This document shows positions 1 through 64,000 of a DNA stretch of 64,000 nt, piece by piece; within the stretch, counting starts at the first letter, position 1; every line of letters starts with the position of its first letter. The DNA comes from Methylocystis silviterrae. GTDB lineage: Bacteria; Pseudomonadota; Alphaproteobacteria; Rhizobiales; Beijerinckiaceae. The notes beneath the pieces were generated by a model. It did no database searches. It was not told where the DNA came from and worked only from the letters and a program-made list of their open reading frames with translations. The translations under genes and the position numbers were made by a program. The stretch covers positions 33,780 through 97,779 of the forward strand of contig NZ_JABVWW010000012.1 in the NCBI RefSeq assembly GCF_013350005.1, written 5' to 3'.

Positions 1-127
1 CATTCACAGCATGGTCGTGGCGCAATGTCTCGCGGATGTGACCGAGCAGCAGACGAAACGGTTGCAGCATCAGCTCACCTGCGAAGAAGGCGACGTCTCC
101 TGCGGCGGTCAGTAGCGCGCTGTTCAC
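1..127 (-). other. Possible partial reading frame at left edge
   Basis: Downstream of uvrC on the same strand, a frame opens at a GTG (125-127) and stays open to the window edge for about 42 codons. It has high GC at third positions and an amphipathic look (for example AGDVAFFAGELMLQPFRLL). The opposite strand is also open from base 2 to a TAG at 113-115, so the coding strand cannot be decided from this fragment. I recognise no family in either reading. If the minus-strand frame is real, it would follow uvrC after about 16 bases. Confidence 0.25.
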
Positions 128-143
128 GGGCGTTCGACTGGCG

Positions 144-2129
144 CTACTCGCGCTGAAAATGCTCATAGACGAGCCGCGCCGTCGTCTTGTTGACGCCGGG
201 CACCTTCTCCAGATCCGAAAGCGCGGCTTTCGAGACAGCCTTCGCCGACCCGAACGCCAGGAGCAGCGCGCGTTTGCGTGACGGTCCGACGCCGGCGATC
301 TCGTCGAGTGGATTCTTGGTGAATTCCTTCTTGCGCCGCGCGCGATGCGTGCCGATCGCGAAACGATGCGCTTCGTCGCGCAGGCGCTGCACAAAGTAGA
401 GCGCCGGATCGTGCGGCGGCAGGCGAAACGGCTCGCGACCTTCGACGAAGAATGTTTCGCGCCCGGCGTTGCGGTCGGCGCCCTTGGCGATCGACGCGAT
501 CGCCACCCCTTCGACTCCGAGCTCGCGCAAGACGTCGCGCGCGACGTCGAATTGGCCGCGCCCGCCGTCGATCAGGATGAGATCTGGCTTTGCCGGAAAA
601 GCGTCGCACTCCTGGTCCTTTTCGCCTTCCTTTGCGAGCCGCGCAAACCGGCGCGTCAGCACCTCGCGCATCATGCCGAAGTCGTCCCCCGGCGTGATCT
701 CCGCGCTTCTGATGTTGAACGTGCGGTAGTGGGCTTTCATGAATCCGGCGGGGCCCGCGACGATCATCGCGCCGATCGCCTGCGCGCCGCCGATGTGGGA
801 ATTGTCGTAGACTTCGATGCGTCGTGGCGTCGCGGCCAGACCGAAGGCCTGGCCAAGCGCCACGAGCAGGCGCTGCTGGCTTGCGTCTTCGGCGAGCTTG
901 CGCCCGAGCGCCTGCCGCGCGTTCTGAAGCGCGTGGTCCACGAGTTCGCGCTTCTCGCCGCGCTGCGGCGCGAGCACTTCGACCCGGCGGCCAAGCCGCG
1001 CGGTTAAGGCTTCTTCAAGCAGCGCGCCGTCCTCGATCGGATGGGAGAGAAAGACGCAGCGCGCCGAAGGGTGCTCCTGATAGAACTGCGCGAGAAAGGC
1101 GTCGAGGACTTCGGATTCGGACAGCGTCGCGTCGGCGCGGGGGAAGTAGGAGCGATTGCCCCAGTTCTGATAGGCGCGAAAGAAGAACGCTTCGACGCAG
1201 AAGCGTCCGGCGTCCTTGGCGATGGCAAAGACGTCGGCTTCTTCAACGCTGCGCGGATTGATCCCCTGCGCGCCCTGAACCGCCGAGAGCGCCGAGATGC
1301 GGTCGCGCAGTCGCGCCGCGCGCTCAAACTCCAGTCGCTCGGAGGCTTCGGTCATTTCGCGCGCCAGCTGTTCGCGGACGTTGCGACTTTTGCCAGAGAG
1401 GAAATCCCGCGCCTCTCGCACGAGCTCGGCGTAATCCTCCATGGAGATTTCGCCGGTGCACGGGCCCGAACAGCGTTTGATCTGATAGAGCAGGCACGGA
1501 CGCGTGCGATTGTCGAAGAAGCTCTGCGCGCAGGACCGCAGAAGAAAAGCGCGCTCCAGCGCATTCAGCGCCCGATTGACCGCCCAGACGCTGGCGAAGG
1601 GACCGAAATAGTCTCCCTTGCGCGCGCGGGCGCCCCGGTGCTTCAGGATCTGCGGCGCATCATGATCCTTGGCGATCAAAATGTAGGGGAAGGACTTGTC
1701 GTCGCGCATCAGCACGTTGAAGCGCGGCTTCATCTGCTTGATGAGATTGGCTTCCAAGAGCAGCGCGTCGGTTTCGGTCTCGACCGAGATGAACACCATC
1801 GTCGTCGTCGCCGAGATCATCCGCGCAATGCGGTTCACATGACCTGCGAGGCGCGTATAGCTCGCGACGCGCTTGCGCACGTTTTTCGCCTTGCCGACGT
1901 AGAGCACCTCGCCACTTTCGGCGATCATGCGATAGACGCCGGGCCCGTTCGGCGCGTGCCGCCAATGCTTCTTGATGACGTCGACGCCGCGCTTGACGCT
2001 TTCGGGCGTCTCGGGCGTCTCGGCTCCCGGATCGCACGGCTCCGCCTCTGCCTCGGCCGTGGCGTCGGGCGCGTCAAAAACGTCGTCTTCTTCAGGGGGA
2101 AGATCGCGCGGATTTGCGGGGGCGGTCAT
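144..2129 (-). CDS. uvrC: Excinuclease ABC subunit C
   Basis: UvrC makes both incisions around a DNA lesion in nucleotide excision repair, acting with UvrA and UvrB in the cytoplasm. The 661-residue protein shows the full order. An acidic, low-complexity N-terminal extension (about 45 residues) comes first, then a GIY-YIG nuclease domain (GPGVYRM and VLYVGKAKN, about residues 62-140). A Cys cluster ([13 protein letters not shown]) follows, then a UVR motif ([13 protein letters not shown], near 270) for UvrB contact. Next is the RNase H-like endonuclease domain ([10 protein letters not shown], about 435 onward), and a C-terminal helix-hairpin-helix ([27 protein letters not shown]). Size and domains are normal for the family, apart from the acidic N-terminus. 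It is transcribed away from the cation antiporter gene. Confidence 0.98.
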
Positions 2130-2308
2130 TCACCTAGATCTATTCGCCGCCGGCCGCGATGGAAAGACTCGCTGGAGGCGACCGCCCGGACCAAAGAGCT
2201 GTGTAGAACCTCGACCCCGCGCGCATTTCCCCGGCGCGCCGCCTTGCGCCCGCCTGACCGTCTGGCCACAGTCCCGCAAAGCTTGGGCTGCGACGATCAG
2301 GGGACGGC

Positions 2309-3418
2309 ATGCAGGCGGCGAGGATCACCGTTGGCGCGGTCCTGTTTCCGGCGCTGGCGCTGGGGCTGGCCGGCGTTTTTCTATTTGGCGAGCGCTGGAT
2401 CTCGCAAATTCCGGCGTCCATCAATTTCGTTCCGCCGACTCTCGCGGCGGTATTGTTGATCGGGGCCGTCTTCGCCGCCTTGCAGCACGCCGAAATTCTC
2501 GGCGCCAAGACCGGCGAACCCTATGGGACGCTTGTGCTCACCATCGCCGTGACAATTATCGAGGTCGCGATCATGGCCTCGATGATCGAATATGGCGAAG
2601 AGGATCCGACCGAAGCGCGCGAGGCGGTTTTCTCCGCGATCATCATCGTTTGCAACGGCCTTGTCGGGCTCTGCCTTCTGCTCGGCGGCTTCCGTCACCA
2701 CGAGCAGGAACTCCAGCCGATGGCGACGAGCGCCTATCTGGCCATCCTCATCGCGCTTTCCGTTCTTACGCTCATTCTGCCCGATTATACGACGTCGAGC
2801 TACGGACCTACTCTGTCTACGATTCAGCTCATTTTCGTCAGCTTCCTGTCGGTGCTGCTCTATGGCGCGTTTCTCTTCATTCAGACGGTGCGGCATCGAT
2901 CCTACTTTATCGACGTGCATGTCGCCGCCGTGGGCCACGGCGAGGCGAAGCCTTCGCGCGCGGCAGCGATATTCGCAGTTGTGGGACTGGGCGCCAGCCT
3001 GCTTGGCGTCTCGCTTCTCGCGGAGCGTGTCATTCCCGGTCTTGAAGAGGCGCTTCGCTGGGGGGGCGTCGACGACGTGAACCGGGTGACCGGCGCGGCT
3101 GTGGCGATGTTGGTCCTGCTCCCCGAATCGCTGAACTCGATCCGCGCGGCGACGCGCAACGCGCTTCAGACAAGCCTCAACGGCGCGCTCGGTTCTGTCG
3201 TCGCAACGATCGGGCTCACCGTTCCCGCCGTGGCGCTGCTGAGCGTCGCGACGAACCGGGAGATCGTCTTCGGTCTCGAAAAACGCGACACCGTCTTGCT
3301 GCTGCTGACATTGCTGCTCAGCGTTGTGAGCTTCGGCGCCGGCCGCACGAATCTCATGACCGGGCTGGTGCATCTCGTCGTTTTCGCGACATATATTTTT
3401 CTTTTGTTCGTGCCCTAA
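2309..3418 (+). CDS. chaA: Ca2+/H+ antiporter, ChaA type
   Basis: This is an inner-membrane protein of 369 residues with about 10-11 hydrophobic helices. It belongs to the cation/Ca2+ exchanger superfamily, which exports Ca2+ (and often Na+ or K+) in exchange for protons. The first exchanger repeat is recognisable from the block GEPYGTLVLTIAVTIIEV followed by an acidic loop (EYGEEDPTEAREAV). The second repeat carries LPESLNSIRAATRNALQTSL, holding the expected Glu and Asn. The start at 2309 follows a GGGGA purine stretch. The gene is divergent from uvrC and sits 20 bases before a GST gene on the same strand. Ion specificity cannot be read from the sequence. Confidence 0.9.
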   Translation: MQAARITVGAVLFPALALGLAGVFLFGERWISQIPASINFVPPTLAAVLLIGAVFAALQHAEILGAKTGEPYGTLVLTIAVTIIEVAIMASMIEYGEEDPTEAREAVFSAIIIVCNGLVGLCLLLGGFRHHEQELQPMATSAYLAILIALSVLTLILPDYTTSSYGPTLSTIQLIFVSFLSVLLYGAFLFIQTVRHRSYFIDVHVAAVGHGEAKPSRAAAIFAVVGLGASLLGVSLLAERVIPGLEEALRWGGVDDVNRVTGAAVAMLVLLPESLNSIRAATRNALQTSLNGALGSVVATIGLTVPAVALLSVATNREIVFGLEKRDTVLLLLTLLLSVVSFGAGRTNLMTGLVHLVVFATYIFLLFVP

Positions 3419-3438
3419 ACTTCAGACAAAGAGCGCCA

Positions 3439-4083
3439 ATGAACGACGACAATCCGATCTTGTATTACGCGCCGCGCACGCGGGCCTCGGGCGTGCTGAC
3501 CCTGCTTGAGGAACTCGACGTTCCCTACGAACTGCGCGTGTTGAATTTCCAGCTTGGCGAACAACGCAAGCCGGAATATCTCGCGGTCAATCCGCTCGGA
3601 AAGGTGCCGGCCATCGTTCACAAGGGCGCGCTTGTGACGGAACTCGGCGCGATTTTCATCTATCTTGCCGACGCTTTTCCGCAGAAGGGCCTCGCGCCAG
3701 CCATTGGCGACGCCTTGCGCGGGCCTTATCTGCGCTGGCTCGTGTTCTACGGGTCGGCGTTCGAGCCTGCGATCGTCGATCGGTCGATGAAGCGCGAGCC
3801 GGCGCCTGCAAGCAGAAGTCCCTACGGCGATTTCGATGGCGTCATGGCGCTGATCAACACGCAATTGGCGAGGGGCCCGTATCTCTTCGGCGAGCGCTTT
3901 ACCGCTGCCGATATTTTGTGGGGAGCTGCCTTGCGGTGGACAGTCGGTTTTGGCCTTGTTCCCGAAAGCGCGCACATCTGCGCATATGTCGAGCGCGTGA
4001 CGTCGCGTCCATGCTTTGCGCGCGTCGCGCAGACCGACGAAGAGCTGCTCAAGATACATGAAGCGGCGGCGGCGAGTCGATGA
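3439..4083 (+). CDS. Glutathione S-transferase family protein
   Basis: The 214-residue protein has the two-domain cytosolic GST layout. The N-terminal thioredoxin-like half (residues 1-80) carries the glutathione-binding loop (VNPLGKVPAIVHKGALVTEL, with the cis-Pro in KVPAI). The C-terminal all-helical half contains the folding motif region (LFGERFTAADILWGAAL, with the N-cap Asp). It probably conjugates or exchanges glutathione on electrophiles in the cytoplasm. The substrate is unknown. The catalytic residue near the N-terminus is not a clear Ser, Cys or Tyr (context YYAPRTRASG), so the class is uncertain. It lies 20 bases after chaA and may be co-transcribed with it, and it converges on ung. 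Confidence 0.85.
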   Translation: MNDDNPILYYAPRTRASGVLTLLEELDVPYELRVLNFQLGEQRKPEYLAVNPLGKVPAIVHKGALVTELGAIFIYLADAFPQKGLAPAIGDALRGPYLRWLVFYGSAFEPAIVDRSMKREPAPASRSPYGDFDGVMALINTQLARGPYLFGERFTAADILWGAALRWTVGFGLVPESAHICAYVERVTSRPCFARVAQTDEELLKIHEAAAASR

Positions 4084-4136
4084 GACGTCGGCCAAAAGGG
4101 GTGAAGGATAACGCGCGTGACGTTTGCGTTTTTTCC

Positions 4137-4805
4137 TCACCAGTCGATCGGCGTTTGGCCGTGCGCGATCAGGTAATCGTTCGCCTTTGAAAAATGCTTG
4201 GAGCCGAAAAAACCATTGTTGGCCGAAAGCGGCGACGGATGCGCGCATTCAAGCACGAGATGTTTGCGCCGATCGATCCCGGCGCCCTTGCGCCGGGCGT
4301 AGGCGCCCCACAGCATGAAGACGACGGCTTGGCGTTCTCGCGATAGCGTGTGAATGGCGGCGTCGGTGAATTGCTCCCAGCCCTTATTCTGATGTGAGCC
4401 GGCGGCGTTCTCGCGCACGGTGAGCGTGGCGTTGAGGAGCAGCACGCCTTGTCGCGCCCAACGCAAAAGATCGGGATCGCGCGAAACCGGACGGCCGAGA
4501 TCGGCTTCGATTTCCTTGAAGATGTTCTGGAGCGAGGGCGGCGGCGGCGTAGTCGCGCCGACGGCGAAGCAAAGGCCGCAGGCCTGCCCGGCGCCGTGAT
4601 AGGGGTCTTGCCCGAGAATGACGACTTTCACCTTGTGGAACGGACATTCGTCGAAGGCGCGAAAAATCTGCGACGCCGGCGGATAGATCCGGCCTGCGAC
4701 ATATTCGCCGCGAACAAATTCCCGCAGCGCGCGGAAATAGGGCTGGTCGAATTCCGCAGCGAGATGTTTGCGCCAGCTTTCTTCGAGACGGACGGGTTTG
4801 GTCAT
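4137..4805 (-). CDS. ung: Uracil-DNA glycosylase, family 1
   Basis: Ung excises uracil from DNA, starting base-excision repair of deaminated cytosine. The 222-residue protein has the water-activating loop GQDPYHG (residues 65-71, catalytic Asp67). It also has the proline-rich loop PPPPSLQNIFKEI and the leucine-intercalation loop HPSPLSANNGFFGSKHF near residues 187-203, with the catalytic His. The length is normal. Its ATG overlaps the stop of the upstream hepT-like gene in an ATGA junction (4802-4805), so translation is probably coupled to the MntA-HepT pair. That neighbourhood is unusual for a housekeeping repair gene. Confidence 0.97.
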   Translation of the reverse strand: MTKPVRLEESWRKHLAAEFDQPYFRALREFVRGEYVAGRIYPPASQIFRAFDECPFHKVKVVILGQDPYHGAGQACGLCFAVGATTPPPPSLQNIFKEIEADLGRPVSRDPDLLRWARQGVLLLNATLTVRENAAGSHQNKGWEQFTDAAIHTLSRERQAVVFMLWGAYARRKGAGIDRRKHLVLECAHPSPLSANNGFFGSKHFSKANDYLIAHGQTPIDW

Positions 4806-5161
4806 TTTGAAGGGCCGGTCGTATCGAATTTATTCCGAATGTGCGCAATCGCCTCTTTGAGTTTCGGCAATTCATCGACCACCACATTCCATATGATTTG
4901 ATCGGATAGTCCTTGATATTCGTGACGCAATACATTGCCGATAGCGCGAACGCTCCGCCATGGGATGTTTGGCTGCGTCGCCTTCACTTCGTCTGGAATT
5001 GCGCGGCTTGCTTCAGAAATGATCTCGATTGCGCGTTGGATCGCATGGCGCAGAAGCCATTGCCGCTGATAGTCGGCCAGGTTCTTTCCGCGCGTGGCGT
5101 CCTCGATGCCGGCTATGGCGTCCAAAATATCGTCGACGGCGTGGAGGAATTCGCGAGCCAT
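4802..5161 (-). CDS. hepT: HepT-like (DUF86) HEPN-domain protein
   Basis: This is a 119-residue all-helical HEPN protein of the DUF86 family. Family members are the toxin half of MntA/HepT modules, being RNases silenced when the partner nucleotidyltransferase adenylylates a Tyr. The motif region is IPWRSVRAIGNVLRHEY (residues 66-82). His80 and Tyr82 of the usual R-x4-H-x-Y are present, but Gly75 stands where the Arg is expected. The nearest Arg residues are 72 and 79. This may be a variant subfamily or an inactive copy. The gene overlaps mntA by one base and ung by four, so the three form a tight unit. Confidence 0.85.
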   Translation of the reverse strand: MAREFLHAVDDILDAIAGIEDATRGKNLADYQRQWLLRHAIQRAIEIISEASRAIPDEVKATQPNIPWRSVRAIGNVLRHEYQGLSDQIIWNVVVDELPKLKEAIAHIRNKFDTTGPSK

Positions 5162-5457
5162 TAAAAAACGCGGACCGCCGATTTCTCGATCGCATGGCGC
5201 AGGCGAGGATGCAGGCCGTCCCGAGTGGTCAAATCCACCGCGGTCTTCAACTCATCCTCGAGAAAAAGTTTAATGCCGACAAGATCAAATGCGTTGAATC
5301 GGCTGGCGGGATCATAGTCGATGAAAAGATCGAGATCGCTGTCCGCCGCCGCTTCATCGCGTGCGGCGGAGCCAAAGAGGAACAACGATGTTGCGCCGCG
5401 AGCCTTGATGGCCGGCGCGTATTCCTGCAGTCGCGTGATGGCTTCGACACGTTTCAT
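5161..5457 (-). CDS. mntA: MntA-like minimal nucleotidyltransferase
   Basis: This 98-residue protein is a minimal nucleotidyltransferase. The polymerase-beta-type signature G-S-x10-D-x-D is complete: Gly29-Ser30 and Asp41-x-Asp43 in the context FLFGSAARDEAAADSDLDLF. The third acidic residue is probably in the VDLTTRDG strand. In characterised MNT-HEPN systems such a protein is the antitoxin, transferring AMP units to the HepT partner. It precedes the hepT-like gene with a one-base overlap, and starts 32 bases after tolB on the same strand, so tol read-through could also express it. The pairing is read from order and motifs; activity is inferred. Confidence 0.85.
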   Translation of the reverse strand: MKRVEAITRLQEYAPAIKARGATSLFLFGSAARDEAAADSDLDLFIDYDPASRFNAFDLVGIKLFLEDELKTAVDLTTRDGLHPRLRHAIEKSAVRVF

Positions 5458-5489
5458 AAAGGCAGTCTAATCGAAAAGCGCGCGTTTGC

Positions 5490-6809
5490 TCAATCCTGCA
5501 GCGGGCCCCAGGCGGGATCGCTTGCATAGCCTGGCGTCGGCACCTGAGTCTCCGAACGCCCGAAGACGTCGACCATGTGGATTTTCGGTCCGCCGCCGCC
5601 GGAGGAGTCGCGAAAGAACATCAGGAAGAGACCGTTGGGCGCCCAGGTCGGCCCTTCATTGTGAAAGCCCTCGGTAAGAATGCGCTCGCCCGAGCCATCA
5701 ATCTTCATGACGCCGATCGCGAAATTGCCGCCGTTCTGCTTGGTGAAGGCGATGTAATCGCCCTTCGGCGACCAGACGGGAGTCGAATAGCGGCCGCCGC
5801 CGAATGAAATGCGCTTCGCCTCACCGCCATGCGCGCCCATGACATATATCTGCTGCGAACCGCCGCGATCGCTCTCGAAGACGATGCGCGCGCCGTCGGG
5901 CGAATAGGAGGGCGCGGTGTCGATGGCGCCGGTGTCGGTCAGACGCATCGTCGTGCGCGAGCGCAGATCCATCGTATAAAGATTGGTCGTCGAGCCCTGC
6001 GCCAGCGACATGATGATCTTCTGTCCGTCGGGCGAGAACCGCGGCGAGAAGGTCATGCCCGGAAAATTGCCGACCACTTCGCGCTGGCTGTTCTCAATAT
6101 TCATCAACAGGACTTTGGGGTCGCCGTCGGCGCCAAACGACATGTAGGTGACGTCGAGCGAATTGGGCGAAAATCGCGGCGTGACGACGAGTTCGTCGCC
6201 GCGCGTCAAATAGCGCACATTCGCGCCGTCCTGATCCATCATGGCGAGGCGCTTGCGGCGCCTCTCCTTGGAGCCGGTTTCGTCGACGAAGACGACCCGC
6301 GTGTCGAAAAATCCCTTCTCGCCGGTGATGCGGGAAAAAACCGCGTCGGAGAGGAGATGCGCGACGCGCCGCATATTGGCGGCCTCGGTGACATATTGCT
6401 GGCCCGCGACTTGTTCGCCCGTCGTCACGTCGAAGAGTCGGAACTCCGTTTTCAGCCTGCCGTCGCCGGCGCGTTGGGAACGACCCGTGAGGACAAATTG
6501 CGCGTTCACCGCCTTGAAAGCGGCCAGATGCGGCGCGGCGTCCGGCGGCGCGGCGTTCGCGGGCAGGGCGCCCGGGTCGATCGGATTCAAGAACACCGAG
6601 CGTTTGAAGTTATTGAGCGTCACCGAGGTCACGGTGCGCGCGGCGTCGTCGCCGACGAAAGGCGCGACGGCGATATTGACCGGCTGAAAGCCGCCGCCCT
6701 TGAGATCGATGATGCGTCCGGCGCGCGCCAGAGAAGCGGGAAGGAAAGGGGCGAGCGCGGCGCCGGCGATGAGGCCGGCGGCGGCGCGGCGGGTGATGCA
6801 GAGTGTCAT
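5490..6809 (-). CDS. tolB: Tol-Pal system beta-propeller protein TolB
   Basis: TolB is the periplasmic protein that links the Tol inner-membrane complex to Pal during outer-membrane constriction. The 439 residues start with an Arg-containing signal peptide ([24 protein letters not shown]). An N-terminal alpha/beta domain follows, and then a propeller of repeated blades with the WD40-like pattern, for example [34 protein letters not shown] and [10 protein letters not shown]. The length matches the family. It is separated from tolA by 247 bases containing a palindromic repeat block. No pal gene follows; the next gene is mntA. Confidence 0.96.
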
Positions 6810-6890
6810 AGGCGATATCTTTCAAGCATCGGCGTGAAGAAAGCGTAGCGCTTTGCCGCGATGGACGAGGTTGTTGGATGCGGCGTTTCA

Positions 6891-7028
6891 GCCCCCTCCC
6901 TGTCCCTCCCCCGCTTCGCTTCGCTCGCGGAAGAGGGGACGCTCACGATCGGCGTTTGCGCGAGGCCGATGAAGCACAGAGTTTGCTCCCTCTCCCGCGA
7001 GAGCGGGGGAGGGCTGGGGAGGGGGTGA
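6891..7028. repeat. Composite palindromic repeat between tolA and tolB
   Basis: The gap holds two mirrored GC-rich blocks. The first is a CCCTCCCTGTCCCTCCCC-type arm with a small hairpin ending AGAGGGGA. After about 40 unique bases comes CTCCCTCTCCCGCGAGAGCG and its GGGGAGGG arm. The same architecture occurs at 13865-13991 between yraN and rsmI, so this is a dispersed, BIME-like element and not a tol-specific site. It probably folds in RNA and could attenuate tolB relative to tolQRA. Confidence 0.8.
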
Positions 7029-7056
7029 AGCCTTTCGCCACGAGCGAACCAGTTCA

Positions 7057-8211
7057 CTAATTCGCGTCCTGGAAGCGGATCGTGACCTCGTGCAGCGCCT
7101 CTTCGTAATAGGGCAGGAACTCGGGCGGAATGCGCATCGGGCTGCAGCGGCGCACCGCCTGCATCGCTTGCTCGCCGCGGGCGTGTTCGGTCGGGCTCGC
7201 CGAGGCGTTCAGCAGTTTCGGACGCCCTTCAAGTTCGCCGTCGCGCGAAAGATGGAACTCGACGATCGGCGTATAGCTCTGCCCGCCGAGCGACAATCCA
7301 GACGCCCAGCAGGGATAGTAGTGATCGTGGATATAGGCGGCGATGCGCGCCTCCATCGAAGCCGACATCGTTGCGGCCGCTCCCGTTGGCGCGCCGAGCG
7401 CCGCCGCCTGCATCGCTCGGCCGGTCGCGGCCTTGCGTTGCGGCGCTTCGCGGCTCAGCAATTTCGAGATGCTGGCGGCGTCGAATTTCGACTTCGGCGC
7501 ATTTTCCTCGCCCGACTTCGGCTTCGACTCCTTGACGGCCTTTTCGGCGAGTTCGCCGATCGACGTCTCGGGCTCAGGCTTGTCTTGCTGCTTCTTGCTA
7601 TCGAGGAGCTTCGCCACCTCGTCGATCTTAAGCCGCTCTTTCGGTTTCTCCGTCGCAGCCGCGTCCTTTGCCGCGTTGTCCGGCTTCGTGCGGGCGGGCG
7701 GCTTTGGCTTCACGACTTCCGCTTCTTCGGGTTCTTGCTTCTCGGGCTCTTTCTTCTCCAGTTCCGGGGCGGCGGCTTTAGGCTTTGCCGCCGGTTTCGG
7801 TTCTGGCTGTTTTTCGACGGGCTTTGGCGGCGGCTCCGGCTTTGGCGGCAGCGCGGCGACTCGCTTGGGCGGCGTCGGCGGCGCATCGTCAGCGGTCGGC
7901 TGCGGCAGCGGACGCGCTACGGGAGGCGGCGTCGCAATGTCTTTCTTGGCCTGCGCGAGCGGCGGCTCGGGCTTCGTCTCAGCTTCGGGCGCGACCTTGT
8001 CCACGCGCGGCGTGGGCTTGATCGCGCGCGCGGTCTTCTCGCCCTTCATGATCTGTGTGAGTTCGCTGTCGGTGACGAGGTCGACCGGAACCATCTCCAC
8101 CGCGTCATCGAATTTCTTGGCGTCGGAAAACAAGACGAACGCCGCCAGAAGCAATCCCGCGTGGATCGCCGAGGAGAGAGGAAAACCGGGTTCGGAGCGC
8201 GAAATTTTCAC
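7057..8211 (-). CDS. tolA: TolA-like cell-envelope protein
   Basis: This 384-residue protein has the TolA/TonB layout. A short cytoplasmic N-terminus is followed by one membrane helix (AIHAGLLLAAFVLF). Next is a long Pro/Ala/Lys/Glu-rich spacer (about residues 60-260), and then a C-terminal domain with paired Cys positions (YYPCWASGLSL and VRRCSPMRIP). In the Tol system it spans the periplasm, driven by TolQR, and contacts TolB/Pal. Its place, 11 bases after tolR and before tolB, supports the TolA role over TonB. Sequence similarity across TolA proteins is weak, so the call rests on layout and operon position. Confidence 0.9.
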   Translation of the reverse strand: MKISRSEPGFPLSSAIHAGLLLAAFVLFSDAKKFDDAVEMVPVDLVTDSELTQIMKGEKTARAIKPTPRVDKVAPEAETKPEPPLAQAKKDIATPPPVARPLPQPTADDAPPTPPKRVAALPPKPEPPPKPVEKQPEPKPAAKPKAAAPELEKKEPEKQEPEEAEVVKPKPPARTKPDNAAKDAAATEKPKERLKIDEVAKLLDSKKQQDKPEPETSIGELAEKAVKESKPKSGEENAPKSKFDAASISKLLSREAPQRKAATGRAMQAAALGAPTGAAATMSASMEARIAAYIHDHYYPCWASGLSLGGQSYTPIVEFHLSRDGELEGRPKLLNASASPTEHARGEQAMQAVRRCSPMRIPPEFLPYYEEALHEVTIRFQDAN

Positions 8212-8222
8212 TTCCGCTCAGC

Positions 8223-8672
8223 TCACTTCTTCTCCTGCTCCGTCACCAGCGCGACCTTCTTGTAGCCGGCGCTTATGACAAGCGACATCACTTCGGCGAC
8301 GCGGCCGTAGTTGACCGCCTTGGAGCCGCGCACATAGATGCGTTCGTCAAACCCCTGCTTCACGGCATCCTTCAGCCTGTCGAGCAGCTGCGTCGTCTCG
8401 ACCGGCTGATCCATCAGGAAGACCTGTCCCTTCTCGTCGATGGCGATCGAGACCGGCTTCTGATCGATGTTGAGCGCGCCGGCCTTGGTCTGCGGAAGAT
8501 CGACGGCGACGCCGGTGGCGAGCAGCGGCGCCGCCACCATGAAGATGATGAGCAGCACCAGCATGACGTCGATGAATGGCGTCATGTTGATTTCGGCCAT
8601 GGCGCCGTAGCGCGGCACGCCGCGCCGCCGCCTGCCGCCCTTGCGTCCCGGGGTCGAGAGGGAAGCGCCCAT
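8223..8672 (-). CDS. tolR: Tol-Pal system protein TolR (ExbD family)
   Basis: TolR is the single-helix partner of TolQ in the proton-driven motor. The 149-residue protein has a basic N-terminus rich in Gly and Arg. Then comes the ExbD-family membrane helix with its essential Asp in the context MAEINMTPFIDVMLVLLIIF, and a periplasmic domain (residues about 60-149). The ATG at 8672 has an AGGAGCGAGT leader, a good ribosome site. It starts 9 bases after the tolQ stop and ends 11 bases before tolA, so translation of the three is probably coupled. Confidence 0.96.
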   Translation of the reverse strand: MGASLSTPGRKGGRRRRGVPRYGAMAEINMTPFIDVMLVLLIIFMVAAPLLATGVAVDLPQTKAGALNIDQKPVSIAIDEKGQVFLMDQPVETTQLLDRLKDAVKQGFDERIYVRGSKAVNYGRVAEVMSLVISAGYKKVALVTEQEKK

Positions 8673-8681
8673 ACTCGCTCC

Positions 8682-9425
8682 TTACGCCGCGCGGTCGCGG
8701 TTCGACGAGGCCGCGTGCTGGTCGATCTGACGCGACAGGATCGCGGAGAACTCGTCGGCGAAGCTTTCCATGCGCGCCTGCGCCTTGGCGACGTCGCCCT
8801 GCATCTTGTTGTAGGCGATGAGCGCGGGAATGGCGGCGAAGAGACCGATCGCGGTGGCGAGCAGCGCCTCGGCGATGCCGGGCGCGACGACGGCGAGCGA
8901 GGTGTTCTTCGAGGCCGCGATCGAGCGGAACGACGTCATGATCCCCCACACGGTGCCGAACAGGCCGACGAAGGGGCCGGCCGACGCCACCGTCGCGAGC
9001 ACGAGCAGATTGGATTCAAGTTTCTCCACCTCGCGGGCGATGGAGACGTCGAGCACCTTCTCGATACGCGCCTGCAGGCCCATGAAGGAGGCGCTGGCGC
9101 CCGCCTGAAAGGAGCGTTTCCATTCCCGCATCGCCGCGACGAAAAGCGTCGCCGTGCCGGTCTGCGGCCGCTCGGAGAGCTTGCTGTACAGCTCATCGAG
9201 CGAATTGCCTGACCAGAAGCTTTCTTCGAAGCGGTCCATTGCGCGGCGCATGCGCGCGAAAAGCAGCGTCTTGTCGATGATGATCGCCCAGCACCACACC
9301 GAGGCGGCGAGCAGTCCGACCATGACGATCTTGACGACGATATGCGCGCCCCAGAACATGCTCCAAATCGTGATGTCGGCGGCGGGAGCGGCGAGAGGGC
9401 TCGCGGCGATCTCGGCTGGATTCAT
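8682..9425 (-). CDS. tolQ: Tol-Pal system protein TolQ (ExbB/MotA family)
   Basis: TolQ is the three-helix channel subunit that uses the proton gradient to drive TolA. The 247-residue protein, counted from ATG 9423-9425, has a first helix around IVVKIVMVGLLAASVWCWAI. A cytoplasmic loop follows, then the conserved pair ASAGPFVGLFGTVWGIM and AEALLATAIGLFAAIPALI, which are ExbB-family signature helices. An in-frame start 37 codons upstream exists (9536). ATG 9425 has an AAGGAC ribosome site and gives a normal TolQ N-terminus. The thioesterase gene ybgC, often placed before tolQ, is absent; haoB precedes it. Confidence 0.95.
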   Translation of the reverse strand: MNPAEIAASPLAAPAADITIWSMFWGAHIVVKIVMVGLLAASVWCWAIIIDKTLLFARMRRAMDRFEESFWSGNSLDELYSKLSERPQTGTATLFVAAMREWKRSFQAGASASFMGLQARIEKVLDVSIAREVEKLESNLLVLATVASAGPFVGLFGTVWGIMTSFRSIAASKNTSLAVVAPGIAEALLATAIGLFAAIPALIAYNKMQGDVAKAQARMESFADEFSAILSRQIDQHAASSNRDRAA

Positions 9426-9607
9426 GATTTGTCCTTGAGTCGGCAGGCGTTCTGCGGCGGCTTTGGCTGCGATGCCCGGTCTATCGCCCGCAATTTCGCC
9501 ATTTGTGGGGCTGCGATGCGCCGCACAACAAACCATAGGGAGGACGGGTTAACAAGGTGTGAGGGTTAAGCAAAGCTTAGCCAAGCGGAATGGGTTCTGG
9601 CGGCGCC

Positions 9608-10576
9608 TCACTCATTGAGCCGATAAATCCACCAACCCTTGTGCTGATAGACGAGGGAAAATCGCGTCAACGGCGAGGGCAGGGAGGTGGAGAACGGCAA
9701 TAGCCGCGCAATCAGCCTGTCGCCGTCGCTCTTGCGCTGGAAATAATGCAGCCGCGTGGCGCCGCCCATCGGTTCGACGGCGAAGCCGCCTTCGATCTTT
9801 TGATCGCGCATCCATTGTTGCGCGGATTTGATGAGACCGTGCGAAACGCCGGTCGCGGCGAAATCCTTATAGGCGATGGAGAGCTGTTGCGGCCGTGCGG
9901 CGGCGAGCATCCACGCGTCCGAAATGCGCACGGCGAGATAGGCGGGCTTGCCGTCCGCAAGCTTCTTCAACGCCTCGCTCGCGCGCGTCTCATCAGAGTC
10001 GAGCAGCGCGTCCATGAAACGCGTGAAGCTGTTCGCTGACGAAATCGGGACGCCCGCGCCCCATCGCGCGCGCTCTGCCGCCCCCGCAGCCGACCAGGCG
10101 GCGGGCAACAGAAGTCCGCGCGCCTCTGCGTCGTCGAGCGGCGCGGCGCGGCCAGCGACAAGCCGGATCGCGCGCGAGAAGTCCCACCACGCCAGCACGA
10201 CGGCGTCCTGCGGCGTATGTTCGCGGATTGCGGCGAGAACCTTCGCCGCATCGGCCGCGAAAACCTCCGCGAAGAAGATCGGCTCCGTCACCTGATTGCG
10301 CCACGTGAGCGGCGTCAGCCGGCCGGCTTCATCGCGCGCGACGACGCCAGTGGCGATAGGGCGGCGCTCGTCCTTCGCCGAGACTTCGATCTGCTGGAGG
10401 CGCTCGGGCGTAAGTCCAAAGCCTTCGACATCCTTCGCCGCTTCCGCCGAGATCTGCGCGAGCCGGGTTTCAAACGGCGCGGTTGGATTGAGTCCGGCAT
10501 ATATCGCCCAGCCGAGCAGGGCGAAGCCGAAGACGATGAGGGCGACGCCGGCGATGAGCCGAATGCGGGGAGTCAT
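9608..10576 (-). CDS. haoB: HaoB, hydroxylamine oxidoreductase-linked protein
   Basis: This 322-residue protein has one N-terminal membrane helix (LIAGVALIVFGFALLGWAIYA) and a periplasmic body. It resembles the protein encoded directly after haoA in ammonia oxidisers and methanotrophs. That family is characterised by its place beside haoA; its molecular function is not settled, though a role in HAO maturation or electron transfer is usually suggested. I see no heme-binding CxxCH motif. It lies downstream of haoA on the same strand, separated by 261 bases of palindromic repeats. It is followed, beyond 180 bases, by tolQ, with no cytochrome c554/cM552 genes between. Confidence 0.8.
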   Translation of the reverse strand: MTPRIRLIAGVALIVFGFALLGWAIYAGLNPTAPFETRLAQISAEAAKDVEGFGLTPERLQQIEVSAKDERRPIATGVVARDEAGRLTPLTWRNQVTEPIFFAEVFAADAAKVLAAIREHTPQDAVVLAWWDFSRAIRLVAGRAAPLDDAEARGLLLPAAWSAAGAAERARWGAGVPISSANSFTRFMDALLDSDETRASEALKKLADGKPAYLAVRISDAWMLAAARPQQLSIAYKDFAATGVSHGLIKSAQQWMRDQKIEGGFAVEPMGGATRLHYFQRKSDGDRLIARLLPFSTSLPSPLTRFSLVYQHKGWWIYRLNE

Positions 10577-10617
10577 GCGAGCCTAACTAATAGAGTTCCG
10601 ATTGTTTCCGCACCCAA

Positions 10618-10822
10618 ATGTCATTCCCGCGAAAGCGGGAATCCAGAGCAGCAGCCGATTCTATCGCAGAACGCCCCTGGATTCCCGATCGCGCTGCGCG
10701 CGTCGGGAATGACATTGCGGGTTCTCGGCGATAACAGCGCCGTCATTGCGAGGAGCGTAGCGACGAAGCAATCCAGAGCTGCTTTGCGACGCTGGATTGC
10801 TTCGCTTCGCTCGCAATGACGG
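10618..10822. repeat. Two repeat families filling the haoA-haoB gap
   Basis: Two inverted-repeat units lie end to end. At 10620-10714 a unit begins CATTCCCGCGAAAGCGGGAA and ends GTCGGGAATGACAT; the same family is seen at 34891-34998. At 10741-10822 a second unit runs from GTCATTGCGAGGAGCG to CGCTCGCAATGAC, with a GGATTGC core. Transcripts crossing the gap would form strong hairpins, which could protect the haoA mRNA end or reduce haoB expression. No gene is visible here. Confidence 0.85.
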
Positions 10823-10837
10823 CGCTAACGGTGGCGT

Positions 10838-12541
10838 TCACGAAGCCTTGCGGCGCATGAGCAAACCAGCGCCGGCAAGCATGGCGAGGATGCCCAGACC
10901 GCCCGCGAAGGCGCGGCGCGACGGCGAGTCGAGATCGAGGTCGCCGCGCTTTTGGCCGGAGATGCGTTTCAGCTCGGCGCGGATTTCCGCGGCTTCGCGA
11001 AGCTTCGTATCCTCGTCATTGATCTTCGCCGCCGCGCCGATGAGCTGAGACCAGCCTTCGGTATAGGTGTAGCCGCCGGGGTTCATATGGGCGAGCCCCT
11101 TGTAGTGCTTGATCTGATGATGCTCCCACATGTCGGCGAAGACATATTCGATCGCGCTCGGATTATTGCCCTTCTGCCAGAACAGCTGGAAGAAGCCGCC
11201 GGCGTCGTCCTTCTCGGGCGCCGGCGGCGCCGGCCGGTTCGTCGTCTGACCCGGCAGCAGCTTGTCGTTGTAAAGCTTCACCAGGACGCTCCGCGCGCTC
11301 TCGGTGATGTCGAGGCCGGAGACGATGCCCTTGTCCATGCCGTCGAGATAGGCGCGCGCGAATCTGTCGGAGTGACAGTTGGAGCAGGTCGAAACCCACG
11401 ACTCCTTGCGCTGCGTGAACCAGGGGTGGTTAAGGTTTTCCGCGATCTTCGGCATCGGCACGAAGGCCCAGCGCGACTTGCGCACCATGTTGTGCGTGAA
11501 CTTGCCCTGATACTCCATGTGGCAGAAGGCGCAGGTCGGGGCGTTCATATTGCCCTTTTCCATCGCGTCGGCGAGGCGGACGTTCCAGTCCCATGTGTCG
11601 CCGCGCGTCTGATAGATCGTGCCGTGCTTCGACAGCATGTAGCCTTCGAATTCATTGTGATCGACGCCATTGTGGCAGATGGCGCAAGCCTGCGGCTTAC
11701 GCGCCTGCACGGCCGAGAATTCGTGCCGCGTGTGGCAGGAGTTACAGGTCGTCTGCGGCGTGTGGCAGAAGGTGCAGCCCTCCGCGACTTCGCGCTGCTC
11801 CATCGCCGCCCACACCGCGTTCTCGACATTGGCTTTCATCGAGAGCGCGTGTGAGGGATGGCCGGGCTTCCATTGATCTTGCGGCCAGGTGAAGGTGTCG
11901 CGCTCGGACTCGCGTTCGGCGAACTGCTGCACATGGCATTGTCCGCAAGCGGCCGCGTCGGGCATGCGCAATTCGGTCTTGTGCTGACCATGGTCCTTGC
12001 CGACTCCCATATGGCAGTCGATGCAGCCGACCTCCTTCAGCGGTTCGCCGTTCTTGAGCGTTCCCATCGAGCGGAGGTTGTTCTCGACCTCCGTGATCAT
12101 CGCCTTCTTATAGGCGCGCGCATCCGAGTCCGGCAGATTGCGGATCGCGTCGAGATTGCCATGCACGCTGCCCTTCCAGCTATGCGTCCACCCGGGCGTC
12201 ACTTGGTTGTGGCATTCGACGCATTGCGCACGCTGCGCATCGACGTCGATCGTCTGCGGCGGCTTGTAGAAATCATGCGGGTTGAGATATTTCGAGATCG
12301 GGATCGGCTCCCAATATTTCGAGAACGAGCCTTTTCCGGCGCCTTGCGATTCGTCGTAATAGCGCTTGGTCAGCGCGTCATAGAGCTCCTTGGGCGAGGC
12401 GGTCTTGGCAAGACCCAGCGCCTTGAAGGTTTCATCCGGCGTATCCGCAAGGGCCGGCGCGCAGAGGACAAAGGTCACGGCGAACGCGAGAATCAGCGCG
12501 AGGCGAGCCGCGTAATGAGAAACCCCTTGTGAATTCAGCAT
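10838..12541 (-). CDS. haoA: Octaheme hydroxylamine oxidoreductase
   Basis: HAO oxidises hydroxylamine in the periplasm and passes electrons to c-type cytochromes. In methanotrophs it removes hydroxylamine made when methane monooxygenase attacks ammonia. The 567-residue protein has a signal peptide ending APALA. It has exactly eight CxxCH sites: CVECH, CIDCH, CGQCH, CTFCH, CNSCH, CAICH, CAFCH and CSNCH. The segment HMNPGGYTYTEGW near residue 490 probably holds the Tyr that crosslinks the P460 heme (inferred from the family). A C-terminal helix (AFAGGLGILAMLAGAGLLM) after an Arg-rich stretch would anchor it in the membrane, unlike a soluble HAO. The ATG at 12541 has a GGGAGA ribosome site; the frame is open 11 codons further upstream. 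Confidence 0.95.
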   Translation of the reverse strand: MLNSQGVSHYAARLALILAFAVTFVLCAPALADTPDETFKALGLAKTASPKELYDALTKRYYDESQGAGKGSFSKYWEPIPISKYLNPHDFYKPPQTIDVDAQRAQCVECHNQVTPGWTHSWKGSVHGNLDAIRNLPDSDARAYKKAMITEVENNLRSMGTLKNGEPLKEVGCIDCHMGVGKDHGQHKTELRMPDAAACGQCHVQQFAERESERDTFTWPQDQWKPGHPSHALSMKANVENAVWAAMEQREVAEGCTFCHTPQTTCNSCHTRHEFSAVQARKPQACAICHNGVDHNEFEGYMLSKHGTIYQTRGDTWDWNVRLADAMEKGNMNAPTCAFCHMEYQGKFTHNMVRKSRWAFVPMPKIAENLNHPWFTQRKESWVSTCSNCHSDRFARAYLDGMDKGIVSGLDITESARSVLVKLYNDKLLPGQTTNRPAPPAPEKDDAGGFFQLFWQKGNNPSAIEYVFADMWEHHQIKHYKGLAHMNPGGYTYTEGWSQLIGAAAKINDEDTKLREAAEIRAELKRISGQKRGDLDLDSPSRRAFAGGLGILAMLAGAGLLMRRKAS

Positions 12542-12698
12542 GCTCTCCCTCGCCCCTTCTGCGTCTGGCTGCATTGTCGGGGCCGAGGCGGCTAGAGGAA
12601 AGGACCACAGGCTTCCCCGCCGATGAGGCCACCCCCTCAGGCGCCCTATAGCTCGTCAAAACGCTTCCTGACGATAAATGATCACTTCGGGAGAAGCC

Positions 12699-13445
12699 AT
12701 GACGACGCGTTGGTTCCCCTCCGCTTTGAAGACCGCCGAGGCGCCGCCCGGCATGCGCATCTATGCGATCGGCGACATTCATGGCCGCGCCGATCTTCTC
12801 CACGTTCTCGCCGAAGCGATGGTCGAAGATCTCAGGGCGCGCCCTTGCCAACAGGCGGTCACCGTCTTCATCGGCGACTATATCGACCGTGGACTTGGCT
12901 CGAACGGCGTTTTAAAGCGCTTGTCCACCGGCGATTTCCCAACGCCCATCGTCGCGCTGCGCGGCAACCATGAAGAAGCGCTGCTGCGTTTCCTCAACGA
13001 CGCGGCAGCGCTCGACGACTGGGTTGCAAACGGCGCGCTGACGACGCTGCATTCCTATGGCGTGGACGCGGGCGAGGAAGTCGCGCAAGGCGGCGCGTCG
13101 CAGGTGCGCGTCAAATTTCTCGCGCATTTCCCCCAGGAACATCGCCGCTTCATCGAAGAAACGCGGCTGTGGGCGGAATATGGCGGCTATTTCTTCTGCC
13201 ACGCGGGCGTGCGCCGCAGCAGGCCGCTGCATTTGCAGGCCTCCCACGATCTGATGAACATCCGCGAGGGGTTTCTCGACTGCGCCGAATCGTTTGGCAA
13301 GGTAATCGTGCATGGGCATACGCCGCATAATGATGTTGAGGATTTGCCGAACCGGATCAATCTCGACACCCGCGCCGTGAGTAGCGGCGTGCTCACGGCG
13401 GTCGCGCTGGAGGGTGTCGAACGGCGGTTTATCCAGACCTGGTAA
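12699..13445 (+). CDS. Metallophosphoesterase, PPP-type serine/threonine phosphatase family
   Basis: This 248-residue cytoplasmic phosphatase carries the PPP-family metal-binding set in order: GDIHGRADL (near residue 27), GDYIDRG (near 61), RGNHE (near 88), a later His (FFCHAG) and HGHTP (near 212). Two metal ions at these residues would activate water for phosphoester cleavage. The substrate, whether phosphoprotein or Ap4A-like nucleotide, is not evident. ATG 12699 is preceded by GGGAGAAG and is preferred over the in-frame start at 12678. It is divergent from haoA and faces yraN. Confidence 0.88.
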   Translation: MTTRWFPSALKTAEAPPGMRIYAIGDIHGRADLLHVLAEAMVEDLRARPCQQAVTVFIGDYIDRGLGSNGVLKRLSTGDFPTPIVALRGNHEEALLRFLNDAAALDDWVANGALTTLHSYGVDAGEEVAQGGASQVRVKFLAHFPQEHRRFIEETRLWAEYGGYFFCHAGVRRSRPLHLQASHDLMNIREGFLDCAESFGKVIVHGHTPHNDVEDLPNRINLDTRAVSSGVLTAVALEGVERRFIQTW

Positions 13446-13460
13446 GGTCCGCTATACGCC

Positions 13461-13841
13461 TCATCCGACGCGCAGCTCGAAGGCGTTTTCGAGATGGCGC
13501 GGCAGTCGCCGCGGCGCAACGAAGATCGCGTCGGCGCGCAGCGTGTAATTCATCGCCCAAGGATTCGCGGCGAGCCAGCGTCCTACAGCCTGCGAGAAGC
13601 GGCGGTGTTTTTGCGGCGTGATGGCGATGGCCGCGTCCTCGAGATCGGCGCGCGCCTTCACTTCGACGAAGACGATCGTGCGGCCGCGCTTCGCGATAAT
13701 GTCGATTTCGCCGCCATGCGCGCGAAAATTCCGCGCCAGGATCTGATAGAGCCGCGCCCGCAGCCACAGCGTCGCCGCCGTCTCGGCGCGAAGGCCGTAG
13801 GCGTAAGCGGCGCGCCGGGCGTCGTGCTTTGTCTCGCTCAC
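13461..13841 (-). CDS. yraN: YraN family protein (UPF0102)
   Basis: This 126-residue protein belongs to UPF0102, a restriction-endonuclease-like fold. The core motif is visible as [11 protein letters not shown] followed by FVEVKARA, matching the D-x(n)-E-x-K nuclease pattern. The cellular role is unproven; a link to DNA processing is usually assumed. It lies downstream of rsmI on the same strand, as in many proteobacteria where rsmI, yraN and the LpoA-type lipoprotein gene cluster. A 160-base gap with a palindromic repeat block separates it from rsmI. Confidence 0.9.
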
Positions 13842-13864
13842 AATGAAACGGGCGCGATCACTAT

Positions 13865-13991
13865 GCCCCCTCCCTGTCCCTCCCCGCTGCGCGGGAGAGG
13901 GGACCCTAACGACGCAGATTGTGCAGTTTCATTGCAGGGACCCGAGTCGGACTCCCTCTCCCGCGCAGCGGGGGAGGGTTGGGGAGGGGGC
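13865..13991. repeat. Composite palindromic repeat between rsmI and yraN
   Basis: This is a second copy of the mirrored element seen at 6891-7028. A CCCTCCCTGTCCCTCCCC arm with a short GC-rich hairpin comes first, then about 45 unique bases, and then CTCCCTCTCCCGCGCAGCGG with its GGGAGGG partner arm. The two copies differ in the inner spacer but keep the outer arms, as expected for paired REP-like hairpins. Confidence 0.8.
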
Positions 13992-14002
13992 GCAAGTTCA
14001 TC

Positions 14003-14917
14003 TTACTTCCCCCGCCCGGCCGCCAGCTCCAGCGCCCGCGCATAGACCTGTCGGCGCGGCTGGCCTGTCGCCGCCGAAACGACGCTTGCCGCGTCCTTCA
14101 CCGAATGCGCCGTGAGCGCCTCTTCGATTTTGGCGTCGAGATCGGCGGCCGCGGTCTGCGCCGCGTCGGCGCCGGGCGGGGCGACGAGCAGCACGATCTC
14201 GCCCCTTGGCGGCTCCTCTTCGGCGAGCGTCGCCGCGAGTTCGTCAAGCGTCCCGCGACGGACCGATTCGAACAGCTTGGTCAGTTCGCGGGCGATCGCG
14301 GCGTTGCGCTTGCCGAGAATCGCCGCGCAATCGGCGAGCGTTTCGGCCAGTCGGCGCGGGCTTTCGAAAAACACCAGCGTGCCGGGAATGGGCGCGAGTT
14401 CGGCGAGCCGCGCCCGCCGCGGACCGCTCTTGTGGGGCAGAAACCCCTCGAAGAAGAAGCGGTCGGTCGGCAATCCGGCGACGACCAGCGCCGCCAGCAC
14501 GGCGGAAGGGCCGGGCACTGACGTCACATGCACGCCTTTTTCCAGCGCCTCCTGGACGAGCCGAAGACCCGGATCGGAGACGAGCGGGGTGCCGGCGTCG
14601 GAGACGAGCGCGAGCTTCGCCCCCGCCTCGAGGCGCGCCAGAAGGTGAGGGCGGATCACCCTGGCGTTGTGCTCATGATAGGCGATCAGCGGCGTCGAAA
14701 TTCCATAATGGGCGAGCAGCGTCTTGGTGACCCTTGTGTCCTCGGCGACCACGGCGTCCGCCGCGGCGAGGGTGGAGAGCGCGCGAAATGAAACGTCCTT
14801 CAGATTGCCGATCGGAGTCGCGACAAGGTGCAGTCCCGGCTCGATTCTCTCGGCTTCGGCGCGCAGGCCGAAGGCGGTGTAGCTCGCAGCAGGCGGAGAA
14901 ATGGCCTCGATGGTCAT
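14003..14917 (-). CDS. rsmI: 16S rRNA (cytidine1402-2'-O)-methyltransferase
   Basis: RsmI methylates the ribose of C1402 in the 30S decoding centre using S-adenosylmethionine. The 304-residue protein has the tetrapyrrole-methylase fold: GLHLVATPIGNLKDVSFRAL near the N-terminus, VVAEDTRVTKTLLAHYGI, then LVSDAGTPLVSDPGLRLV and SVPGPSAVLAAL. All are family signatures. It is divergent from the LpoA-like lipoprotein gene, with about 180 bases between the starts. Confidence 0.97.
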   Translation of the reverse strand: MTIEAISPPAASYTAFGLRAEAERIEPGLHLVATPIGNLKDVSFRALSTLAAADAVVAEDTRVTKTLLAHYGISTPLIAYHEHNARVIRPHLLARLEAGAKLALVSDAGTPLVSDPGLRLVQEALEKGVHVTSVPGPSAVLAALVVAGLPTDRFFFEGFLPHKSGPRRARLAELAPIPGTLVFFESPRRLAETLADCAAILGKRNAAIARELTKLFESVRRGTLDELAATLAEEEPPRGEIVLLVAPPGADAAQTAAADLDAKIEEALTAHSVKDAASVVSAATGQPRRQVYARALELAAGRGK

Positions 14918-15096
14918 GCGCGTCGCTCTTTGTTCGTTTTAAGATACTAGATGTTCGTTTAAGAGGACAAGCGCCAACTGCACGCCAGCCGCAATTCCTC
15001 CAAATGGACCGTCTATTGACTTTCGGCTAGGGACTCGGACCCTTAGCGCGGAATAGCCGCGCCATGGCGGGAGCCCCGGGCGCGCAGGGGGTTTTC

Positions 15097-16326
15097 ATGT
15101 CGACATTGTCTTCTCGCGCGCGCGCCGGCGCGTTCACGCGCGGCGGGGCCGTGACGAAGCGCGCCGCGCTCGTCAGCCTTGCGGCCACGCTCGCCGCCTG
15201 CAGTCCCACGAGCGGGCCGTGGGCGCCTGGCGTGCGCGATCTAAAGCTCAGCGGCGCGACCCAGACCGCCCCCGCGGAAAGCGAGACGATCGGAACAGGC
15301 GCGGTGAAAATCGCGCTGATCGTGCCGCTGACGGGCCCTTCAGGTCCTTCCTCCGTCGGCGCGTCGCTGCTCAACGCAGCAAAGCTCGCCTATGCAGACA
15401 GCGGCGCCAATGACGTGACGATCCTCGTCAAGGACGATCGCTCGACGCCGTCCGGCGCCGCCGCGGCGACGCAGGCGGCGATCAACGAGGGCGCCGAAGT
15501 CGTTCTGGGTCCGGTGTTTGGCGCCGGCGTCAAGGAGGCCAGCCGCGTCGCGCGCTCCGCCAATAAGCCGATGATCGCCTTTTCGACGGACTCCTCGGCC
15601 GCGGGCCGCGGCAGCTATCTGCTGTCCTTCCCGGTCGAGGGCTATGTCGACCGCGGCGTCAGCTACGCGTCGCAGCACGGCAAGAAATCGATTGCGGCGC
15701 TGGTGCCCGAAAACGATTACGGCACGCTGGCCATGGCGCAGTTCCAGCAGAGCGCCGCGACTTACGGCATTCGCGTGCCGGTCATCGAGCGCTACAAGCC
15801 GGGCGCGCCCGGCGATTCCGTGAAGCGTTTAGCCGCCGTGCGCGATCAGTTCGACGCGCTGTTCATTCCCGAGCAGGCCGAGGCGATGCAGGCGGTGTCG
15901 AAAGAGCTCGTGGCGAATGGCATCGACTCCAAGAAGGTGCAGATTTTCGGCACCGGCCTGTGGAACGACGCGCGCACGCTGAGCCTGCCGGCGCTGCAGG
16001 GCGCCTGGTTCACCGCCCCGGAGAACGCCGGCTTCAACGCTTTCGCGCAGCGCTACAAGGCCAAATACGGGTCCGACCCGGCGCGCGTCGCGACGCTCGC
16101 CTATGACGCCGTGTCGCTCGCCATCGCGCTGTCGCGCTCGCAAGGATCGCAACGCTATTCGGAAAGCGTGCTGACCAATCCTTCCGGCTTCAACGGCGCC
16201 GACGGCGTCTTCCGCTTCAGGCCGGACGGCGGCAACGAGCGCGGATTGTCGGTGCTGGAGATCGGCGGCGGTTCGGCGAAGATCATCTCGCCCGCGCCGC
16301 GTAATTTCACCGGGAATGGGGCATAG
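15097..16326 (+). CDS. Penicillin-binding protein activator-like lipoprotein (LpoA family)
   Basis: This is a 409-residue predicted lipoprotein with a periplasmic-binding-protein fold, of the family annotated as LpoA-like activator or Leu/Ile/Val-binding-like. A basic N-terminus precedes a lipobox (AATLAAC, Cys about residue 36). The mature part has the two-lobe receptor pattern: VKIALIVPLTGPSGPSSVGA, then LGPVFGAGV, PMIAFSTDS and AALVPENDYG. By family it would stimulate peptidoglycan synthases from the outer membrane. Position beside rsmI/yraN supports that. ATG 15097 has a GGGGG purine run; a longer start at 15064 is possible. Confidence 0.82.
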   Translation: MSTLSSRARAGAFTRGGAVTKRAALVSLAATLAACSPTSGPWAPGVRDLKLSGATQTAPAESETIGTGAVKIALIVPLTGPSGPSSVGASLLNAAKLAYADSGANDVTILVKDDRSTPSGAAAATQAAINEGAEVVLGPVFGAGVKEASRVARSANKPMIAFSTDSSAAGRGSYLLSFPVEGYVDRGVSYASQHGKKSIAALVPENDYGTLAMAQFQQSAATYGIRVPVIERYKPGAPGDSVKRLAAVRDQFDALFIPEQAEAMQAVSKELVANGIDSKKVQIFGTGLWNDARTLSLPALQGAWFTAPENAGFNAFAQRYKAKYGSDPARVATLAYDAVSLAIALSRSQGSQRYSESVLTNPSGFNGADGVFRFRPDGGNERGLSVLEIGGGSAKIISPAPRNFTGNGA

Positions 16327-16329
16327 CTC

Positions 16330-16541
16330 TTCGCAGCGGCCACTGTTCAACCCCCTGTTCAAGAGGGGGCGCGCTTCCTTCTCCCCCAGAAAGAAGGTGG
16401 CCCGGCCAAAGGGCGTCCGCTAGGACGCCCGTCGCAAGCGACGGGCTTTTGCCGGGTCGGATGAGGGGCTGCGCGCAAATCGTCGTGAGGGGAACCCCTC
16501 ACCCGGCTGCTTCGCAGCCACCCTCTCCCTATGGGAGAGGG
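16330..16541. repeat. GC-rich inverted repeats between the lpoA-like gene and glyS
   Basis: The convergent gap holds several hairpin-forming arms: CCCCCTGTTCAAGAGGGGG, GCCCGTCGCAAGCGACGGGC, GAGGGGAACCCCTC and CCCTCTCCCTATGGGAGAGG. Together they could end transcription from both sides. The last arm resembles the CTCCCTCTCCC repeats found elsewhere in the window. No gene is visible. Confidence 0.65.
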
Positions 16542-18719
16542 TTACGCTGTCCCGGTCTCTCCCGCGATCTTGCCGAAATCGGCGACGCCCATCATCACGC
16601 GGCGCAGTTCGGCGAGGAGGCGCAGGCGGTTGAGGCGCAGATCGGCGTTGTCGGCGTTGACCGTCACATCGTCGAAGAAGACGTCGACCGGCTCGCGAAG
16701 CTTTGACAGCGCGCGCATGGCGCCGGCGAAATCTTCCTTCGTAAGATGCTCCGCCGTCTCTTCGCGCGCGCGGGCGATGGCGGCGGCAAGCTTATGCTCT
16801 TGCGGCTCGATGCGCAGGTTTGGCGCATGGCGCTGCGCATAGGCGTCCGGCCCGTCCTTCTTCTCTTCGGCTTTCAGGATGTTGCTGGCGCGCTTATAGC
16901 CGGCGAGCAGGTTTTTTCCGTCGTCGGTCGCAAGGAATGTGTCGAGCGCCTCGACTTTGCGCGTGATCATGAGCAGATCGTCCTGTAGCGGCGCGCCTGT
17001 CGCTTGCTCCTCACCGGAGTCGGCGAAAGCGACGGCGCCAAGCGCCGCATCTATCAGATCGTGTCGCGCCCCCTTGTCGCGCAAGTAGACCTTCAGCCGA
17101 TCGATGAAAAATTCGAGAAGGTCCACCGCGACGTCATGCCCGGACTTGTTCCGGGCATCCACGCCCTTACGCTGCGCGTGGATGGCCGGGACAAGCCCGG
17201 CCATGACGCCGTGAAGCGATAGCCTCAACTCATTCTCCAGCGCGATCCTGATTACGCCCAAAACCGCTCTGCGCAGCGCGTAAGGGTCCTTGCTGCCCGT
17301 CGGCTTTTCGTCGATCGCCCAGAAACCCACGAGCGTGTCGAGCTTGTCGGCGAGCGCCACCGCGATCGATACGGGATCGGTCGGGATGCGGTCGTTCGGT
17401 CCCTGCGGCTTGTAATGGTCCTCGATCGCTGCGGCGACGCTGGCGTCCTCGCCTTGCGCGCTGGCGTAATAGCGGCCCATCAGACCCTGCAGTTCGGGAA
17501 ATTCTCCAACCATTTCGGAGACGAGATCCGCCTTGCAGAGCGTCGCCGCGCGTTCCGCGAGAAAAGCGTCGGCGCCGACGATCGGCGCAAGCTCCTTCGC
17601 CAGCGCTGCGATGCGTTTCACGCGCTCGCCCTGCGTCCCGAGCTTTTCATGAAAGACGATGGCGTCGAGCTTCGGCAGACGCTCTTCGAGCCTCGCCTTG
17701 AGGTCGGTCTCATAGAAGAATTTCGCGTCAGACAGACGCGCGGCGATGACGCGCTCATTGCCGCCGACGACCGTCGCGCCGCCGTCGGAGGCTTCTATGT
17801 TCGAGACGAGGATGAAGCGATTGGTGAGCGCGTCGTCCTTGCGCAGCACGAAACATTTCTGGTTCACGCGGATCGTTGCGCGGATCACTTCCGGCGGAAT
17901 GGCGAGGAAGCTCTCGTCGAACTTGCCCATGAGCGTCACCGGCCATTCGACGAGGCCGGCGACTTCATCGAGCAGGGCAGGGTCTTCGACAAGCTCCAGC
18001 CCTTGCGCGAAGGCGAGATCCTTCGCGTCATGCAGAATGATGTCGCGCCGACGCGCCGGATCGATCACGACTTTGGCGCGCTCGAGCGAGAGCGCATAAT
18101 CCTCGAAGCGCTTCACGCGAATGGGCTGCGGCGCCAGGAAGCGATGGCCGTGGGTCACATTGCCCGACGCGATTCCGTCGACCCCGAAGCGGACGATTTC
18201 GGGAGATTCCGTCTCCGGTCCGAAGGTCGCCACAATGGAATGGAGCGGCCGCACCCAGCGTAGCGAATCCCCGCGCTCGGACGCCGCGCCCCAGCGCATC
18301 GATTTCGGCCAGGGAAAGCTCTTGACGATCGTCGGCAGAATTTCAGCGAGAACGTCGATCGTCTCCGCGCCGGCGCGCTCGATGACCGCGACATAGAACT
18401 CGCCCTTTTTCGGGTCCTTCGCGATCTTCGCCTGATCGAGCGAGGCGAGGCCGGCGCTTTTCAGAAACCCGGCGATCGCCGCCTCCGGCGCGCCGACGCG
18501 CGGGCCTTTGCGCTCTTCGCGCAGGTCCGGCTGGCGCGACGGCAGGCCCACCACTTGCAGCGCGAGACGGCGCGGCGTGGCGTAGGCGGCGGCGCCTTCG
18601 TAAGTCAGACCGCGATCGACAAGCGCATTGGTGACGAGCCGCTTCAGATCGTCAGCCGCCTGCCGTTGCATGCGCGCCGGAATTTCTTCGGAGAAAAGTT
18701 CGAGAAGGAGATCGGACAT
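16542..18719 (-). CDS. glyS: Glycyl-tRNA synthetase beta subunit
   Basis: GlyS is the tRNA-recognition subunit of the heterotetrameric glycyl-tRNA synthetase; the alpha subunit GlyQ makes glycyl-adenylate. The 725 residues include the family start ([16 protein letters not shown]), the [12 protein letters not shown] region, the [20 protein letters not shown] block, and the C-terminal anticodon-binding part ([19 protein letters not shown]). About 26 residues (504-529, starting [12 protein letters not shown]) come from a palindromic repeat inserted in frame, which makes the protein longer than usual. glyQ is not adjacent; a repeat-filled gap and trxB lie upstream. Confidence 0.96.
17132..17208. 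repeat. Palindromic repeat inside glyS (VPAIH family)
   Basis: This 77-base element starts CGTCATGCCCGG and ends CCGGCCATGACG, with inner arms GGCATCCACGC and GCGTGGATGGCC. The same family, with the same ends, lies at 33811-33927 upstream of the beta-propeller gene. Here it is read through in glyS, giving the residues [10 protein letters not shown] and later RNKSGHDV, and it keeps the frame on both sides. Such reading of the repeat as protein is a sign of insertion into a tolerant surface loop. Confidence 0.85.
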
Positions 18720-18779
18720 TGCGCTTTTATGCTCTGCGCCTCATTCCCTCCGCCCGGTGCGGAAGACATGCGCCTCGGT

Positions 18780-19025
18780 TTATTCACCCTCCCCTTGAGG
18801 GGGAGGGTCGGACTGCGAAGCAGTCCGGGGTGGGGTGAAAGCAGAGCTTTCATTCGGACGCTCGTACAGCGCGCCGCATATTGTGTCGAGCGCGCGCGTG
18901 GGGGTCGTCACCCCACCCCGCGCCTTCGGCGCGAGCCTCCCCCAATCAAAGTCGGCTGTTGCCGACTTTGATTATTTTACAAAAACGCAAACCGGGAACA
19001 CCCGGTTTGCAAGGGGAGGGTGGAG
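18780..19025. repeat. Repeat block in the trxB-glyS gap
   Basis: The 328-base gap between trxB and glyS holds no gene. From 18780 it contains CCCTCCCCTTGAGGGGGAGG with GGACTGCGAAGCAGTCC, then a mirrored arm at about 18905-18943 (CACCCCACCCCGCGCCTTCG), then two perfect hairpins, and a closing GGGGAGGG arm at 19013-19020. The outer arms again resemble the CTCCC/GGGAG repeat family seen at 6.9 and 13.9 kb. Confidence 0.7.
18944..19010 (-). terminator. Twin hairpins downstream of trxB
   Basis: Two perfect stem-loops follow trxB. One has a 10-bp stem (GCAAACCGGG/CCCGGTTTGC, 18987-19010). The other has a 13-bp stem (AATCAAAGTCGGC/GCCGACTTTGATT, 18944-18973) with a TGTT loop. Read on the minus strand they come after the trxB stop; T-rich sequence flanks the second stem mainly on the plus strand. 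They probably end trxB transcription before glyS, although they may be part of the repeat block. Confidence 0.55.
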
Positions 19026-19047
19026 GCGCGCGCTCGTCTGAAATATC

Positions 19048-20010
19048 TCAGGCGATTTCCTTGACCGCCGACTTCGGCGCCTCGAGCAGAAATTTCTCGA
19101 CTTCGAGCGCCGCCATGCAGCCGAGGCCCGCCGCGGTGACGGCCTGGCGATAGACTTCGTCGGCGACGTCGCCGGCGGCGTAGACGCCCGGCATGCTGGT
19201 GCGCGTCGATCCGGGCTCGACGGCGATGTAGCCGGACGGTTTGATCGTCAACTGGCCGCGGAAAAGTTCGGAAGCCGGCGAATGGCCGATCGCGATGAAG
19301 ACGCCATCCGCTTCAAGCGTGTGGATCGCGCCGGTTGCGACATTCTTGACGCGCGCCCCGGTGACGCTCAGCGGGTTCTCGTCGCCGACGATTTCGTCGA
19401 CGACGTGATTGAAGAGAACCGAGACGTTTTCCTGCGCCAGCAGACGCTTCACCAAGACGCGCTCGCTGCGGAATTCGTCGCGGCGGTGGATGATCGTCAC
19501 ATGCGACGCGAGATTTGAAAGATACAGCGCCTCTTCGACCGCGCTGTTGCCGCCGCCGACGACAAGCACTTTCTTGCCGCGAAAGAAAAATCCGTCACAG
19601 GTCGCGCAGGCGGAGACGCCGAAGCCCTTGAACCTTTCCTCGCTCGGCAGACCCAGCCACTTCGCCTTGGCGCCAGTGGCGATGATCAGCGATTCGCAGG
19701 TGTATGACTTGCCCGAATCTCCGGTGAGCCTGAACGGCCGCTCGTCGAGATGCGCCTCGACAATGTGATCTGAGACGAGCTTCGTCCCGACATGTTCGGC
19801 TTGCAGGCGCATCTGCTCCATGAGCCAGGGCCCTTGGATCGGCTCGGCGAAACCGGGATAATTTTCGACCTCGGTCGTGATCATGAGCTGGCCGCCCTGA
19901 TCGAAGCCGGCGATGAGCATCGGCTCGAGCAGCGCGCGGGCGGCGTAGATCGCCGCCGTATAGCCGGCCGGACCGGAGCCGATGATGATGACGCGCGCAT
20001 GCTGCGGCAT
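19048..20010 (-). CDS. trxB: Thioredoxin-disulfide reductase
   Basis: TrxB passes electrons from NADPH through FAD to thioredoxin in the cytoplasm. The 320-residue protein has the FAD dinucleotide motif GSGPAGYTAAIYAARA at the N-terminus and the redox-active pair CATC (near residue 136). The NADPH motif is VVGGGNSAVEEALYL, and the C-terminal FAD motif is GVYAAGDVADEVYRQAVTAAG. Length and motif order are standard. It ends ahead of a repeat-filled gap that contains two strong hairpins. Confidence 0.97.
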   Translation of the reverse strand: MPQHARVIIIGSGPAGYTAAIYAARALLEPMLIAGFDQGGQLMITTEVENYPGFAEPIQGPWLMEQMRLQAEHVGTKLVSDHIVEAHLDERPFRLTGDSGKSYTCESLIIATGAKAKWLGLPSEERFKGFGVSACATCDGFFFRGKKVLVVGGGNSAVEEALYLSNLASHVTIIHRRDEFRSERVLVKRLLAQENVSVLFNHVVDEIVGDENPLSVTGARVKNVATGAIHTLEADGVFIAIGHSPASELFRGQLTIKPSGYIAVEPGSTRTSMPGVYAAGDVADEVYRQAVTAAGLGCMAALEVEKFLLEAPKSAVKEIA

Positions 20011-20099
20011 GAGGTGGCCTCGCGAGTGAAGACGCCCGCAATCTAGCCATTATCAGCGTCGCCGCAACCGCTTGGCCGGCCGCCGCGTGGAAGTCCGGC

Positions 20100-20519
20100 T
20101 TACCAGCCCCAGCCGCCATCGCCGCCCCAGCCCGGGCAGACGTTCATCCATTGGCGTCGCCAGCCCCAATGGGTCCACACCCGGCGGATCTGATAGCAGT
20201 CGCCATAGCCGGCGGTGGCGTAGCTGGGCCAGCCCCAACCAACGCCCGCGCCGTATCCCGGCGAATAGGCGGGCAGGTCTGTGCGGTAATAGCTCCAGCC
20301 CCAAGGCTGGCCCCAGCCCACCGGCCGGCCTGGGCCGGCACGGCCGCCCCAACGGCCGGCCCAGTGGACGCCGGGCAGTATCGCGCCTTGGAAGCCGCCG
20401 CCGCCCCAGCCGAAGCCGCGCCATCCGTCCCATCGCTGCGCCTGCGAGGCGCCGGAATGGGCCATCAAGCCAATGAGCAGAGCGCCGGTCGCGGCCGCCG
20501 CTTTGATTACTTTAGACAT
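20100..20519 (-). CDS. Secreted Gly/Trp-rich protein, copy 1
   Basis: This is a 139-residue protein of unknown function. A signal peptide (IKAAAATGALLIGLMAHSGASQA) is followed by a mature part very rich in Gly, Trp, Tyr and Arg. The C-terminal 35 residues carry a distinctive block with two Cys: DCYQIRRVWTHWGW, then QWMNVCPGWGG. The next gene upstream (20603-21220) encodes a longer paralogue with the same block, so the pair arose by tandem duplication. Composition resembles structural or sulfur-globule-like secreted proteins, but I cannot assign a function. Location is predicted periplasmic or extracellular. Confidence 0.75.
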   Translation of the reverse strand: MSKVIKAAAATGALLIGLMAHSGASQAQRWDGWRGFGWGGGGFQGAILPGVHWAGRWGGRAGPGRPVGWGQPWGWSYYRTDLPAYSPGYGAGVGWGWPSYATAGYGDCYQIRRVWTHWGWRRQWMNVCPGWGGDGGWGW

Positions 20520-20602
20520 CTCCAGCTCCTCTCCCGATGCAAAAACGCCCTCCCAGACCGGGAGGGCGCGTGTGTTTCAAATGCCGACGCGAAGCGATCG
20601 GC

Positions 20603-21220
20603 TTACCAGCCCCAACCGGTGTTCCAGCCGCCCCAACCGCCGCCCCAGCCGGAGCAGACGTTCACCCACTGGGGCCGCCAACCCCAATTGGTCCACACGC
20701 TGCGAAGCTGGTAGCAGCCGCCGTAGCCGATGTTGGAATAATAGGACGAACCCCAACCCAAGCCATATCCGGCGCCGATCAGGCCCGCGCCATACCACGG
20801 CCAATAGGAGCGCGCCCACGGACGTCGCCAGCCCCATCCGCCGCCCCAACCGCCGATCATAGGCCTGCCCCAGCCGCCGCCCCAGCCGGCGCGGCGCCAT
20901 CCGCCGCCCCAGCCGGCGCCGCGCCAGCCGCCGCCGCCCCAGCCGCCTCTAAAGCCCCCGCCGGGCAGAACCGCGCCACGGAAGCCGCCGCCGAAACCGC
21001 CGCCCCTGAAGCCGCCAAATCCGCCGCCAAATCCGCCGCCAAGTCCGCCGCCGTGTCCGCCGCCGAAGCCGCCGCCTCTGAATCCGCCGAAACCGCCGCC
21101 GCCGAACCCGCCGCCTCGGCCGCCAAAGCCGCCCCTTTGCGCCTCAGCGACGCCCGTATGGGCCAGCAACCCGATAACCAGCGCGGCCGTCGCGACCGCC
21201 GTCTTGACCGATTGAGACAT
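20603..21220 (-). CDS. Secreted Gly-rich protein, copy 2
   Basis: This is a 205-residue paralogue of the preceding protein. It has a signal peptide (VKTAVATAALVIGLLAHTGVAEA) and then about 70 residues of GGGFGG-type repeats. A Trp/Gly/Arg-rich middle follows (GWGGGWRRAGWGGGW). It ends in the shared block GCYQLRSVWTNWGW and QWVNVCSGWGG. The repeat tract is longer than in copy 1, as expected from slippage. The two genes lie 83 bases apart on the same strand, with similar leaders (a CAGGAG or AGGAGCTGGAGA ribosome site before each). Function unknown; a structural surface or periplasmic polymer is one possibility. Confidence 0.75.
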   Translation of the reverse strand: MSQSVKTAVATAALVIGLLAHTGVAEAQRGGFGGRGGGFGGGGFGGFRGGGFGGGHGGGLGGGFGGGFGGFRGGGFGGGFRGAVLPGGGFRGGWGGGGWRGAGWGGGWRRAGWGGGWGRPMIGGWGGGWGWRRPWARSYWPWYGAGLIGAGYGLGWGSSYYSNIGYGGCYQLRSVWTNWGWRPQWVNVCSGWGGGWGGWNTGWGW

Positions 21221-21644
21221 TTCCAGCTCCTGATCGTGGTCTCAACAAGTTGCGCTGGCGGGCGAAAATCCATGCGCGGTCCTGCCGCTCAAAATTCGCC
21301 GCCAACCCCGCCAACGTCACTAAATCGCGCGCGGCGCACGCACTTCAAGAAGCTCTGCCTTCGACGCTTGAGCAGGGGGCGGAGTCTCCTGCTGAAAATA
21401 GTTTGGAAGTGTTGCGCTTATGTCACAGACATAAAAGACGTTTCTACGCGCAGAGCAGTCATGTCTGTCAAAGACAAGAATAAGCAGTAATGGAACAATG
21501 TTAGTTTAAGCGCGGCTTCATAATTTTTGAAGTGTTCAGCAACGGGCCGCGTGGCGATTTTGATCTCGCCATTGTTTGGTCACGAGCGATTTCTATTGGC
21601 GACGGATCTGCGGAGTCGCTTGCGGCCTTTGCAAGGAGAATGTT
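21221..21644. other. Intergenic region with no clear gene
   Basis: These 424 bases separate divergent genes (the Gly-rich protein and the RlpA-like protein). They are more AT-rich than the flanks, particularly 21400-21560, which fits a promoter region. A short imperfect palindrome TGTCACAGACA lies near 21420, and GTCTGTCAAAGAC near 21464. A 77-codon plus-strand frame at 21250-21483 has no ribosome site or family signal, and I do not call it. Confidence 0.5.
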
Positions 21645-21995
21645 GTGAAAAAGTTTGTGTCCGGAGTTCTGGCCCTTGGCGCCGTCAGCCTATTCGCGTC
21701 CACGGCGACGAAAGCGGGTGAATGGGTCGGCCAAGCGTCCTATTACGCGCACAGGGGGCGCACGGCGAGCGGCGCGCATGTCGGCGCGCTGACGGCCGCC
21801 CATCGGACATTGCCGTTCGGATCGAAGGTGCGCGTGACCAATTTGCGCAACAATCGTTCGATCGTCGTCACGGTGAACGATCGCGGGCCGTTTACGCGCG
21901 GCCGGGTTATTGATGTCTCAGTCGCGGCCGCGGACAGCCTCGGTTTCAGATCGGCGGGCGTCGCACATGTCAGGGTGGAGCAGGTTGCGAACTAA
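21645..21995 (+). CDS. RlpA-like double-psi beta-barrel protein
   Basis: This 116-residue secreted protein has a signal peptide ([23 protein letters not shown]) and a single RlpA-like domain. The family landmarks are visible: [16 protein letters not shown], then [37 protein letters not shown] and AADSLGF. RlpA proteins are septal lytic transglycosylases or related cell-wall binding proteins. The catalytic-type His and Asp positions ([14 protein letters not shown]) are present. There is no SPOR domain, so septal targeting is not evident. The GTG start at 21645 is chosen because AAGGAG lies 6 bases upstream; a longer frame from 21576 lacks a signal peptide. Confidence 0.85.
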
Positions 21996-22840
21996 TATCG
22001 CCACCAGAATGCGCTGATCAGACCGCGCTCGGCGGGCGAGTTGACGCCCCCGATCGCGGCGATAGCGCCGATCTGCAACGAAAGCGACGCGGTCACGTCG
22101 TAGACCGCGCTCAGCTGAAATTTCTGCGCGGCGACGACGCCCGCCGGGCCGCCTCTCGGCGCAAAGGCGGAGAAGCTTTGGGCGAGAAGCAGGATCGGGG
22201 GCAGGGGGCGCAGTCCGGCGGTGAGGTCGGCGCGGATCTCATCGCCATTCTGTCCGCGCGACCGATACCCCAGCTGCGCGTCGACAAAGCCGGGAAAGCC
22301 GAAAAGCTCGAAGGGCCGGCCAACAAGCAGCCGCAGGTCGGCCTGCAGGGGATCGCGCATATCGAGGAATCGCCGCGCGGCCGGGGAGGCCGCACGCACC
22401 CCCGCCTGCAGCGAGACGATGTAATCGCCCCAGGTGAAGAGTAGCGTCCGCGCGCCGAGCGCGCCTAATCCGAGGCCTTCATAGCGTGCGCCCGGCGGTC
22501 CTTGGAGCGATAGCGGCAGGCCGGCCTTGGCTTCCTCGATGAGCAGGTTGAGATGGTCGTAGGACCCTGCGGCGCCGCGGAAATTCATATAGCCGCCTTC
22601 GGCGACGATCGTCAGCCAGTCGAACAGGCCGTGCTCGACGTATACGCGCGTCTCGAACTTACGATAGGAGGGCGTCTGGATCAGTCGGCCCTTGGCGTCA
22701 TAGGCTTTGCGCGCGTCGGCGAAGGTCGTGGTGACGATCGCCTGTCCTGCGCCGGGCGGCATGAGCCAAGCGCCAGCAAAGGCCGACCGCGCCGCAACGA
22801 CCCAAAAGCAAAAAACAATGAAAATCGCCAAGACACGCAT
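21992..22840 (-). CDS. Predicted outer-membrane beta-barrel protein
   Basis: This 282-residue protein has a signal peptide (ending ARSAFA) and alternating amphipathic strands through the mature part. It finishes in an aromatic C-terminus (ISAFWWRY), as outer-membrane barrels do. I recognise no specific family; the pattern is like the transporter-type barrels annotated near phenol/MetA-pathway proteins. Its stop overlaps the stop of the RlpA-like gene by four bases (convergent). The ATG is followed by a hydrophobic stretch, [17 protein letters not shown]. Confidence 0.6.
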
Positions 22841-22948
22841 GAGACACGCATGGCGTCACGCACAGGAACCCGACCGCCGCCGATCGGCCGCGGGCCTTAC
22901 AATGCAATGATAAGAGCGATGCGCGCTGTTGACAATCGACGGCTGCGC

Positions 22949-23521
22949 TTATGCTCCCACATGCGCATGCACGTCGCGGCCGCCGTGGCGCTGCATGATT
23001 TCCATCGCCGCGCGTTCGCGCTCGTCGTTCCAGACGCGGGCCCAAAGCAGCAGTCCGCCATGCTTCAACTGCGACTGCGCCCATTTGGTCTGGCGATCGC
23101 CGACGAGCTTCGAAGCCAGCAGGCCCAAAATGCCGGCTGCGCCGCCGGTCAGCAGTCCAACTGCGATGGCGCTGGTCAGCGACAGGCCCCAGGCAAGCGT
23201 TACTCCCGCGCCGATGAAGGCGCCGACGTAGAACAGCACGCCGACGATCGAGGCCTTGCCGATATTGAGCGACTCGCTGTCGATGTAAGGCGTGCGCGGC
23301 GCTCTGGGGCTATCTTCAAGCGAGTCGGCGCTCACGTCCGTGTCGCCGAGCTTTTCGCGCACTTTGTCCTCTTCGGCGAGAAGGCTGATCTCCGAGCGGT
23401 CGAAACCGCCGGTGAGAAGATCGTCGATCGCCGACTGCAGTGTGTCGACGGTGTCGAACAGGCCGACGACCTCGCGCAGCTCATGGCGTTCTTCAGGGGT
23501 GGTGGCTCTCTTCGCGTCCAT
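22949..23521 (-). CDS. Membrane protein with glycine-rich helices (general-stress-like)
   Basis: This 190-residue protein has an N-terminal cytoplasmic domain (VVGLFDTVDTLQSAIDDLLTGGFDRSEISLL) of the kind found in general stress and DUF1269-like proteins. A central pair of Gly/Ala-rich helices follows (IVGVLFYVGAFIGAGVTLAWG, and AVGLLTGGAAGILGLLASKLV). It ends in a His-rich tail (MQRHGGRDVHAH). ATG 23521 follows an AGGAGCAAGAA leader; the frame remains open further upstream, but that part runs into repeat DNA. The function is unknown; such proteins are often stress-induced. Confidence 0.65.
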   Translation of the reverse strand: MDAKRATTPEERHELREVVGLFDTVDTLQSAIDDLLTGGFDRSEISLLAEEDKVREKLGDTDVSADSLEDSPRAPRTPYIDSESLNIGKASIVGVLFYVGAFIGAGVTLAWGLSLTSAIAVGLLTGGAAGILGLLASKLVGDRQTKWAQSQLKHGGLLLWARVWNDERERAAMEIMQRHGGRDVHAHVGA

Positions 23522-23660
23522 GTTTCTTGCTCCTGCGCGGCGATTTGGCGCGCGGCCGCGCTCTTGATTAAACAGAGCGGCGCGCCCGGTCTTCAAGAGG
23601 CGTCGGGCAGGGAAAATTGTTGGGAGGCGGAAAAGCTGGCGGCCAGACGCGCCGACGCTT

Positions 23661-23832
23661 GCCCCTCGCCCTTCGAGACGCGAGCTTCGCGCGCTCCTCA
23701 GGATGAGGGGCCTTGGGTTGCGCAGCGTGCAGAGTGTTACCGACGCTTTCCGCTCGCGACTATAGAGCGCCAACAAAGCAGTCCTCATCCTGAGGAGCCG
23801 CGGAGCGGCGTCTCGAGGGACGAGGGTGAGGC
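23661..23832. repeat. Two TCCTCAGGATGAG-type repeats
   Basis: Two copies of one palindromic family flank about 70 bases of unique sequence. The first (23661-23710) runs CCCTCGCCCTTCGAGACGCG to CTCCTCAGGATGAGGGG. The second (23780-23832) is in the opposite orientation, from GTCCTCATCCTGAGGAGC to CTCGAGGGACGAGGG. The family recurs at 29781-29829, 29872-29928, 33176-33226 and 54396-54443. Confidence 0.85.
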
Positions 23833-23856
23833 ACCGACCGAGGCGGGCGGCGCGGT

Positions 23857-24015
23857 TTACTTTTTGCGCGATTTTGTGCCGGATTTGTCGGCAGCTTGCG
23901 TCAATGCAGAGGCAGCAAGCGTCTTGATTTGTTTCCTTGTTGCTGAGCTTGGCTTTTGCAAGGCTTTGGAGGCGATCGTTGCAACGCGGCCGCTCGTTTT
24001 CTCATTTTTCGCCAT
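23857..24015 (-). CDS. Small basic protein, 52 residues
   Basis: A 52-codon gene lies between nrdJ and a repeat pair. It reads MAKNEKTSGRVATIASKALQ at the start and ends in GTKSRKK. It is rich in Lys, Ser, Thr and Ala, has no Cys, and looks soluble and positively charged. Small proteins of this type, with the NEKT...RVA.IASK pattern, are familiar as unnamed proteins in Rhizobiales. The function is unknown. It starts 34 bases after the nrdJ stop on the same strand, so it may be the last gene of the nrdJ unit. Confidence 0.65.
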   Translation of the reverse strand: MAKNEKTSGRVATIASKALQKPSSATRKQIKTLAASALTQAADKSGTKSRKK

Positions 24016-24048
24016 GATGTCCATGTCTCCGTTAATTCGGTGATTTCC

Positions 24049-27000
24049 TCACGAACACCCCGTCGTCGCGCCGCAGGTCTCGCACTTCAAACATGTGCCG
24101 TTCCTCACCAGCGTAAAATTCGCGCACTCGGGACAGGCTTCGCCGACATAGCCCTTCATGCGCGCTTCGGCGCGCTTTTCGGCGACGCCGGTGACGCTCT
24201 TCGTCGGCTCGGTCCAGCCGAGCGTCGAGGTCGGATCTTCCGCCTCATGCGCCGCGTCCGGCGTCTCGCGCAGCGCGACCGCGCCGCCGATGTTTCGAGC
24301 GGCGCCAAGAGCTTCGCCGCCTTGCACCACCATCAGCCTGTCGGTCTTGGAGCGCAGCAGACCGCGCGAGACGACGGAATTCGTCTCGGGCGCCTTGCCC
24401 TCATGCTGGCCCTTGCCGAGCACGTCATGGCCGATGTCTTCGGGCGAGACATGCGCGAGATCGTTGCGGCCGAGATAGGAGACGGCCAGCTCGCGGAACA
24501 CATAGTCGAGGATCGAGGTCGCGTATTTGATCGCGTCATTGCCTTGCACCGGACCCGCGGGCTCGAAGCGGGTGAAGGTGAAGGCGTCGACATATTCCTC
24601 GAGCGGCACGCCATATTGCAGGCCGAGCGAAATCGCGATGGCGAAATTATTCATCAGGCTTCGGAAGGCCGCGCCTTCCTTGTGCATGTCGATGAAGATT
24701 TCGCCGAGCCGCCCGTCTTCATATTCGCCCGTGTGCAGATAGACCTTGTGGCCGCCGACCGTCGCCTTCTGAATGTAGCTCTTGCGCCGGTTCGGCAGCT
24801 TCTCGCGCTCGCGGATCACCTGATGCACGACGCGCTCGACGATGCGTTCGGCGACGGCCGCCGCGCGCGCCGGCATATTGGCGGTCACGAGTTCCTCGAC
24901 GACGTCCATCGCGTCGATGTCGTCGTCGCCGGCGATAAGTTGCGCCGAGAGCGGCTGCGAGAGCTTGGAGCCGTCGCGATAGAGCGCGTTGGCCTTCAGC
25001 CCGAGGCGCCAGGACAGCAGATAGGCCTGTTCGCAATCCTCGATCGAGGCGTCATTGGGCATGTTGATGGTCTTGCTGATCGCGCCCGAGATGAAGGGCT
25101 GCGCCGCCGCCATCATGCGGATATGCGAGTCGACCAGAAGATAGCGCTTGCCGGTGCGCCCGCAGGGATTGGCGCAGTCGAACACCGGATAATGCTCGCG
25201 CTTCAAATGCGGCGCGCCTTCCAGAGTCATTGCGCCGCAGATATGGACATTCGCGGCGTCGATGTCGGCGCGCGAGAATCCCAGATGCGTCAGCAGATCG
25301 AAGTTCTTGTCGTCGAGCGCGGCCGCTGGAACTTTCAACACGCCGGTGAGAAAGTCCTGCCCGAGCGTCCATTTGTTGAAGACGAATTTGATGTCGAAGG
25401 CGCTGCGCAGCGCTCCTTCCACCGCCGCGATCTTCTCGTCGGTGAAACCCTTCGCCCGCAGGCTCGTGGTGTTGATCGCGGGCGCGTTGGAGAGCGAGGC
25501 GTGGCCGACGGCATAGGCCTCGATCTCGGCGATCTCGCTCTCGCGATATCCGAGCGAACGCAGCCCTTCCGGCACGGCGCGGTTGACGATCTTGAGATAG
25601 CCGCCGCCGGCGAGCTTCTTGAATTTGACGAGCGCGAAATCGGGCTCGATGCCGGTGGTGTCGCAATCCATCACCAGGCCGATGGTGCCGGTCGGCGCGA
25701 CGACCGTGACTTGCGCGTTGCGATAGCCGTAGAGTTCGCCTTGCGCGAGCGCCTTGTCCCAGGCGGCGCCGGCGCGCTCGACCAAGAGCTGATCGGGGCA
25801 GGCGGCGACGTCAAGCGGCACCGGCGTGATCGCGAGCTGCTCATAGCCGACGCGTTCGCCATGCGCGGCGCGGCGATGATTGCGGATGACCCGCAGCATC
25901 GCTTCGCGATTCTCCATGAAGCGCGCGAAGGGGCCGCGCTCCTTGGCCATTTCGGCGGAGGTCGCGTAGCACACGCCCGTCATGATCGCCGAAAGAGCGC
26001 CGGCGATGGCGCGGCCCGCCTCGCTGTCATAGGCGACGCCAGACGACATCAACAGGCCGCCGACATTGGCGAAGCCGAGGCCCAGCGTGCGGTAGTCATA
26101 GGACAGCTGCGCGATTTCCTTTGAAGGAAACTGCGCCATCAGCACCGAGATTTCGAGCACCACCGTCCACAGCCGCACGGCGTGCTCGTAGGACTCGACG
26201 TCGATGCGCTTGGTCTCGAGATCGCGGAACTGCAGCAGATTGAGCGAGGCGAGGTTACAGGCCGTGTCGTCGAGGAACATATATTCCGAACACGGATTCG
26301 ACGCGCGGATGGGGCCGCCCGCCGGGCAGGTGTGCCAGTCGTTGATCGTCGTATGGAACTGGATTCCCGGATCGGCGGAGGCCCAGGCGGCGTAGCCGAT
26401 CTTCTCCCACAGATCGCGGGCTTTCAGCGACTTCGCCGGCTTGCCGTCGAGGCGCTTGATGAGGGTCCAGTCGCCGTCCTTCTCGACCGCCTGCAGGAAT
26501 TCGTCCGTAACCCGCACGGAGTTGTTGGAGTTCTGGCCCGAGACGGTGAGATAGGCTTCGCTGTCCCAGTCCGTGTCATAGGTGTCGAAGTGAATGTCCT
26601 TGTAGCCCTGCTTGGCGAACTGAATGACGCGTTTGATGTAATTGTCCGGCACGTCGTTTTTGCGCGCGAGCTTGATCTCGCGTTTCAGCGCCGGATTGAT
26701 CTCGGGGTTGAAGCAGTCGTCGCCGGGGCCTTCGCAGTTCATGCAGGCGCGCATGATCGCCTTCAAATGCTTCTTGACGATCTTCGAGCCGGTGACCAGC
26801 GAGGCGACCTTCTCTTCCTCTTTCACCTTCCAATCGATGAAGGCTTCGACGTCGGGATGGTCGATGTCGACGACGACCATTTTCGCGGCGCGCCGCGTCG
26901 TGCCGCCGGATTTGATCGCGCCCGCCGCGCGGTCGCCGATCTTGAGGAAGGACATCAGGCCGGAGGACGAGCCGCCGCCCGAAAGCTTCTCCTTCTCGCC

Positions 27001-27717
27001 GCGCAGCTTCGAGAAATTGGTGCCGGTGCCGGAGCCATATTTGAACAGCCGCGCCTCGCGCACCCAGAGATCCATGATGCCGCCGTCATTGACGAGATCG
27101 TCGGCGATCGACTGGATGAAGCAGGCGTGCGGCTGCGGATGCTCATAGGCCGATTTCGACTTCACCATCTTGCCATTGGCGTAGTCGACGTAGAAATGGC
27201 CCTGGCTCGGCCCGTCGACGCCGTAAGCCCAGTGCAGGCCGGTGTTGAACCATTGGGGGGAATTGGGCGCCGCCATCTGCATGGCGAGCATGTAGCGAAG
27301 CTCGTCGCTGAACGCCTGGGCGTCTTCCTCAGTATCGAAATAGCCGCCCTTCCAGCCCCAATAGGTCCAGGCGCCGGCGAGACGGTCGAAGACCTGCTTG
27401 GCCGAGATTTCGGAGCCGCTGCGCTGGTCCTTGGGGAGTTCGCTGAGCGCTTCCGTATCGGCGACCGAGCGCCACAGGAAGGACGGGACGGCGTTTTCCT
27501 CGACGCGCTTCAAGCGCGCCGGCACGCCGGCCTTGCGGAAATATTTCTGCGCCAGAACGTCGGCGGCGACCTGGCTCCACTGGTTGGGGACGTCGATATT
27601 GTCGAGGGAAAAGACAATCGAGCCGTCGGGGTTGCGGATCTCGCTCTTCGTCGTGCGGAACGGAATGTTCGCATAAGGAGATTCGCCCGCCTTGGTATAG
27701 CGCCGCTCAATTTTCAT
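24049..27717 (-). CDS. nrdJ: Adenosylcobalamin-dependent (class II) ribonucleotide reductase
   Basis: NrdJ reduces ribonucleotides to deoxyribonucleotides using a cobalamin-generated thiyl radical, with or without oxygen. The 1222-residue protein is of the long bacterial type. Visible landmarks: [15 protein letters not shown] near residue 155, and the active-site block [20 protein letters not shown] (with the Asn, Cys and Glu of the radical site). Near residue 670 is [18 protein letters not shown]. The C-terminal zinc-ribbon and shuttle-Cys tail is [23 protein letters not shown]. The ATG overlaps the stop of a possible 78-codon frame (ATGA). A leader with DnaA boxes and an NrdR-like box lies upstream. 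Confidence 0.97.
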
Positions 27718-27950
27718 CGTTCCATCCCCTCAAAGCGCAGGCGTCCGCCCGCACGCAGCCGCTCGCTGGCCCGCGACGCAATTTCTTGCCAATTCTGAAC
27801 TCGAAAGACGCGCGCCCCGCGCTCGCGGATGGATACGCCGCGATTGAAAGCACGCTGAAAACGAGGATCACGCCCACGCAAAGCAACGCTCACGTCCGGC
27901 TGTCGCCGAGAGCCGCCGAACGTCTCAAGGATCGTTCGCCGCGTCGCCAT
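27714..27950 (-). CDS. Possible small upstream frame of nrdJ
   Basis: A 78-codon frame begins at an ATG with a GGAGG site six bases before it (GGAGGCAACACGCAATG) and ends in an ATGA overlap with nrdJ. The product is very Arg-rich ([16 protein letters not shown], later [16 protein letters not shown]) and matches no family I know. The ribosome site and the exact overlap argue for translation and coupling to nrdJ. The Arg-rich content argues that it could be a chance frame in GC-rich DNA. Confidence 0.35.
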
Positions 27951-27987
27951 TGCGTGTTGCCTCCAGACTGCGTGAGTCTTGCGACGA

Positions 27988-28003
27988 CGTCAAGATATAG
28001 TGG
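27988..28003 (-). promoter_or_regulatory. NrdR-box-like site upstream of nrdJ
   Basis: Read toward nrdJ the site is CCACTATATCTTGACG. It matches all of the invariant core of the NrdR box (C-w-A-t-A-T-n-T-w-G), but the outer right-hand positions deviate. NrdR represses ribonucleotide reductase operons when dATP is high. Only one box is visible, about 270 bases before the nrdJ start and about 38 before the small upstream frame. Confidence 0.4.
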
Positions 28004-28026
28004 TGAAAATTAATAAAGCGACAACA

Positions 28027-28047
28027 TGTGGATAAGTTAGTGGATAA
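28027..28047 (-). promoter_or_regulatory. DnaA boxes upstream of nrdJ
   Basis: A perfect DnaA box, TTATCCACA on the minus strand (28027-28035), is followed 12 bases away by TTATCCACT (28039-28047), one mismatch from consensus. The two have the same orientation and about one helical turn of spacing. DnaA-ATP control of ribonucleotide reductase genes is established for E. coli nrdAB; control here is inferred from the sites alone. Confidence 0.5.
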
Positions 28048-28122
28048 AGGGGAAAATTCCAGTCGGGCTGGGATGAGCGTCCGGCATCTGCGCAGATTCG
28101 GCAAGCGGGACTTTAATGGGCG

Positions 28123-28680
28123 CTATTCGCAGGCCTTCGCGTCCGCGGGCTGGAGCAGAAAGGCGTGGTTCTCCGCATTGTTCGGGCTGAGATAGAGATA
28201 GCTGGCGCGCCCGCCCGAATCGGGCCCCGGCATTTCCAGCCGCTCGACGACCGTCACGAGCACGCCCTCGGGCTTCGCGGCGATGCGGAACGCGCCGGAC
28301 TCGCTGTAGCCGATCCGGCAATGATGCACGCCGTCGTTCTTGGCCTTGCAGAGGTCGGTTTCCTCGGCGGAGACCGAAGCGTTGCATAAGAGGGCGCCGC
28401 GGTCCTCCTTGCAGGCGCCGAAGGTGGAGAAGGTCGCCTTGCCGCGCCCCTTAGTCGAAAATTGCAGCGTCGCCAAAAACGGATAGGGCGGCGTGTCTTT
28501 TCGCGTCTCGATCGACAGCCACGCCTTGTCGACGATCTGGCTTTTATGGGCGGAAAGATGCGCCTTGTCATAGGCGCGCGCGTAACATCCGAGCGAGGGG
28601 GGCGGTTCCGCCTGCGCCGCGATTGTCGCGAAAACAAAAGCGCAGATCGCAGCGCTGACGATCAGATGAGATTTGAACAT
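28123..28680 (-). CDS. Secreted protein of unknown function
   Basis: This 185-residue protein has a clear signal peptide (MFKSHLIVSAAICAFVFATIAAQA) and a compact mature part with several Cys (LGCYARAYDKAHLSAH, FGACKEDRGALLCNASVS, DLCKAKNDGVHHCRIG). Two or three disulfides are likely. I recognise no family. The start at 28680 follows a GGGAGACCG leader; the frame extends upstream without a start signal. It is divergent from olsB, with 129 bases between the starts. Confidence 0.65.
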   Translation of the reverse strand: MFKSHLIVSAAICAFVFATIAAQAEPPPSLGCYARAYDKAHLSAHKSQIVDKAWLSIETRKDTPPYPFLATLQFSTKGRGKATFSTFGACKEDRGALLCNASVSAEETDLCKAKNDGVHHCRIGYSESGAFRIAAKPEGVLVTVVERLEMPGPDSGGRASYLYLSPNNAENHAFLLQPADAKACE

Positions 28681-28809
28681 TCGGTCTCCCGGGGCGAGAA
28701 GTTCAAGTGTAAACCGTAACTGGCGAGTCACAGCAGCAATTCTCGCGTCACAAAAGCTTCGCTTCCCCGTGATCTTCAAACGGGGAGATCGCAGCGGAGC
28801 GAGTCGCAC

Positions 28810-29718
28810 ATGTGGACGGTCAACGCGGATTTCGGTCAGACGATCTTCGCCCTCGTCAATTTACCGCAAGCGGATTCAAGAAAGCCGAAAGCGGCCAAGA
28901 AAGCGCTCAGTGAAACGCTCGGCCGTCTCGGCGCGCTGGAAGTGCGGCTCGCGCGCGGCAAGAGGGAAGTGCGCAAGGCGCAGCGCCTGCGCTACGACGT
29001 CTTCTACAAGGAAGGCGGCGCCATTCCCGACGCGCGCACCGCCTTCACCCGCCGCGACGCCGACCATTTCGACAAATATTGCGATCATCTCATCGTCATC
29101 GATCACGCGGCGCAGACACGGCGCGGCAAGATCAGGCCGAAGATCGTCGGCGCCTATCGGCTGATGCGCGACGATATGGCGAGGAGGGCCGGCGGCTTTT
29201 ATTCCGAAAGCGAATATGACGTCGCGCCGCTCCTCGCCCGTCACGCCGGCAAGCGCGCGCTGGAGCTCGGGCGCTCCTGCGTGCTCGCGCCCTATCGCGG
29301 CAAGCGCACCATTGAACTTCTGTGGCGCGGGCTTCTCGCCTATGTGCGGGCGCATGACATCGACGTGATGTTCGGCTGCGCAAGCCTGCACGGCGCCAAT
29401 CCGCTCGCCCATGCGCAGGCGTTGAGCTATCTGGCGCATTACGCGCCCGTGGAAGATGCGTGGCGCGTCAGCGCGCGAGACGAGCTGCACACGCCGATGC
29501 GGATGCTGGCGCGCGACGCCTTCGATGCGCGCAAGGCGCGCGACTCGCTGTCGCCGCTGATCAAAGGCTATCTGCGGCTCGGCGCGCGTTTTGGCGACGG
29601 CGCCGTCGTCGACCGCAAATTCAACACGACGGATGTTTTCGTCGTCATGCCCGTCGCTGAAATCGACGCGCGCTATCTCGAATTTTTCGGCGGCGCGCCG
29701 CAGCGCCGCGCGGCTTAG
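28810..29718 (+). CDS. olsB: Ornithine-acyl-ACP N-acyltransferase
   Basis: OlsB transfers a 3-hydroxyacyl chain from acyl carrier protein to the alpha-amino group of ornithine. This is the first step of phosphorus-free ornithine lipid synthesis at the inner membrane. The 302-residue protein has a GNAT-type acyltransferase domain. Recognisable parts are EVRKAQRLRYDVFYKEGGA, then DADHFDKYCDHLIVID, VGAYRLM, ALELGRSCVLAPYRGKRTIELLW and FGCASLHGANP. The partner acyltransferase olsA lies convergently about 150 bases downstream; the two would act in sequence. ATG 28810 follows a GGAGCGAGTC leader. Confidence 0.9.
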   Translation: MWTVNADFGQTIFALVNLPQADSRKPKAAKKALSETLGRLGALEVRLARGKREVRKAQRLRYDVFYKEGGAIPDARTAFTRRDADHFDKYCDHLIVIDHAAQTRRGKIRPKIVGAYRLMRDDMARRAGGFYSESEYDVAPLLARHAGKRALELGRSCVLAPYRGKRTIELLWRGLLAYVRAHDIDVMFGCASLHGANPLAHAQALSYLAHYAPVEDAWRVSARDELHTPMRMLARDAFDARKARDSLSPLIKGYLRLGARFGDGAVVDRKFNTTDVFVVMPVAEIDARYLEFFGGAPQRRAA

Positions 29719-29780
29719 CGCTTCCGTCATTGCCGACATGCGAAGGGCCTGCCGGGAATGAAAGCGCGCCAATGAAAGCG

Positions 29781-29829
29781 GCCCCTCGTCCTTCGAGACG
29801 CGCGCTGCGTGCGCTCCTCAGGATGAGGC
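29781..29829. repeat. TCCTCAGGATGAG-type repeat after olsB
   Basis: This copy reads CCCCTCGTCCTTCGAGACGC through GCTCCTCAGGATGAGG, with palindromic ends. A partner copy in the other orientation overlaps the 3' end of olsA (29872-29928), so the convergent olsB-olsA gap is bracketed by a repeat pair, as at 23.7 kb. Confidence 0.85.
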
Positions 29830-29865
29830 GCCTTGGTTTGCGCAAATGGAATTCCCTTGAGGCCG

Positions 29866-30687
29866 CTACAAGCAGTCCTCATGCTGAGGAGGTTGCGCAG
29901 CAACCGTCTCGAAGCACGAGGACTGCGGCGATGCAAGGTTGCGGCCATGCGACGCTAGCAGTTTCTGTACACACGCATGCGTCTCCGCCGCGAGCGTCTT
30001 GCGGTCCTTGTCGCTCGTCTCGATCGCTTCCCCGAACATAATGTGACACTGCGTGCGGCCGCGCTTCATCAAGCTCCACAGATGCGGCAGGAAGGTCATG
30101 TCGCCATACCAGCCGACATCGATCCTGCGCGCGCCATTGGAGTAAGAGATCGCGACCGGCGCGAGCGTCGGCGCTTCGCCGCGCGCCGCCATCGCCTCCA
30201 GCGGCGCGAAATGCGCCGAACGAAAAGGCAGAACCGCGGCGCCGTCGCTCGACGTGCCTTCGGGAAAGACGACGAGATCGCCGCCCGAGCGCAGCACGTC
30301 AGCGAGCGCGTCATTGACGCGCGCAATATCCTGCCTCGCGCCGCGTTTGACGAAGACCGTGCCTTGCAGCCGCGCCAGCAGTCCGAGCACAGGCCAACTC
30401 GCGACTTCGCTCTTCGCCAGGAAGACCAACGGATAGACGCTCGCGAGCGCGACGATGTCGGTCCATGACACATGGTTGGCGACGACAAAGCGCGGCGCCT
30501 TTGAGGGCAGGGCGCTGCGCGCGTCGACCTTTACGCCAATGACGGCGCAGACGAGGCGACAAAAGCGCGTCTGAACCACATGCTGAATCGGCCAGCCGCG
30601 CCGGCGCGCCAGCGCCTGTAGCGGAACAAGGAAGATGAAAGCGCCCGTCAGCGTGAGGGCAAAGGCGAGCGCGCGCAGATAGGCCAT
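29866..30687 (-). CDS. olsA: Lyso-ornithine lipid O-acyltransferase (PlsC family)
   Basis: OlsA adds the second fatty acid to lyso-ornithine lipid. The 273-residue protein has an N-terminal hydrophobic stretch (LRALAFALTLTGAFIFLV) and the PlsC-type motifs. These are NHVSWTDIVAL (His-x4-Asp, near residue 93), GTVFVKRGARQDI, and VVFPEGTSSDGAAV. Assignment to OlsA over a phospholipid acyltransferase rests on the neighbouring olsB. The last 22 or so residues (SPQSSCFETVAAQPPQHEDC) are encoded by a palindromic repeat, so the natural C-terminus has been replaced or extended. It follows an esterase gene after 48 bases on the same strand. Confidence 0.85.
   Translation of the reverse strand: MAYLRALAFALTLTGAFIFLVPLQALARRRGWPIQHVVQTRFCRLVCAVIGVKVDARSALPSKAPRFVVANHVSWTDIVALASVYPLVFLAKSEVASWPVLGLLARLQGTVFVKRGARQDIARVNDALADVLRSGGDLVVFPEGTSSDGAAVLPFRSAHFAPLEAMAARGEAPTLAPVAISYSNGARRIDVGWYGDMTFLPHLWSLMKRGRTQCHIMFGEAIETSDKDRKTLAAETHACVQKLLASHGRNLASPQSSCFETVAAQPPQHEDCL
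29872..29928. repeat. TCCTCAGGATGAG-type repeat overlapping the olsA 3' end
   Basis: This unit, with ends GCAGTCCTCATGCTGAGGAG and GTCTCGAAGCACGAGGACTG, lies inside the olsA reading frame and runs almost to its stop codon at 29866-29868. The inner stem is GGTTGCGCAGCAACC. It has mismatches to the CCTCATCCTGAGG form, so it is an older or diverged copy. Confidence 0.85.
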
Positions 30688-30735
30688 GGCGCGCAGATGG
30701 CGCGCCTGTAAGACAGGCGCATGACGGCGCCTGCG

Positions 30736-31875
30736 CTACGGCGTCGCGTCCGCCAGGAAAAACCGCACCATCTCGCGCGAGGCCTCGGGGCCATGGCGTT
30801 CGGCGAAGGAGCCGTCGGGATTGCCGCCCGACCAGGCGTGGCCGAGCCCCTCGACAGCCCAATGCTCCAGCTGCGGCACGCCGCGTGCGTCCGCGATGAC
30901 GGTGCGGTTGTACGTGCGGCCGCCCGCCGTTCCGGTCTCGCGCGTTTCGCGCGCCAGCGCATCGGCAAGATCGAGCCGAGCCCTCGCAATGATCGTTTCG
31001 CCGTTGGTCGGATGCACCTTCTGGTCGGCTTCGCCGTGGAAAACGATCGTCCGCACGCCGTCAGACAGCGTCCTGCGCGCCGCGCCGAGTTCGAATTTGC
31101 CGCCCATCGCCGCGAAGGCGGAGGCGACGTCGCTCGCCGAGCCATGCGCGAGGCCGGAATGAATGCCCACTGCGGCGTAGAGTTCCGGATAGGTCGCGGC
31201 CATGGTCGCGGCCATGGCGCCGCCGGCCGACAAACCCGCCACATAAACGCGCGACTGATCGACGCGCCACTCCGCCATGACGGCGCGCGTCATGCCGGCG
31301 ATGAGGCTGGGTTCGCCCTTCTCGCGGGTCTGATCCGCCGGGTTGAACCAGTTCCAGCAGCCCATTTGATTGGCCGTGGTCGACTGCGCAGGATAGGCGA
31401 CGATGAAACCATGTTCTTCAGCCAGCTCATTCATGCGCGAGCCGACGGCGAAGTCGTCGGGATTCTGCGCGCAGCCGTGAAGCATCACGATTAACGGCCG
31501 ATTGCCGTCTCCAACGCCATTGGGCGCATAGACCTTATAGTCGCGGGCGCCGGCCGGCCCGACATAGCTGCGCGAGAGATAGGCGGCGCCCGGCGGAACG
31601 TCGATTTTCGGGGTTTTTCGTAGGCCGACGAGCGGCGCGCCGCTTTGATCGAGGCCCGGAAGACCGGCATGACGCAGCAATTCCACCGTCTCGCCGAGCG
31701 GACGGCGCAGACGAAAAGTCGGGGGATGAGGCTCGGCATGCGCGGCCGGCTGCGGCGCCGGCGCCGCGGCGCCGCTCGTCAGCGCGCGCATCAGCACGCG
31801 CGTCGCTTCGTTGAGATTTTGCTCGCGCGTCAGTTGCGTCGCCCTGTTGAAGGCGCTCGTCAGGAAGTTTTTCAT
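30736..31875 (-). CDS. PHB depolymerase family esterase
   Basis: This 379-residue alpha/beta hydrolase belongs to the LpqC/PHB-depolymerase esterase family. The oxyanion region is LIVMLHGCAQNPDDFAVG, and the nucleophile elbow is VYVAGLSAGGAMAATMAA (GLSAGG, catalytic Ser). The downstream His is probably in EGLGHAWSGGNPDGSF. CWNWFNPADQTREKGEP is a family marker. No strong signal peptide is seen, so a cytoplasmic role in polyhydroxybutyrate or ester turnover is possible; substrates cannot be read from sequence. It lies between a CopG-type regulator gene (31 bases upstream) and olsA (48 bases downstream), probably as one unit. Confidence 0.85.
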   Translation of the reverse strand: MKNFLTSAFNRATQLTREQNLNEATRVLMRALTSGAAAPAPQPAAHAEPHPPTFRLRRPLGETVELLRHAGLPGLDQSGAPLVGLRKTPKIDVPPGAAYLSRSYVGPAGARDYKVYAPNGVGDGNRPLIVMLHGCAQNPDDFAVGSRMNELAEEHGFIVAYPAQSTTANQMGCWNWFNPADQTREKGEPSLIAGMTRAVMAEWRVDQSRVYVAGLSAGGAMAATMAATYPELYAAVGIHSGLAHGSASDVASAFAAMGGKFELGAARRTLSDGVRTIVFHGEADQKVHPTNGETIIARARLDLADALARETRETGTAGGRTYNRTVIADARGVPQLEHWAVEGLGHAWSGGNPDGSFAERHGPEASREMVRFFLADATP

Positions 31876-31906
31876 TTTGTCTACGCCTCACAGTAGGGAG
31901 AAAAGT

Positions 31907-32323
31907 TCAACTGATGCGGTCCTGGAGCGCCGCCTTGACGGACTTGCTCGCTTGCAGCGCGCCGAGCACGGTGATGGATTCGACGGTCTCGCGCGCGAGT
32001 TCCGGCGTGACGTCTTCGGCGATGGACGCCAGTCCCAGGACATGGATGCGCAATCTTCGGCCGGCGGCCTTCACCGCCTCAAGGTCTTCGCGGCTGTAGT
32101 GGCGCAAGCCGAGTTCCAGCGTATTCCGCACGATGGATTGTTTGACCGCGTCCGCATGCGCGCCGAGCTGGTTGCGGATCGCGGTGCGGATGAAGTCGGT
32201 GCGGTTGGAGTAGAAGCCTTCGCGCACCAAGAGATCAATATGGCCGAGATCGACATATCCGACATTGATCGTGATTTTCTCAGCCTCCGGCGGCCTTTCC
32301 CGTAATTTGTGCAGGTCCGCCAT
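31907..32323 (-). CDS. CopG/RHH-family transcriptional regulator
   Basis: This 138-residue protein has an N-terminal ribbon-helix-helix region: KITINVGYVDLGHIDLLVRE gives the DNA-binding strand and first helix, and YSNRTDFIRTAIRNQLGAH the second. A longer helical C-terminal domain follows (LELGLRHYSREDLEAVKAAG). As an RHH dimer it would bind operator DNA and probably controls its own unit. The ATG at 32323 has GAGAGG at a good distance; another ATG two codons upstream sits too close to that site. The esterase gene follows after 31 bases. A direct repeat of TACCATCC lies just upstream as a candidate operator. Confidence 0.8.
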   Translation of the reverse strand: MADLHKLRERPPEAEKITINVGYVDLGHIDLLVREGFYSNRTDFIRTAIRNQLGAHADAVKQSIVRNTLELGLRHYSREDLEAVKAAGRRLRIHVLGLASIAEDVTPELARETVESITVLGALQASKSVKAALQDRIS

Positions 32324-32335
32324 GGCCATCCTCTC

Positions 32336-32365
32336 ACCATCTGTCTGGATGGTATATGGATGGTA
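32336..32365 (-). promoter_or_regulatory. Candidate CopG-type operator
   Basis: Just before the regulator gene, TGGATGGTA occurs at 32346-32354 and again at 32357-32365. The two copies are exactly 11 bases (one helical turn) apart, with ACCAT at 32336-32340 as an inverted partner. Direct repeats of short sites at helical spacing are typical of RHH operators. Binding by the adjacent regulator is inferred. Confidence 0.4.
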
Positions 32366-32532
32366 ACGGGTTTGGGCGCAAGTGGCGCGCAAGACCTTTG
32401 TGGCCATAGTCGACCTGACGACTTCCTCCGCGGTCGAGTTCTTCGCTACTCTTGACGCCGCCGCTTTGGGCGCCGTTATGTGCGCGTGCCCGCCCACGTT
32501 GGCGGCCAGTTCAGGCTTTCTGGGAGATCCTA

Positions 32533-33087
32533 ATGACGTTTGTGCTTGCGCGCCGCGCATGTGTCGTTGCGGCCCTGTCGCTTTTTTCCGCCGGGCTGCT
32601 CGCTGCCGGGCCAGCGCTGGCCCACGGCCCGTCGCGCCAGAAGGTCGTCGAAAAGATCGAAATTAACGCCCCCGCCGCGAAGGTTTGGGAGATCGTCGGC
32701 AATTTCCAGGATCTGAACTGGCATCCCGCCGTCGCCAAGACGGAAGGGACGGGCGGCAACGCCGCCGGCGCCACGCGCAAGCTGACCCTCAAGAATGGCG
32801 GCGTGATCGAGGAGTCGCTGACCAAATATGACGCCGACGGCAAATCGCTGAGCTACAAGATCGACGCCGTCGACGTGAAAGTGCTGCCGGTCAATAACTA
32901 CGCTTCGACGATCAGCGTGAAGGAAGACGGCGGCAAGAGCGTCGTCGAATGGAAGGGCGCGTTCTATCGCGGCTTCATGAACAATGATCCGCCGCCGGAA
33001 CTTTCCGACGAGGCGGGAGTGAAGGCGGTGAGCGATATTTACAAATCCGGTCTCGCCGCATTGAAGGCCAAGGCGGAGAGCAAGTAA
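32533..33087 (+). CDS. mxaD: MxaD-like periplasmic SRPBCC protein
   Basis: This 184-residue protein has a signal peptide (ARRACVVAALSLFSAGLLAAGPALA) and an SRPBCC/START-like fold: VVEKIEINAPAAKVWEIVGN, DLNWHPAVAKTEG, GGVIEESLTKYD, then EWKGAFYRGFMNNDPPPEL. It resembles MxaD of methanol-oxidation operons, a periplasmic protein thought to help electron transfer from methanol dehydrogenase to cytochrome cL. mxaF is not in the window, so this copy is outside a complete mxa cluster and the symbol is by resemblance. ATG 32533 is preceded by GGGAGATCC. A second, related gene follows. Confidence 0.75.
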   Translation: MTFVLARRACVVAALSLFSAGLLAAGPALAHGPSRQKVVEKIEINAPAAKVWEIVGNFQDLNWHPAVAKTEGTGGNAAGATRKLTLKNGGVIEESLTKYDADGKSLSYKIDAVDVKVLPVNNYASTISVKEDGGKSVVEWKGAFYRGFMNNDPPPELSDEAGVKAVSDIYKSGLAALKAKAESK

Positions 33088-33175
33088 GCGCCGCGCCATG
33101 CGCAAAGCGTCGGTCAACATTGCGCCGGTCGATATCCAGGGGAATCGGGTGAGGAAAACACACGCGAAAGCGGGC

Positions 33176-33226
33176 TTCCTCGTCCTTCGAGACGCGTGCT
33201 GCGCACGCTCCTCAGGATGAGGAAGC
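33176..33226. repeat. Repeat carrying the start codon of the second MxaD-like gene
   Basis: This copy of the TCCTCAGGATGAG family runs from TTCCTCGTCCTTCGAGACGC to CTCCTCAGGATGAGGAAG. The ATG in its last arm (33217-33219) is the best start for the gene that follows, so the repeat has become part of the translation start. Confidence 0.8.
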
Positions 33227-33801
33227 CCTTCACCCGATCGCGCTGGGTCGATATCGCCGCAACGCGCCGGCTCATCCTTGGCGCCGCGGCGGGGCTCGCC
33301 GCTTTTTCCCCGGTCATCGCATTCGCGGCGCATGGCGCTTCGCCGCTGAAAGTCGTCGAGACGACGATCGTGGATGCGCCGCCAGGCAAAGTCTGGGCGG
33401 TCGTCGCTGACTTCGCTCACGCCGACTGGCTGCCGGGCGTCGCCCGCGTCGAAGCGTCGGGCGATGATGTTCCCGATCAGGCGCGGCGCAGGCTGATCAT
33501 GGCCGACGGCGGCGTCGTTGAGGAGTTGCTGACCAAGCGCGACGCCGAGCGGATGATGCTTGGCGTGCATCGCGAAGGCGATGATGTGAAGCGGCTGCCG
33601 GCGACGAATTACACCGCGCTGATTTCGCTGCGGCCCGCAGAAGACGGCAAGACGCAGGTCGAATGGAAGGCGCGCTTCTACCGCGGCTATCCCAACAACG
33701 ACCCGCCGCCGGAATTGAACGACGACGTCGCCATCGCCGCGGTGACGGGGCTGCAGCGCGCTTTTCTTGCGGCGTTGAAGACGAAGGTGGAAGCGAAGTG
33801 A
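33217..33801 (+). CDS. Second MxaD-like periplasmic SRPBCC protein
   Basis: This 194-residue paralogue of the preceding protein keeps the same order: VVETTIVDAPPGKVWAVVAD, HADWLPGVARVEA, GGVVEELLTKRDA, and EWKARFYRGYPNNDPPPEL. The N-terminus has a twin-arginine-like stretch (ATRRLILGAAAGLAAFSPVIAFA), so export may be by Tat or Sec. The ATG at 33217 lies inside a dispersed palindromic repeat; a longer reading from 33196 would be repeat-encoded too. The tandem pair points to duplication and divergence. It probably acts in the periplasm with a quinoprotein or cytochrome; the partner is unknown. Confidence 0.72.
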   Translation: MRKPFTRSRWVDIAATRRLILGAAAGLAAFSPVIAFAAHGASPLKVVETTIVDAPPGKVWAVVADFAHADWLPGVARVEASGDDVPDQARRRLIMADGGVVEELLTKRDAERMMLGVHREGDDVKRLPATNYTALISLRPAEDGKTQVEWKARFYRGYPNNDPPPELNDDVAIAAVTGLQRAFLAALKTKVEAK

Positions 33802-33810
33802 GGCTTCAAT

Positions 33811-33927
33811 CCGTCATGCCCGCGCTTGTCGCGGGCATCCACGCCAAGACGATGCGATGCGTCGAAGGAAAAGCGTCCAAGCGCTTTGCGCGCGCGTGGA
33901 TGGCCGGGACAAGCCCGGCCATGACGG
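33811..33927. repeat. VPAIH-family palindromic repeat before the beta-propeller gene
   Basis: The outer arms are CCGTCATGCCCGCG and GGGACAAGCCCGGCCATGAC. The centre is AT-variable and longer than in the glyS copy (17132-17208). The terminal CATGACGG arm contains the ATG (33921-33923) used as the start of the following gene. If read in frame, the upstream part would encode the VMPALVAGIHA type of peptide, which is repeat-derived and not a real N-terminus. Confidence 0.85.
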
Positions 33928-34856
33928 CGAGAGTGTTTCTCTCCATCGCCGTTCTTGCCGCGCCCGCCCTCGCCGACGAGGCCTTCGTCACCGCGCAAGG
34001 CGCCGACGCCCTCTCGATCGTCGATCTTTCCAAGATGCAGACCGTCGCGACGCTGCCCATCGGCGGCAAGCCGGCGGGAGTAGCGGTGTCGCGCGACGGC
34101 GCGCGCGCCTTCATCACCAGCCCCGAAGGCAAGTTTCTCACCGTCATCGACGCGGCGAGCCGCACGATCGAAAAGCGCATTCCGGTCGAAGGCGGGCCGC
34201 TCGGCGTCGCCGCGAGCCCCGACGGCAATCGGGTCTATGTCGCCGATCTCTATGGCCGGCGCCTCGTCGAGATTGTTCTCGCAGGCGGCGCGCAGCGCAG
34301 CGTCGGCGTCGGCGCAATGGCGTCGGGCGTCGCCGTCGCGCCAGACGGCAAGACGATCATCGTCGCCGACCGCGACGACAATGCGCTGTCGCTCATCGAC
34401 GCGGCGACGTTTTCGCGCGCCGCGACCATACCGGTCGGCAAGCATCCTTTCGGCGTGACGATCGACGCTTCCAGCGCGCGCGCCTATTCGGCCAATGTGG
34501 AATCCGACGATGTCAGCGTCGTCGACCTCGCTTCCCGCAAAGTCGTCGCGACGCTCAAATGCGGCAGCCGGCCTTATACGGTGGCGCTCGCCAAGGGCCG
34601 CGTCTTCGTCGCCAATCAGCATGGCGACAGCGTCAGCGTTTTCGACGCTGAAAGCTTGGCGCCGCTCGAAACGATAAAGGTCGGCGAATATCCGGAAGGC
34701 CTCTCGGTCAGCGGCGACGGCGCGCGAGTCTATGTCGCCAATTGGTTCTCGAACGAGCTCTGGGCGGTCGACGCGCAGACGCTGAAAGTTCTGGGAAAAG
34801 CGGAGACCGGCGACGGCCCGCGCGCTTTCGGCGCCTTTATTCGCGAAGCCGAGTGA
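33921..34856 (+). CDS. YVTN-type beta-propeller protein, periplasmic
   Basis: This 311-residue secreted protein has a signal peptide (MTARVFLSIAVLAAPALA) and then about seven YVTN/lactonase-like blades. Examples are AFVTAQGADALSIVDL, GVAASPDGNRVYVADL, GVAVAPDGKTIIVADR, GVTIDASSARAYSAN and GLSVSGDGARVYVANW. Such propellers often accompany PQQ-dependent alcohol dehydrogenase systems, which fits the MxaD-like genes just upstream. A specific role cannot be read. The frame is open for 86 codons upstream, but that portion is repeat DNA and a shadow of the previous gene. The ATG at the repeat edge gives a proper signal peptide. Confidence 0.75.
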   Translation: MTARVFLSIAVLAAPALADEAFVTAQGADALSIVDLSKMQTVATLPIGGKPAGVAVSRDGARAFITSPEGKFLTVIDAASRTIEKRIPVEGGPLGVAASPDGNRVYVADLYGRRLVEIVLAGGAQRSVGVGAMASGVAVAPDGKTIIVADRDDNALSLIDAATFSRAATIPVGKHPFGVTIDASSARAYSANVESDDVSVVDLASRKVVATLKCGSRPYTVALAKGRVFVANQHGDSVSVFDAESLAPLETIKVGEYPEGLSVSGDGARVYVANWFSNELWAVDAQTLKVLGKAETGDGPRAFGAFIREAE

Positions 34857-34890
34857 TCTCGCAGCCATACAGCATTCGTTTGAACGGTTA

Positions 34891-34998
34891 GGATGTCATT
34901 CCCGACGCGCGAAGCGCGATCGGGAATCCAGAGTAAAGCCAGCATTCTTGGATCGGCTCTAGATTCCCGGTCAGGCCTTCGGCCCGCCGGGAATGACA
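34891..34998. repeat. GTCATTCCCG-type palindromic repeat
   Basis: This unit starts GTCATTCCCGACGCGCGAAG, has GGGAATCCAGAG and AGATTCCCGG inner arms, and ends GCCGGGAATGACAT. The same family is in the haoA-haoB gap at 10620-10714. It separates two convergent genes and may end transcription from both. No gene lies in this gap. Confidence 0.85.
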
Positions 34999-35031
34999 TG
35001 CCCGATGGATCAGGCGGAATTGGCATCGCGG

Positions 35032-36240
35032 TCACGTTTCAATATGCTCGGGCCGCACGCCAAGCCCGATGAGTCGCGCCGGCAGTCGGCGCAGCAACGG
35101 TATGGCGTTGAGGAGTCGCAGCGCCAGCGGCGCATCGAAGGGCTTCTCCGCGGAGAGCACGCTACGCACCACGCGATTTTGGATGGCAAGCTGAATGGCC
35201 TGCGTCACGCGGGTCGGAAACTCCCGCCGGCGCTGCACGGCGCGCACGTCCTCATCGCTTAGCGCATCGTCGCGCAGCTTCGCGGAAAGGAGATTGGCGG
35301 CGGCGACGGCGTCCTGGATCGCCAGGTTCACGCCGACTCCGCCAACCGGCGACATGGCGTGCGCGGCGTCGCCGATGCACAGCAATCCGGGGCGGCTCCA
35401 CATCTTGAGCCGATTGACCTGAACGGTCAGCAGGCTCACGTCGCTCCAATCCTTGAGCACGCTGACGCGATCGGCAAGGAAGGGCGTTAAGCCGGCGATC
35501 GAATCACGAAACGTCTCGATGCCTTTCTCGCGCAATTTTTCGGCGTCGCCCTTGGGGATGACGCAGCCGCACTGCCAGTAGGAGCCGCGGTCGATCATCG
35601 CCAGCATGCGCCCCGGCGCGATTCGGCCGAAGCTTTCGTCGGGATCGCTCTCCTTGCGCGGCAGCTTGAACCACAGCACGTCCATCGGCGCGCCGAAATC
35701 CTCGACGGGGAGCCTGGCGTCGTCGCGCATATGCGAACCGCGCCCATCGGCGGCGATGACGAGCTTGGCCTCGATGTTCAGCTCTCCTTCCGGCCCAATC
35801 GCCGAAATGCCGCGGACGCGATCGCCGTCGAACAAGAGGCGCTCGCCGGCAGTCTTCATCAGAAGGCGGAAGTTGGGCAGCGCGCGCGCATGTTCGGCGA
35901 TAAAGTCGAGAAAATCCCATTGCGGCATGAAGGCGATGAAATTGCCTTTGCCGGGGAGGCTCGAAAAGTCGGCGACCTTGTATTGACGCTCGCCGATCCA
36001 AGCCGAAAGCGCGTAGGCCTTGTGGTGCGGAAGCCGCAGGAATTCATCAAGCAGGCCGAGCTCGTCCATGATGCGCAGCGTCGATGGGTGAATCGTGTCG
36101 CCCCGAAAATCGCGCAGAAAATCGGCGTGTTTTTCGAGGACGATCACATCGACGCCGGCGCGCGCGAGCAGAAATCCGGCCATGAGCCCGGCAGGGCCGC
36201 CGCCGACGACACAGCATTGGGTCGAAAGTGTTGCGGACAT
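35032..36240 (-). CDS. FAD-dependent monooxygenase (PHBH/UbiH fold)
   Basis: This 402-residue flavoprotein is of the group A monooxygenase type. The dinucleotide motif is CCVVGGGPAGLMAGFLLARAG near the N-terminus, followed by the acidic end VIVLEKHADF. The second FAD site is LCIGDAAHAMSPVGGVGVNL near residue 285, with a DG-type motif (LVIAADGRGS). It would hydroxylate an aromatic or quinone-like substrate with NAD(P)H and oxygen; the substrate is unknown. The start at 36240 has GGAGGATTGC upstream; nine further in-frame codons precede it. It stands alone, divergent from the complex I subunit gene. Confidence 0.85.
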   Translation of the reverse strand: MSATLSTQCCVVGGGPAGLMAGFLLARAGVDVIVLEKHADFLRDFRGDTIHPSTLRIMDELGLLDEFLRLPHHKAYALSAWIGERQYKVADFSSLPGKGNFIAFMPQWDFLDFIAEHARALPNFRLLMKTAGERLLFDGDRVRGISAIGPEGELNIEAKLVIAADGRGSHMRDDARLPVEDFGAPMDVLWFKLPRKESDPDESFGRIAPGRMLAMIDRGSYWQCGCVIPKGDAEKLREKGIETFRDSIAGLTPFLADRVSVLKDWSDVSLLTVQVNRLKMWSRPGLLCIGDAAHAMSPVGGVGVNLAIQDAVAAANLLSAKLRDDALSDEDVRAVQRRREFPTRVTQAIQLAIQNRVVRSVLSAEKPFDAPLALRLLNAIPLLRRLPARLIGLGVRPEHIET

Positions 36241-36376
36241 GCAATCCTCCGTCTGAGGGCGTCGCAAGCGGAAGCGCGAGCGGCTTCGAATCCGAATCGT
36301 CGCGGGGCTGCGGCCAGGCTGGACATTGGCGCCATCAGACGCAATAAGGGGCCACGAAATTCGAGGACGCAGCTAC

Positions 36377-36784
36377 ATGTCCTATATCGTTCGCTTCTTC
36401 ACCTGGTGGAACCGCGCCACGCTCAGCACCGGCCTGTGGACGCTGCTTTACGGCGAGCGCGTCGGCGAAGATGAATTCGGCAACGTCTATTACCGTCGGC
36501 GCGGCGGCAAGATCGATCCGGCGCTCGGGTTTGAACGGCGCTGGGTGATCTACAACGGCTATTGCGAGGGTTCGGCGACGCCTCCCGGATGGTACGGCTG
36601 GCTGCATCATACGGTGGATACGCCGCCGACCGACGAGACCTATCGGCCGCGCTCCTGGGAGCTTCCGCACCAGGCCAATTTGACCGGAACGCCGCAGGCC
36701 TATCGGCCGCCGGGCTCTCAGCTCGCGCTGGGCGAGAGGCCGCCCGCCGGCGGCGACTACGCCCCCTGGCGGCCCGAAGGCTGA
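36377..36784 (+). CDS. NADH:ubiquinone oxidoreductase accessory subunit NDUFA12
   Basis: This 135-residue protein is the bacterial counterpart of the mitochondrial complex I subunit NDUFA12 (B17.2), present in alphaproteobacteria. Landmarks are TLLYGERVGEDEFGNVYY, RRWVIYNGYCEGSATPPGW, WLHHTVDTPPTDE and YRPRSWELPHQANLTGTPQA. It sits on the cytoplasmic arm of complex I. The ATG at 36377 starts MSYIVRFFTWWNRATLSTGL, matching the family N-terminus. It leads into the DUF2155 gene 86 bases downstream, a familiar alphaproteobacterial arrangement. Confidence 0.93.
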   Translation: MSYIVRFFTWWNRATLSTGLWTLLYGERVGEDEFGNVYYRRRGGKIDPALGFERRWVIYNGYCEGSATPPGWYGWLHHTVDTPPTDETYRPRSWELPHQANLTGTPQAYRPPGSQLALGERPPAGGDYAPWRPEG

Positions 36785-36870
36785 GCGGCGCTCTCCTTGG
36801 AAAGGCCTTTCTTGCCTGCTTTCGTCCCCGGCTTGTTTTTGGAGCTGGCGGAGAATCCTGCGGTGATCGG

Positions 36871-37626
36871 ATGAAGTTGCCCTTATCCTTGGCGCCAGCG
36901 GCTGTCGGCGCGTGGGCTTTTTTTGCGGTCGCAGCGTCCGCCGAGCCGATCCGCCATCCGACCGCGATCTTCGCCGGCCTCGACAAGACCACTGGCCGCA
37001 TCATTAATTTCGACGTCGCGATCGACGAAACCGTGCAGTTCGGCGCCCTTCAGGTGACGCCGCGCGTATGCAACACGCGACCGCAAACCGAAACGCCGCA
37101 AACGACGAGCTTCGTCGAGGTGGACGAACTCATCCTCAAGCCGGAACGCCGGGGCGACCCCAAGCCCGAAACGGTCAAGACCGACGCCAAACAAGAGGCG
37201 AAGCGCATCTTCTCGGGCTGGATGTTCGCTGCAAGCCCCGGTCTCCACGGGGTCGAGCATCCCGTCTATGACGTCTGGCTGGTCGACTGCAAAGGCGGCA
37301 AGGAGACGATCGCGCCGCCCGCTGAGGCGGCCGCGCCGGCGGCTCCGCCTGCCGAGGCCGAGGCGACGGCCCCGTCAGAAGGGGCCAGTGGTAAGAAGCG
37401 CCGCTCGCGCAGAGTCGAGCCGACGACGCCGCCGCCGATGGAAAACCAGCCCATAGGGCCCGCCGATCAGGCGGCCCCGGCGCCCGTCGAGCCTGAGGCG
37501 GCGCCCGCGCCAGCGGAAGATCCTGCCGCCTCGCCGACGGGCGGGCGCAAGAAGAAGCGGCGGCGCGCCGAACAGGCCAACCCCGCTGCGGCGCCTCCGG
37601 CCAACAACCCGCTTTTCCCCTTCTAG
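36871..37626 (+). CDS. DUF2155 domain secreted protein
   Basis: This 251-residue protein has a signal peptide ([24 protein letters not shown]) and a DUF2155 domain. The domain is recognisable from [40 protein letters not shown] and [30 protein letters not shown] Pro/Ala-rich, then Arg/Lys-rich C-terminal tail (residues about 150-251) looks disordered. DUF2155 proteins are periplasmic with no settled function. The gene's stop overlaps the aat stop by four bases (convergent). The longer open frame from 36562 overlaps the previous gene and is not used. Confidence 0.88.
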
Positions 37627-38291
37627 TCGGCAAGCGCGGCCAGCGCCTGAACGCCGCTCACGGGAGCGGTCTTGGGCCAGACGCTGAAGTTGGCCTTTTC
37701 TGGGAGCGCCCGTTCGAGCGCGCGATGATATTCCTCGCGCGAAACCTCGATCGCGCCGAGCGAGGCGAGATGCGGCGTAATGAATTGCGTGTCGAGCAGC
37801 TGGAAGCCGCCCGCCCGTAACCGCCCGATCAGGTGGACAAGCGCGACCTTTGAGGCGTCGCGCTCCAGATGGAACATGCTCTCGCCGAAAAAGGCGCTCC
37901 CAAGAGCGACGCCGTAGAGCCCGCCGACAAGACGCCCATCAAGGCGGCATTCGACCGTATGCGCGAAGCCAATGTCGAACAACTCGCGATAAAGCCGATG
38001 GATTTCGGCGTTGATCCAGGTCCGCTCACGTCGAAACGCGGGAGCGGCGCAGGCGTCGATCACCGCGTCAAAATCGCGATCGACGACAACCTCGAAACGA
38101 TCGGACCTCACGGTCTTGGCCAGGGAGCGCGACACGACGAAGTCGTCGAGGGGAAAAATCGCGCGCCGCTCCGGATCGACCCAATAAAGCTGGTCGTCGT
38201 CGGCGCTCTCGGCCATCGGGAAAAGCCCGATGGAATAGGCGCGGAGCAGAAGATGCGGGGTGATTGCATAGGGGGCGTTGAGGCGCGACAT
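37623..38291 (-). CDS. aat: Leucyl/phenylalanyl-tRNA--protein transferase
   Basis: Aat attaches Leu or Phe to the N-terminus of proteins that begin with Lys or Arg, marking them for ClpAP degradation (N-degron pathway). The 222-residue protein begins [20 protein letters not shown] and has the family blocks [49 protein letters not shown]-like [20 protein letters not shown] and GESMFH. It ends near [16 protein letters not shown]. The frame stays open a further 83 codons upstream, but this covers the mliC gene region on the same strand and has a non-family sequence. Length is normal for the family. Confidence 0.95.
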
Positions 38292-38361
38292 ATAGTCAAG
38301 GATAGCGGCGCGAGAACGCCGCGCCACCCTCAGGCGGCGAGTTTCTTTAAAGAAAGTCGAA

Positions 38362-38682
38362 TTAATTGCGCGTCGTGCAGTTGAGCTTCTCGCCGCGCCA
38401 CTCGACCATGGCGTCGTCGCCCTTGTTCCAGAACTCGATATTCTTGGCGACGTAGCGCGCCCCGCTCGCCGCCATCGCCTGTTTGGCCAACACGGTCTCG
38501 CCTTTAAAGGCAAGTTTGGCGCGATTGGCGTTTGCGCCAAGGAAAGTGACCGTCAGAGCGGCGTTGGGATCGCCCGAACATGTGAAGACGAAGGGACCGC
38601 GCACAGGGGTTTTTGCGTAGGCGGATGAGAGCGGCGCAGCTGCCGCCAGAACCACCGCGACGATGACCGAGGATCGATTCAT
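38362..38682 (-). CDS. MliC-family lysozyme inhibitor-like secreted protein
   Basis: This 106-residue protein has a signal peptide ([19 protein letters not shown]) and the MliC/PliC domain pattern. A first Cys sits in [20 protein letters not shown], then comes the central [31 protein letters not shown] block, and a last Cys near the end (LNCTTRN). The two Cys would form the family disulfide. Proteins of this type inhibit c-type lysozymes in the periplasm. There is no lipobox, so it is a soluble form. It lies 19 bases downstream of accC on the same strand. Confidence 0.8.
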
Positions 38683-38701
38683 CTTCTTTCCACCCTTCGC
38701 T

Positions 38702-40060
38702 CTAAAAATCGGGCTCGATGCCGCCCGTCGCCAAAAAATGCTCCAGCCAATGAATGTCGTAAATTCCGTTTTGGACGTCGGCGTTGCGCACGAGCGTGCG
38801 AAACAGCGGAAGCGTCGTATCGATGCCGTCGACGATAAATTCGTCGAGCGCGCGGCGCAGGCGCATCAGCGCTTCCGTTCGGTTACGCCCGTGAACGATC
38901 AGCTTTCCGATGAGCGAGTCGTAGTTGGAGGGGATCGTATAGCCCTGATAGACCGCTGAATCGACGCGAACCCCGACGCCGCCGGGCGGGTGGTAATAAG
39001 CGATGCGCCCGGGCGAGGGCCTGAAGCTCGTGGGGTGCTCGGCGTTTACGCGGCATTCGATGGCGTGGCCGTAGAACCACATGTCTTCCTGTCGCAGGGA
39101 GAGCGGCGAGCCCGCCGCGACCCGGATCTGTTCGCAGACGAGATCGACGCCGGTGATCGCCTCCGTCACCGGATGCTCGACCTGAATGCGCGTATTCATC
39201 TCGATGAAATAGAATTCGCCGTTCTCGTAGAGAAACTCGATCGTGCCGGCGCCGGCGTATTGCATGTCTCGCATGGCGCGCGAGCAGATCTCGCCGATCT
39301 CCATACGCTGGGCGTCGTTGAGCGCGGGCGAGGGGCTTTCTTCCCAGATCTTCTGGTGTCGGCGCTGGAGCGAACAGTCGCGCTCGCCGAGGTGAACCGC
39401 CTGGCCCTTGCCGTCGCCGAAAATCTGAAACTCGATATGGCGCGGTTTTTCGAGAAATTTCTCGATGTAGACCGTATCGTCGCCGAACGCGGCCTTTGCT
39501 TCGGTGCGCGCGGTGGCGATGGCGATGGGAAGGTCATACGCGTCGCGCGCGACCTTCATGCCGCGGCCGCCGCCGCCGGACGCCGCCTTCACCAGAACGG
39601 GAAAGCCGATCCTCTCGGCGATCTTCAGCGCTTCCTTTTCGCTCAGGATCGGCCCGTCTGAGCCAGGCACGCAGGGAATGCCGAGCTTCTTTGCTGTCGC
39701 CTTGGCTTCGATCTTGTCGCCCATCAGGCGGATGTGCTCGGATTTCGGGCCGATGAAGGTGATGTTATGTTCTTCGAGAATCTCGGCGAAGCGCGCGTTC
39801 TCCGAAAGGAATCCGTAGCCCGGATGCACGGCGTCGGCACCGGTGATTTCGCAGGCGGAGAGCAGGGCGGGAATATTGAGATAGGAATCGCGGGCGGGCG
39901 CCGGCCCGATGCAGACGGACTCGTCGGCGAGCTTGACATGCATGGCGTCGGCGTCGGCGGTCGAATGCACGGCGACTGTCGCGACGCCTAATTCCTTGGC
40001 TGCGCGCAGGATGCGCAGCGCGATTTCGCCGCGGTTGGCGATAAGGATCTTGTCGAACAT
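38702..40060 (-). CDS. accC: Acetyl-CoA carboxylase, biotin carboxylase subunit
   Basis: AccC carboxylates the biotin on AccB with bicarbonate and ATP in the first step of fatty acid synthesis. The 452-residue protein has the family start [25 protein letters not shown] and the [16 protein letters not shown] block. The ATP-grasp glycine loop is [16 protein letters not shown] (near 160). Further blocks are [18 protein letters not shown] and [16 protein letters not shown] (Glu, Asn and Arg of the active site). It follows accB by 13 bases on the same strand, and the two form an operon. Length is normal. Confidence 0.98.
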
Positions 40061-40073
40061 CTCTTACCGCCGC

Positions 40074-40601
40074 CTACTCGATCACGAGGAGAGGTTCGCC
40101 GTATTCCACGGGCTGGCCGTCCTCGACCAGTATGGCCGTCACAACGCCGGATTTGGTGGCGACGATGTCGTTGAAGGTCTTCATCGCTTCGATCAGCAAA
40201 AGCTTGTCGCCGAGCGAAACGCGCGCGCCGATCTCGACGAAGGGCTTTGCGTCGGGATTCGGCCGAAGGTAGGCGGTGCCGACCATCGGCGACTTCACCG
40301 CGTCCAGGTATTCGGCGGGCTCCGTGACGGGAGTGGGGGACGTGGCCGGCTTTGCCATCGGCGGCGGCGGCAGGGGCTGCACCGGCGGCGCGGCGCCCAC
40401 GCTCGCGATTGCTGCGGCGGGCGCGCGCGCCGCGCGGATACGCAAATCGCCCTTCTCCACCTCAAATTCGGTCAAATTGCTGTTTGCGACGAGTTCCGCA
40501 ATCGTGCGCAGCAGATCCGCGTCGATGGCGGGCGCGGGCGCTTTGACCGACGCCGGTTTGCGGGAGGAAGCGGTGCGAGGCGGTTGAGCTTTGCGCGCCA
40601 T
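40074..40601 (-). CDS. accB: Acetyl-CoA carboxylase biotin carboxyl carrier protein
   Basis: AccB carries the biotin that shuttles carboxyl groups between AccC and the transferase AccAD. The 175-residue protein has an N-terminal Ala/Pro/Lys-rich section and a Pro-rich linker ([19 protein letters not shown]). A C-terminal biotinyl domain follows, starting [20 protein letters not shown], with the biotin Lys in [12 protein letters not shown]. Length is usual. It starts 7 bases after aroQ and ends 13 bases before accC, so these genes are co-transcribed. Confidence 0.97.
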
Positions 40602-40608
40602 AAGTGTC

Positions 40609-41052
40609 TCAGCTCTTTCTCAGTTCGTTTTCAAAGACAGCGTCAAGGGCGAGAATGTAGGAGAGCGGGCCGAATCCCGCGATCACGCCGCGCGCCGCGG
40701 GCGAGATGAAGGAATGGCTCCGAAAGCTTTCGCGTGCGTGCACATTGGACAGATGCACTTCGATGACGACAGCTTCCGCGCCCTTGATCGCATCATAGAG
40801 CGCGATGGATGTGTGCGTCAGCGCGCCGGCGTTCAAAATGACCGGCGCGCCCGCACTTGCGGCTTCCTGGATCCAGTCGACGAGATCGCCCTCGTGGTTG
40901 GACTGCCGGAACACCAGCGATACGCCGCGTTCGGCGCAACGCTTCTCCAGCGTCGCGCGGATATCGTCGAGCGACGCCGTTCCGTATATCGCGGGCTCCC
41001 GCTTGCCGAGAAGATTGAGATTGGGACCGTTAAGCACGTGGACGGCTGACAT
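40609..41052 (-). CDS. aroQ: 3-dehydroquinate dehydratase, type II
   Basis: AroQ removes water from 3-dehydroquinate to give 3-dehydroshikimate in the shikimate pathway. The 147-residue protein carries the type II signature [20 protein letters not shown] (with catalytic Arg and Tyr), the [16 protein letters not shown] block, [17 protein letters not shown], and [20 protein letters not shown] with the catalytic His. Length is standard. It is the first gene of an aroQ-accB-accC unit common in alphaproteobacteria, and is preceded by a DsbA-like gene on the same strand. Confidence 0.98.
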
Positions 41053-41144
41053 AGCGCTTCCGAAAACGTTCCCCGAAAAATCTCAAAGGCGACAGGCTGT
41101 CTGTCTTAGCCGTGTTGTCGCCGCAAAGAAAGCCCGCCGCCGCG

Positions 41145-41933
41145 CTAGCAGGCGGTCTTGCCGCATTTGCGCATGTTTTCGATCTTGGCTTTCAGTTGCG
41201 CGTAGGGCACGCCGCCGATGATCGCCTCTTTGCCGATCACCCAGGCGGGCGTTCCATCGAACCGCAGCTCATCGGCCAGCGTAGCGACTTCCTTCAGCGC
41301 GGCCTTTGTCTCCGCGCTCGACATGTCCTTCTCGAGACGGGGCATATCGGCGCCCACCTCCTTCGCCGCCGCCAGCGCCTGCTGCTTGCCGATGTGGCCG
41401 CGAGTCGAGAGCAGCTTGCGATGGAAATCCCAGAACTTCTGGCTGTCGAGCTGCATGCGTGCAGCGGTCGCGATCTGCGCCGCCTCGACGGAGTCGGGCC
41501 CCAGAATCGGGAAGTCCTTGAGCACCACCCGCAGCTTGGGATCGGCCTCGATCAACTTGGCGACCGAAGCCATCGCCTGCTTGCAGTAGCCGCAGTTATA
41601 GTCGAAGAATTCGACGAGCGTGACGTCGCCGCTCGGATTGCCCACGACGGCCTGGTTGGGCGAGTTCACGATTTTGGCGCCGTGCTGGCCGACGGCCTTT
41701 TCACGTGTGGCGGCCGCGGCGACCTTCTCGCGCTTTCCAAGTTCGTCAATTGCTTCCCGGACCACTTCCGGGTTGGAAAGGAGATAGTCGTGCACGACCT
41801 TCTCGATCTCGACCTTCTGCTTGCCCGAAAGCTCCTCCGCGACGAGCGGCGTCGCCGCGGCTAGAGCGAGACATGCGCCGGCGGCGAGCGAGATAAAAAA
41901 GCTCATTGCATTCTCCTTTGCGCGACAGCGCAT
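41145..41933 (-). CDS. DsbA-family periplasmic thiol-disulfide oxidoreductase
   Basis: This 262-residue secreted protein has a signal peptide (MSFFISLAAGACLALAAATPLVA after an in-frame Met 9 codons in). The thioredoxin fold has active-site CGYC in LVEFFDYNCGYCKQAMASVAK, a cis-Pro loop in FDGTPAWVIGKEAIIGG, and a helical insertion. It is of the Com1/BdbD-like subgroup, with an extra N-terminal helical region (EKVVHDYLLSNPEVVREAIDEL). It would form or isomerise disulfides in the periplasm, perhaps for LptD, whose gene lies upstream on the same strand. The frame begins at 41933; the ATG at 41907 has the ribosome site AGGAGA and is likely the true start. Confidence 0.85.
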   Translation of the reverse strand: MRCRAKENAMSFFISLAAGACLALAAATPLVAEELSGKQKVEIEKVVHDYLLSNPEVVREAIDELGKREKVAAAATREKAVGQHGAKIVNSPNQAVVGNPSGDVTLVEFFDYNCGYCKQAMASVAKLIEADPKLRVVLKDFPILGPDSVEAAQIATAARMQLDSQKFWDFHRKLLSTRGHIGKQQALAAAKEVGADMPRLEKDMSSAETKAALKEVATLADELRFDGTPAWVIGKEAIIGGVPYAQLKAKIENMRKCGKTAC

Positions 41934-42056
41934 TCGTGTCGGGATCCCTTCGTCGCGGCGCTTTTAGCACAGGGGGCGGCGGGCGTCCTCCTGACGTATG
42001 GTTGGCGCCTTTCACGAGGTTGGCATTTCACGAGGTTGGCATTTCACGCGAATGGC

Positions 42057-44633
42057 TTAGCGCGACTGATTGGCCCGAACGCCGTCGTTCACCAGCACCG
42101 AACCGACGCCGTAGTTGAACTTCGCTTCGCCCAGGGTGCGCAGCTGGAGCGTGACCATTACCGTCTGGCTCCGGGCCGGCAGGCCCGTGTATGACTGCGG
42201 CTGATAGATCTGCGAATAATTGATCGATAGCGTCGTGCATTCGTCCTGATAGCCGATGCCGCCGCCGAGCGTTGCGATCGAGAAGAGGGGCGCCGAGCCG
42301 ACGAGATTTGAGCCCGTAAGCGTCGTCGCATAATAGACGGACGTCGGATTGGTGAGGGAGTTATAGAGATAGCGGCTCATATCGAAGGTGACGGTGCCCG
42401 TCAGGAAATAGTTTTTGGTGATGTCGTATTTTCCGGACGCGGAGAGTCCCTGGCGACGCACGTCAAAGCCGATCGCCGGCTGTGAGGCGTAATTCGCGTA
42501 TTGGAGCTGGAGCGAGATCGGATCCAGATTCATTGTCGCGAACACGTCGACTCGTCGCGCGCGCAAGCTCCCCTTGTCGAAGCGGCCCTTGGCGGTGAGG
42601 CTGAGAACGGACGAAGGCGCAAACGCGAAGCGCCCGACGATGTCCGATGCGCGCGAGTCGAGGCCGGAATCGAGGCCGACATTCGCCGCGTCAGCCTGCG
42701 CATAGGAGTTGGCGCCGGCGATCTGGCGCGACTGGCCGATCATTGCGTTGATGAAGCCGCCATTGGGCAACGACAGGGTGGCCTGACCGCCATAGTTGAG
42801 GCGCGTGCCTGTCTCGAACCGGTCATAGCCGGAGAATTTGCTCCATTCGAACAGCGTCGAATCGTCGAAGACGAGGCTTTGCGCGTCGATGTTCACCAGC
42901 GACGGAATCGAAGTCTGATTGGGGCGCGCGACGACCTGCGCGATCGGTTCGAAGACGATGTCGCCGATAAAGCTTCTGGCAAGGATCGGGTAGCGCCATT
43001 CAGCGCCGAAGCCCGGGAGCGCCTGGCCGCGGAAGCGGTTGTCGGCGCCGTTGAAGAACTGGCCCTGCGCGGCATTGGGGATCGGCGACAGACTCTGATT
43101 ATAGATCGGGAACAAGCCTTGCCGGTCGTAATCGAGATAGCTCCCGACGAAGCGCGCAAACGCAAACGGGGTCCACACGCCGCCGACCGGATCGATGATT
43201 TTGCGCTTCCAAGCGCCGCTGATCGTCGCGTGCTGATAATCGCCGCCGACGCCGCGCAACAGACAGCCGCTCTGCGCCGGGTCGGTAGCCCGCCCGTAAA
43301 TCTGGCAAACGTTGTACAGGCTATAGATGCGGTCGAGCGTTCGCGGCTGGATGGACTCGAAGTTCGCGACGTTGGCGGAAGTGCTCGTCACATTGGCGTC
43401 GAGTTCAACCTGTCCGCCAACGCCTGCCGTCGCCGCAGGATCAATGTCGAAGACGCGGTTATAGTCGATCACCGGATGGACGACGGGCTGCTGCGCCTGC
43501 ACGTCATTGGGCGACAGCAGCTGGAAATAGTAGCCGCGCATGTCGAAATAGCTGCGCGGTCCCTGGCCGGTCAGATAGATCGTCGATGACGCTTCGCGGA
43601 AGAAATAGTTCTGCAGGAGATAGTTGTATTGCTGGTAGTCCTGCAGGAAGTAGCGATCGGACAGCGCCGTGATGTCCCAGCCGGCGCGCCAACGGTCGTT
43701 GAGCCAGAATTCGCCCATAGACTGGATGGCGCCGCGCCACTGCTTGCCGCCGGCGCCGAATGGGGCTTGCGCGAAGGCGCTCGTGTCTCCCACATGCGTG
43801 CCCTGACCGCGGATCGTATAGCCGCCATTGTCGAAGCGCTGACGGAATTCGGCCGTGACGAACGGGCCCTGCCGGGAAAAATAAATCGGCGTTACGGTCA
43901 GGTCGTAATCCGGCGCAATCGCCCAGAAGTACGGCACGCCCACGCCGGCGCCGAGCTGCTGGCGATAGATGAAAACCGGCGATAGAAAACCGGACTTGCG
44001 CTTCACCGATGGGTCAGCCGACGACCAGAACGGCACATAGGCGATTGGCACGCCAAGAAGTTCGAAGGACGCATCCTCGTAATAGATCATCTTCTCGACG
44101 TTGTCGTGAATGATCCGTTTGGCGCGAACCGACCACGTGCGCGGCTTTGCGGGATCGTCTCGACAGGCCTCGCAGGCGGTGTAGGTGCCCATTTCGAAGG
44201 TCGTCGTCTCGCCGGCCCGCTCGGCGCGCGGCGAGGTGAAATGCGTGTTGTTGACGGTGTCGACCTGCAGGCTGTCGATGAACCCGTTCTTGAAATCGTC
44301 CGTGAAGTCGAAACGCTCGGCCCTGGCGATTGAGCCGTCGGTTTCGGTCAGCGTGGCGTGGCCCTCGGCGAAGACGCGCGACGTGTTGCGGTCATAGGTG
44401 ACGCGGTCGGCTTCGAGCAGCCGGCCCTTGTAATAGATCTGGACGGCCCCGCGCGCCGTGACGGTGTTGCTTTTCTCGTCGTAGACGAGCTCCTTGGCCT
44501 CGACGACCATGCGCGCATCGGCGCCCGCGGCCGGCGGCGCCGCAGCGGCGGAGTGAGCGGCGAAGGCCGCCTCGGCGAGCGCGAGCGCAGCCGCAAGAAT
44601 GGATAGGCGCCGGGAGGAGCTGGTGAGCGCCAT
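42057..44633 (-). CDS. lptD: LPS-assembly protein LptD
   Basis: LptD is the outer-membrane barrel that inserts lipopolysaccharide at the cell surface with LptE. The 858-residue protein has a signal peptide and a LptA-like beta-jellyroll domain (DARMVVEAKELVYDEKSNTV, VTYDRNTSRVFAEGHATL; residues about 45-200). A large C-terminal barrel follows (GFLSPVFIYRQQLGAGVGVPYFWAIAPDYDLT onward). Cys pairs in EACRDDP, YNVCQIYG and GCLL may form the plug-barrel disulfides. ATG 44633 overlaps the lptG stop by one base (TGATG), so translation is coupled. The frame continues 22 codons further upstream. surA, pdxA and rsmA, which often follow, are absent. Confidence 0.96.
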   Translation of the reverse strand: MALTSSSRRLSILAAALALAEAAFAAHSAAAAPPAAGADARMVVEAKELVYDEKSNTVTARGAVQIYYKGRLLEADRVTYDRNTSRVFAEGHATLTETDGSIARAERFDFTDDFKNGFIDSLQVDTVNNTHFTSPRAERAGETTTFEMGTYTACEACRDDPAKPRTWSVRAKRIIHDNVEKMIYYEDASFELLGVPIAYVPFWSSADPSVKRKSGFLSPVFIYRQQLGAGVGVPYFWAIAPDYDLTVTPIYFSRQGPFVTAEFRQRFDNGGYTIRGQGTHVGDTSAFAQAPFGAGGKQWRGAIQSMGEFWLNDRWRAGWDITALSDRYFLQDYQQYNYLLQNYFFREASSTIYLTGQGPRSYFDMRGYYFQLLSPNDVQAQQPVVHPVIDYNRVFDIDPAATAGVGGQVELDANVTSTSANVANFESIQPRTLDRIYSLYNVCQIYGRATDPAQSGCLLRGVGGDYQHATISGAWKRKIIDPVGGVWTPFAFARFVGSYLDYDRQGLFPIYNQSLSPIPNAAQGQFFNGADNRFRGQALPGFGAEWRYPILARSFIGDIVFEPIAQVVARPNQTSIPSLVNIDAQSLVFDDSTLFEWSKFSGYDRFETGTRLNYGGQATLSLPNGGFINAMIGQSRQIAGANSYAQADAANVGLDSGLDSRASDIVGRFAFAPSSVLSLTAKGRFDKGSLRARRVDVFATMNLDPISLQLQYANYASQPAIGFDVRRQGLSASGKYDITKNYFLTGTVTFDMSRYLYNSLTNPTSVYYATTLTGSNLVGSAPLFSIATLGGGIGYQDECTTLSINYSQIYQPQSYTGLPARSQTVMVTLQLRTLGEAKFNYGVGSVLVNDGVRANQSR

Positions 44634-45718
44634 CAGCCGTCCTCCGAATAGAGCAAAATGACCGTGCCCAACATGCTCCCGACAAGCGCAGGCGACCATG
44701 CGGCCACTACAGGGCTGATCATGCCTGCGCCGCCGAGATCCGAGAGGACTTTAGTAACGATGTAAAGCACGAAGCCTGCGGCCACGCCACCCGAAAGGGC
44801 TTTTGCGACCCCGCCAAATCGAAAGAATCTTAATGAAAAGGAAGCGGCGACGAGAACCATCGCGACGAGCAGCAGCGGTCGCGCAAGAAGCGTCTGAAAC
44901 TGCAGCCGATAGCCGGTCGCGTCGAGACCTGCTTCGGCGGTGCGCGCCGTCATTTCCGGCAGCGACCAGAACGGCGTGCCTTGTGGCGGCGTCGTCGCCG
45001 CCGCCACCTGCTCGGGCGTCAGGTCGGTGGCCAGCATGTAAGAACCGACGCTGCGCGCCGGCTCTCCGGGCAGGCTGACCTGCGCGTTTTCGAGCACCCA
45101 GACTCCGGGCTCGAGTCGCGCGTGATGCGCTTCGACCCGCTCCAGGAAGCCGCCGCGCGCCGCGTAAATGTTGACGCTGACCCCCGCGAGCTCCGAGCCG
45201 CCATTCGAGGAGTTCATGGCGTGCATGATGGCGAGGCCGTCGACGCCGTGCTGGCGCAGCCAAACGCCGTGGTCGATGCGCAAACTGCCGGGCACGCCGA
45301 AAAGATCCCACTCCATTTGTTCTGAGCGCTGTTTCATCGAAGCCGAGAGTGGGTTGTAAATCGCCACCGACACAACCCCGATGAGCAGGGCGGTGAGCGC
45401 CGGCGGCGCAATGAACTGCCAAACCGACATGCCGGCGGCGCGGGCGACGATTAATTCGAGCTTCCTGGTTAGGTCAACGAAGGTCGCCATCGATCCGAAG
45501 AGAACGGCGAAGGGCAGAATCATCTCGGCGGCCGCCGGAACCCGCATCGCCGTCATCAGCGCGACGGTCGCCGCGCCGGCCTGCGGATTGTCGCTGGCGC
45601 GCCGCAGCATCTCGACGAAAACCACGACGAACATCAGGCAGAAAATCGTAAAAAAGATCGCCAGAATCGTGCGCATAAACCGCAGCGCAAAATAGCGCGT
45701 GATCGTCGCCCCGATCAT
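44633..45718 (-). CDS. lptG: LPS export ABC transporter permease LptG
   Basis: LptG is one of the two permeases of the LptB2FG complex, which lifts lipopolysaccharide out of the inner membrane. The 361-residue protein has YjgP/YjgQ-family features: two N-terminal helices, the LTRKLELIVARAAGMSVWQFIAP block after helix 2, a periplasmic jellyroll (residues about 130-270), and three C-terminal helices with SLRFFRFGGVAKALSGGVAAG. The sibling permease lptF normally precedes lptG in this order; here lptG is divergent from pepA and lptF is not in the window. Confidence 0.93.
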   Translation of the reverse strand: MIGATITRYFALRFMRTILAIFFTIFCLMFVVVFVEMLRRASDNPQAGAATVALMTAMRVPAAAEMILPFAVLFGSMATFVDLTRKLELIVARAAGMSVWQFIAPPALTALLIGVVSVAIYNPLSASMKQRSEQMEWDLFGVPGSLRIDHGVWLRQHGVDGLAIMHAMNSSNGGSELAGVSVNIYAARGGFLERVEAHHARLEPGVWVLENAQVSLPGEPARSVGSYMLATDLTPEQVAAATTPPQGTPFWSLPEMTARTAEAGLDATGYRLQFQTLLARPLLLVAMVLVAASFSLRFFRFGGVAKALSGGVAAGFVLYIVTKVLSDLGGAGMISPVVAAWSPALVGSMLGTVILLYSEDG

Positions 45719-46108
45719 GGCAGCGGCTGTCCTCCTCTGTGTTTTGGCGCGCCGCCCCAGGCGGGAGCAGTTAAGGCCCTGTCAACGATCGCTAGACGCT
45801 CGCATCTTTGCGCGCAAGCGTTGCGCGGCTCCTCTGAGCCGCACCGACATATTCAATTCGCGAGCGTTGCTTTTGCGCCACGTCGGATTTCTGCGTAAAG
45901 ATCGCGGCGATTCCGCGGCGGGACGAGAATCTGGAATAGTTCAAAAATTGACCGGAGCCGCGATTGACCGCCGCCGCCCGTCGGAAGATATTACGGGCCG
46001 CTCCCGTCAAATCGCGCGTCTGGCGCGCCGCCGGCGCTAACTTTCTCAAAAACCGACGCATTCGCGCCGGAACGGCTTCCGCTTCGGCGGAGGAGGCAAG
46101 AGGCCCTG
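45719..46108. other. Divergent promoter region between lptG and pepA
   Basis: These 390 bases separate the divergent starts of lptG and pepA. I see no gene of convincing composition; an open frame of 89 codons on the minus strand (45792-46061) is Arg-rich and lacks a ribosome site. The stretch near 45835-45950 is more AT-rich and is the likeliest promoter area. An AGGAGG at 46091-46096 lies upstream of the pepA ATG. Confidence 0.45.
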
Positions 46109-47665
46109 ATGCTCGTCAACGCCAAATATGAACTCCAGCCATTCGACGCCGCCGAAGCGCTGCTGCGCCAGCCCGAGGACGCCGGGCATCCGCGAACGCT
46201 CGTCGTTTTCGTGGGCCGCGATCTCGCCATGGGCGAGCGCGCCGCCAGCGTGCTCAAGGATGCGGCCGCGCATCTTTCGCGCGCCGCCGCAGCGGCGAAA
46301 TTCAAGGGCAAGTCGGGAACGTCGCTCGAGATTCTGGCGGCGCCCGGCGCGCCCGCCAGCAGAGTGATCCTGATGGGCGTCGGCGCCGGGGACGAGACCG
46401 GGGCAGAGGGCGGCGAAGCCGCCAAGCCCTTCGAGGACTTCTTCGCGCTTGGCGGACAAACCGCGGCGAAAATGGGTCCGGGGGCGCGGGCGGTCGTGCT
46501 GTTCGATCTGCCGGAAGGGGTTTCCGCCGCTCACGACTCGGTCGGCCAATTCGCGCTCGGCGGCTGGCTGCGCGCCTACAAATTCGACCATTACAAGACA
46601 AAGAAGAAGGACGAGGCCGAGCGCGAAGGACCGATGGAGGTCGTCGTCGCCCTGGCCGATCCCGACAGCCATAGCGCCGCGATGTCGGATGGCGGCCATT
46701 TGGCGGAAGCCGTCATGCTCGCAAGAACTCTCGTCAATGAGCCGGCGAACGTCCTGACTCCGCCGGAATTCGCCCGCCGCGCGTCGGAGCTGATGAAGCT
46801 TGGCGTCGAGGTCGAGGTCCTCGACGAGAAGGCGATGTCAGCACTCGGGATGCGGGCGCTGCTCGGCGTTGGGCAGGGGTCCGAGGCGGGGATCCGGCTC
46901 GTCGTGCTGCGCTGGAGCGGCGGCGCCGAGGGCGCGGCGCCGATCGCCTTCGTCGGCAAGGGCGTCGTTTTCGACTCCGGCGGCATTTCCATCAAGCCCG
47001 CCGCATCGATGGAGGACATGAAGGGCGACATGGCCGGCGCCGCCGCCGTGACCGGGGCCATGTACGCGATCGCCGCCCGCAAGGCGAAGGCCAATGTCGT
47101 CGGCGTGCTCGGCCTCGTCGAGAACATGCCGGACGGCAAGGCTCAGCGGCCGGGCGACATCGTCAAATCCATGTCGGGTCAAACGATCGAGATCGTGAAC
47201 ACCGACGCCGAAGGTCGGCTCGTCCTCGCCGACGCGCTGACTTACGTCATCGAGAACCATAAGCCTGCCGCGGTCATAGATCTGGCGACGCTCACCGGCG
47301 CCATTCTCGTCGCCCTGGGACAGGAATATGGCGGGTTGTTCTCGAACAATGACGAGCTTGCCGATCGCCTGACCAAATCCGGGAACCACATCGGCGAGAA
47401 GCTGTGGCGCCTGCCGATGGGTCCCGCTTACGACAAGCTGATCGACTCGAAGTTCGCCGATATGAAGAACACCGGCGGCCGCCATGCCGGCTCGATCACC
47501 GCGGCGCATTTCCTGCAGCGTTTCGTCGGCAAGACGCCCTGGGCGCATCTCGACATCGCGGGCACCGGCATGGGCTCGCCGATGAGCGACACCAACCAGA
47601 GCTGGGGCGCCGGGTGGGGCGTGCGGCTGCTCGACCGGCTGGTGCGCGATTATTACGAGGGGTAG
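46109..47665 (+). CDS. pepA: Leucyl aminopeptidase (M17 family)
   Basis: PepA is a cytoplasmic aminopeptidase that releases N-terminal residues, and in some bacteria also acts in Xer recombination. The 518-residue protein has the M17 signature [17 protein letters not shown] (near residue 365) and the zinc-binding blocks [21 protein letters not shown] and [11 protein letters not shown]. Also present are [14 protein letters not shown] and [14 protein letters not shown]. The N-terminal macro-like domain (residues 1-190) is less conserved, as usual. It is followed by a 33-base perfect inverted repeat at 47701-47733. Confidence 0.97.
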
Positions 47666-47700
47666 TGGCCGGGCTCGCTATCTGGGCTTGGTTATGCATG

Positions 47701-47733
47701 CGCTGGAGACGGCGATCGTCGCCGTCTCCAGCG
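47701..47733 (+). terminator. Perfect hairpin after pepA
   Basis: A 15-bp perfect stem (CGCTGGAGACGGCGA/TCGCCGTCTCCAGCG) with a 3-base loop begins 35 bases after the pepA stop. There is no following T-tract, so it may work with Rho or stabilise the mRNA end. A separate small gene transcribed toward it ends 22 bases further on. Confidence 0.5.
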
Positions 47734-47754
47734 GCCACGCCAAACGAAGCTTAA

Positions 47755-48120
47755 TTACACTCGTGAAACTATAATCATAACCGCCCCTATAATTAGCGAG
47801 AAGAGGCTCGCTTGTAGATCATAGAGCATGCAATCGTTGGCGTTTATCGGGTTAACCAATATTTCTACTTTATCATTTACCTTGACGTCTCTGCTGTTTT
47901 GGCAAAAGCCAAATCCGACATTGCTGACATAGTGCAGCTGATCAAAATCATATTCCACTTTCACCCTGTCCCCAATGAATTCGCCAATTGTCGGCTTGAC
48001 GTCGACGACTGTCGCCTCCGATCGCCGCCACGCAAAATATCGTCGCAGGTTTAGCCCGCTAAAAAGAACGATAACGATGCCCGGTAGAATAAGGACGTGG
48101 TGTGGACCTTCAATTAGCAT
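47755..48120 (-). CDS. DUF3592-like small membrane protein
   Basis: This 121-residue protein has an N-terminal membrane helix (HHVLILPGIVIVLFSGLNL) and a C-terminal one (ASLFSLIIGAVMIIVSRV). A beta-rich middle between them resembles DUF3592 (ATVVDVKPTIGEF, VKVEYDFDQLHYVSNVGFG, VKVNDKVEILVNPINANDC). The function of that family is unknown. The codon third positions are more AT-rich than in neighbouring genes, which suggests acquired DNA. It sits between pepA and an insertion element. Confidence 0.6.
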   Translation of the reverse strand: MLIEGPHHVLILPGIVIVLFSGLNLRRYFAWRRSEATVVDVKPTIGEFIGDRVKVEYDFDQLHYVSNVGFGFCQNSRDVKVNDKVEILVNPINANDCMLYDLQASLFSLIIGAVMIIVSRV

Positions 48121-48268
48121 CCGTTTCAGCTCACATTGCGCTATTCAGTCCAGCAAACTCCGAATAATCCTGCGTCGTCTCGTCGTTCACACGCAGGTAA
48201 TCTAGCTGGCACCCTGCAATTACATTTTTTACTTTTGAAGCTTAGCTGTTTCGTGTGCGTCGTCAACC

Positions 48269-48294
48269 GGCGATTATGCACTTGACTTAGCAAG
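48269..48294 (+). repeat. Left terminal inverted repeat of the IS1595-family element
   Basis: The left end begins GGCGATTATGCACTTGACTT and continues AGCAAG. It mirrors the right end at 50906-50931 with differences at the fourth and eighteenth bases. The target duplication abuts its outer edge. Confidence 0.93.
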
Positions 48295-48332
48295 CAGCAT
48301 AAGCGATAACTTGGTTATTGGAGTTAGCACCG

Positions 48333-49250
48333 ATGACCAATCTTTCCGCCCCTCGCTTCCATGACGAAGACGCCGCCCGCGAGCATATCGAAGCCTCGCG
48401 CTGGCCTGATGGCGTGACCTGCCCGCATTGCGGATCGGTCAAAGTCCGCCGCATGGAAGGCAAGACGCAGGCCGGCATGTTCCTGTGCAACGATTGCCGC
48501 GACAAGTTCACCTGCCGCACTGGCACGATCATGGAGCGCTCTCACGTCCCGTTGCATAAGTGGCTACTCGCCATCCATCTGATGGCATCAAGCAAGAAAG
48601 GCATTTCGGCGCATCAACTGATGCGCAACCTCGGACTCGGCTCCTACCGGACCGCGTGGTTTCTGGCGCATCGCATTCGCGAGGCCATGACCGATGATAG
48701 CCACAAGGCCACTGGCGGGCTTGGCGGCGCGAACAAGGTTGTCGAAGCCGACGAAAGCTATGTCGGGGGAAAGGCCAAGAACCGCGCCTTCAAAGAGCCT
48801 GCGCCAAAGAAAGCCGTTGTGACGCTCATCGAACGCGATGGCCGCGCCAAGTCTTTCCACGTCGCCAACGTGACCGCAAAGACCGTGCGCCCGATCATCG
48901 TGACCAACGCTAATCGCGCTAGCTCGCTGATGACCGACGAAAGCCTAATCTACCCCAAGATCGGCGAGGAATTTGCCAACCATCATACGGTCAATCACAG
49001 CGCCAATGAGTATGCACGTCTCGGCGGCTATGCCCATTGCAACACGGCGGAAAGCTTCTTTTCGACCCTTAAGCGCGGGATTACAGGGACCTATCATTCG
49101 GTCAGCGAGGCGCACCTGCATCGCTATCTCGCGGAATTTGACTTCCGCTATAATAATCGCACGGGCCTTGGTGTGGAAGACACGGAACGCGCTGCAAAAG
49201 CGCTGAAAGGCGCGGAAGGCAAACGGTTAATGTATAACCAGCCTCGTTGA
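48333..49250 (+). CDS. IS1595-family transposase
   Basis: This 305-residue transposase of the ISXO2-like type has an N-terminal zinc ribbon: VTCPHCGSVKVRRMEG, with the second pair in FLCNDCRDKFTCRTGT. A helix-turn-helix region follows (KWLLAIHLMASSKKGISAHQ), and then the DDE-type catalytic core. First Asp: VVEADESYVGGKAKN. Second: SLMTDESLIYPKIG. Third acidic region: NTAESFFSTLKRGITGTYHS. It moves the element by a DDE mechanism. ATG 48333 has GGAG upstream; a TTG five codons earlier is possible. It appears complete. Confidence 0.95.
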   Translation: MTNLSAPRFHDEDAAREHIEASRWPDGVTCPHCGSVKVRRMEGKTQAGMFLCNDCRDKFTCRTGTIMERSHVPLHKWLLAIHLMASSKKGISAHQLMRNLGLGSYRTAWFLAHRIREAMTDDSHKATGGLGGANKVVEADESYVGGKAKNRAFKEPAPKKAVVTLIERDGRAKSFHVANVTAKTVRPIIVTNANRASSLMTDESLIYPKIGEEFANHHTVNHSANEYARLGGYAHCNTAESFFSTLKRGITGTYHSVSEAHLHRYLAEFDFRYNNRTGLGVEDTERAAKALKGAEGKRLMYNQPR

Positions 49251-49322
49251 GCCGAAAACGATTAAGCAGAAAGCGACGCGGTTTAAGCGTTGGAGAAAAC
49301 GCAATAGAAGCAATAAAATAAG

Positions 49323-49763
49323 CTAAGCGTCTTCTTTCCCGCACAACTCCTTAAGAAGCTCGGCGGCCGTCTGCTCACTACTGCCGCCGTACACCTTCAC
49401 CATGAACCAAACAAAAAAACCAGCGGCTATTAGGACCTGAACCAATTCGAACGCATGGACTGAAAATTCTGACCGCTGAGCAGCGTTATAGACAGCCTCA
49501 ATCGCACTTGGCAAAGCTGCGATGAACCCAGTCAGTGCTGCATATGTGAACTCATCCCATTTTTTACGGGGCAGCGTCGCTAACATGGAAAGCTTTTCCT
49601 CGGTGAGCTGATGCAACCGTATTGGAGCTGGCTCGACATGCTCGATAGTCGGAGCACGTCCAAGTTGGGCGCTTGGCAAATTGGTCGATTGCGAAACTGT
49701 AAGTTGGCCGTGACCGCCGCCACCACTCTTAGACGGCACGCTACGCATCGCCAGCCTTACCAT
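49323..49763 (-). CDS. Cargo membrane protein, two predicted helices
   Basis: This 146-residue protein of unknown function is carried by the insertion element. The N-terminal half is polar with a Gly/His-rich patch (PSKSGGGGHGQLTVSQS). Two hydrophobic stretches follow (FTYAALTGFIAALPSAIEAV, about residues 72-91, and VLIAAGFFVWFMVKVYGG, about 110-128), then a charged tail (ELLKELCGKEDA). Its start overlaps the end of the previous cargo gene (49741-49763) by 23 bases, so translation is probably coupled. No family recognised. Confidence 0.55.
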   Translation of the reverse strand: MVRLAMRSVPSKSGGGGHGQLTVSQSTNLPSAQLGRAPTIEHVEPAPIRLHQLTEEKLSMLATLPRKKWDEFTYAALTGFIAALPSAIEAVYNAAQRSEFSVHAFELVQVLIAAGFFVWFMVKVYGGSSEQTAAELLKELCGKEDA

Positions 49764-50049
49764 TCATCGCAGATGATGATCTGGCCTTTTTGTCCTTCTC
49801 AATCGTGTCCAAAATCGATTTTGCAAGAGCTTCTGCATCCTCAGGGATCATTGAGACAGCCAATCGATATTTAGCGGTTTCAGGTGATCCAAACGCCTCC
49901 CCGAATGAGACTCTCACAATAGCCGGAGAAGCTGCGACAGTGAAAAAATTAGAAAAAGTGGACGGCGGGTCTTCCCAGTTGCGGGTTGTTCTCTTCTCTT
50001 CCATCATCCCCAATCCATGTTTTGTCGGCTGGAGAATGATAGATCGCAC
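49741..50049 (-). CDS. Cargo protein resembling DUF3467
   Basis: The frame reads from GTG 50049 (102 residues), but ATG codons at 50007 and 50004 give an 86- to 88-residue protein beginning MEEKRTTRNWEDPP, which is more likely. The body (FSNFFTVAASPAIVRVSFGE, then AVSMIPEDAEALAKSILDTI) resembles DUF3467: an F/Y-x-N start, an SPx-V/E-R strand, and a final helix with the A-x-A-L-A-K pattern. That family has no defined function. It follows the 53-residue basic gene closely and overlaps the next gene on the same strand. Confidence 0.55.
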   Translation of the reverse strand: MRSIILQPTKHGLGMMEEKRTTRNWEDPPSTFSNFFTVAASPAIVRVSFGEAFGSPETAKYRLAVSMIPEDAEALAKSILDTIEKDKKARSSSAMNGKAGDA

Positions 50050-50059
50050 GAGCCAAAAT

Positions 50060-50221
50060 TTAATCCAACTTATTCCTCTTGGAGCCCAACTTAGGACGGC
50101 CTCGCTTCTTAGGACTCGCGCTTGCGTCCTTCTTTGGCTTAGGCTGCGGCGGAGTGGAGAGAAGACGCTTTAGCGTCTCTTCTTCAATTCTTAGACAGTT
50201 ATCGTCTTCCACCTTACTCAT
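50060..50221 (-). CDS. Small cargo protein with AT-hook-like tail, 53 residues
   Basis: This short gene starts at ATG 50219-50221 (MSKVEDDNCLRIEEETLKRL), has a Pro/Lys-rich linker, and ends in KKRGRPKLGSKRNKLD. The RGRPK core (residues 40-44) matches an AT-hook, which binds the minor groove of AT-rich DNA. It could regulate the cargo or assist transposition. Both are inference. It is divergent from the HEPN-like gene with only 12 bases between starts, and it heads a three-gene minus-strand string. Confidence 0.55.
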   Translation of the reverse strand: MSKVEDDNCLRIEEETLKRLLSTPPQPKPKKDASASPKKRGRPKLGSKRNKLD

Positions 50222-50233
50222 TGGGTTACGCCC

Positions 50234-50737
50234 GTGGCTGATAATATTAGCGATCTCATAGAATCCTTTGAGAAATCACAGGGGCCGGTAACCCACTTCG
50301 CTTGGGTTGGCCGAATCGCTAGCGCATGGGCGCTATTTGAATTGGTTCTGGACGATAGATGCATCCGATTATCGCGCATGGACGCTCTCTATGGATTTTG
50401 CCTAACATCCCAAGTTATCGGCTCCGCCAGAAAGATAGATGCCTTTATTGCGATTTCAAAATTGCGCGGAGCATCCATGATGAATGGAGAATTCGAAAAG
50501 TTCGCCAAATCAACCGCCGCTCTATCAGAGAAGCGGAATAGGGTAATTCATGACCCTTGGTGCGAAGACGATGACGGCAGCGTGACTAAAACAGAGGTAT
50601 CTGCTAGGAGATTATTTAAATTTGAAATTTTAGAATCTGACATAGAACAATTACGTCGTCTTTTTTCTGACATACTAAGCCACATCCAATGGCTTGATAA
50701 AATATTCACCGAAGTTGATGCGATGCCAGAACCATAG
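50234..50737 (+). CDS. Cargo HEPN-like protein with R-x4-H motif
   Basis: This 167-residue, mainly helical protein starts at GTG 50234. A first helical pair (FAWVGRIASAWALFELVLDDR) and a central helix (SARKIDAFIAISKL) lead to the motif SEKRNRVIHDPW. There Arg101-x4-His106 matches the HEPN RNase signature, with Asn102 following the Arg as in many HEPN toxins. HEPN proteins are RNases in toxin-antitoxin, abortive infection and CRISPR systems. Activity here is inferred from the motif and helical pattern only. Its 3' end overlaps the convergent 66-residue gene by 32 bases. Confidence 0.55.
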   Translation: MADNISDLIESFEKSQGPVTHFAWVGRIASAWALFELVLDDRCIRLSRMDALYGFCLTSQVIGSARKIDAFIAISKLRGASMMNGEFEKFAKSTAALSEKRNRVIHDPWCEDDDGSVTKTEVSARRLFKFEILESDIEQLRRLFSDILSHIQWLDKIFTEVDAMPEP

Positions 50738-50906
50738 ATTTATATGCCGCCGCTAGCATCTCTTCTGCAACAGCGTCATCAGCGTCACGCAACCCTCTCC
50801 AACGAGAGGCATACTCTTCCATACCCGCCTTGATCATCTCTGGCGTGACTTCAATTTCACTTGGTTTTAGCGCCGGCCTGTCGACCGAATCAGTATCATC
50901 GCTCAT
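50706..50906 (-). CDS. Small cargo protein, 66 residues
   Basis: This acidic, helical small protein (SEIEVTPEMIKAGMEEYASR, later AVAEEMLAAAYKSMVLASHQ) is of a type frequently seen as a stand-alone unnamed protein in proteobacteria, with the VTPEMI.AG pattern. Its ATG (50904-50906) reaches the start of the right terminal inverted repeat, and its 3' end overlaps the convergent HEPN-like gene. The function is unknown. Confidence 0.5.
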   Translation of the reverse strand: MSDDTDSVDRPALKPSEIEVTPEMIKAGMEEYASRWRGLRDADDAVAEEMLAAAYKSMVLASHQLR

Positions 50907-50931
50907 TTGCTAACTCAAGTGCATAATTGCC
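50906..50931 (-). repeat. Right terminal inverted repeat of the IS1595-family element
   Basis: Read inward from 50931, this end begins GGCAATTATGCACTTGAGTT. It pairs with the left end at 48269-48294. The second copy of the CGTCAACC target duplication follows directly at 50932-50939. Confidence 0.93.
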
Positions 50932-51096
50932 CGTCAACCCGGCCAAATGCCTAAAGTATTTCTAACGTTTTAGCTTCGCCATTCTCGCTATAGCTTCACA
51001 ATTATTATTGTCATTGCCTATTTTTAATTGGAAAAGCTTACCCGCCGCCCAATCTGATGCTCAGTTCAGTTGGTCCTGGACTGAAAGGAACGCATC

Positions 51097-51492
51097 ATGA
51101 TCGAATCTCGATGGAACGCCGATTTCATCGCGACCATACTCGGCGTCGTGTTCGTGGCGGTCGGCCTGCTGGGGTTCGTCCCCAATCCGATCGTCTATGA
51201 CGGCGGCTACTTCCACGTGAATGCAGCCCATAACTTCGTGCACCTCATCACCGGAGCGCTCTTGCTGCTCAGCCCCTATTTCGGCGTCCCGGTCCTCATG
51301 ATTCGCACAGTGGCCATACTCTATGCAGCGATCGCCATCCTGGGCTTCATTGCGCCGAACGTCGCCGAGTTCGGCGGGCTGGTCGCGATGAACCACGCCG
51401 ACCACTGGCTGCATGCGGTTCTCGCTGTCGTCCTGCTCGCGATCGGCTTTACGAAGCCCATGGAACGATCGGTCACCACAGCCCATATGTAG
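51097..51492 (+). CDS. DUF4383-like four-helix membrane protein
   Basis: This 131-residue inner-membrane protein has four predicted helices: FIATILGVVFVAVGLLGFV, VHLITGALLLLSPYFG, LMIRTVAILYAAIAILGFIA and HWLHAVLAVVLLAIGF. It matches the DUF4383 layout, including conserved His residues in NAAHNFVHLITG and NHADHWLHAVLA. The family function is unknown. ATG 51097 follows an AAGGAAC leader. It is the first chromosomal gene after the insertion element. Confidence 0.7.
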   Translation: MIESRWNADFIATILGVVFVAVGLLGFVPNPIVYDGGYFHVNAAHNFVHLITGALLLLSPYFGVPVLMIRTVAILYAAIAILGFIAPNVAEFGGLVAMNHADHWLHAVLAVVLLAIGFTKPMERSVTTAHM

Positions 51493-51548
51493 AGCTGCAA
51501 AGCGCGCGCCTCAGCCTTCGGGCCGAGGCGCTTTTGGCCGAGGCTGCG

Positions 51549-51860
51549 ATGACCGGTATGGACACAGCAGGGCTTCGCGACGCCGTCCGCGAGGCTCTCG
51601 ACAAAAGCCCTCTGGCGGACGCCAAGTCGATCTCGGTCGAGATCGTGGAGGGAGAAGTCGTGTTGAAGGGCTCCGTCGCCTCGGCGGCTGAATGGATGGA
51701 GGCGGAATACGCCGCTTCAACGGCCTCTTCGCCCCTCAAAGTCAAAAACGCCCTGACCATCAGCGTGATTTGGGAGGCGCCGAAGGACGACGTCTACCAG
51801 GCCGGCCTCGAATCTTTTCCGGCAAGTGATCCGCCCTCCTGGACGCCGGGCGAGACTTAA
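51549..51860 (+). CDS. Small BON-like domain protein
   Basis: This 103-residue protein has a BON-type alpha/beta segment: GLRDAVREALDKSPLADAKS is the helix, and ISVEIVEGEVVLKGSVASAAEWMEAE the strand-turn part with the typical V-L-x-G-x-V. A proline-rich tail follows (SFPASDPPSWTPGE). BON domains bind phospholipid or protein surfaces. There is no signal peptide, so it is predicted to be cytoplasmic. It starts 57 bases after the DUF4383 gene on the same strand. The start is taken at ATG 51549. Confidence 0.6.
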   Translation: MTGMDTAGLRDAVREALDKSPLADAKSISVEIVEGEVVLKGSVASAAEWMEAEYAASTASSPLKVKNALTISVIWEAPKDDVYQAGLESFPASDPPSWTPGET

Positions 51861-51996
51861 GGTTTTCGCTCAGGCTCGCTGCGCAGGCCAAGCGATGGTC
51901 AGTCAAGTCCAGCGACTGCCCTGGACCAGGCTGTCGCCCGTCGAACTTGCGTGAGGCGGAGAGTTCCGACATAGCCGGGAGCGAAAGCCGCCCGAC

Positions 51997-52476
51997 ATGC
52001 CCGAGATCGCCTTCTATCATCTCACCCGCGCCACGGTAGAGCAGACGCTGCCAATGCTCCTCGAGCGTTCACGCGCGCGCGGCTGGCGCGCCATCGTGCA
52101 GGCGATGAGCGAAACGCGCCTCCAGCGGCTCGACGCCGATCTCTGGTCGTACCGTCCGGAAAGCTTTCTCCCGCACGGGACGAAAGCGGACGGCGCGCCG
52201 GAGGCGCAGCCGATCTATCTCACCTGCGAGAACGACAATCCCAATAATGCCGATGTGCGGTTCTTCATCGAGGGCGCGCGCATCGTCCCGGCGCTCGCCG
52301 GCGCTGGCGCGCCGCGCGAACGCGCCGCGCTGCTTTTCGACGGGCGCGACGACGCCGAACTTGCCGACGCGCGCGCGCAATGGAAAGAACTGCGCGATCT
52401 GGGCTATAGCCTCGTCTATCACCAGCAGAGCGAGAGCGGCGGATGGGAAGAGAAGGCGCGCGAACCGAAAGCGTAG
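51997..52476 (+). CDS. holC: DNA polymerase III chi subunit
   Basis: HolC (chi) links the clamp loader to single-strand binding protein at the replication fork. The 159-residue protein starts MPEIAFYHLTRATVEQTLPM, with the family blocks RGWRAIVQAMSETRLQRLDA, LWSYRPESFLPHGT and PIYLTCENDNPNNADVRFFI. The C-terminal helix WKELRDLGYSLVYHQQS is also typical. A normal-length family member. A methyltransferase frame begins inside or directly after its 3' end on the same strand. Confidence 0.92.
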   Translation: MPEIAFYHLTRATVEQTLPMLLERSRARGWRAIVQAMSETRLQRLDADLWSYRPESFLPHGTKADGAPEAQPIYLTCENDNPNNADVRFFIEGARIVPALAGAGAPRERAALLFDGRDDAELADARAQWKELRDLGYSLVYHQQSESGGWEEKAREPKA

Positions 52477-52517
52477 ATCACGCCGCATCTGGGCGGGATC
52501 GCCCAGATGCAGATGAC

Positions 52518-53291
52518 GTGATCGATTCCAAAGGCAAAGAGCGCGCTCCAGGCGAAAAACCGGATTCCACTTTTTCGCAGCGCGCTCTAAGCGAAGATTT
52601 CGCCGAGCGCCGCGCCCGGGCGCGCGAAAGACTCGACGCCGTTGATCCGCATAAGCGTCCCGGCGGGATCGAGGCGGATCCCAAGCGCCAGGAATGGTTC
52701 GAGGCGGTCTACGCTCTCGCCGAGGACGATCCGGCCGCAGTGCCCTGGGCGCATCTTGAGCCGCGCCCGCTGCTTGAAGATTGGCTGGCCGCGCGCTCGC
52801 TCGTCGGCCTTCGCGCGCTCGACGTCGGCTGCGGACTGGGCGACAACGCCGAAGCGCTAGCGCGCGCCGGCGCGCGCGTTACCGCCTTCGATCTCGTCGA
52901 ACGCGCCGTGCAATGGGCGCGCGAGCGCTTTCCGGAGACCAAGGTCGACTATCGTGTCGCCGATCTCTTCGCTGCGCCATCTGAATGGCGCGGCGCCTTC
53001 GATCTCGTGCACGAGCTGTATACGCTGCAGGCGCTGCCGGAAGCGCTTCTGCCTGACGCCGCGCGGGCGCTCGCCGCCTTCGTCGCGCCGGGCGGAACGC
53101 TGCTCGTCATCTCGCGGGCGCGCGACGATGGCGAAGACCTTGGCGGCCCGCCATGGCCGCTCGCGCAGAGGGACATCGAGGCGTTCGCCGTCGACGGTCT
53201 TCGGCTTGTTTCACTGGAAGATATTCCGGCAAGCGGCGGGCTCGCGCGCCACTGGCGCGCCGAGTTTCGTCGCGACGAGGCTGGCGGGTGA
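52518..53291 (+). CDS. Class I SAM-dependent methyltransferase
   Basis: This 257-residue protein (from GTG 52518) has the Rossmann methyltransferase fold. Motif I is RALDVGCGLGDNAEAL (near residue 110), the acidic motif II residue is in VTAFDLVERAVQW, and the later strand is FDLVHELYTLQALP. The substrate is unknown. No Met, Val or Leu start fits downstream of the palindrome at 52538-52588, and the first ~25 residues (DSKGKERAPGEKPDSTFSQR) are encoded by that element. Starts at 52443 (overlapping holC) or 52518 are both possible. The last codons overlap the start of the ABC transporter gene (GTGA). Confidence 0.8.
   Translation: MIDSKGKERAPGEKPDSTFSQRALSEDFAERRARARERLDAVDPHKRPGGIEADPKRQEWFEAVYALAEDDPAAVPWAHLEPRPLLEDWLAARSLVGLRALDVGCGLGDNAEALARAGARVTAFDLVERAVQWARERFPETKVDYRVADLFAAPSEWRGAFDLVHELYTLQALPEALLPDAARALAAFVAPGGTLLVISRARDDGEDLGGPPWPLAQRDIEAFAVDGLRLVSLEDIPASGGLARHWRAEFRRDEAGG
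52538..52588. repeat. Palindromic element forming the methyltransferase N-terminus
   Basis: A 51-base unit has perfect 10-base ends, AGAGCGCGCT at 52538 and AGCGCGCTCT ending at 52588. Between them is a GAAAAACCGGATTCCACTTT core. The overall form, a GC-rich stem around an AAAACCGG...TTTT-type centre, is like small dispersed repeats common in Rhizobiales intergenic regions (recalled, not searched). Here it lies in an open reading frame. Confidence 0.65.
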
Positions 53292-54340
53292 GCGCGCCGC
53301 TGCTGTCGATTAAAAGCGTCAGCAAAAAATTCGGCGCCGTCATTGCGCTCGAGAACGTATCGCTCGACCTCGGGGCCGGCGAATTCTTCGCGCTGCTGGG
53401 ACCGTCGGGCTGCGGCAAAACCACGCTGATGCGCTGCATCGCGGGTTTCGAATCGCCGGACGCCGGAACGATCGCGCTGAGCGGCGTCGATCTTTCTGGC
53501 GTGCCGCCCTATCGGCGACCCGTGAACATGATGTTTCAGTCCTATGCGCTGTTTCCGCATCTCAATGTCTTTGAGAACATCGCCTTCGGTCTGCGACGGC
53601 AGGGTGGGAAGAAAGACGCCATCGACGCGCGCGTCAACGAATTGCTTGCGATGACGCAGCTTTCGGCTTTTGGCCATCGCAGAATCGACGAGCTGTCCGG
53701 CGGACAGAAGCAGCGCGTCGCGCTGGCGCGGGCGCTCGCGCCGCGTCCGAAAATGCTGTTGCTCGACGAGCCGCTGGCCGCGCTCGATCGCAAGCTGCGC
53801 GAAGAGACGCAGTTTCAGCTCAAGGAAATCCAGCGGCTGACGCAGACGAGCTTCGTCATCGTCACGCATGATCAGGACGAGGCGCTGGCGCTCGCCGACC
53901 GCATTGCGGTGATGCGGGCGGGCAGGGTGGAGCAGGTCGCCGGGCCGATGGAGATTTACGACCGCCCGGCGACACGCTTCGTCGCCGGCTTCGTCGGCGA
54001 AACCAATTTCATCGAGGGGCGCTTGGAGCGCAATGGCGCTGCGGCGCTGATCGCCGCGTTCGGACGAATCCCCTGCGAGCCTGGAAATTTTCCCGATGGC
54101 GCGCAGGCGACGCTCAGCGTGCGCCCCGAGCGCATTGGCGTTGCGCGCGAGGGCGAAGGAATCGCAGGCGTCGTTGAGAACTTCGTCTTTCGCGGCGAAA
54201 CGACGCTGCTGCGGGTGCGCGTCGCCAGCAACATCGTCCTACGGGCGGCGGCGGGCCATGGCGAGCGCCACGCAATCGGCGACCCAGTGAGGCTCAGCTT
54301 CCCGCCTGGCGCGGGAACGCTTCTCAAGGAGGAGCTGTGA
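53288..54340 (+). CDS. potA: Polyamine-type ABC transporter ATP-binding protein
   Basis: This 350-residue ATPase powers uptake, probably of putrescine or spermidine. It has Walker A GPSGCGKTTL, Q-loop FQSYALFPHLNV, signature LSGGQKQRVALARAL, Walker B MLLLDEPLAALD, and the H-loop VIVTHDQDEAL. A C-terminal TOBE domain follows (residues about 265-350: LSVRPERIGVAREGE). GTG 53288 overlaps the methyltransferase stop in a GTGA junction. Two permease genes follow; the substrate-binding gene (potD or potF) is not in the window, so the substrate is inferred from the permease family. Confidence 0.9.
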   Translation: MSAPLLSIKSVSKKFGAVIALENVSLDLGAGEFFALLGPSGCGKTTLMRCIAGFESPDAGTIALSGVDLSGVPPYRRPVNMMFQSYALFPHLNVFENIAFGLRRQGGKKDAIDARVNELLAMTQLSAFGHRRIDELSGGQKQRVALARALAPRPKMLLLDEPLAALDRKLREETQFQLKEIQRLTQTSFVIVTHDQDEALALADRIAVMRAGRVEQVAGPMEIYDRPATRFVAGFVGETNFIEGRLERNGAAALIAAFGRIPCEPGNFPDGAQATLSVRPERIGVAREGEGIAGVVENFVFRGETTLLRVRVASNIVLRAAAGHGERHAIGDPVRLSFPPGAGTLLKEEL

Positions 54341-54395
54341 GGATGAGGCTCAAAGGACGAACCCGGCGCCCTAAGGCTGTCCTCACCTTGTGGAG

Positions 54396-54443
54396 GCCCT
54401 CGTCCTTCGAGACGCGCCTTTCAGGCGCTCCTCAGGATGAGGG
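54396..54443. repeat. TCCTCAGGATGAG-type repeat between potA and potB
   Basis: This copy runs from CCCTCGTCCTTCGAGACGCG to CGCTCCTCAGGATGAGGGCG. It separates the ATPase gene from the first permease gene by 136 bases. It ends 33 bases before the potB start and might lower permease expression by folding. Confidence 0.85.
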
Positions 54444-54476
54444 CGCCCCATGCGCCGCGCGCAGCGAGGGCGCCAG

Positions 54477-55391
54477 ATGAGCGCGCGCCGCAGACTCTCG
54501 CTGGGCGAGCGGCTCGTGATCGCGGCGCCTTATCTGTGGATCGGCGCCTTTTTCCTTGCGCCGATGTTGCTCATCGCCAAGATTTCCGTTTCGCAGTCGG
54601 TGCTGGCGCGCCCGCCCTATCGGCCGATTTTCGAGCCTTCCGACGGTTTGGCCGCCATCTGGGCCAAGGCGCAGACCTTTTCGTTCGACGCCTATCGCGC
54701 GCTGATGAGCGATACGCTTTATCTCGAATCCTATCTGTCCTCGCTCACCATCGCCGCGGTCTCGACGCTGATCACGCTGATCATCGCCTATCCTTTCGCG
54801 CTCGCGATGGCGCGCGCGCCCGAGCGCCTGCGTCCCATGCTCATCGGCCTTGCTGCGGCCCCGTTCTGGACGAGCTTTCTCATCCGGGTCTACGCCTGGA
54901 TCGCGCTTTTGAAGGACGAGGGGCTGATCAACAATGCGCTGTTGGCGCTGGGGCTCATTAGCGCGCCGCTGCAGATGTTCGCGACAACGGGCGCTGTCGT
55001 TATCGGCATCGTCTACTCCTATCTGCCCTTCATGCTGTTGCCGCTCTACGCGGCGCTGGAGCGCCAGGACCCCAGCCTTCGCGAGGCGGCGGCGGATCTG
55101 GGGGCGTCGCCGGCGCATGTTTTCTTGCGCGTGACGCTGCCGCTCTCGCGTGAAGGCGTGGTTGCGGGCGCGCTTCTCGTCTTCATTCCGGCGGTCGGCG
55201 AATTCGTCATTCCGGATCTCCTCGGCGGCTCCGAGACGCTGATGATCGGGCGAACCTTATGGAACGACTTCTTCTCCAACCACGACTGGCCGGCGGCCTC
55301 GGCCGCGGCGATCGCGCTCGTCGCTGTGTTGATGATTCCGCTGCTGCTGTGGGAACGGGCGCGGCTTGCCGATGAGGACGACGCCCGATGA
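54477..55391 (+). CDS. potB: Polyamine-type ABC transporter permease, PotB family
   Basis: This 304-residue permease has six main helices and the binding-protein-dependent transport EAA loop (LREAAADLGASPAHVFLRVTLP), which couples to the ATPase. The family block ATTGAVVIGIVYSYLPFMLLPL is present, as is VPAVGEFVIPDLLGG (FIPAVGEFVIPDLLGGSETL). It is of the PotB/PotH type. ATG 54477 gives a sensible N-terminus (MSARRRLSLGERLVIAAPYL); a longer start at 54450 reads through near-repeat sequence. Its stop overlaps potC in an ATGA junction. Confidence 0.9.
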   Translation: MSARRRLSLGERLVIAAPYLWIGAFFLAPMLLIAKISVSQSVLARPPYRPIFEPSDGLAAIWAKAQTFSFDAYRALMSDTLYLESYLSSLTIAAVSTLITLIIAYPFALAMARAPERLRPMLIGLAAAPFWTSFLIRVYAWIALLKDEGLINNALLALGLISAPLQMFATTGAVVIGIVYSYLPFMLLPLYAALERQDPSLREAAADLGASPAHVFLRVTLPLSREGVVAGALLVFIPAVGEFVIPDLLGGSETLMIGRTLWNDFFSNHDWPAASAAAIALVAVLMIPLLLWERARLADEDDAR

Positions 55392-56221
55392 GCGCGGTCG
55401 TCTCCTGGGCGCGTCGCGCGACCCTTTTTATGGGCTTTCTCTTCCTTTACGCCCCGATCGCCATTCTCGCGGTCATGAGCTTCAACGCGTCGCGTCTCGT
55501 TTCCGTGTGGGGCGGATTTTCGACGAAATGGTATGCGGCGCTCCTGGAGAATGAGCAGCTTCTACATTCGGCGAAGATCAGCCTCGCCGCCGCGCTGATC
55601 TCGGCCACCATCGCGACTCTGCTAGGCCTTCTGGCCGCCATATCGCTCGCGCGTTTTGGACGCTTTCGCACGCGCATGCTGTTTTTCGGCGCCGTTCATG
55701 CCCCGCTGGTTCTGCCGGAGGTCGTGCTCGGCCTCGCGCTGCTGACGTGTTTCGTCGCGTTCGGGGTCGGACGAGGCTTCATCACGCTGGTCATCGGTCA
55801 TGTTACGTTGACAATGTGTTTCACGACGGTCGCGATTCTCGCGGCGCTGCGCGACAGCGATCCGGCGCTCGAAGAAGCGGCGATGGATCTGGGGGCGACG
55901 CCGTTCGGAGCCTTTGTCCGCGTGGCGTTGCCGCAGATCGCGCCGGCGATCGTCACCGCTTATCTTCTGGCGTTCACGCTTTCTCTCGACGACCTTGTCA
56001 TCGCCAGTTTCGCGACGGGCCCTGGCGCGACGACGCTGCCGATGCGCATCTACTCACAAGTGCGGTTGGGCGTTTCGCCGCAGATCAACGCCATTTCGAC
56101 GCTGCTTCTGGCGCTCGTCGCCGTAGCGCTCGGACTGGCGGCGCTTGTTTCCTCCAGGCGCGCGCGGCGCGATGGCCAAGTGATGACAAGCAGGGCGCGC
56201 GCGCCAGATAATGCATCATGA
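55388..56221 (+). CDS. potC: Polyamine-type ABC transporter permease, PotC family
   Basis: This 277-residue permease is the partner of PotB, with six helices and the EAA loop LEEAAMDLGATPFGAFVRVALP. The PotC/PotI marker LSLDDLVIASFATGPGATTLPMRI is clear (DDxVI and the TLP motif). The ATGA overlap with potB and a near overlap with the next gene (56218-56221) suggest one transcript through the phosphatidyltransferase gene. Transport substrate is inferred from the family. Confidence 0.92.
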   Translation: MSAVVSWARRATLFMGFLFLYAPIAILAVMSFNASRLVSVWGGFSTKWYAALLENEQLLHSAKISLAAALISATIATLLGLLAAISLARFGRFRTRMLFFGAVHAPLVLPEVVLGLALLTCFVAFGVGRGFITLVIGHVTLTMCFTTVAILAALRDSDPALEEAAMDLGATPFGAFVRVALPQIAPAIVTAYLLAFTLSLDDLVIASFATGPGATTLPMRIYSQVRLGVSPQINAISTLLLALVAVALGLAALVSSRRARRDGQVMTSRARAPDNAS

Positions 56222-56766
56222 CTCACAATTGGTTCGCTTCTCTTCCGAATTTCATCACCATCGGCCGTCTCGTGCTGACGCCGGCGGCGATCATCTTGAT
56301 CGTCGAGCGGCAATGGACCGCCGCCTTCCTGCTGTTCGCCGTCGCCGGCCTGTCAGACGCCCTCGACGGTTGGCTGGCCCGGACCTATCATCTCCAATCG
56401 GAACTCGGCGCGATTCTCGATCCCATCGCAGACAAGGCGCTGATCGTTTCAATGTACGTGACGCTCGCGATCGTCGACGCGCTGCCGGCGTGGCTCGCAA
56501 TCATGGTGGTGTTTCGCGACGTCATGATCACCGGCGCCGTGTCGCTGTCGTGGCTCATGGGGCGGCCGATGAAGGTGCATCCACATTTTTCTTCCAAGGC
56601 GACCACCGCCGCGCAACTGGTGTTCGCGGGCGTCGTTCTGGCCGTTCAGGCATACGGCCTTCATATTCCGCTGTTAAACGTAACGCTCATCGCCCTCGTC
56701 GCCGCATTGACCGTTGCTTCCGCCTGCGTCTATCTGTGGCTTTGGGTCCAGCATATGAGGCTGTGA
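56218..56766 (+). CDS. CDP-alcohol phosphatidyltransferase family protein
   Basis: This 182-residue inner-membrane enzyme joins a CDP-diacylglycerol to an alcohol, making a phospholipid or its precursor. The diagnostic D-G-x2-A-R-x8-G-x3-D-x3-D motif is complete in LSDALDGWLARTYHLQSELG and AILDPIADK. About five or six helices follow. It is similar to PgsA, but the overlap with a transport operon and its short form leave cardiolipin- or PgsA-type activity open. It overlaps the potC stop by four bases and is followed directly by an AI-2E-type permease gene. Confidence 0.88.
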   Translation: MTHNWFASLPNFITIGRLVLTPAAIILIVERQWTAAFLLFAVAGLSDALDGWLARTYHLQSELGAILDPIADKALIVSMYVTLAIVDALPAWLAIMVVFRDVMITGAVSLSWLMGRPMKVHPHFSSKATTAAQLVFAGVVLAVQAYGLHIPLLNVTLIALVAALTVASACVYLWLWVQHMRL

Positions 56767-56767
56767 C

Positions 56768-57985
56768 ATGTCACAGAGAAAACCGACGCTCGGCTTCGAT
56801 ACTGCGCAGCCGGCGGTCATTCCGCCGCCTCTCGACGCTGGCGACGACGCCGAGATGCAGCAGCTGCAATGGGCGGGACTGAGCCTCGAATGGCAGCTCG
56901 GGCTCTGGGGCTTGACGCTTCTGGCGCTAGGCCTGTCGCTCTATTTCTTGAGCCCGGTGCTTGCGCCCTTTGTCGCCGGAACCGCGCTCGGCTATCTGCT
57001 CGACCCCGTGGCTGACCGGCTGCAGCGGCTGGGCCTGTCGAGATTGGGCGCTGCGGGTCTCCTCCTCGTCGTCTTTCTTTTGGTCGTCGGGACCGCGGCC
57101 GTCATTCTGGTTCCGATTCTTTCGCATCAGCTCGCGGGCTTCATCACCTCGCTGCCGGGCTATTTGCAGACGCTGCATGGCCTCCTGACGCAATGGAGCG
57201 AGCGCTTTACCAGCGATTCCATCAATGGCTGGTTGCAGGAATTCGGGCTGGGCGGCGCCGCGGCGTCATTCGATGCGCAAAAATATATAAACGATCTCAC
57301 GAGCCAGGGCGCGACGTTGCTCGGCGATTTCGTGAAATCGCTGCTGTGGCGGGGATATGCGCTCATCAACGTGATCTCGCTCATCGTGATCACGCCGGTC
57401 GTCGCCTTCTATATGCTGGTCGATTGGGATCACATGGTCGCCATCATCGACGATCTGATTCCGCCGCGCCATCGCGAGGACGTGCGCTCGCTCGCCCGCG
57501 ACATCGATCGCGCGCTGGCCGGCTTCGTGCGCGGACAGTCGCTTGTCTGCCTGTTCCTTGGCGTCTGGTATGCGGGCGGGCTTTCGGCGATCGGGCTGAA
57601 TTTCGGGTTCCTCATCGGCGTCATCGCGGGTTTTCTGAGCTTCATCCCCTACGTCGGCTCCGTCACCGCCTTCGTTCTATCGATCATCGTCGCGATCGTT
57701 CAGGGCTGGCCGCACGTCCATTTGCCGATCGAGGCGGTGGCGATCGTGACGACCGGACTGATCATGGACGGCTATGTGCTGTCGCCGCGGCTCGTCGGCG
57801 CCTCCGTCGGGCTGCATCCGGTCTGGATCATGTTCGCCTTGCTGGCCTTCGGCGCGCTTTTCGGATTTACGGGCCTTATCGTCGCCGTGCCTGTCGCGGC
57901 GGCGCTCGGCGCCTTCATGCGCTTTCTTGCAAAACGCTACCGTGGGAGCGCGCTCTATCAGCACCCGATCCCCGACCGCGCATGA
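56768..57985 (+). CDS. AI-2E family transporter (PerM-like)
   Basis: This 405-residue inner-membrane protein of the AI-2 exporter superfamily has about eight helices. Family landmarks are FVAGTALGYLLDPVADRLQRLGLSR near residue 70, the long amphipathic periplasmic part, and the block GFVRGQSLVCLFLGVWYAGGLSAIGLNFG. Also present are FLSFIPYVGSVTA and LVGASVGLHPVWIMFALLAFGALFGF. Roles in the family range from quorum-signal export to Na+/H+ exchange; none is assigned here. It starts one base after the previous stop and overlaps hdaA in an ATGA junction. Confidence 0.9.
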   Translation: MSQRKPTLGFDTAQPAVIPPPLDAGDDAEMQQLQWAGLSLEWQLGLWGLTLLALGLSLYFLSPVLAPFVAGTALGYLLDPVADRLQRLGLSRLGAAGLLLVVFLLVVGTAAVILVPILSHQLAGFITSLPGYLQTLHGLLTQWSERFTSDSINGWLQEFGLGGAAASFDAQKYINDLTSQGATLLGDFVKSLLWRGYALINVISLIVITPVVAFYMLVDWDHMVAIIDDLIPPRHREDVRSLARDIDRALAGFVRGQSLVCLFLGVWYAGGLSAIGLNFGFLIGVIAGFLSFIPYVGSVTAFVLSIIVAIVQGWPHVHLPIEAVAIVTTGLIMDGYVLSPRLVGASVGLHPVWIMFALLAFGALFGFTGLIVAVPVAAALGAFMRFLAKRYRGSALYQHPIPDRA

Positions 57986-58677
57986 CAAAGGCCGGCGCGC
58001 CGGGGAAACGTGAGCCAGGACGTCAGTTGCCGCTCGACCTGCCGACGACGCCGCGCTTCGGACGTGAAGAGTTTCTGCCCGCCGCATCGAACCGGGCGGC
58101 GCTCGAGATGATCGAACGCTGGCCGGATTGGCCAGATCGGGTTCTCGCGCTGATCGGGCCCGCCGGCGCGGGCAAGTCCCACCTCTGCGCCATTTGGGCG
58201 GCGCGGGCGGACGCGCTTGTCGTTGCGCCCGACGCCCTGCCGACGCTGGAAGGGCTGGTCGCGCAGGCGCCGCGCGCCATCGTCATCGACGACGTAGAGC
58301 GCGTCGCGGACGAAACCACGTTGTTCCATCTCCTGAATTTCGTGAACGAAAGCGGCGCCTTCCTGCTGATGAGCGCGGCCCGCCCGCCGCGGGCGGAAGA
58401 TACGCGGCTTCCCGACCTGTTGTCGCGTTTGCGCCGCGCCCCGATCGTCGAAATCGGCGCGCCGGACGAGACGTTGATGCGCGCGGTTCTGGTGAAGCTC
58501 TTCGCGGATCGGCAGCTCCTCGTCGAACCGCCGGCGCTGGCCTTCGCCGCGCTGAGGCTGGAGCGCTCTCTCGCCGCCGCCCGCGCCTTTGTCGCCGCTC
58601 TCGACCGCGAGGCTTTGGCGCAGGGGCGGCCTGTCACACGGGCGCTCGCGGCTAAGGTTATTGAGAAGTTTACTTAA
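57982..58677 (+). CDS. hdaA: Regulatory inactivation of DnaA protein HdaA-like
   Basis: HdaA stimulates ATP hydrolysis by DnaA after initiation, limiting replication to once per cycle. The 231-residue protein is a DnaA-like AAA+ domain without DNA-binding region. After a basic N-terminus with a QLPLDLPTTPRFGREEF clamp-binding-like motif come Walker A LIGPAGAGKSHLCAIWAARA, Walker B AIVIDDVER and a sensor region. A QxLPLDL motif for the DNA clamp fits Hda proteins. ATG 57982 overlaps the previous stop (ATGA). Position before ppk is a known alphaproteobacterial order. Confidence 0.9.
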   Translation: MTKAGAPGKREPGRQLPLDLPTTPRFGREEFLPAASNRAALEMIERWPDWPDRVLALIGPAGAGKSHLCAIWAARADALVVAPDALPTLEGLVAQAPRAIVIDDVERVADETTLFHLLNFVNESGAFLLMSAARPPRAEDTRLPDLLSRLRRAPIVEIGAPDETLMRAVLVKLFADRQLLVEPPALAFAALRLERSLAAARAFVAALDREALAQGRPVTRALAAKVIEKFT

Positions 58678-58743
58678 GGATTTGGCCGAAGGATTTCGCC
58701 GCCGCACAGGCCTGTGGCATGATGGCCGGGACGGGAAGTGGAA

Positions 58744-60978
58744 ATGAAGCTGCATATTCAGGATAAACTCGCAGCCCAGCGCACGGGCGCCGATATCGCC
58801 GTGATGGATTGCGCCGACGAGATTCTCGTGGAGGATCCCGCCAAGCTTGCGGCCTCTCCACAGCGCTTCATCAATCGAGAGCTGTCCTGGCTGGAATTCA
58901 ATCGCCGCGTTCTGGAGGAGGCCTCCAACCGCAATCACCCATTGCTTGAGCAACTGCGTTTCCTATCCATCTCGGCCAATAATCTCGACGAATTCTTCAT
59001 GGTGCGCGTCGCCGGCCTTCGCGGGCAGGTGCGCTCCGGCGTGACGGCGCGCTCCGAGGACGGCCTGACACCCGCCGAGCAGCTGACGAAGATCACCGAG
59101 CGCGTCACGCTGTTGACGAGCGAGCAATTGCGGCGCTGGCGCGAGCTTCGCGCCGAGATTGAAGACGTCGGCATTATTATCGTCGAGCCCGCCGACGTCT
59201 CCAAGGCCGACCGTGAGTGGCTTGAGGAATATTTCCTCAGCCGCGTGTTTCCGGTGCTGACGCCGCTCGCGGTCGATCCGGCGCATCCGTTTCCTTTCAT
59301 CCCCAATCTCGGCTTCACATTGGCGCTCGAACTGGTGCGCCCCGGCGATCGCAAGACGCTGCAGGCGCTGGTCCGCCTGCCGCCGAAGATCGAGCGCTTC
59401 GTGCGCTTGCCGGCGACGACGGGCGTCGCCGGCCGTGAGCGCTTCATGCTGCTCGAAACGCTGATCGCGATGAACGCGCAGCGGCTGTTTCCTGGCTATT
59501 TGCTGCGGGCGCAGGGGCTGTTCCGGGTCATTCGCGACAGCGATCTCGAAGTCGAGGAAGAAGCCGAAGATCTCGTGCTGCTTTTTGAGACCGCGTTGAA
59601 GCGGCGTCGGCGCGGTTCGGTGATCCGGCTCGAAGTGGCGGCGGACATGCCGGCGACCTTGCGCGCGCTCGTGGCCGAGGAGCTCGATGTCAACGAACCG
59701 GAGACCTTCGAGATCGACGGCATGTTGGCCCTCAACGATCTTTCCGAACTCGTCGCGCTCGACCGGCCGGAACTGAAATTCAAGCCCTACAACCCGCGCT
59801 TTCCGGAACGGGTGCGCGACAATGGCGGCGACTGTTTCCTCGCGATCAAGCAGAAGGATCTCGCGGTCCATCATCCGTACGAATCTTTCGACGTCGTCGT
59901 GCAGTTCCTGCAACAGGCGGCGCGCGATCCCAATGTCATCGCCATCAAGCAGACGCTCTATCGCACCTCCAACAACAGTCCGATCGTGCGCGCGCTTGTG
60001 GAGGCTGCGGAGGCGGGCAAATCCGTCACCGCGCTCGTCGAACTGAAGGCGCGCTTCGACGAGGAAGCGAATATTCGCTGGGCGCGCGATCTCGAACGCG
60101 CCGGCGCGCAAGTCGTCTTCGGTTTCATCGAGCTCAAGACGCACGCCAAATTATCGCTCGTCGTGCGCCGGGAAGGCGGCGGCCTCGTCACCTACTGCCA
60201 TGTCGGCACCGGCAATTATCACCCTGTGACGGCGCGCATCTATACGGACATTTCGGTGTTCACCGCCGACCCTGTGATCGGACGGGACATCTCGCGCATC
60301 TTCAATTACATCACCGGCTATGCCGAGCCGGCCGGGCTTGAGCGCATGTCGGTGTCGCCGATTTCGCTCAAGAAGAAACTTCTCGAGCATATCGACCAGG
60401 AAATCGCCTTCGTGAAGGCCGGCAAGCCTGGCGTGATCTGGGGCAAATGCAACGCGCTTGTTGATCCTGAAATCATCGACGCTCTTTATGCGGCGTCGCA
60501 AGCGGGCGTCTCGATCGAACTCATCGTGCGCGGCATCTGCTGTCTGCGGCCCGGCGTTCCCGGACTGTCCGACAACATTCGCGTGAAGTCGATCGTCGGC
60601 CGCTTTCTCGAACACGCGCGTGTTTACGCCTTCGGCGGCGGCCATGTGCTGCCGCATCCGCGCGCGCACGTCTACATTTCTTCCGCCGACCTGATGCAGC
60701 GCAATCTCGATCGAAGGGTCGAGGTGATGATGCCGATCGTCAATCCGACGGTGCATCAGCAGGTGCTCGATCAGATCATGCTCGCCAATCTGATCGACAA
60801 TGAGCAGAGCTATCGTGTCTTGCCGGACGGCTCGTCGCTGCGCATCGTTCCGCCCGAAGGCGAGGAGCGGTTTAACGCGCACAAATATTTCATGACCAAT
60901 CCCTCGCTATCGGGTCGCGGCAAGTCGCTCAAGGACTGGCGGCCGCGCTCGCTCTTAAAGCGCGGCCAAAATGCTTGA
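58744..60978 (+). CDS. ppk1: Polyphosphate kinase 1
   Basis: Ppk1 makes polyphosphate reversibly from ATP. The 744-residue protein has the N-domain start [20 protein letters not shown] and the head domain. In the C-terminal phospholipase-D-like domains, the phosphorylated His is in [20 protein letters not shown] (near residue 470). The second His block is [20 protein letters not shown]. Length is normal. ATG 58744 has GGGAAG upstream; GTG 58738 is two codons earlier. The ppx gene overlaps the last 8 bases, so synthesis and breakdown enzymes are coupled. Confidence 0.97.
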
Positions 60979-62497
60979 GGCGGCGGCGCGTGGCGCGACG
61001 CAGCGCTCCGATTCCGCGCCCAAGCCTGTCGCGATCGTCGACATCGGCTCGAATTCGGTGCGGCTTGTCGCCTATCAGGCGCTCGCGCGCGCGCTGACCC
61101 CGATCTTCAACGAAAAGGCGATGTGCGGTCTCGGCAAGGGCGTCGTCACCACAGGCCGACTTCCTGATGAGGGCGTCGACAAGGCGATGAAGGCGCTGCG
61201 CCGCTATCGGACGCTTTGCGAGACGATGGGCGTCGACGACATCGAGGTGATCGCCACAGCGGCGGTGCGCGGAGCCAAGAATGGCGACGTTTTTCTGGAC
61301 GCGGCGCGCGACGCCATTCAGCGCGACATTTCGCTGCTTTCGGGCCGCCGCGAGGCGGAGCTTTCCGCGCTTGGCGTCATTTCGGCGATCCATGAGCCGG
61401 ACGGCGTCGTGGGCGATCTCGGCGGCGGCTCGCTCGAACTCATCGATGTCCACAAGGAAACGCTCGGCAAGGGGATCACCCTGCCGCTCGGCGGACTCGC
61501 GTTGATGGACGCCTCGCGGCGCTCGATGCGCGAGGCGACGCGCATCGCCCGCAAGGCGATCGCCGACGCGAAGCCGCTCGATCTTCTCAAGGGCCGCACC
61601 TTTTACGCGGTCGGCGGCACCTGGCGATCGCTCGCCAAACTCCATATGCGTCAGCGCAACTATGCGCTCGGCGTCATGCATCATTACCGCATCCAGACGA
61701 GCGAAGCCGCCGACTTCGCTGAACTTGTCGAACATATCGACAGCGAGGCGCTCGAGGACATTGATTTCGTTTCGGCGGCGCGCCGGCCTCTGCTTGCCTA
61801 TGGCGCGATCGTGCTTGACGAGATCATCCGCCGCGCCAAGCCTCGCGAAATCGTCATTTCAGCCGCGGGCGTGCGCGAAGGAATGTTGTATGAGCGCCTG
61901 TCGTCGGCCGAGCGTCGCGTCGACCCCTTGCTCGCGGCGACGCGCGAATTGGAAGTGACTTTCGCGCGCGCGCCGGGCTATGGCGACGATCTCATTGATT
62001 GGACGGACGCCTATATGGAAAAGAGCGGCATTGATGAAACCGACGAGGAGCGCCGGCTGCGCCACGCCGCCTGTCTGCTCTCCGACATCGCTTGGCGCGC
62101 CCATCCGGAATATCGTGCGCAGCGCGCCATGAACATCGTCACGCAGGGGCCGTTCGTCGCCATTGATCATCCGGGCCGCGCCTTCCTGTCGCTTGCAATC
62201 GTCTTCCGCCACGAAGGGCTCGACGGGGCGGAAGGCCTTGCGGATCTGCGCACCCTGTTGACGACACGTCTGTTCGCGCGCGCGCGCATTCTCGGGGCGC
62301 TCATGCGGGTCGCCTATTTGTTGTCAGCGTCGATGCCCGGCGTGCTGCCGCGCACGCGCTTGCGGGTCTGCGATCGCGCGGCGACGCTCACTTTGCCTGC
62401 CGCTTACGCCGATCTTGCGAGCGAGCGCGTGCTCAATCGTCTGAAGGCGCTCGGCAAGCTCATGGGCGCCGACGCGCAGATCGAGGTGGCGCCCTGA
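60971..62497 (+). CDS. ppx: Exopolyphosphatase (Ppx/GppA family)
   Basis: Ppx removes terminal phosphates from polyphosphate and may act on pppGpp. The 508-residue protein has the ASKHA phosphate motifs [17 protein letters not shown] (near residue 25) and [17 protein letters not shown] (near 150). The [17 protein letters not shown] block lies between them, and the catalytic Glu is in that region. A helical C-terminal part with an HD-like region follows ([20 protein letters not shown]). It starts inside the ppk1 3' end. Confidence 0.95.
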
Positions 62498-62547
62498 ACA
62501 CAAAAGCGGTTCACTCTCCAAACGGACTTAATTGAAAGGAATTCGAT

Positions 62548-63594
62548 ATGGACAGGCAATTCGCAAAAGGGCTTCTGGCGGCCGCCGTTGCGATCGCATC
62601 GATGTGCGGGAGCGCCGAAGCCTGCACGCGCGTGCTCTATGGGACCAGCGATAAGGACTATCTTGTGGGCCGGACGATGGACTGGGACGTCGATCCGCGA
62701 ACAAACTTGTGGTCCTTCCCGCGCGGCATGGCGCGCGACGGCGGCGTCGGGCCGGGGTCGATCAAATGGACCTCGAAACACGGTTCGCTCATCGCCGACT
62801 TTTACAACGCGGCCACGGCTGAAGGCATGAATGACGCAGGGCTCGCGGTTAATCTTCTCTATCTCGCCGAGGCGGATTACGGAGACCCGAAAGCCTCCAA
62901 GAAGCCGCTGCTGTCCGTCGGCGGCTGGGCGCAATATGTTCTCGACAATTACGCGAACGTCGCTGATGCGGTGAAGGCGCTGCAAAAGGAGCCCTTCGCG
63001 ATCGTCGCGCCCGATCTTCCCGGCGGCGTCAAAGCGGCGAGCCATATGGCGCTGGCCGATCAATCTGGCGACAGCGCGATACTCGAATATCTCGGCGGCA
63101 AGCTCGTCATTCATCACAACCCTAAATACACGGTGATGACCAATTCCCCGCCTTTCGATCAGCAGCTCGCCCTTAACACCTATTGGGTCGAGATCGGCGG
63201 GTCGAATTTCCTTCCCGGCACGCATCGCGCGTCCGATCGCTTCGCCCGCGCCAGCTGGAACTTGAACGCGACGCCGAAAGTCGACGACAAGCGCGTGGCG
63301 ATCGCCAGCGTCTTTTCGATCATTCGAAACGTCTCGGTGCCGCTTGGGATATCCACGCCGCAGGAGCCGAACATCGCCTCGACGCGGTGGCGTTCGGTCA
63401 CCGACATCAAGGATCGGCTCTATTATTTCGAGCCGACGCTGAACCCTTCGATTTTCTGGGTCGAGCTGACGAAATTGAAGCTCGAACCGGGCGCCAAGCC
63501 CGCGAAGCTCGACCTTGCGGGCAGCCCGCTTCTGGCAGGCGAAGTTTCGGACAAATTCGTTCCCGCCGAGCCGTTCAAATTCCTATCGCACTGA
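62548..63594 (+). CDS. Secreted choloylglycine hydrolase-family (linear amide C-N) hydrolase
   Basis: This 348-residue Ntn-hydrolase has a signal peptide (GLLAAAVAIASMCGSAEA) whose predicted cleavage leaves Cys26 as the N-terminal nucleophile (CTRVLYGTSDKDYLVGRTMDW). The Arg and Asp that follow match the family (RTMDWD). A later block is MNDAGLAVNLLYLAE, and the NPKYTVMTNSP part holds the Asn of the active site. Family members cut linear amide bonds in bile salts, penicillin V or acyl-homoserine lactones; the substrate here is unknown. It begins 50 bases after ppx, with GGAATTCGAT before the ATG. A strong hairpin with a T-rich tail follows at 63626. Confidence 0.88.
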   Translation: MDRQFAKGLLAAAVAIASMCGSAEACTRVLYGTSDKDYLVGRTMDWDVDPRTNLWSFPRGMARDGGVGPGSIKWTSKHGSLIADFYNAATAEGMNDAGLAVNLLYLAEADYGDPKASKKPLLSVGGWAQYVLDNYANVADAVKALQKEPFAIVAPDLPGGVKAASHMALADQSGDSAILEYLGGKLVIHHNPKYTVMTNSPPFDQQLALNTYWVEIGGSNFLPGTHRASDRFARASWNLNATPKVDDKRVAIASVFSIIRNVSVPLGISTPQEPNIASTRWRSVTDIKDRLYYFEPTLNPSIFWVELTKLKLEPGAKPAKLDLAGSPLLAGEVSDKFVPAEPFKFLSH

Positions 63595-63625
63595 CGCGCG
63601 GGCATTTCTGGGCCTTTTGAGTAAC

Positions 63626-63654
63626 GCGGCGCGTCATGGGACGCGCCGCTTTCT
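63626..63654 (+). terminator. Rho-independent terminator after the amidase gene
   Basis: A perfect 10-bp stem GCGGCGCGTC/GACGCGCCGC with an ATGG loop is followed by TTTCT. It starts 32 bases after the stop codon. It could also serve the convergent gene at the right edge. Confidence 0.75.
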
Positions 63655-63658
63655 GATG

Positions 63659-63940
63659 CTACTCCGCTGGAGCGTGCGCGACTCGATTGATCTTGTCCAC
63701 GCGCATGGTCTCTGCGCCAGCGGCGCAATTGAAGCGCAGGGATGTGCCGACGGCAGAGTCGAAAAACGCCGCTTTTCCGTCCGTGACGGTGACGACGAGA
63801 CGCGTTGCCTGGGTCGCCGGCGTCGGATCCTCCTCCAGCGCGGAATCGATGACCATCATGGTGAGACGGCAGCCGTTCGCGCCGCCGACGAAATAGCTCA
63901 CGACATGTTTTGAGCCAGCGTCAAAGCTGGACACCTCCAA
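63659..63940 (-). CDS. Hypothetical protein, probably running past the right edge
   Basis: The frame is open on the minus strand from the stop at 63659 to the window end. The first available start is a TTG at 63938-63940 (a GTG follows two codons later), and there is no ATG in the visible part, so the gene may begin outside the window. The product (SSFDAGSKHVVSYFVGGANGCRLTMM, then ATRLVVTVTDGKAAFF) looks beta-rich with two Cys. I recognise no family. The amidase gene is convergent, and a terminator hairpin lies between. Confidence 0.5.
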   Translation of the reverse strand: MEVSSFDAGSKHVVSYFVGGANGCRLTMMVIDSALEEDPTPATQATRLVVTVTDGKAAFFDSAVGTSLRFNCAAGAETMRVDKINRVAHAPAE

Positions 63941-64000
63941 TAACCGGGCTTTTCGTGGACTGGCTGTTGGGCGTGAGGCGGCTCGAGGCCATCCTTCCGG

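Follow-up and report, generated by a model that had tools for sequence, protein, structure and literature searches.

Members of the IS1595 family that carry passenger genes (tIS), such as ISNha5, tISCpe8 and MTnSag1, share with the element analysed here the transposase domains, an 8-bp target duplication, ends of about 25 bp and the presence of passengers, as far as they are described in the available text of the respective reports (PMC8101967; PMC11891212; PMC5704250). Their passengers, which are transcription regulators in ISNha5 and a lincomycin resistance in tISCpe8, are unlike those of the clade described below, where every delimited element contains cargo that is built on a TPPKP or SERF protein and an exchangeable gene for a predicted RNase or of a defence type. 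A second related system is found in Tn3-family transposons, where toxin–antitoxin modules with exchangeable RNase-type toxin genes were reported in 39 of 190 elements, one of them being a HEPN-MNT pair (PMC7157771, available text). The Tn3-family elements rely on a different transposase family and a res site, and their toxins are accompanied by known antitoxins (MNT in case of HEPN), whereas the element studied here lacks MNT and belongs to a clade with HEPN-like proteins in 50 of 98 elements.

Results

A complete IS1595-family transposon in Methylocystis silviterrae

Within the window, the whole analysed stretch of 64,000 nucleotides, an IS1595-family transposon spans 2,663 bp from 48269 to 50931 (Table 1). 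The initial annotation had described a complete transposon with cargo, inverted repeats of about 25 bases with two differences and a perfect 8-bp repeat abutting both ends, and we have found all of these features. The end pair obtains a score of 26 (18 of 20 end bases and 8 of 8 duplication bases), compared to a maximum of 23 in cross-locus decoy pairings. When allowing up to three mismatches, the 23-base end pattern is detected nowhere in the host assembly (64 contigs) but at the two ends of the element, and the same 64 contigs contain no other full copy of the element. We have rejected a composite element or second insertion, since the two ends of the element pair with each other and nothing else resembling an end is found in the host assembly. 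A promoter scan identified 5 sites against 2.1 expected, none of them inside an end.

An empty site with one copy of the duplication was sought in 39 genomes of the genus, the host's own among them. The joined flanks align to the genome G023 with 91% identity across the whole 569-base query, with a single copy (CGTCAAGC), a junction without gap and small insertions or deletions elsewhere. In G001 a match also spans the junction (query positions 246-569, 81%), and in G015 two flank pieces are located about 200 bp from each other.

The transposase is intact, as initially proposed, and matches three profiles above their cut-off (NF033547, E 2.5e-57; PF12762, E 3.8e-34; PF12760, E 3.2e-13). Its residues D145, D207 and E245 (numbering of the 310-aa ORF), which we take to be the catalytic triad, are invariant in all 14 aligned transposases, including the window copy. 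The DDE_Tnp_IS1595 domain together with the IS1595 zinc ribbon, the single transposase gene between imperfect terminal inverted repeats and the exact 8-bp duplication with its single-copy empty site all assign the element to the IS1595 family. Two relatives of the transposase with 32-33% identity were found in phage records. Of four more distant IS1595 transposases of the host genome, chosen as would-be transposase-only controls, two (L184, L186) also seem to belong to delimited elements larger than 1 kb, and the other two gave no good ends.

Table 1. Features of the transposon and its target site, in positions of the window.
Feature	Positions	Strand	Remarks
Target duplication, left copy CGTCAACC	48261..48268	.	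8 bp; single copy with one base different at the G023 empty site
Left terminal inverted repeat GGCGATTATGCACTTGACTTAGCAA	48269..48293	+	Paired with right end
IS1595-family transposase, zinc ribbon and DDE domain	48333..49250	+	Possible TTG start at 48318
146-aa protein with two hydrophobic stretches (by eye)	49323..49763	-	Variable accessory slot
DUF3467-like small protein	49741..50007	-	Variable accessory slot; possible GTG start at 50049
53-aa basic TPPKP-family protein, GRP (AT-hook-like) core	50060..50221	-	Chassis gene
167-aa HEPN-like predicted RNase	50234..50737	+	GTG start; divergent from TPPKP; likely exchangeable effector slot
66-aa C66-family protein (EIEVTPEMIKAG)	50706..50906	-	Convergent with HEPN-like gene, 32-nt overlap
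Right terminal inverted repeat	50907..50931	-	23 of 25 bases same as left
Target duplication, right copy CGTCAACC	50932..50939	.	Exact match to left copy

All five predicted cargo ORFs are present between the ends. They do not, though, constitute the self-contained module that had been suggested: the genes of the membrane and DUF3467-like proteins were not found in any of the other 97 delimited elements described below, those encoding TPPKP, HEPN-like and C66 proteins recur, and the effector varies between near-identical elements. The 146-aa membrane protein has two homologues outside its own cluster among 5.8 billion proteins (37% and 56%). With an E of 0.053, which is below the curated cut-off, the match to the DUF3467 profile is not significant, and we have abandoned DUF3467 as a firm name. 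The same holds for AT-hook, which is appropriate for the window copy with its GRP core but not for the family, where GRP is present in only 8 of 83 members, and we thus prefer the name TPPKP protein. The HEPN-like label finds no match in Pfam and is retained on the basis of motif and helix order. Searches of PADLOC models against the four window cargo proteins other than TPPKP gave no match at E 0.01.

Recurrent companions and variable cargo in related elements

Our comparison is based on 98 non-redundant delimited elements, including the one in the window. From a first set of 48 transposase rows, 38 were kept and 10 dropped at a contig end or for lack of a convincing pair (L048, L050, L063, L069, L071, L072, L077, L078, L080, L083). 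Eight of these have scores of no more than 23, at or under the decoy maximum (L054, L061, L064, L084, L085, L087, L089, L090), and were retained since their ends look like the family, L087 having just 5 of 8 duplication bases in the scoring. A second set, consisting of the best 80 of at least 563 loci, contributed 61 (60 scoring at least 24, and L168 at 23), and in 9 of the 19 dropped loci the contig ends less than 1.6 kb beyond the gene. After removal of the duplicate L134, 98 elements remain, 89 of which outscore the best decoy. Cargo is present in each of the 98, at whole-element sizes of 1.8-7.1 kb (shortest 1,824 bp), in a scan that would have accepted a right end straight after the transposase, although undelimited rows could conceal transposase-only elements with decayed ends.

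Profile HMMs assign TPPKP proteins to 83 elements and a SERF counterpart to 14, so that 96 of 98 contain one or the other, and they detect HEPN-like proteins in 50 and C66 in 37 elements, with no matches in ORFs that were reversed, shuffled or taken from outside the cargo. In relatives, the order of the genes for TPPKP, HEPN-like and C66 proteins is the same, with the HEPN gene being divergent from TPPKP/SERF in 44 of 49 cases and convergent with C66 in 32 of 32. C66 is associated with HEPN (32 of 50 HEPN elements vs 5 of 48 others, p 2.8e-8).

Certain sister elements encode cargo of a defence type. L121 contains both genes of PD-Lambda-5, A and B, each matched across nearly the whole model and both absent from the window element, L146 a gene resembling NsnA/PD-T4-2_A and L081 PDC-S15; DUF3800, SocA-like, PIN, PemK and FRG genes are found in further elements. 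The library scans behind this last group of genes covered chosen ORFs, namely 53 in one scan (50 of the 59 ORFs of at least 120 aa and three smaller ones) and, in two others, 39 (33 of 34, and six from L181-L183) and 38 of 39; in six HNLR elements (L053 in its reverse copy, L074, L100, L147, L160, L162) the longer opposite-strand ORF was scanned and not the HNLR protein.

As IS1595 passenger genes are already described (PMC11891212; PMC5704250, available text), the element could be an ordinary case that has captured whatever genes were nearby, which share no function and bring it no advantage. The membrane and DUF3467-like genes resemble such chance captures, and 28 of the 98 elements fall outside all three large effector families. 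Random capture would, however, not predict a small companion shared by 96 of 98 elements, HEPN-like proteins in 50 of 98 with a steady layout, or, in one element, both genes of an anti-phage system, and we regard this explanation as unlikely. The gene set of the window element had been proposed as possibly undescribed; to us, this looks true of the pattern seen throughout the clade rather than of that one set.

Motif and predicted structure of the HEPN-like protein

The HEPN-like protein of the window contains the stretch R101-N-R-V-I-H106, which corresponds to the Rx4-6H signature of HEPN with a polar residue following the arginine. The pattern R-[NDHR]-x3-5-H is found anywhere in the ORF in 45 of 50 family members, compared to a mean of 10.3 of 50 in their shuffled sequences (maximum 20 in 200 rounds) and to 33 of 100 other cargo ORFs of at least 150 aa, whereas a stricter pattern distinguishes 45 of 50 members from 11 of 100 other cargo ORFs. 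In our alignment A3, which comprises 32 of the 36 HEPN-like proteins from the window and the named loci, with 14 from further genomes outside it, the invariant R and H are partly a matter of choice, as L096, L106, L116 and L164, where the motif is absent, were omitted, and 45 of 50 is the fair count.

In HEPN domains, the motif is placed where helix 3 of a helical fold ends (PMC3710099, available text). The model of the window protein (pLDDT 83.9) agrees with this description, with the motif closing a helix of residues 81-106 ahead of a hairpin and the last helix. A second model likewise has the motif closing the helix that precedes the hairpin and last helix, and in our reading two shorter helices (51-59, 64-77) stand where HEPN has helix 2. 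With respect to the HEPN toxins of known structure (PDB 8xdj, 7bxo, 8xeh, 7ae6), we found neither a significant sequence nor Foldseek match, the fold match being weak, and no MNT among the neighbours of the window protein, where no cargo ORF matches a nucleotidyltransferase. A sequence search of the PDB yielded 8 chains, most of them designed proteins and none with an E better than 0.024, the structure alignment of the second model contained no HEPN chain among the 50 listed of 321 aligned, and of 9 pattern matches in viral contigs none was confirmed as a HEPN-like protein. The HEPN-like proteins might be all-helical sensors or scaffolds of another family and not RNases. We consider this doubtful in light of a motif that is so much more frequent than in shuffled sequences, in a family that shares no more than 11-22% identity with the window copy, and that resides where the helix order described for HEPN puts it.

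Different effectors next to near-identical transposases

In nine pairs of elements the transposases are at least 90% identical, and in all nine the slot region differs, in genome sets with one genome per species, which under-represent elements that are nearly the same and also share identical cargo. The effector families are different or unassigned in four pairs, as for L162 with HNLR and L164 with HEPN, whose transposases are 98% identical; in the other five, effectors of the same family reach about 30% identity at most or can hardly be aligned. Between L151 and L160, identity per 100 bp amounts to 85-100% over 1.6 kb and then drops to 42-68%. The close pairs also include the window element with L047 and L154 with L159. 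On the transposase tree, the presence of HEPN needs 25 changes, 17 of which are forced by starred branches, whereas the TPPKP/SERF type needs 2, when scoring L060 and L137, which contain neither family, as TPPKP. Near-identical transposases thus adjoin different effector genes, and the TPPKP/SERF type tracks the transposase tree.

An addiction transposon, where the HEPN toxin would be restrained by the divergent TPPKP protein as specific antitoxin, would be in line with the divergent orientation of the two genes and with the precedent of the Tn3 family but appears improbable, since genes for DUF3800, PIN, PD-Lambda-5 and protease-like proteins are likewise found beside TPPKP/SERF, whose type tracks the transposase and not the effector.

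Discussion

We consider it reasonably probable that the element is an IS1595-family transposon chassis with an exchangeable effector slot, which is here occupied by a predicted HEPN RNase. It likely serves to carry genes for toxins or phage defence that can be exchanged. In such a carrier, the transposase would move the whole 2.66 kb through its two ends, and the effector would be replaced by recombination between related elements. The HEPN-like protein may cut RNA and serve as toxin or abortive-infection effector, whose benefit to the carrier cell, by phage resistance or addiction, would lead to the retention of the transposon. TPPKP might act as a nucleic-acid-binding companion of the transposon, either as regulator or as transposition helper, whereas C66, which is tied to HEPN elements, would be the more plausible partner or antitoxin of HEPN.

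More tentatively, the alphaproteobacterial IS1595 clade as a whole could possibly form a miniature defence-island system, with a fixed chassis of transposase, ends, TPPKP/SERF and often C66, and one slot in which HEPN RNases that diverge fast are swapped like cassettes, along with other effectors against phages, and where TPPKP/SERF, as universal adaptor, would make any effector safe to carry or possible to move.

The natural pairs with transposases of 90-98% identity and unlike effectors would be useful for studying cargo exchange, and the nearly universal, unnamed small protein invites tests of a role in transposition or silencing. If our reading is right, little-noticed small transposons would spread and reshuffle small toxin or phage-defence modules among Alphaproteobacteria, and the end pair of each element would mark precisely where a candidate system begins and ends, providing a direct route to new defence genes.

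The transposon and its empty site

The segment listed first in the table of coordinates is a single transposon. Its terminal inverted repeats are identical at 23 of 25 bases, exact copies of the 8-mer CGTCAACC border both ends and its intact transposase scores above the curated IS1595 cut-offs in a profile search, which bears out the complete IS1595 transposon with exact target duplication proposed in the initial annotation. The empty site envisaged there is found in G023, a genome of the same genus, where, in a comparison covering 39 genomes of the genus including the host's own, the joined flanks are 91% identical across all 569 query bases and the ungapped junction contains the 8-mer in single copy, reading CGTCAAGC. 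A match in a second genome (G001) also spans the junction (81%) and in a third (G015) two flank pieces are located about 200 bp apart. Within the host assembly, the end pattern is present only at the two ends of this element and the best other full-length transposase is 52% identical.

Coordinates of the transposon, its cargo and two related loci
Feature	Position	Strand	Size
Window element	48269-50931		2,663 bp
Membrane protein gene	49323-49763	-	146 aa
DUF3467-like gene	49741-50007	-	
TPPKP gene	50060-50221	-	
HEPN-like gene (predicted RNase)	50234-50737	+	167 aa
C66 gene	50706-50906	-	
HEPN relative, locus L016	5537-6133		
Element pair, locus L053 (G104:C13)	5208-10000		

Related elements and their cargo

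Of 150 genomes searched, 36, counting that of the host, contain a transposase match at E ≤ 1e-70, and the loci from these genomes together with the best 80 of 563 from the genome collection were examined for paired ends and a target duplication. Once undelimited rows and one duplicate were removed, 98 elements including that of the window remained (median length 2.4 kb, range 1,824 bp to 7.1 kb), 89 of which score above 23, the maximum reached by decoys combining left and right sides of different loci. None of the 98 is a bare transposase. Of the 60 elements contributed by that collection, 56 carry an Alphaproteobacteria label; the other-phylum labels among the remaining four, found on metagenome bins, may reflect binning errors. 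TTGAC is present in the first 25 bases at 76 left ends and 29 right ends of the 98 elements, so that the left end may also serve the transposase promoter as its -35 box. At L053, two cargo-bearing IS1595 elements stand back to back with a common target sequence, AAATAAAT, in three copies, which looks as if one had entered the duplication of the other.

Iterated HMMs run over 1,289 cargo ORFs defined four families relevant to the window; the names TPPKP, SERF, C66 and HNLR were coined in this analysis. TPPKP proteins, identified in 83 of 98 elements, are short and basic, with a positive net charge in 79 of 83 and a PPKP-like core in 63, and SERF stands in their place in other elements, either family being present in 96 of 98 and a single protein of locus L065 being assigned to both. 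The HEPN-like family is found in 50 elements and C66, located at the right end, in 37. At the same threshold, the HMMs of TPPKP, SERF, HEPN-like and C66 had zero matches among reversed, shuffled or non-cargo ORFs. TPPKP and C66 behave like real genes, since third codon positions are the most variable within their motifs (50 and 12 rows matching the motif pattern); the third-position excess is small (1.2-1.7) in four close C66 pairs. HNLR, a second large effector family, was found in 12 elements (e.g. L076, L133, L160), often with a GDxxHNLRSALD-like motif, and four singly scanned members (L107, L133, L151, L170) had no PADLOC match. The host genome carries a second element of the clade on contig C44 (L017/L188; 1,934 bp, target duplication TATTTTGT), whose cargo comprises SERF and a 244-aa protein of no assigned family; a partial transposase lies some 6 kb from this element.

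HEPN and TPPKP/SERF genes are transcribed divergently in 44 of 49 cases, and HEPN and C66 genes converge in 32 of 32. In 31 of the latter the two 3' ends share 32-173 nt (32 nt in the window), and because these overlaps are deep one ORF of a pair may be longer than the actual gene. C66 is linked to HEPN, being present in 32 of 50 HEPN elements versus 5 of 48 others (p = 2.8e-8, for related and hence non-independent elements). Between transposase and TPPKP sits an optional slot, occupied in the window by the membrane and DUF3467-like genes. The self-contained five-gene module of the initial annotation is not borne out as a unit: the TPPKP, HEPN-like and C66 families recur in relatives, whereas a search of the other 97 elements did not find these two genes.

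Effector differences between close elements

In nine pairs of elements, transposase identity reaches 90% or more across an alignment longer than 250 residues. In four, the effectors differ in family or are outside the assigned families; in the other five, a common family goes along with little sequence likeness.

Effectors in pairs with closely related transposases
Pair	Transposase identity	Effectors
L162/L164	98%	HNLR vs HEPN
L086/L088	96%	DUF3800 vs other
L017/L084	92%	other vs DUF3800
L054/L061	90%	both outside three families; compared at family level only
Window/L047	96%	HEPN hardly alignable (TPPKP 61%, C66 50%)
L154/L159	97%	HEPN 27%
L161/L166	94%	HEPN 22% (local alignment)
L075/L076	95%	HNLR 26%
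L151/L160	98%	HNLR 28%

For L151 and L160, identity per 100 bp is 85-100% over about 1.6 kb, through TPPKP, and falls to 42-68% at the effector gene. In same-family pairs, the effector might have diverged very fast instead of being replaced; replacement is favoured by those pairs whose effectors belong to different families. On a quick transposase tree, the HEPN label requires 25 changes, compared with 32.8 after shuffling and with 17 or more of them imposed by starred branches; C66 presence changes 29 times and the TPPKP/SERF label only twice (both observed, unshuffled counts). Comparison of the HEPN and TPPKP/SERF changes indicates that TPPKP/SERF, the small companion, follows the transposase while the effector does not. 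The GC content of the window HEPN-like gene (44%), compared with 58% in the transposase gene and 63% in the window, suggests a foreign origin. A HEPN relative at L016, 35% identical to the window protein, lies without a transposase next to a VapE/primase-like ORF (assigned by eye), in a region that looks like prophage or satellite DNA.

Discussion

Passenger genes in IS1595 elements are already known, with Siguier 2009 given as the source in reviews (PMC8101967, PMC11891212, PMC5704250). The nearest parallel is provided by exchangeable toxin-antitoxin modules carried by Tn3-family transposons (PMC7157771). Among passenger-gene transposons the present variant looks new, no account of the pattern having been found in the mostly open-access literature on IS1595 with HEPN, DUF3800, or toxin-antitoxin and cargo.

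The transposase presumably mobilises the whole 2.66 kb by its ends, like other IS1595 elements. The slot gene would benefit the cell as a toxin-based or phage-defence function, so maintaining the element, and recombination between elements with common transposase and ends would replace the slot gene. Being tied to the transposase across the tree, TPPKP is likelier to be the transposon's companion than a particular effector's antitoxin, and C66, from its co-occurrence with HEPN, is the better candidate for a HEPN partner.
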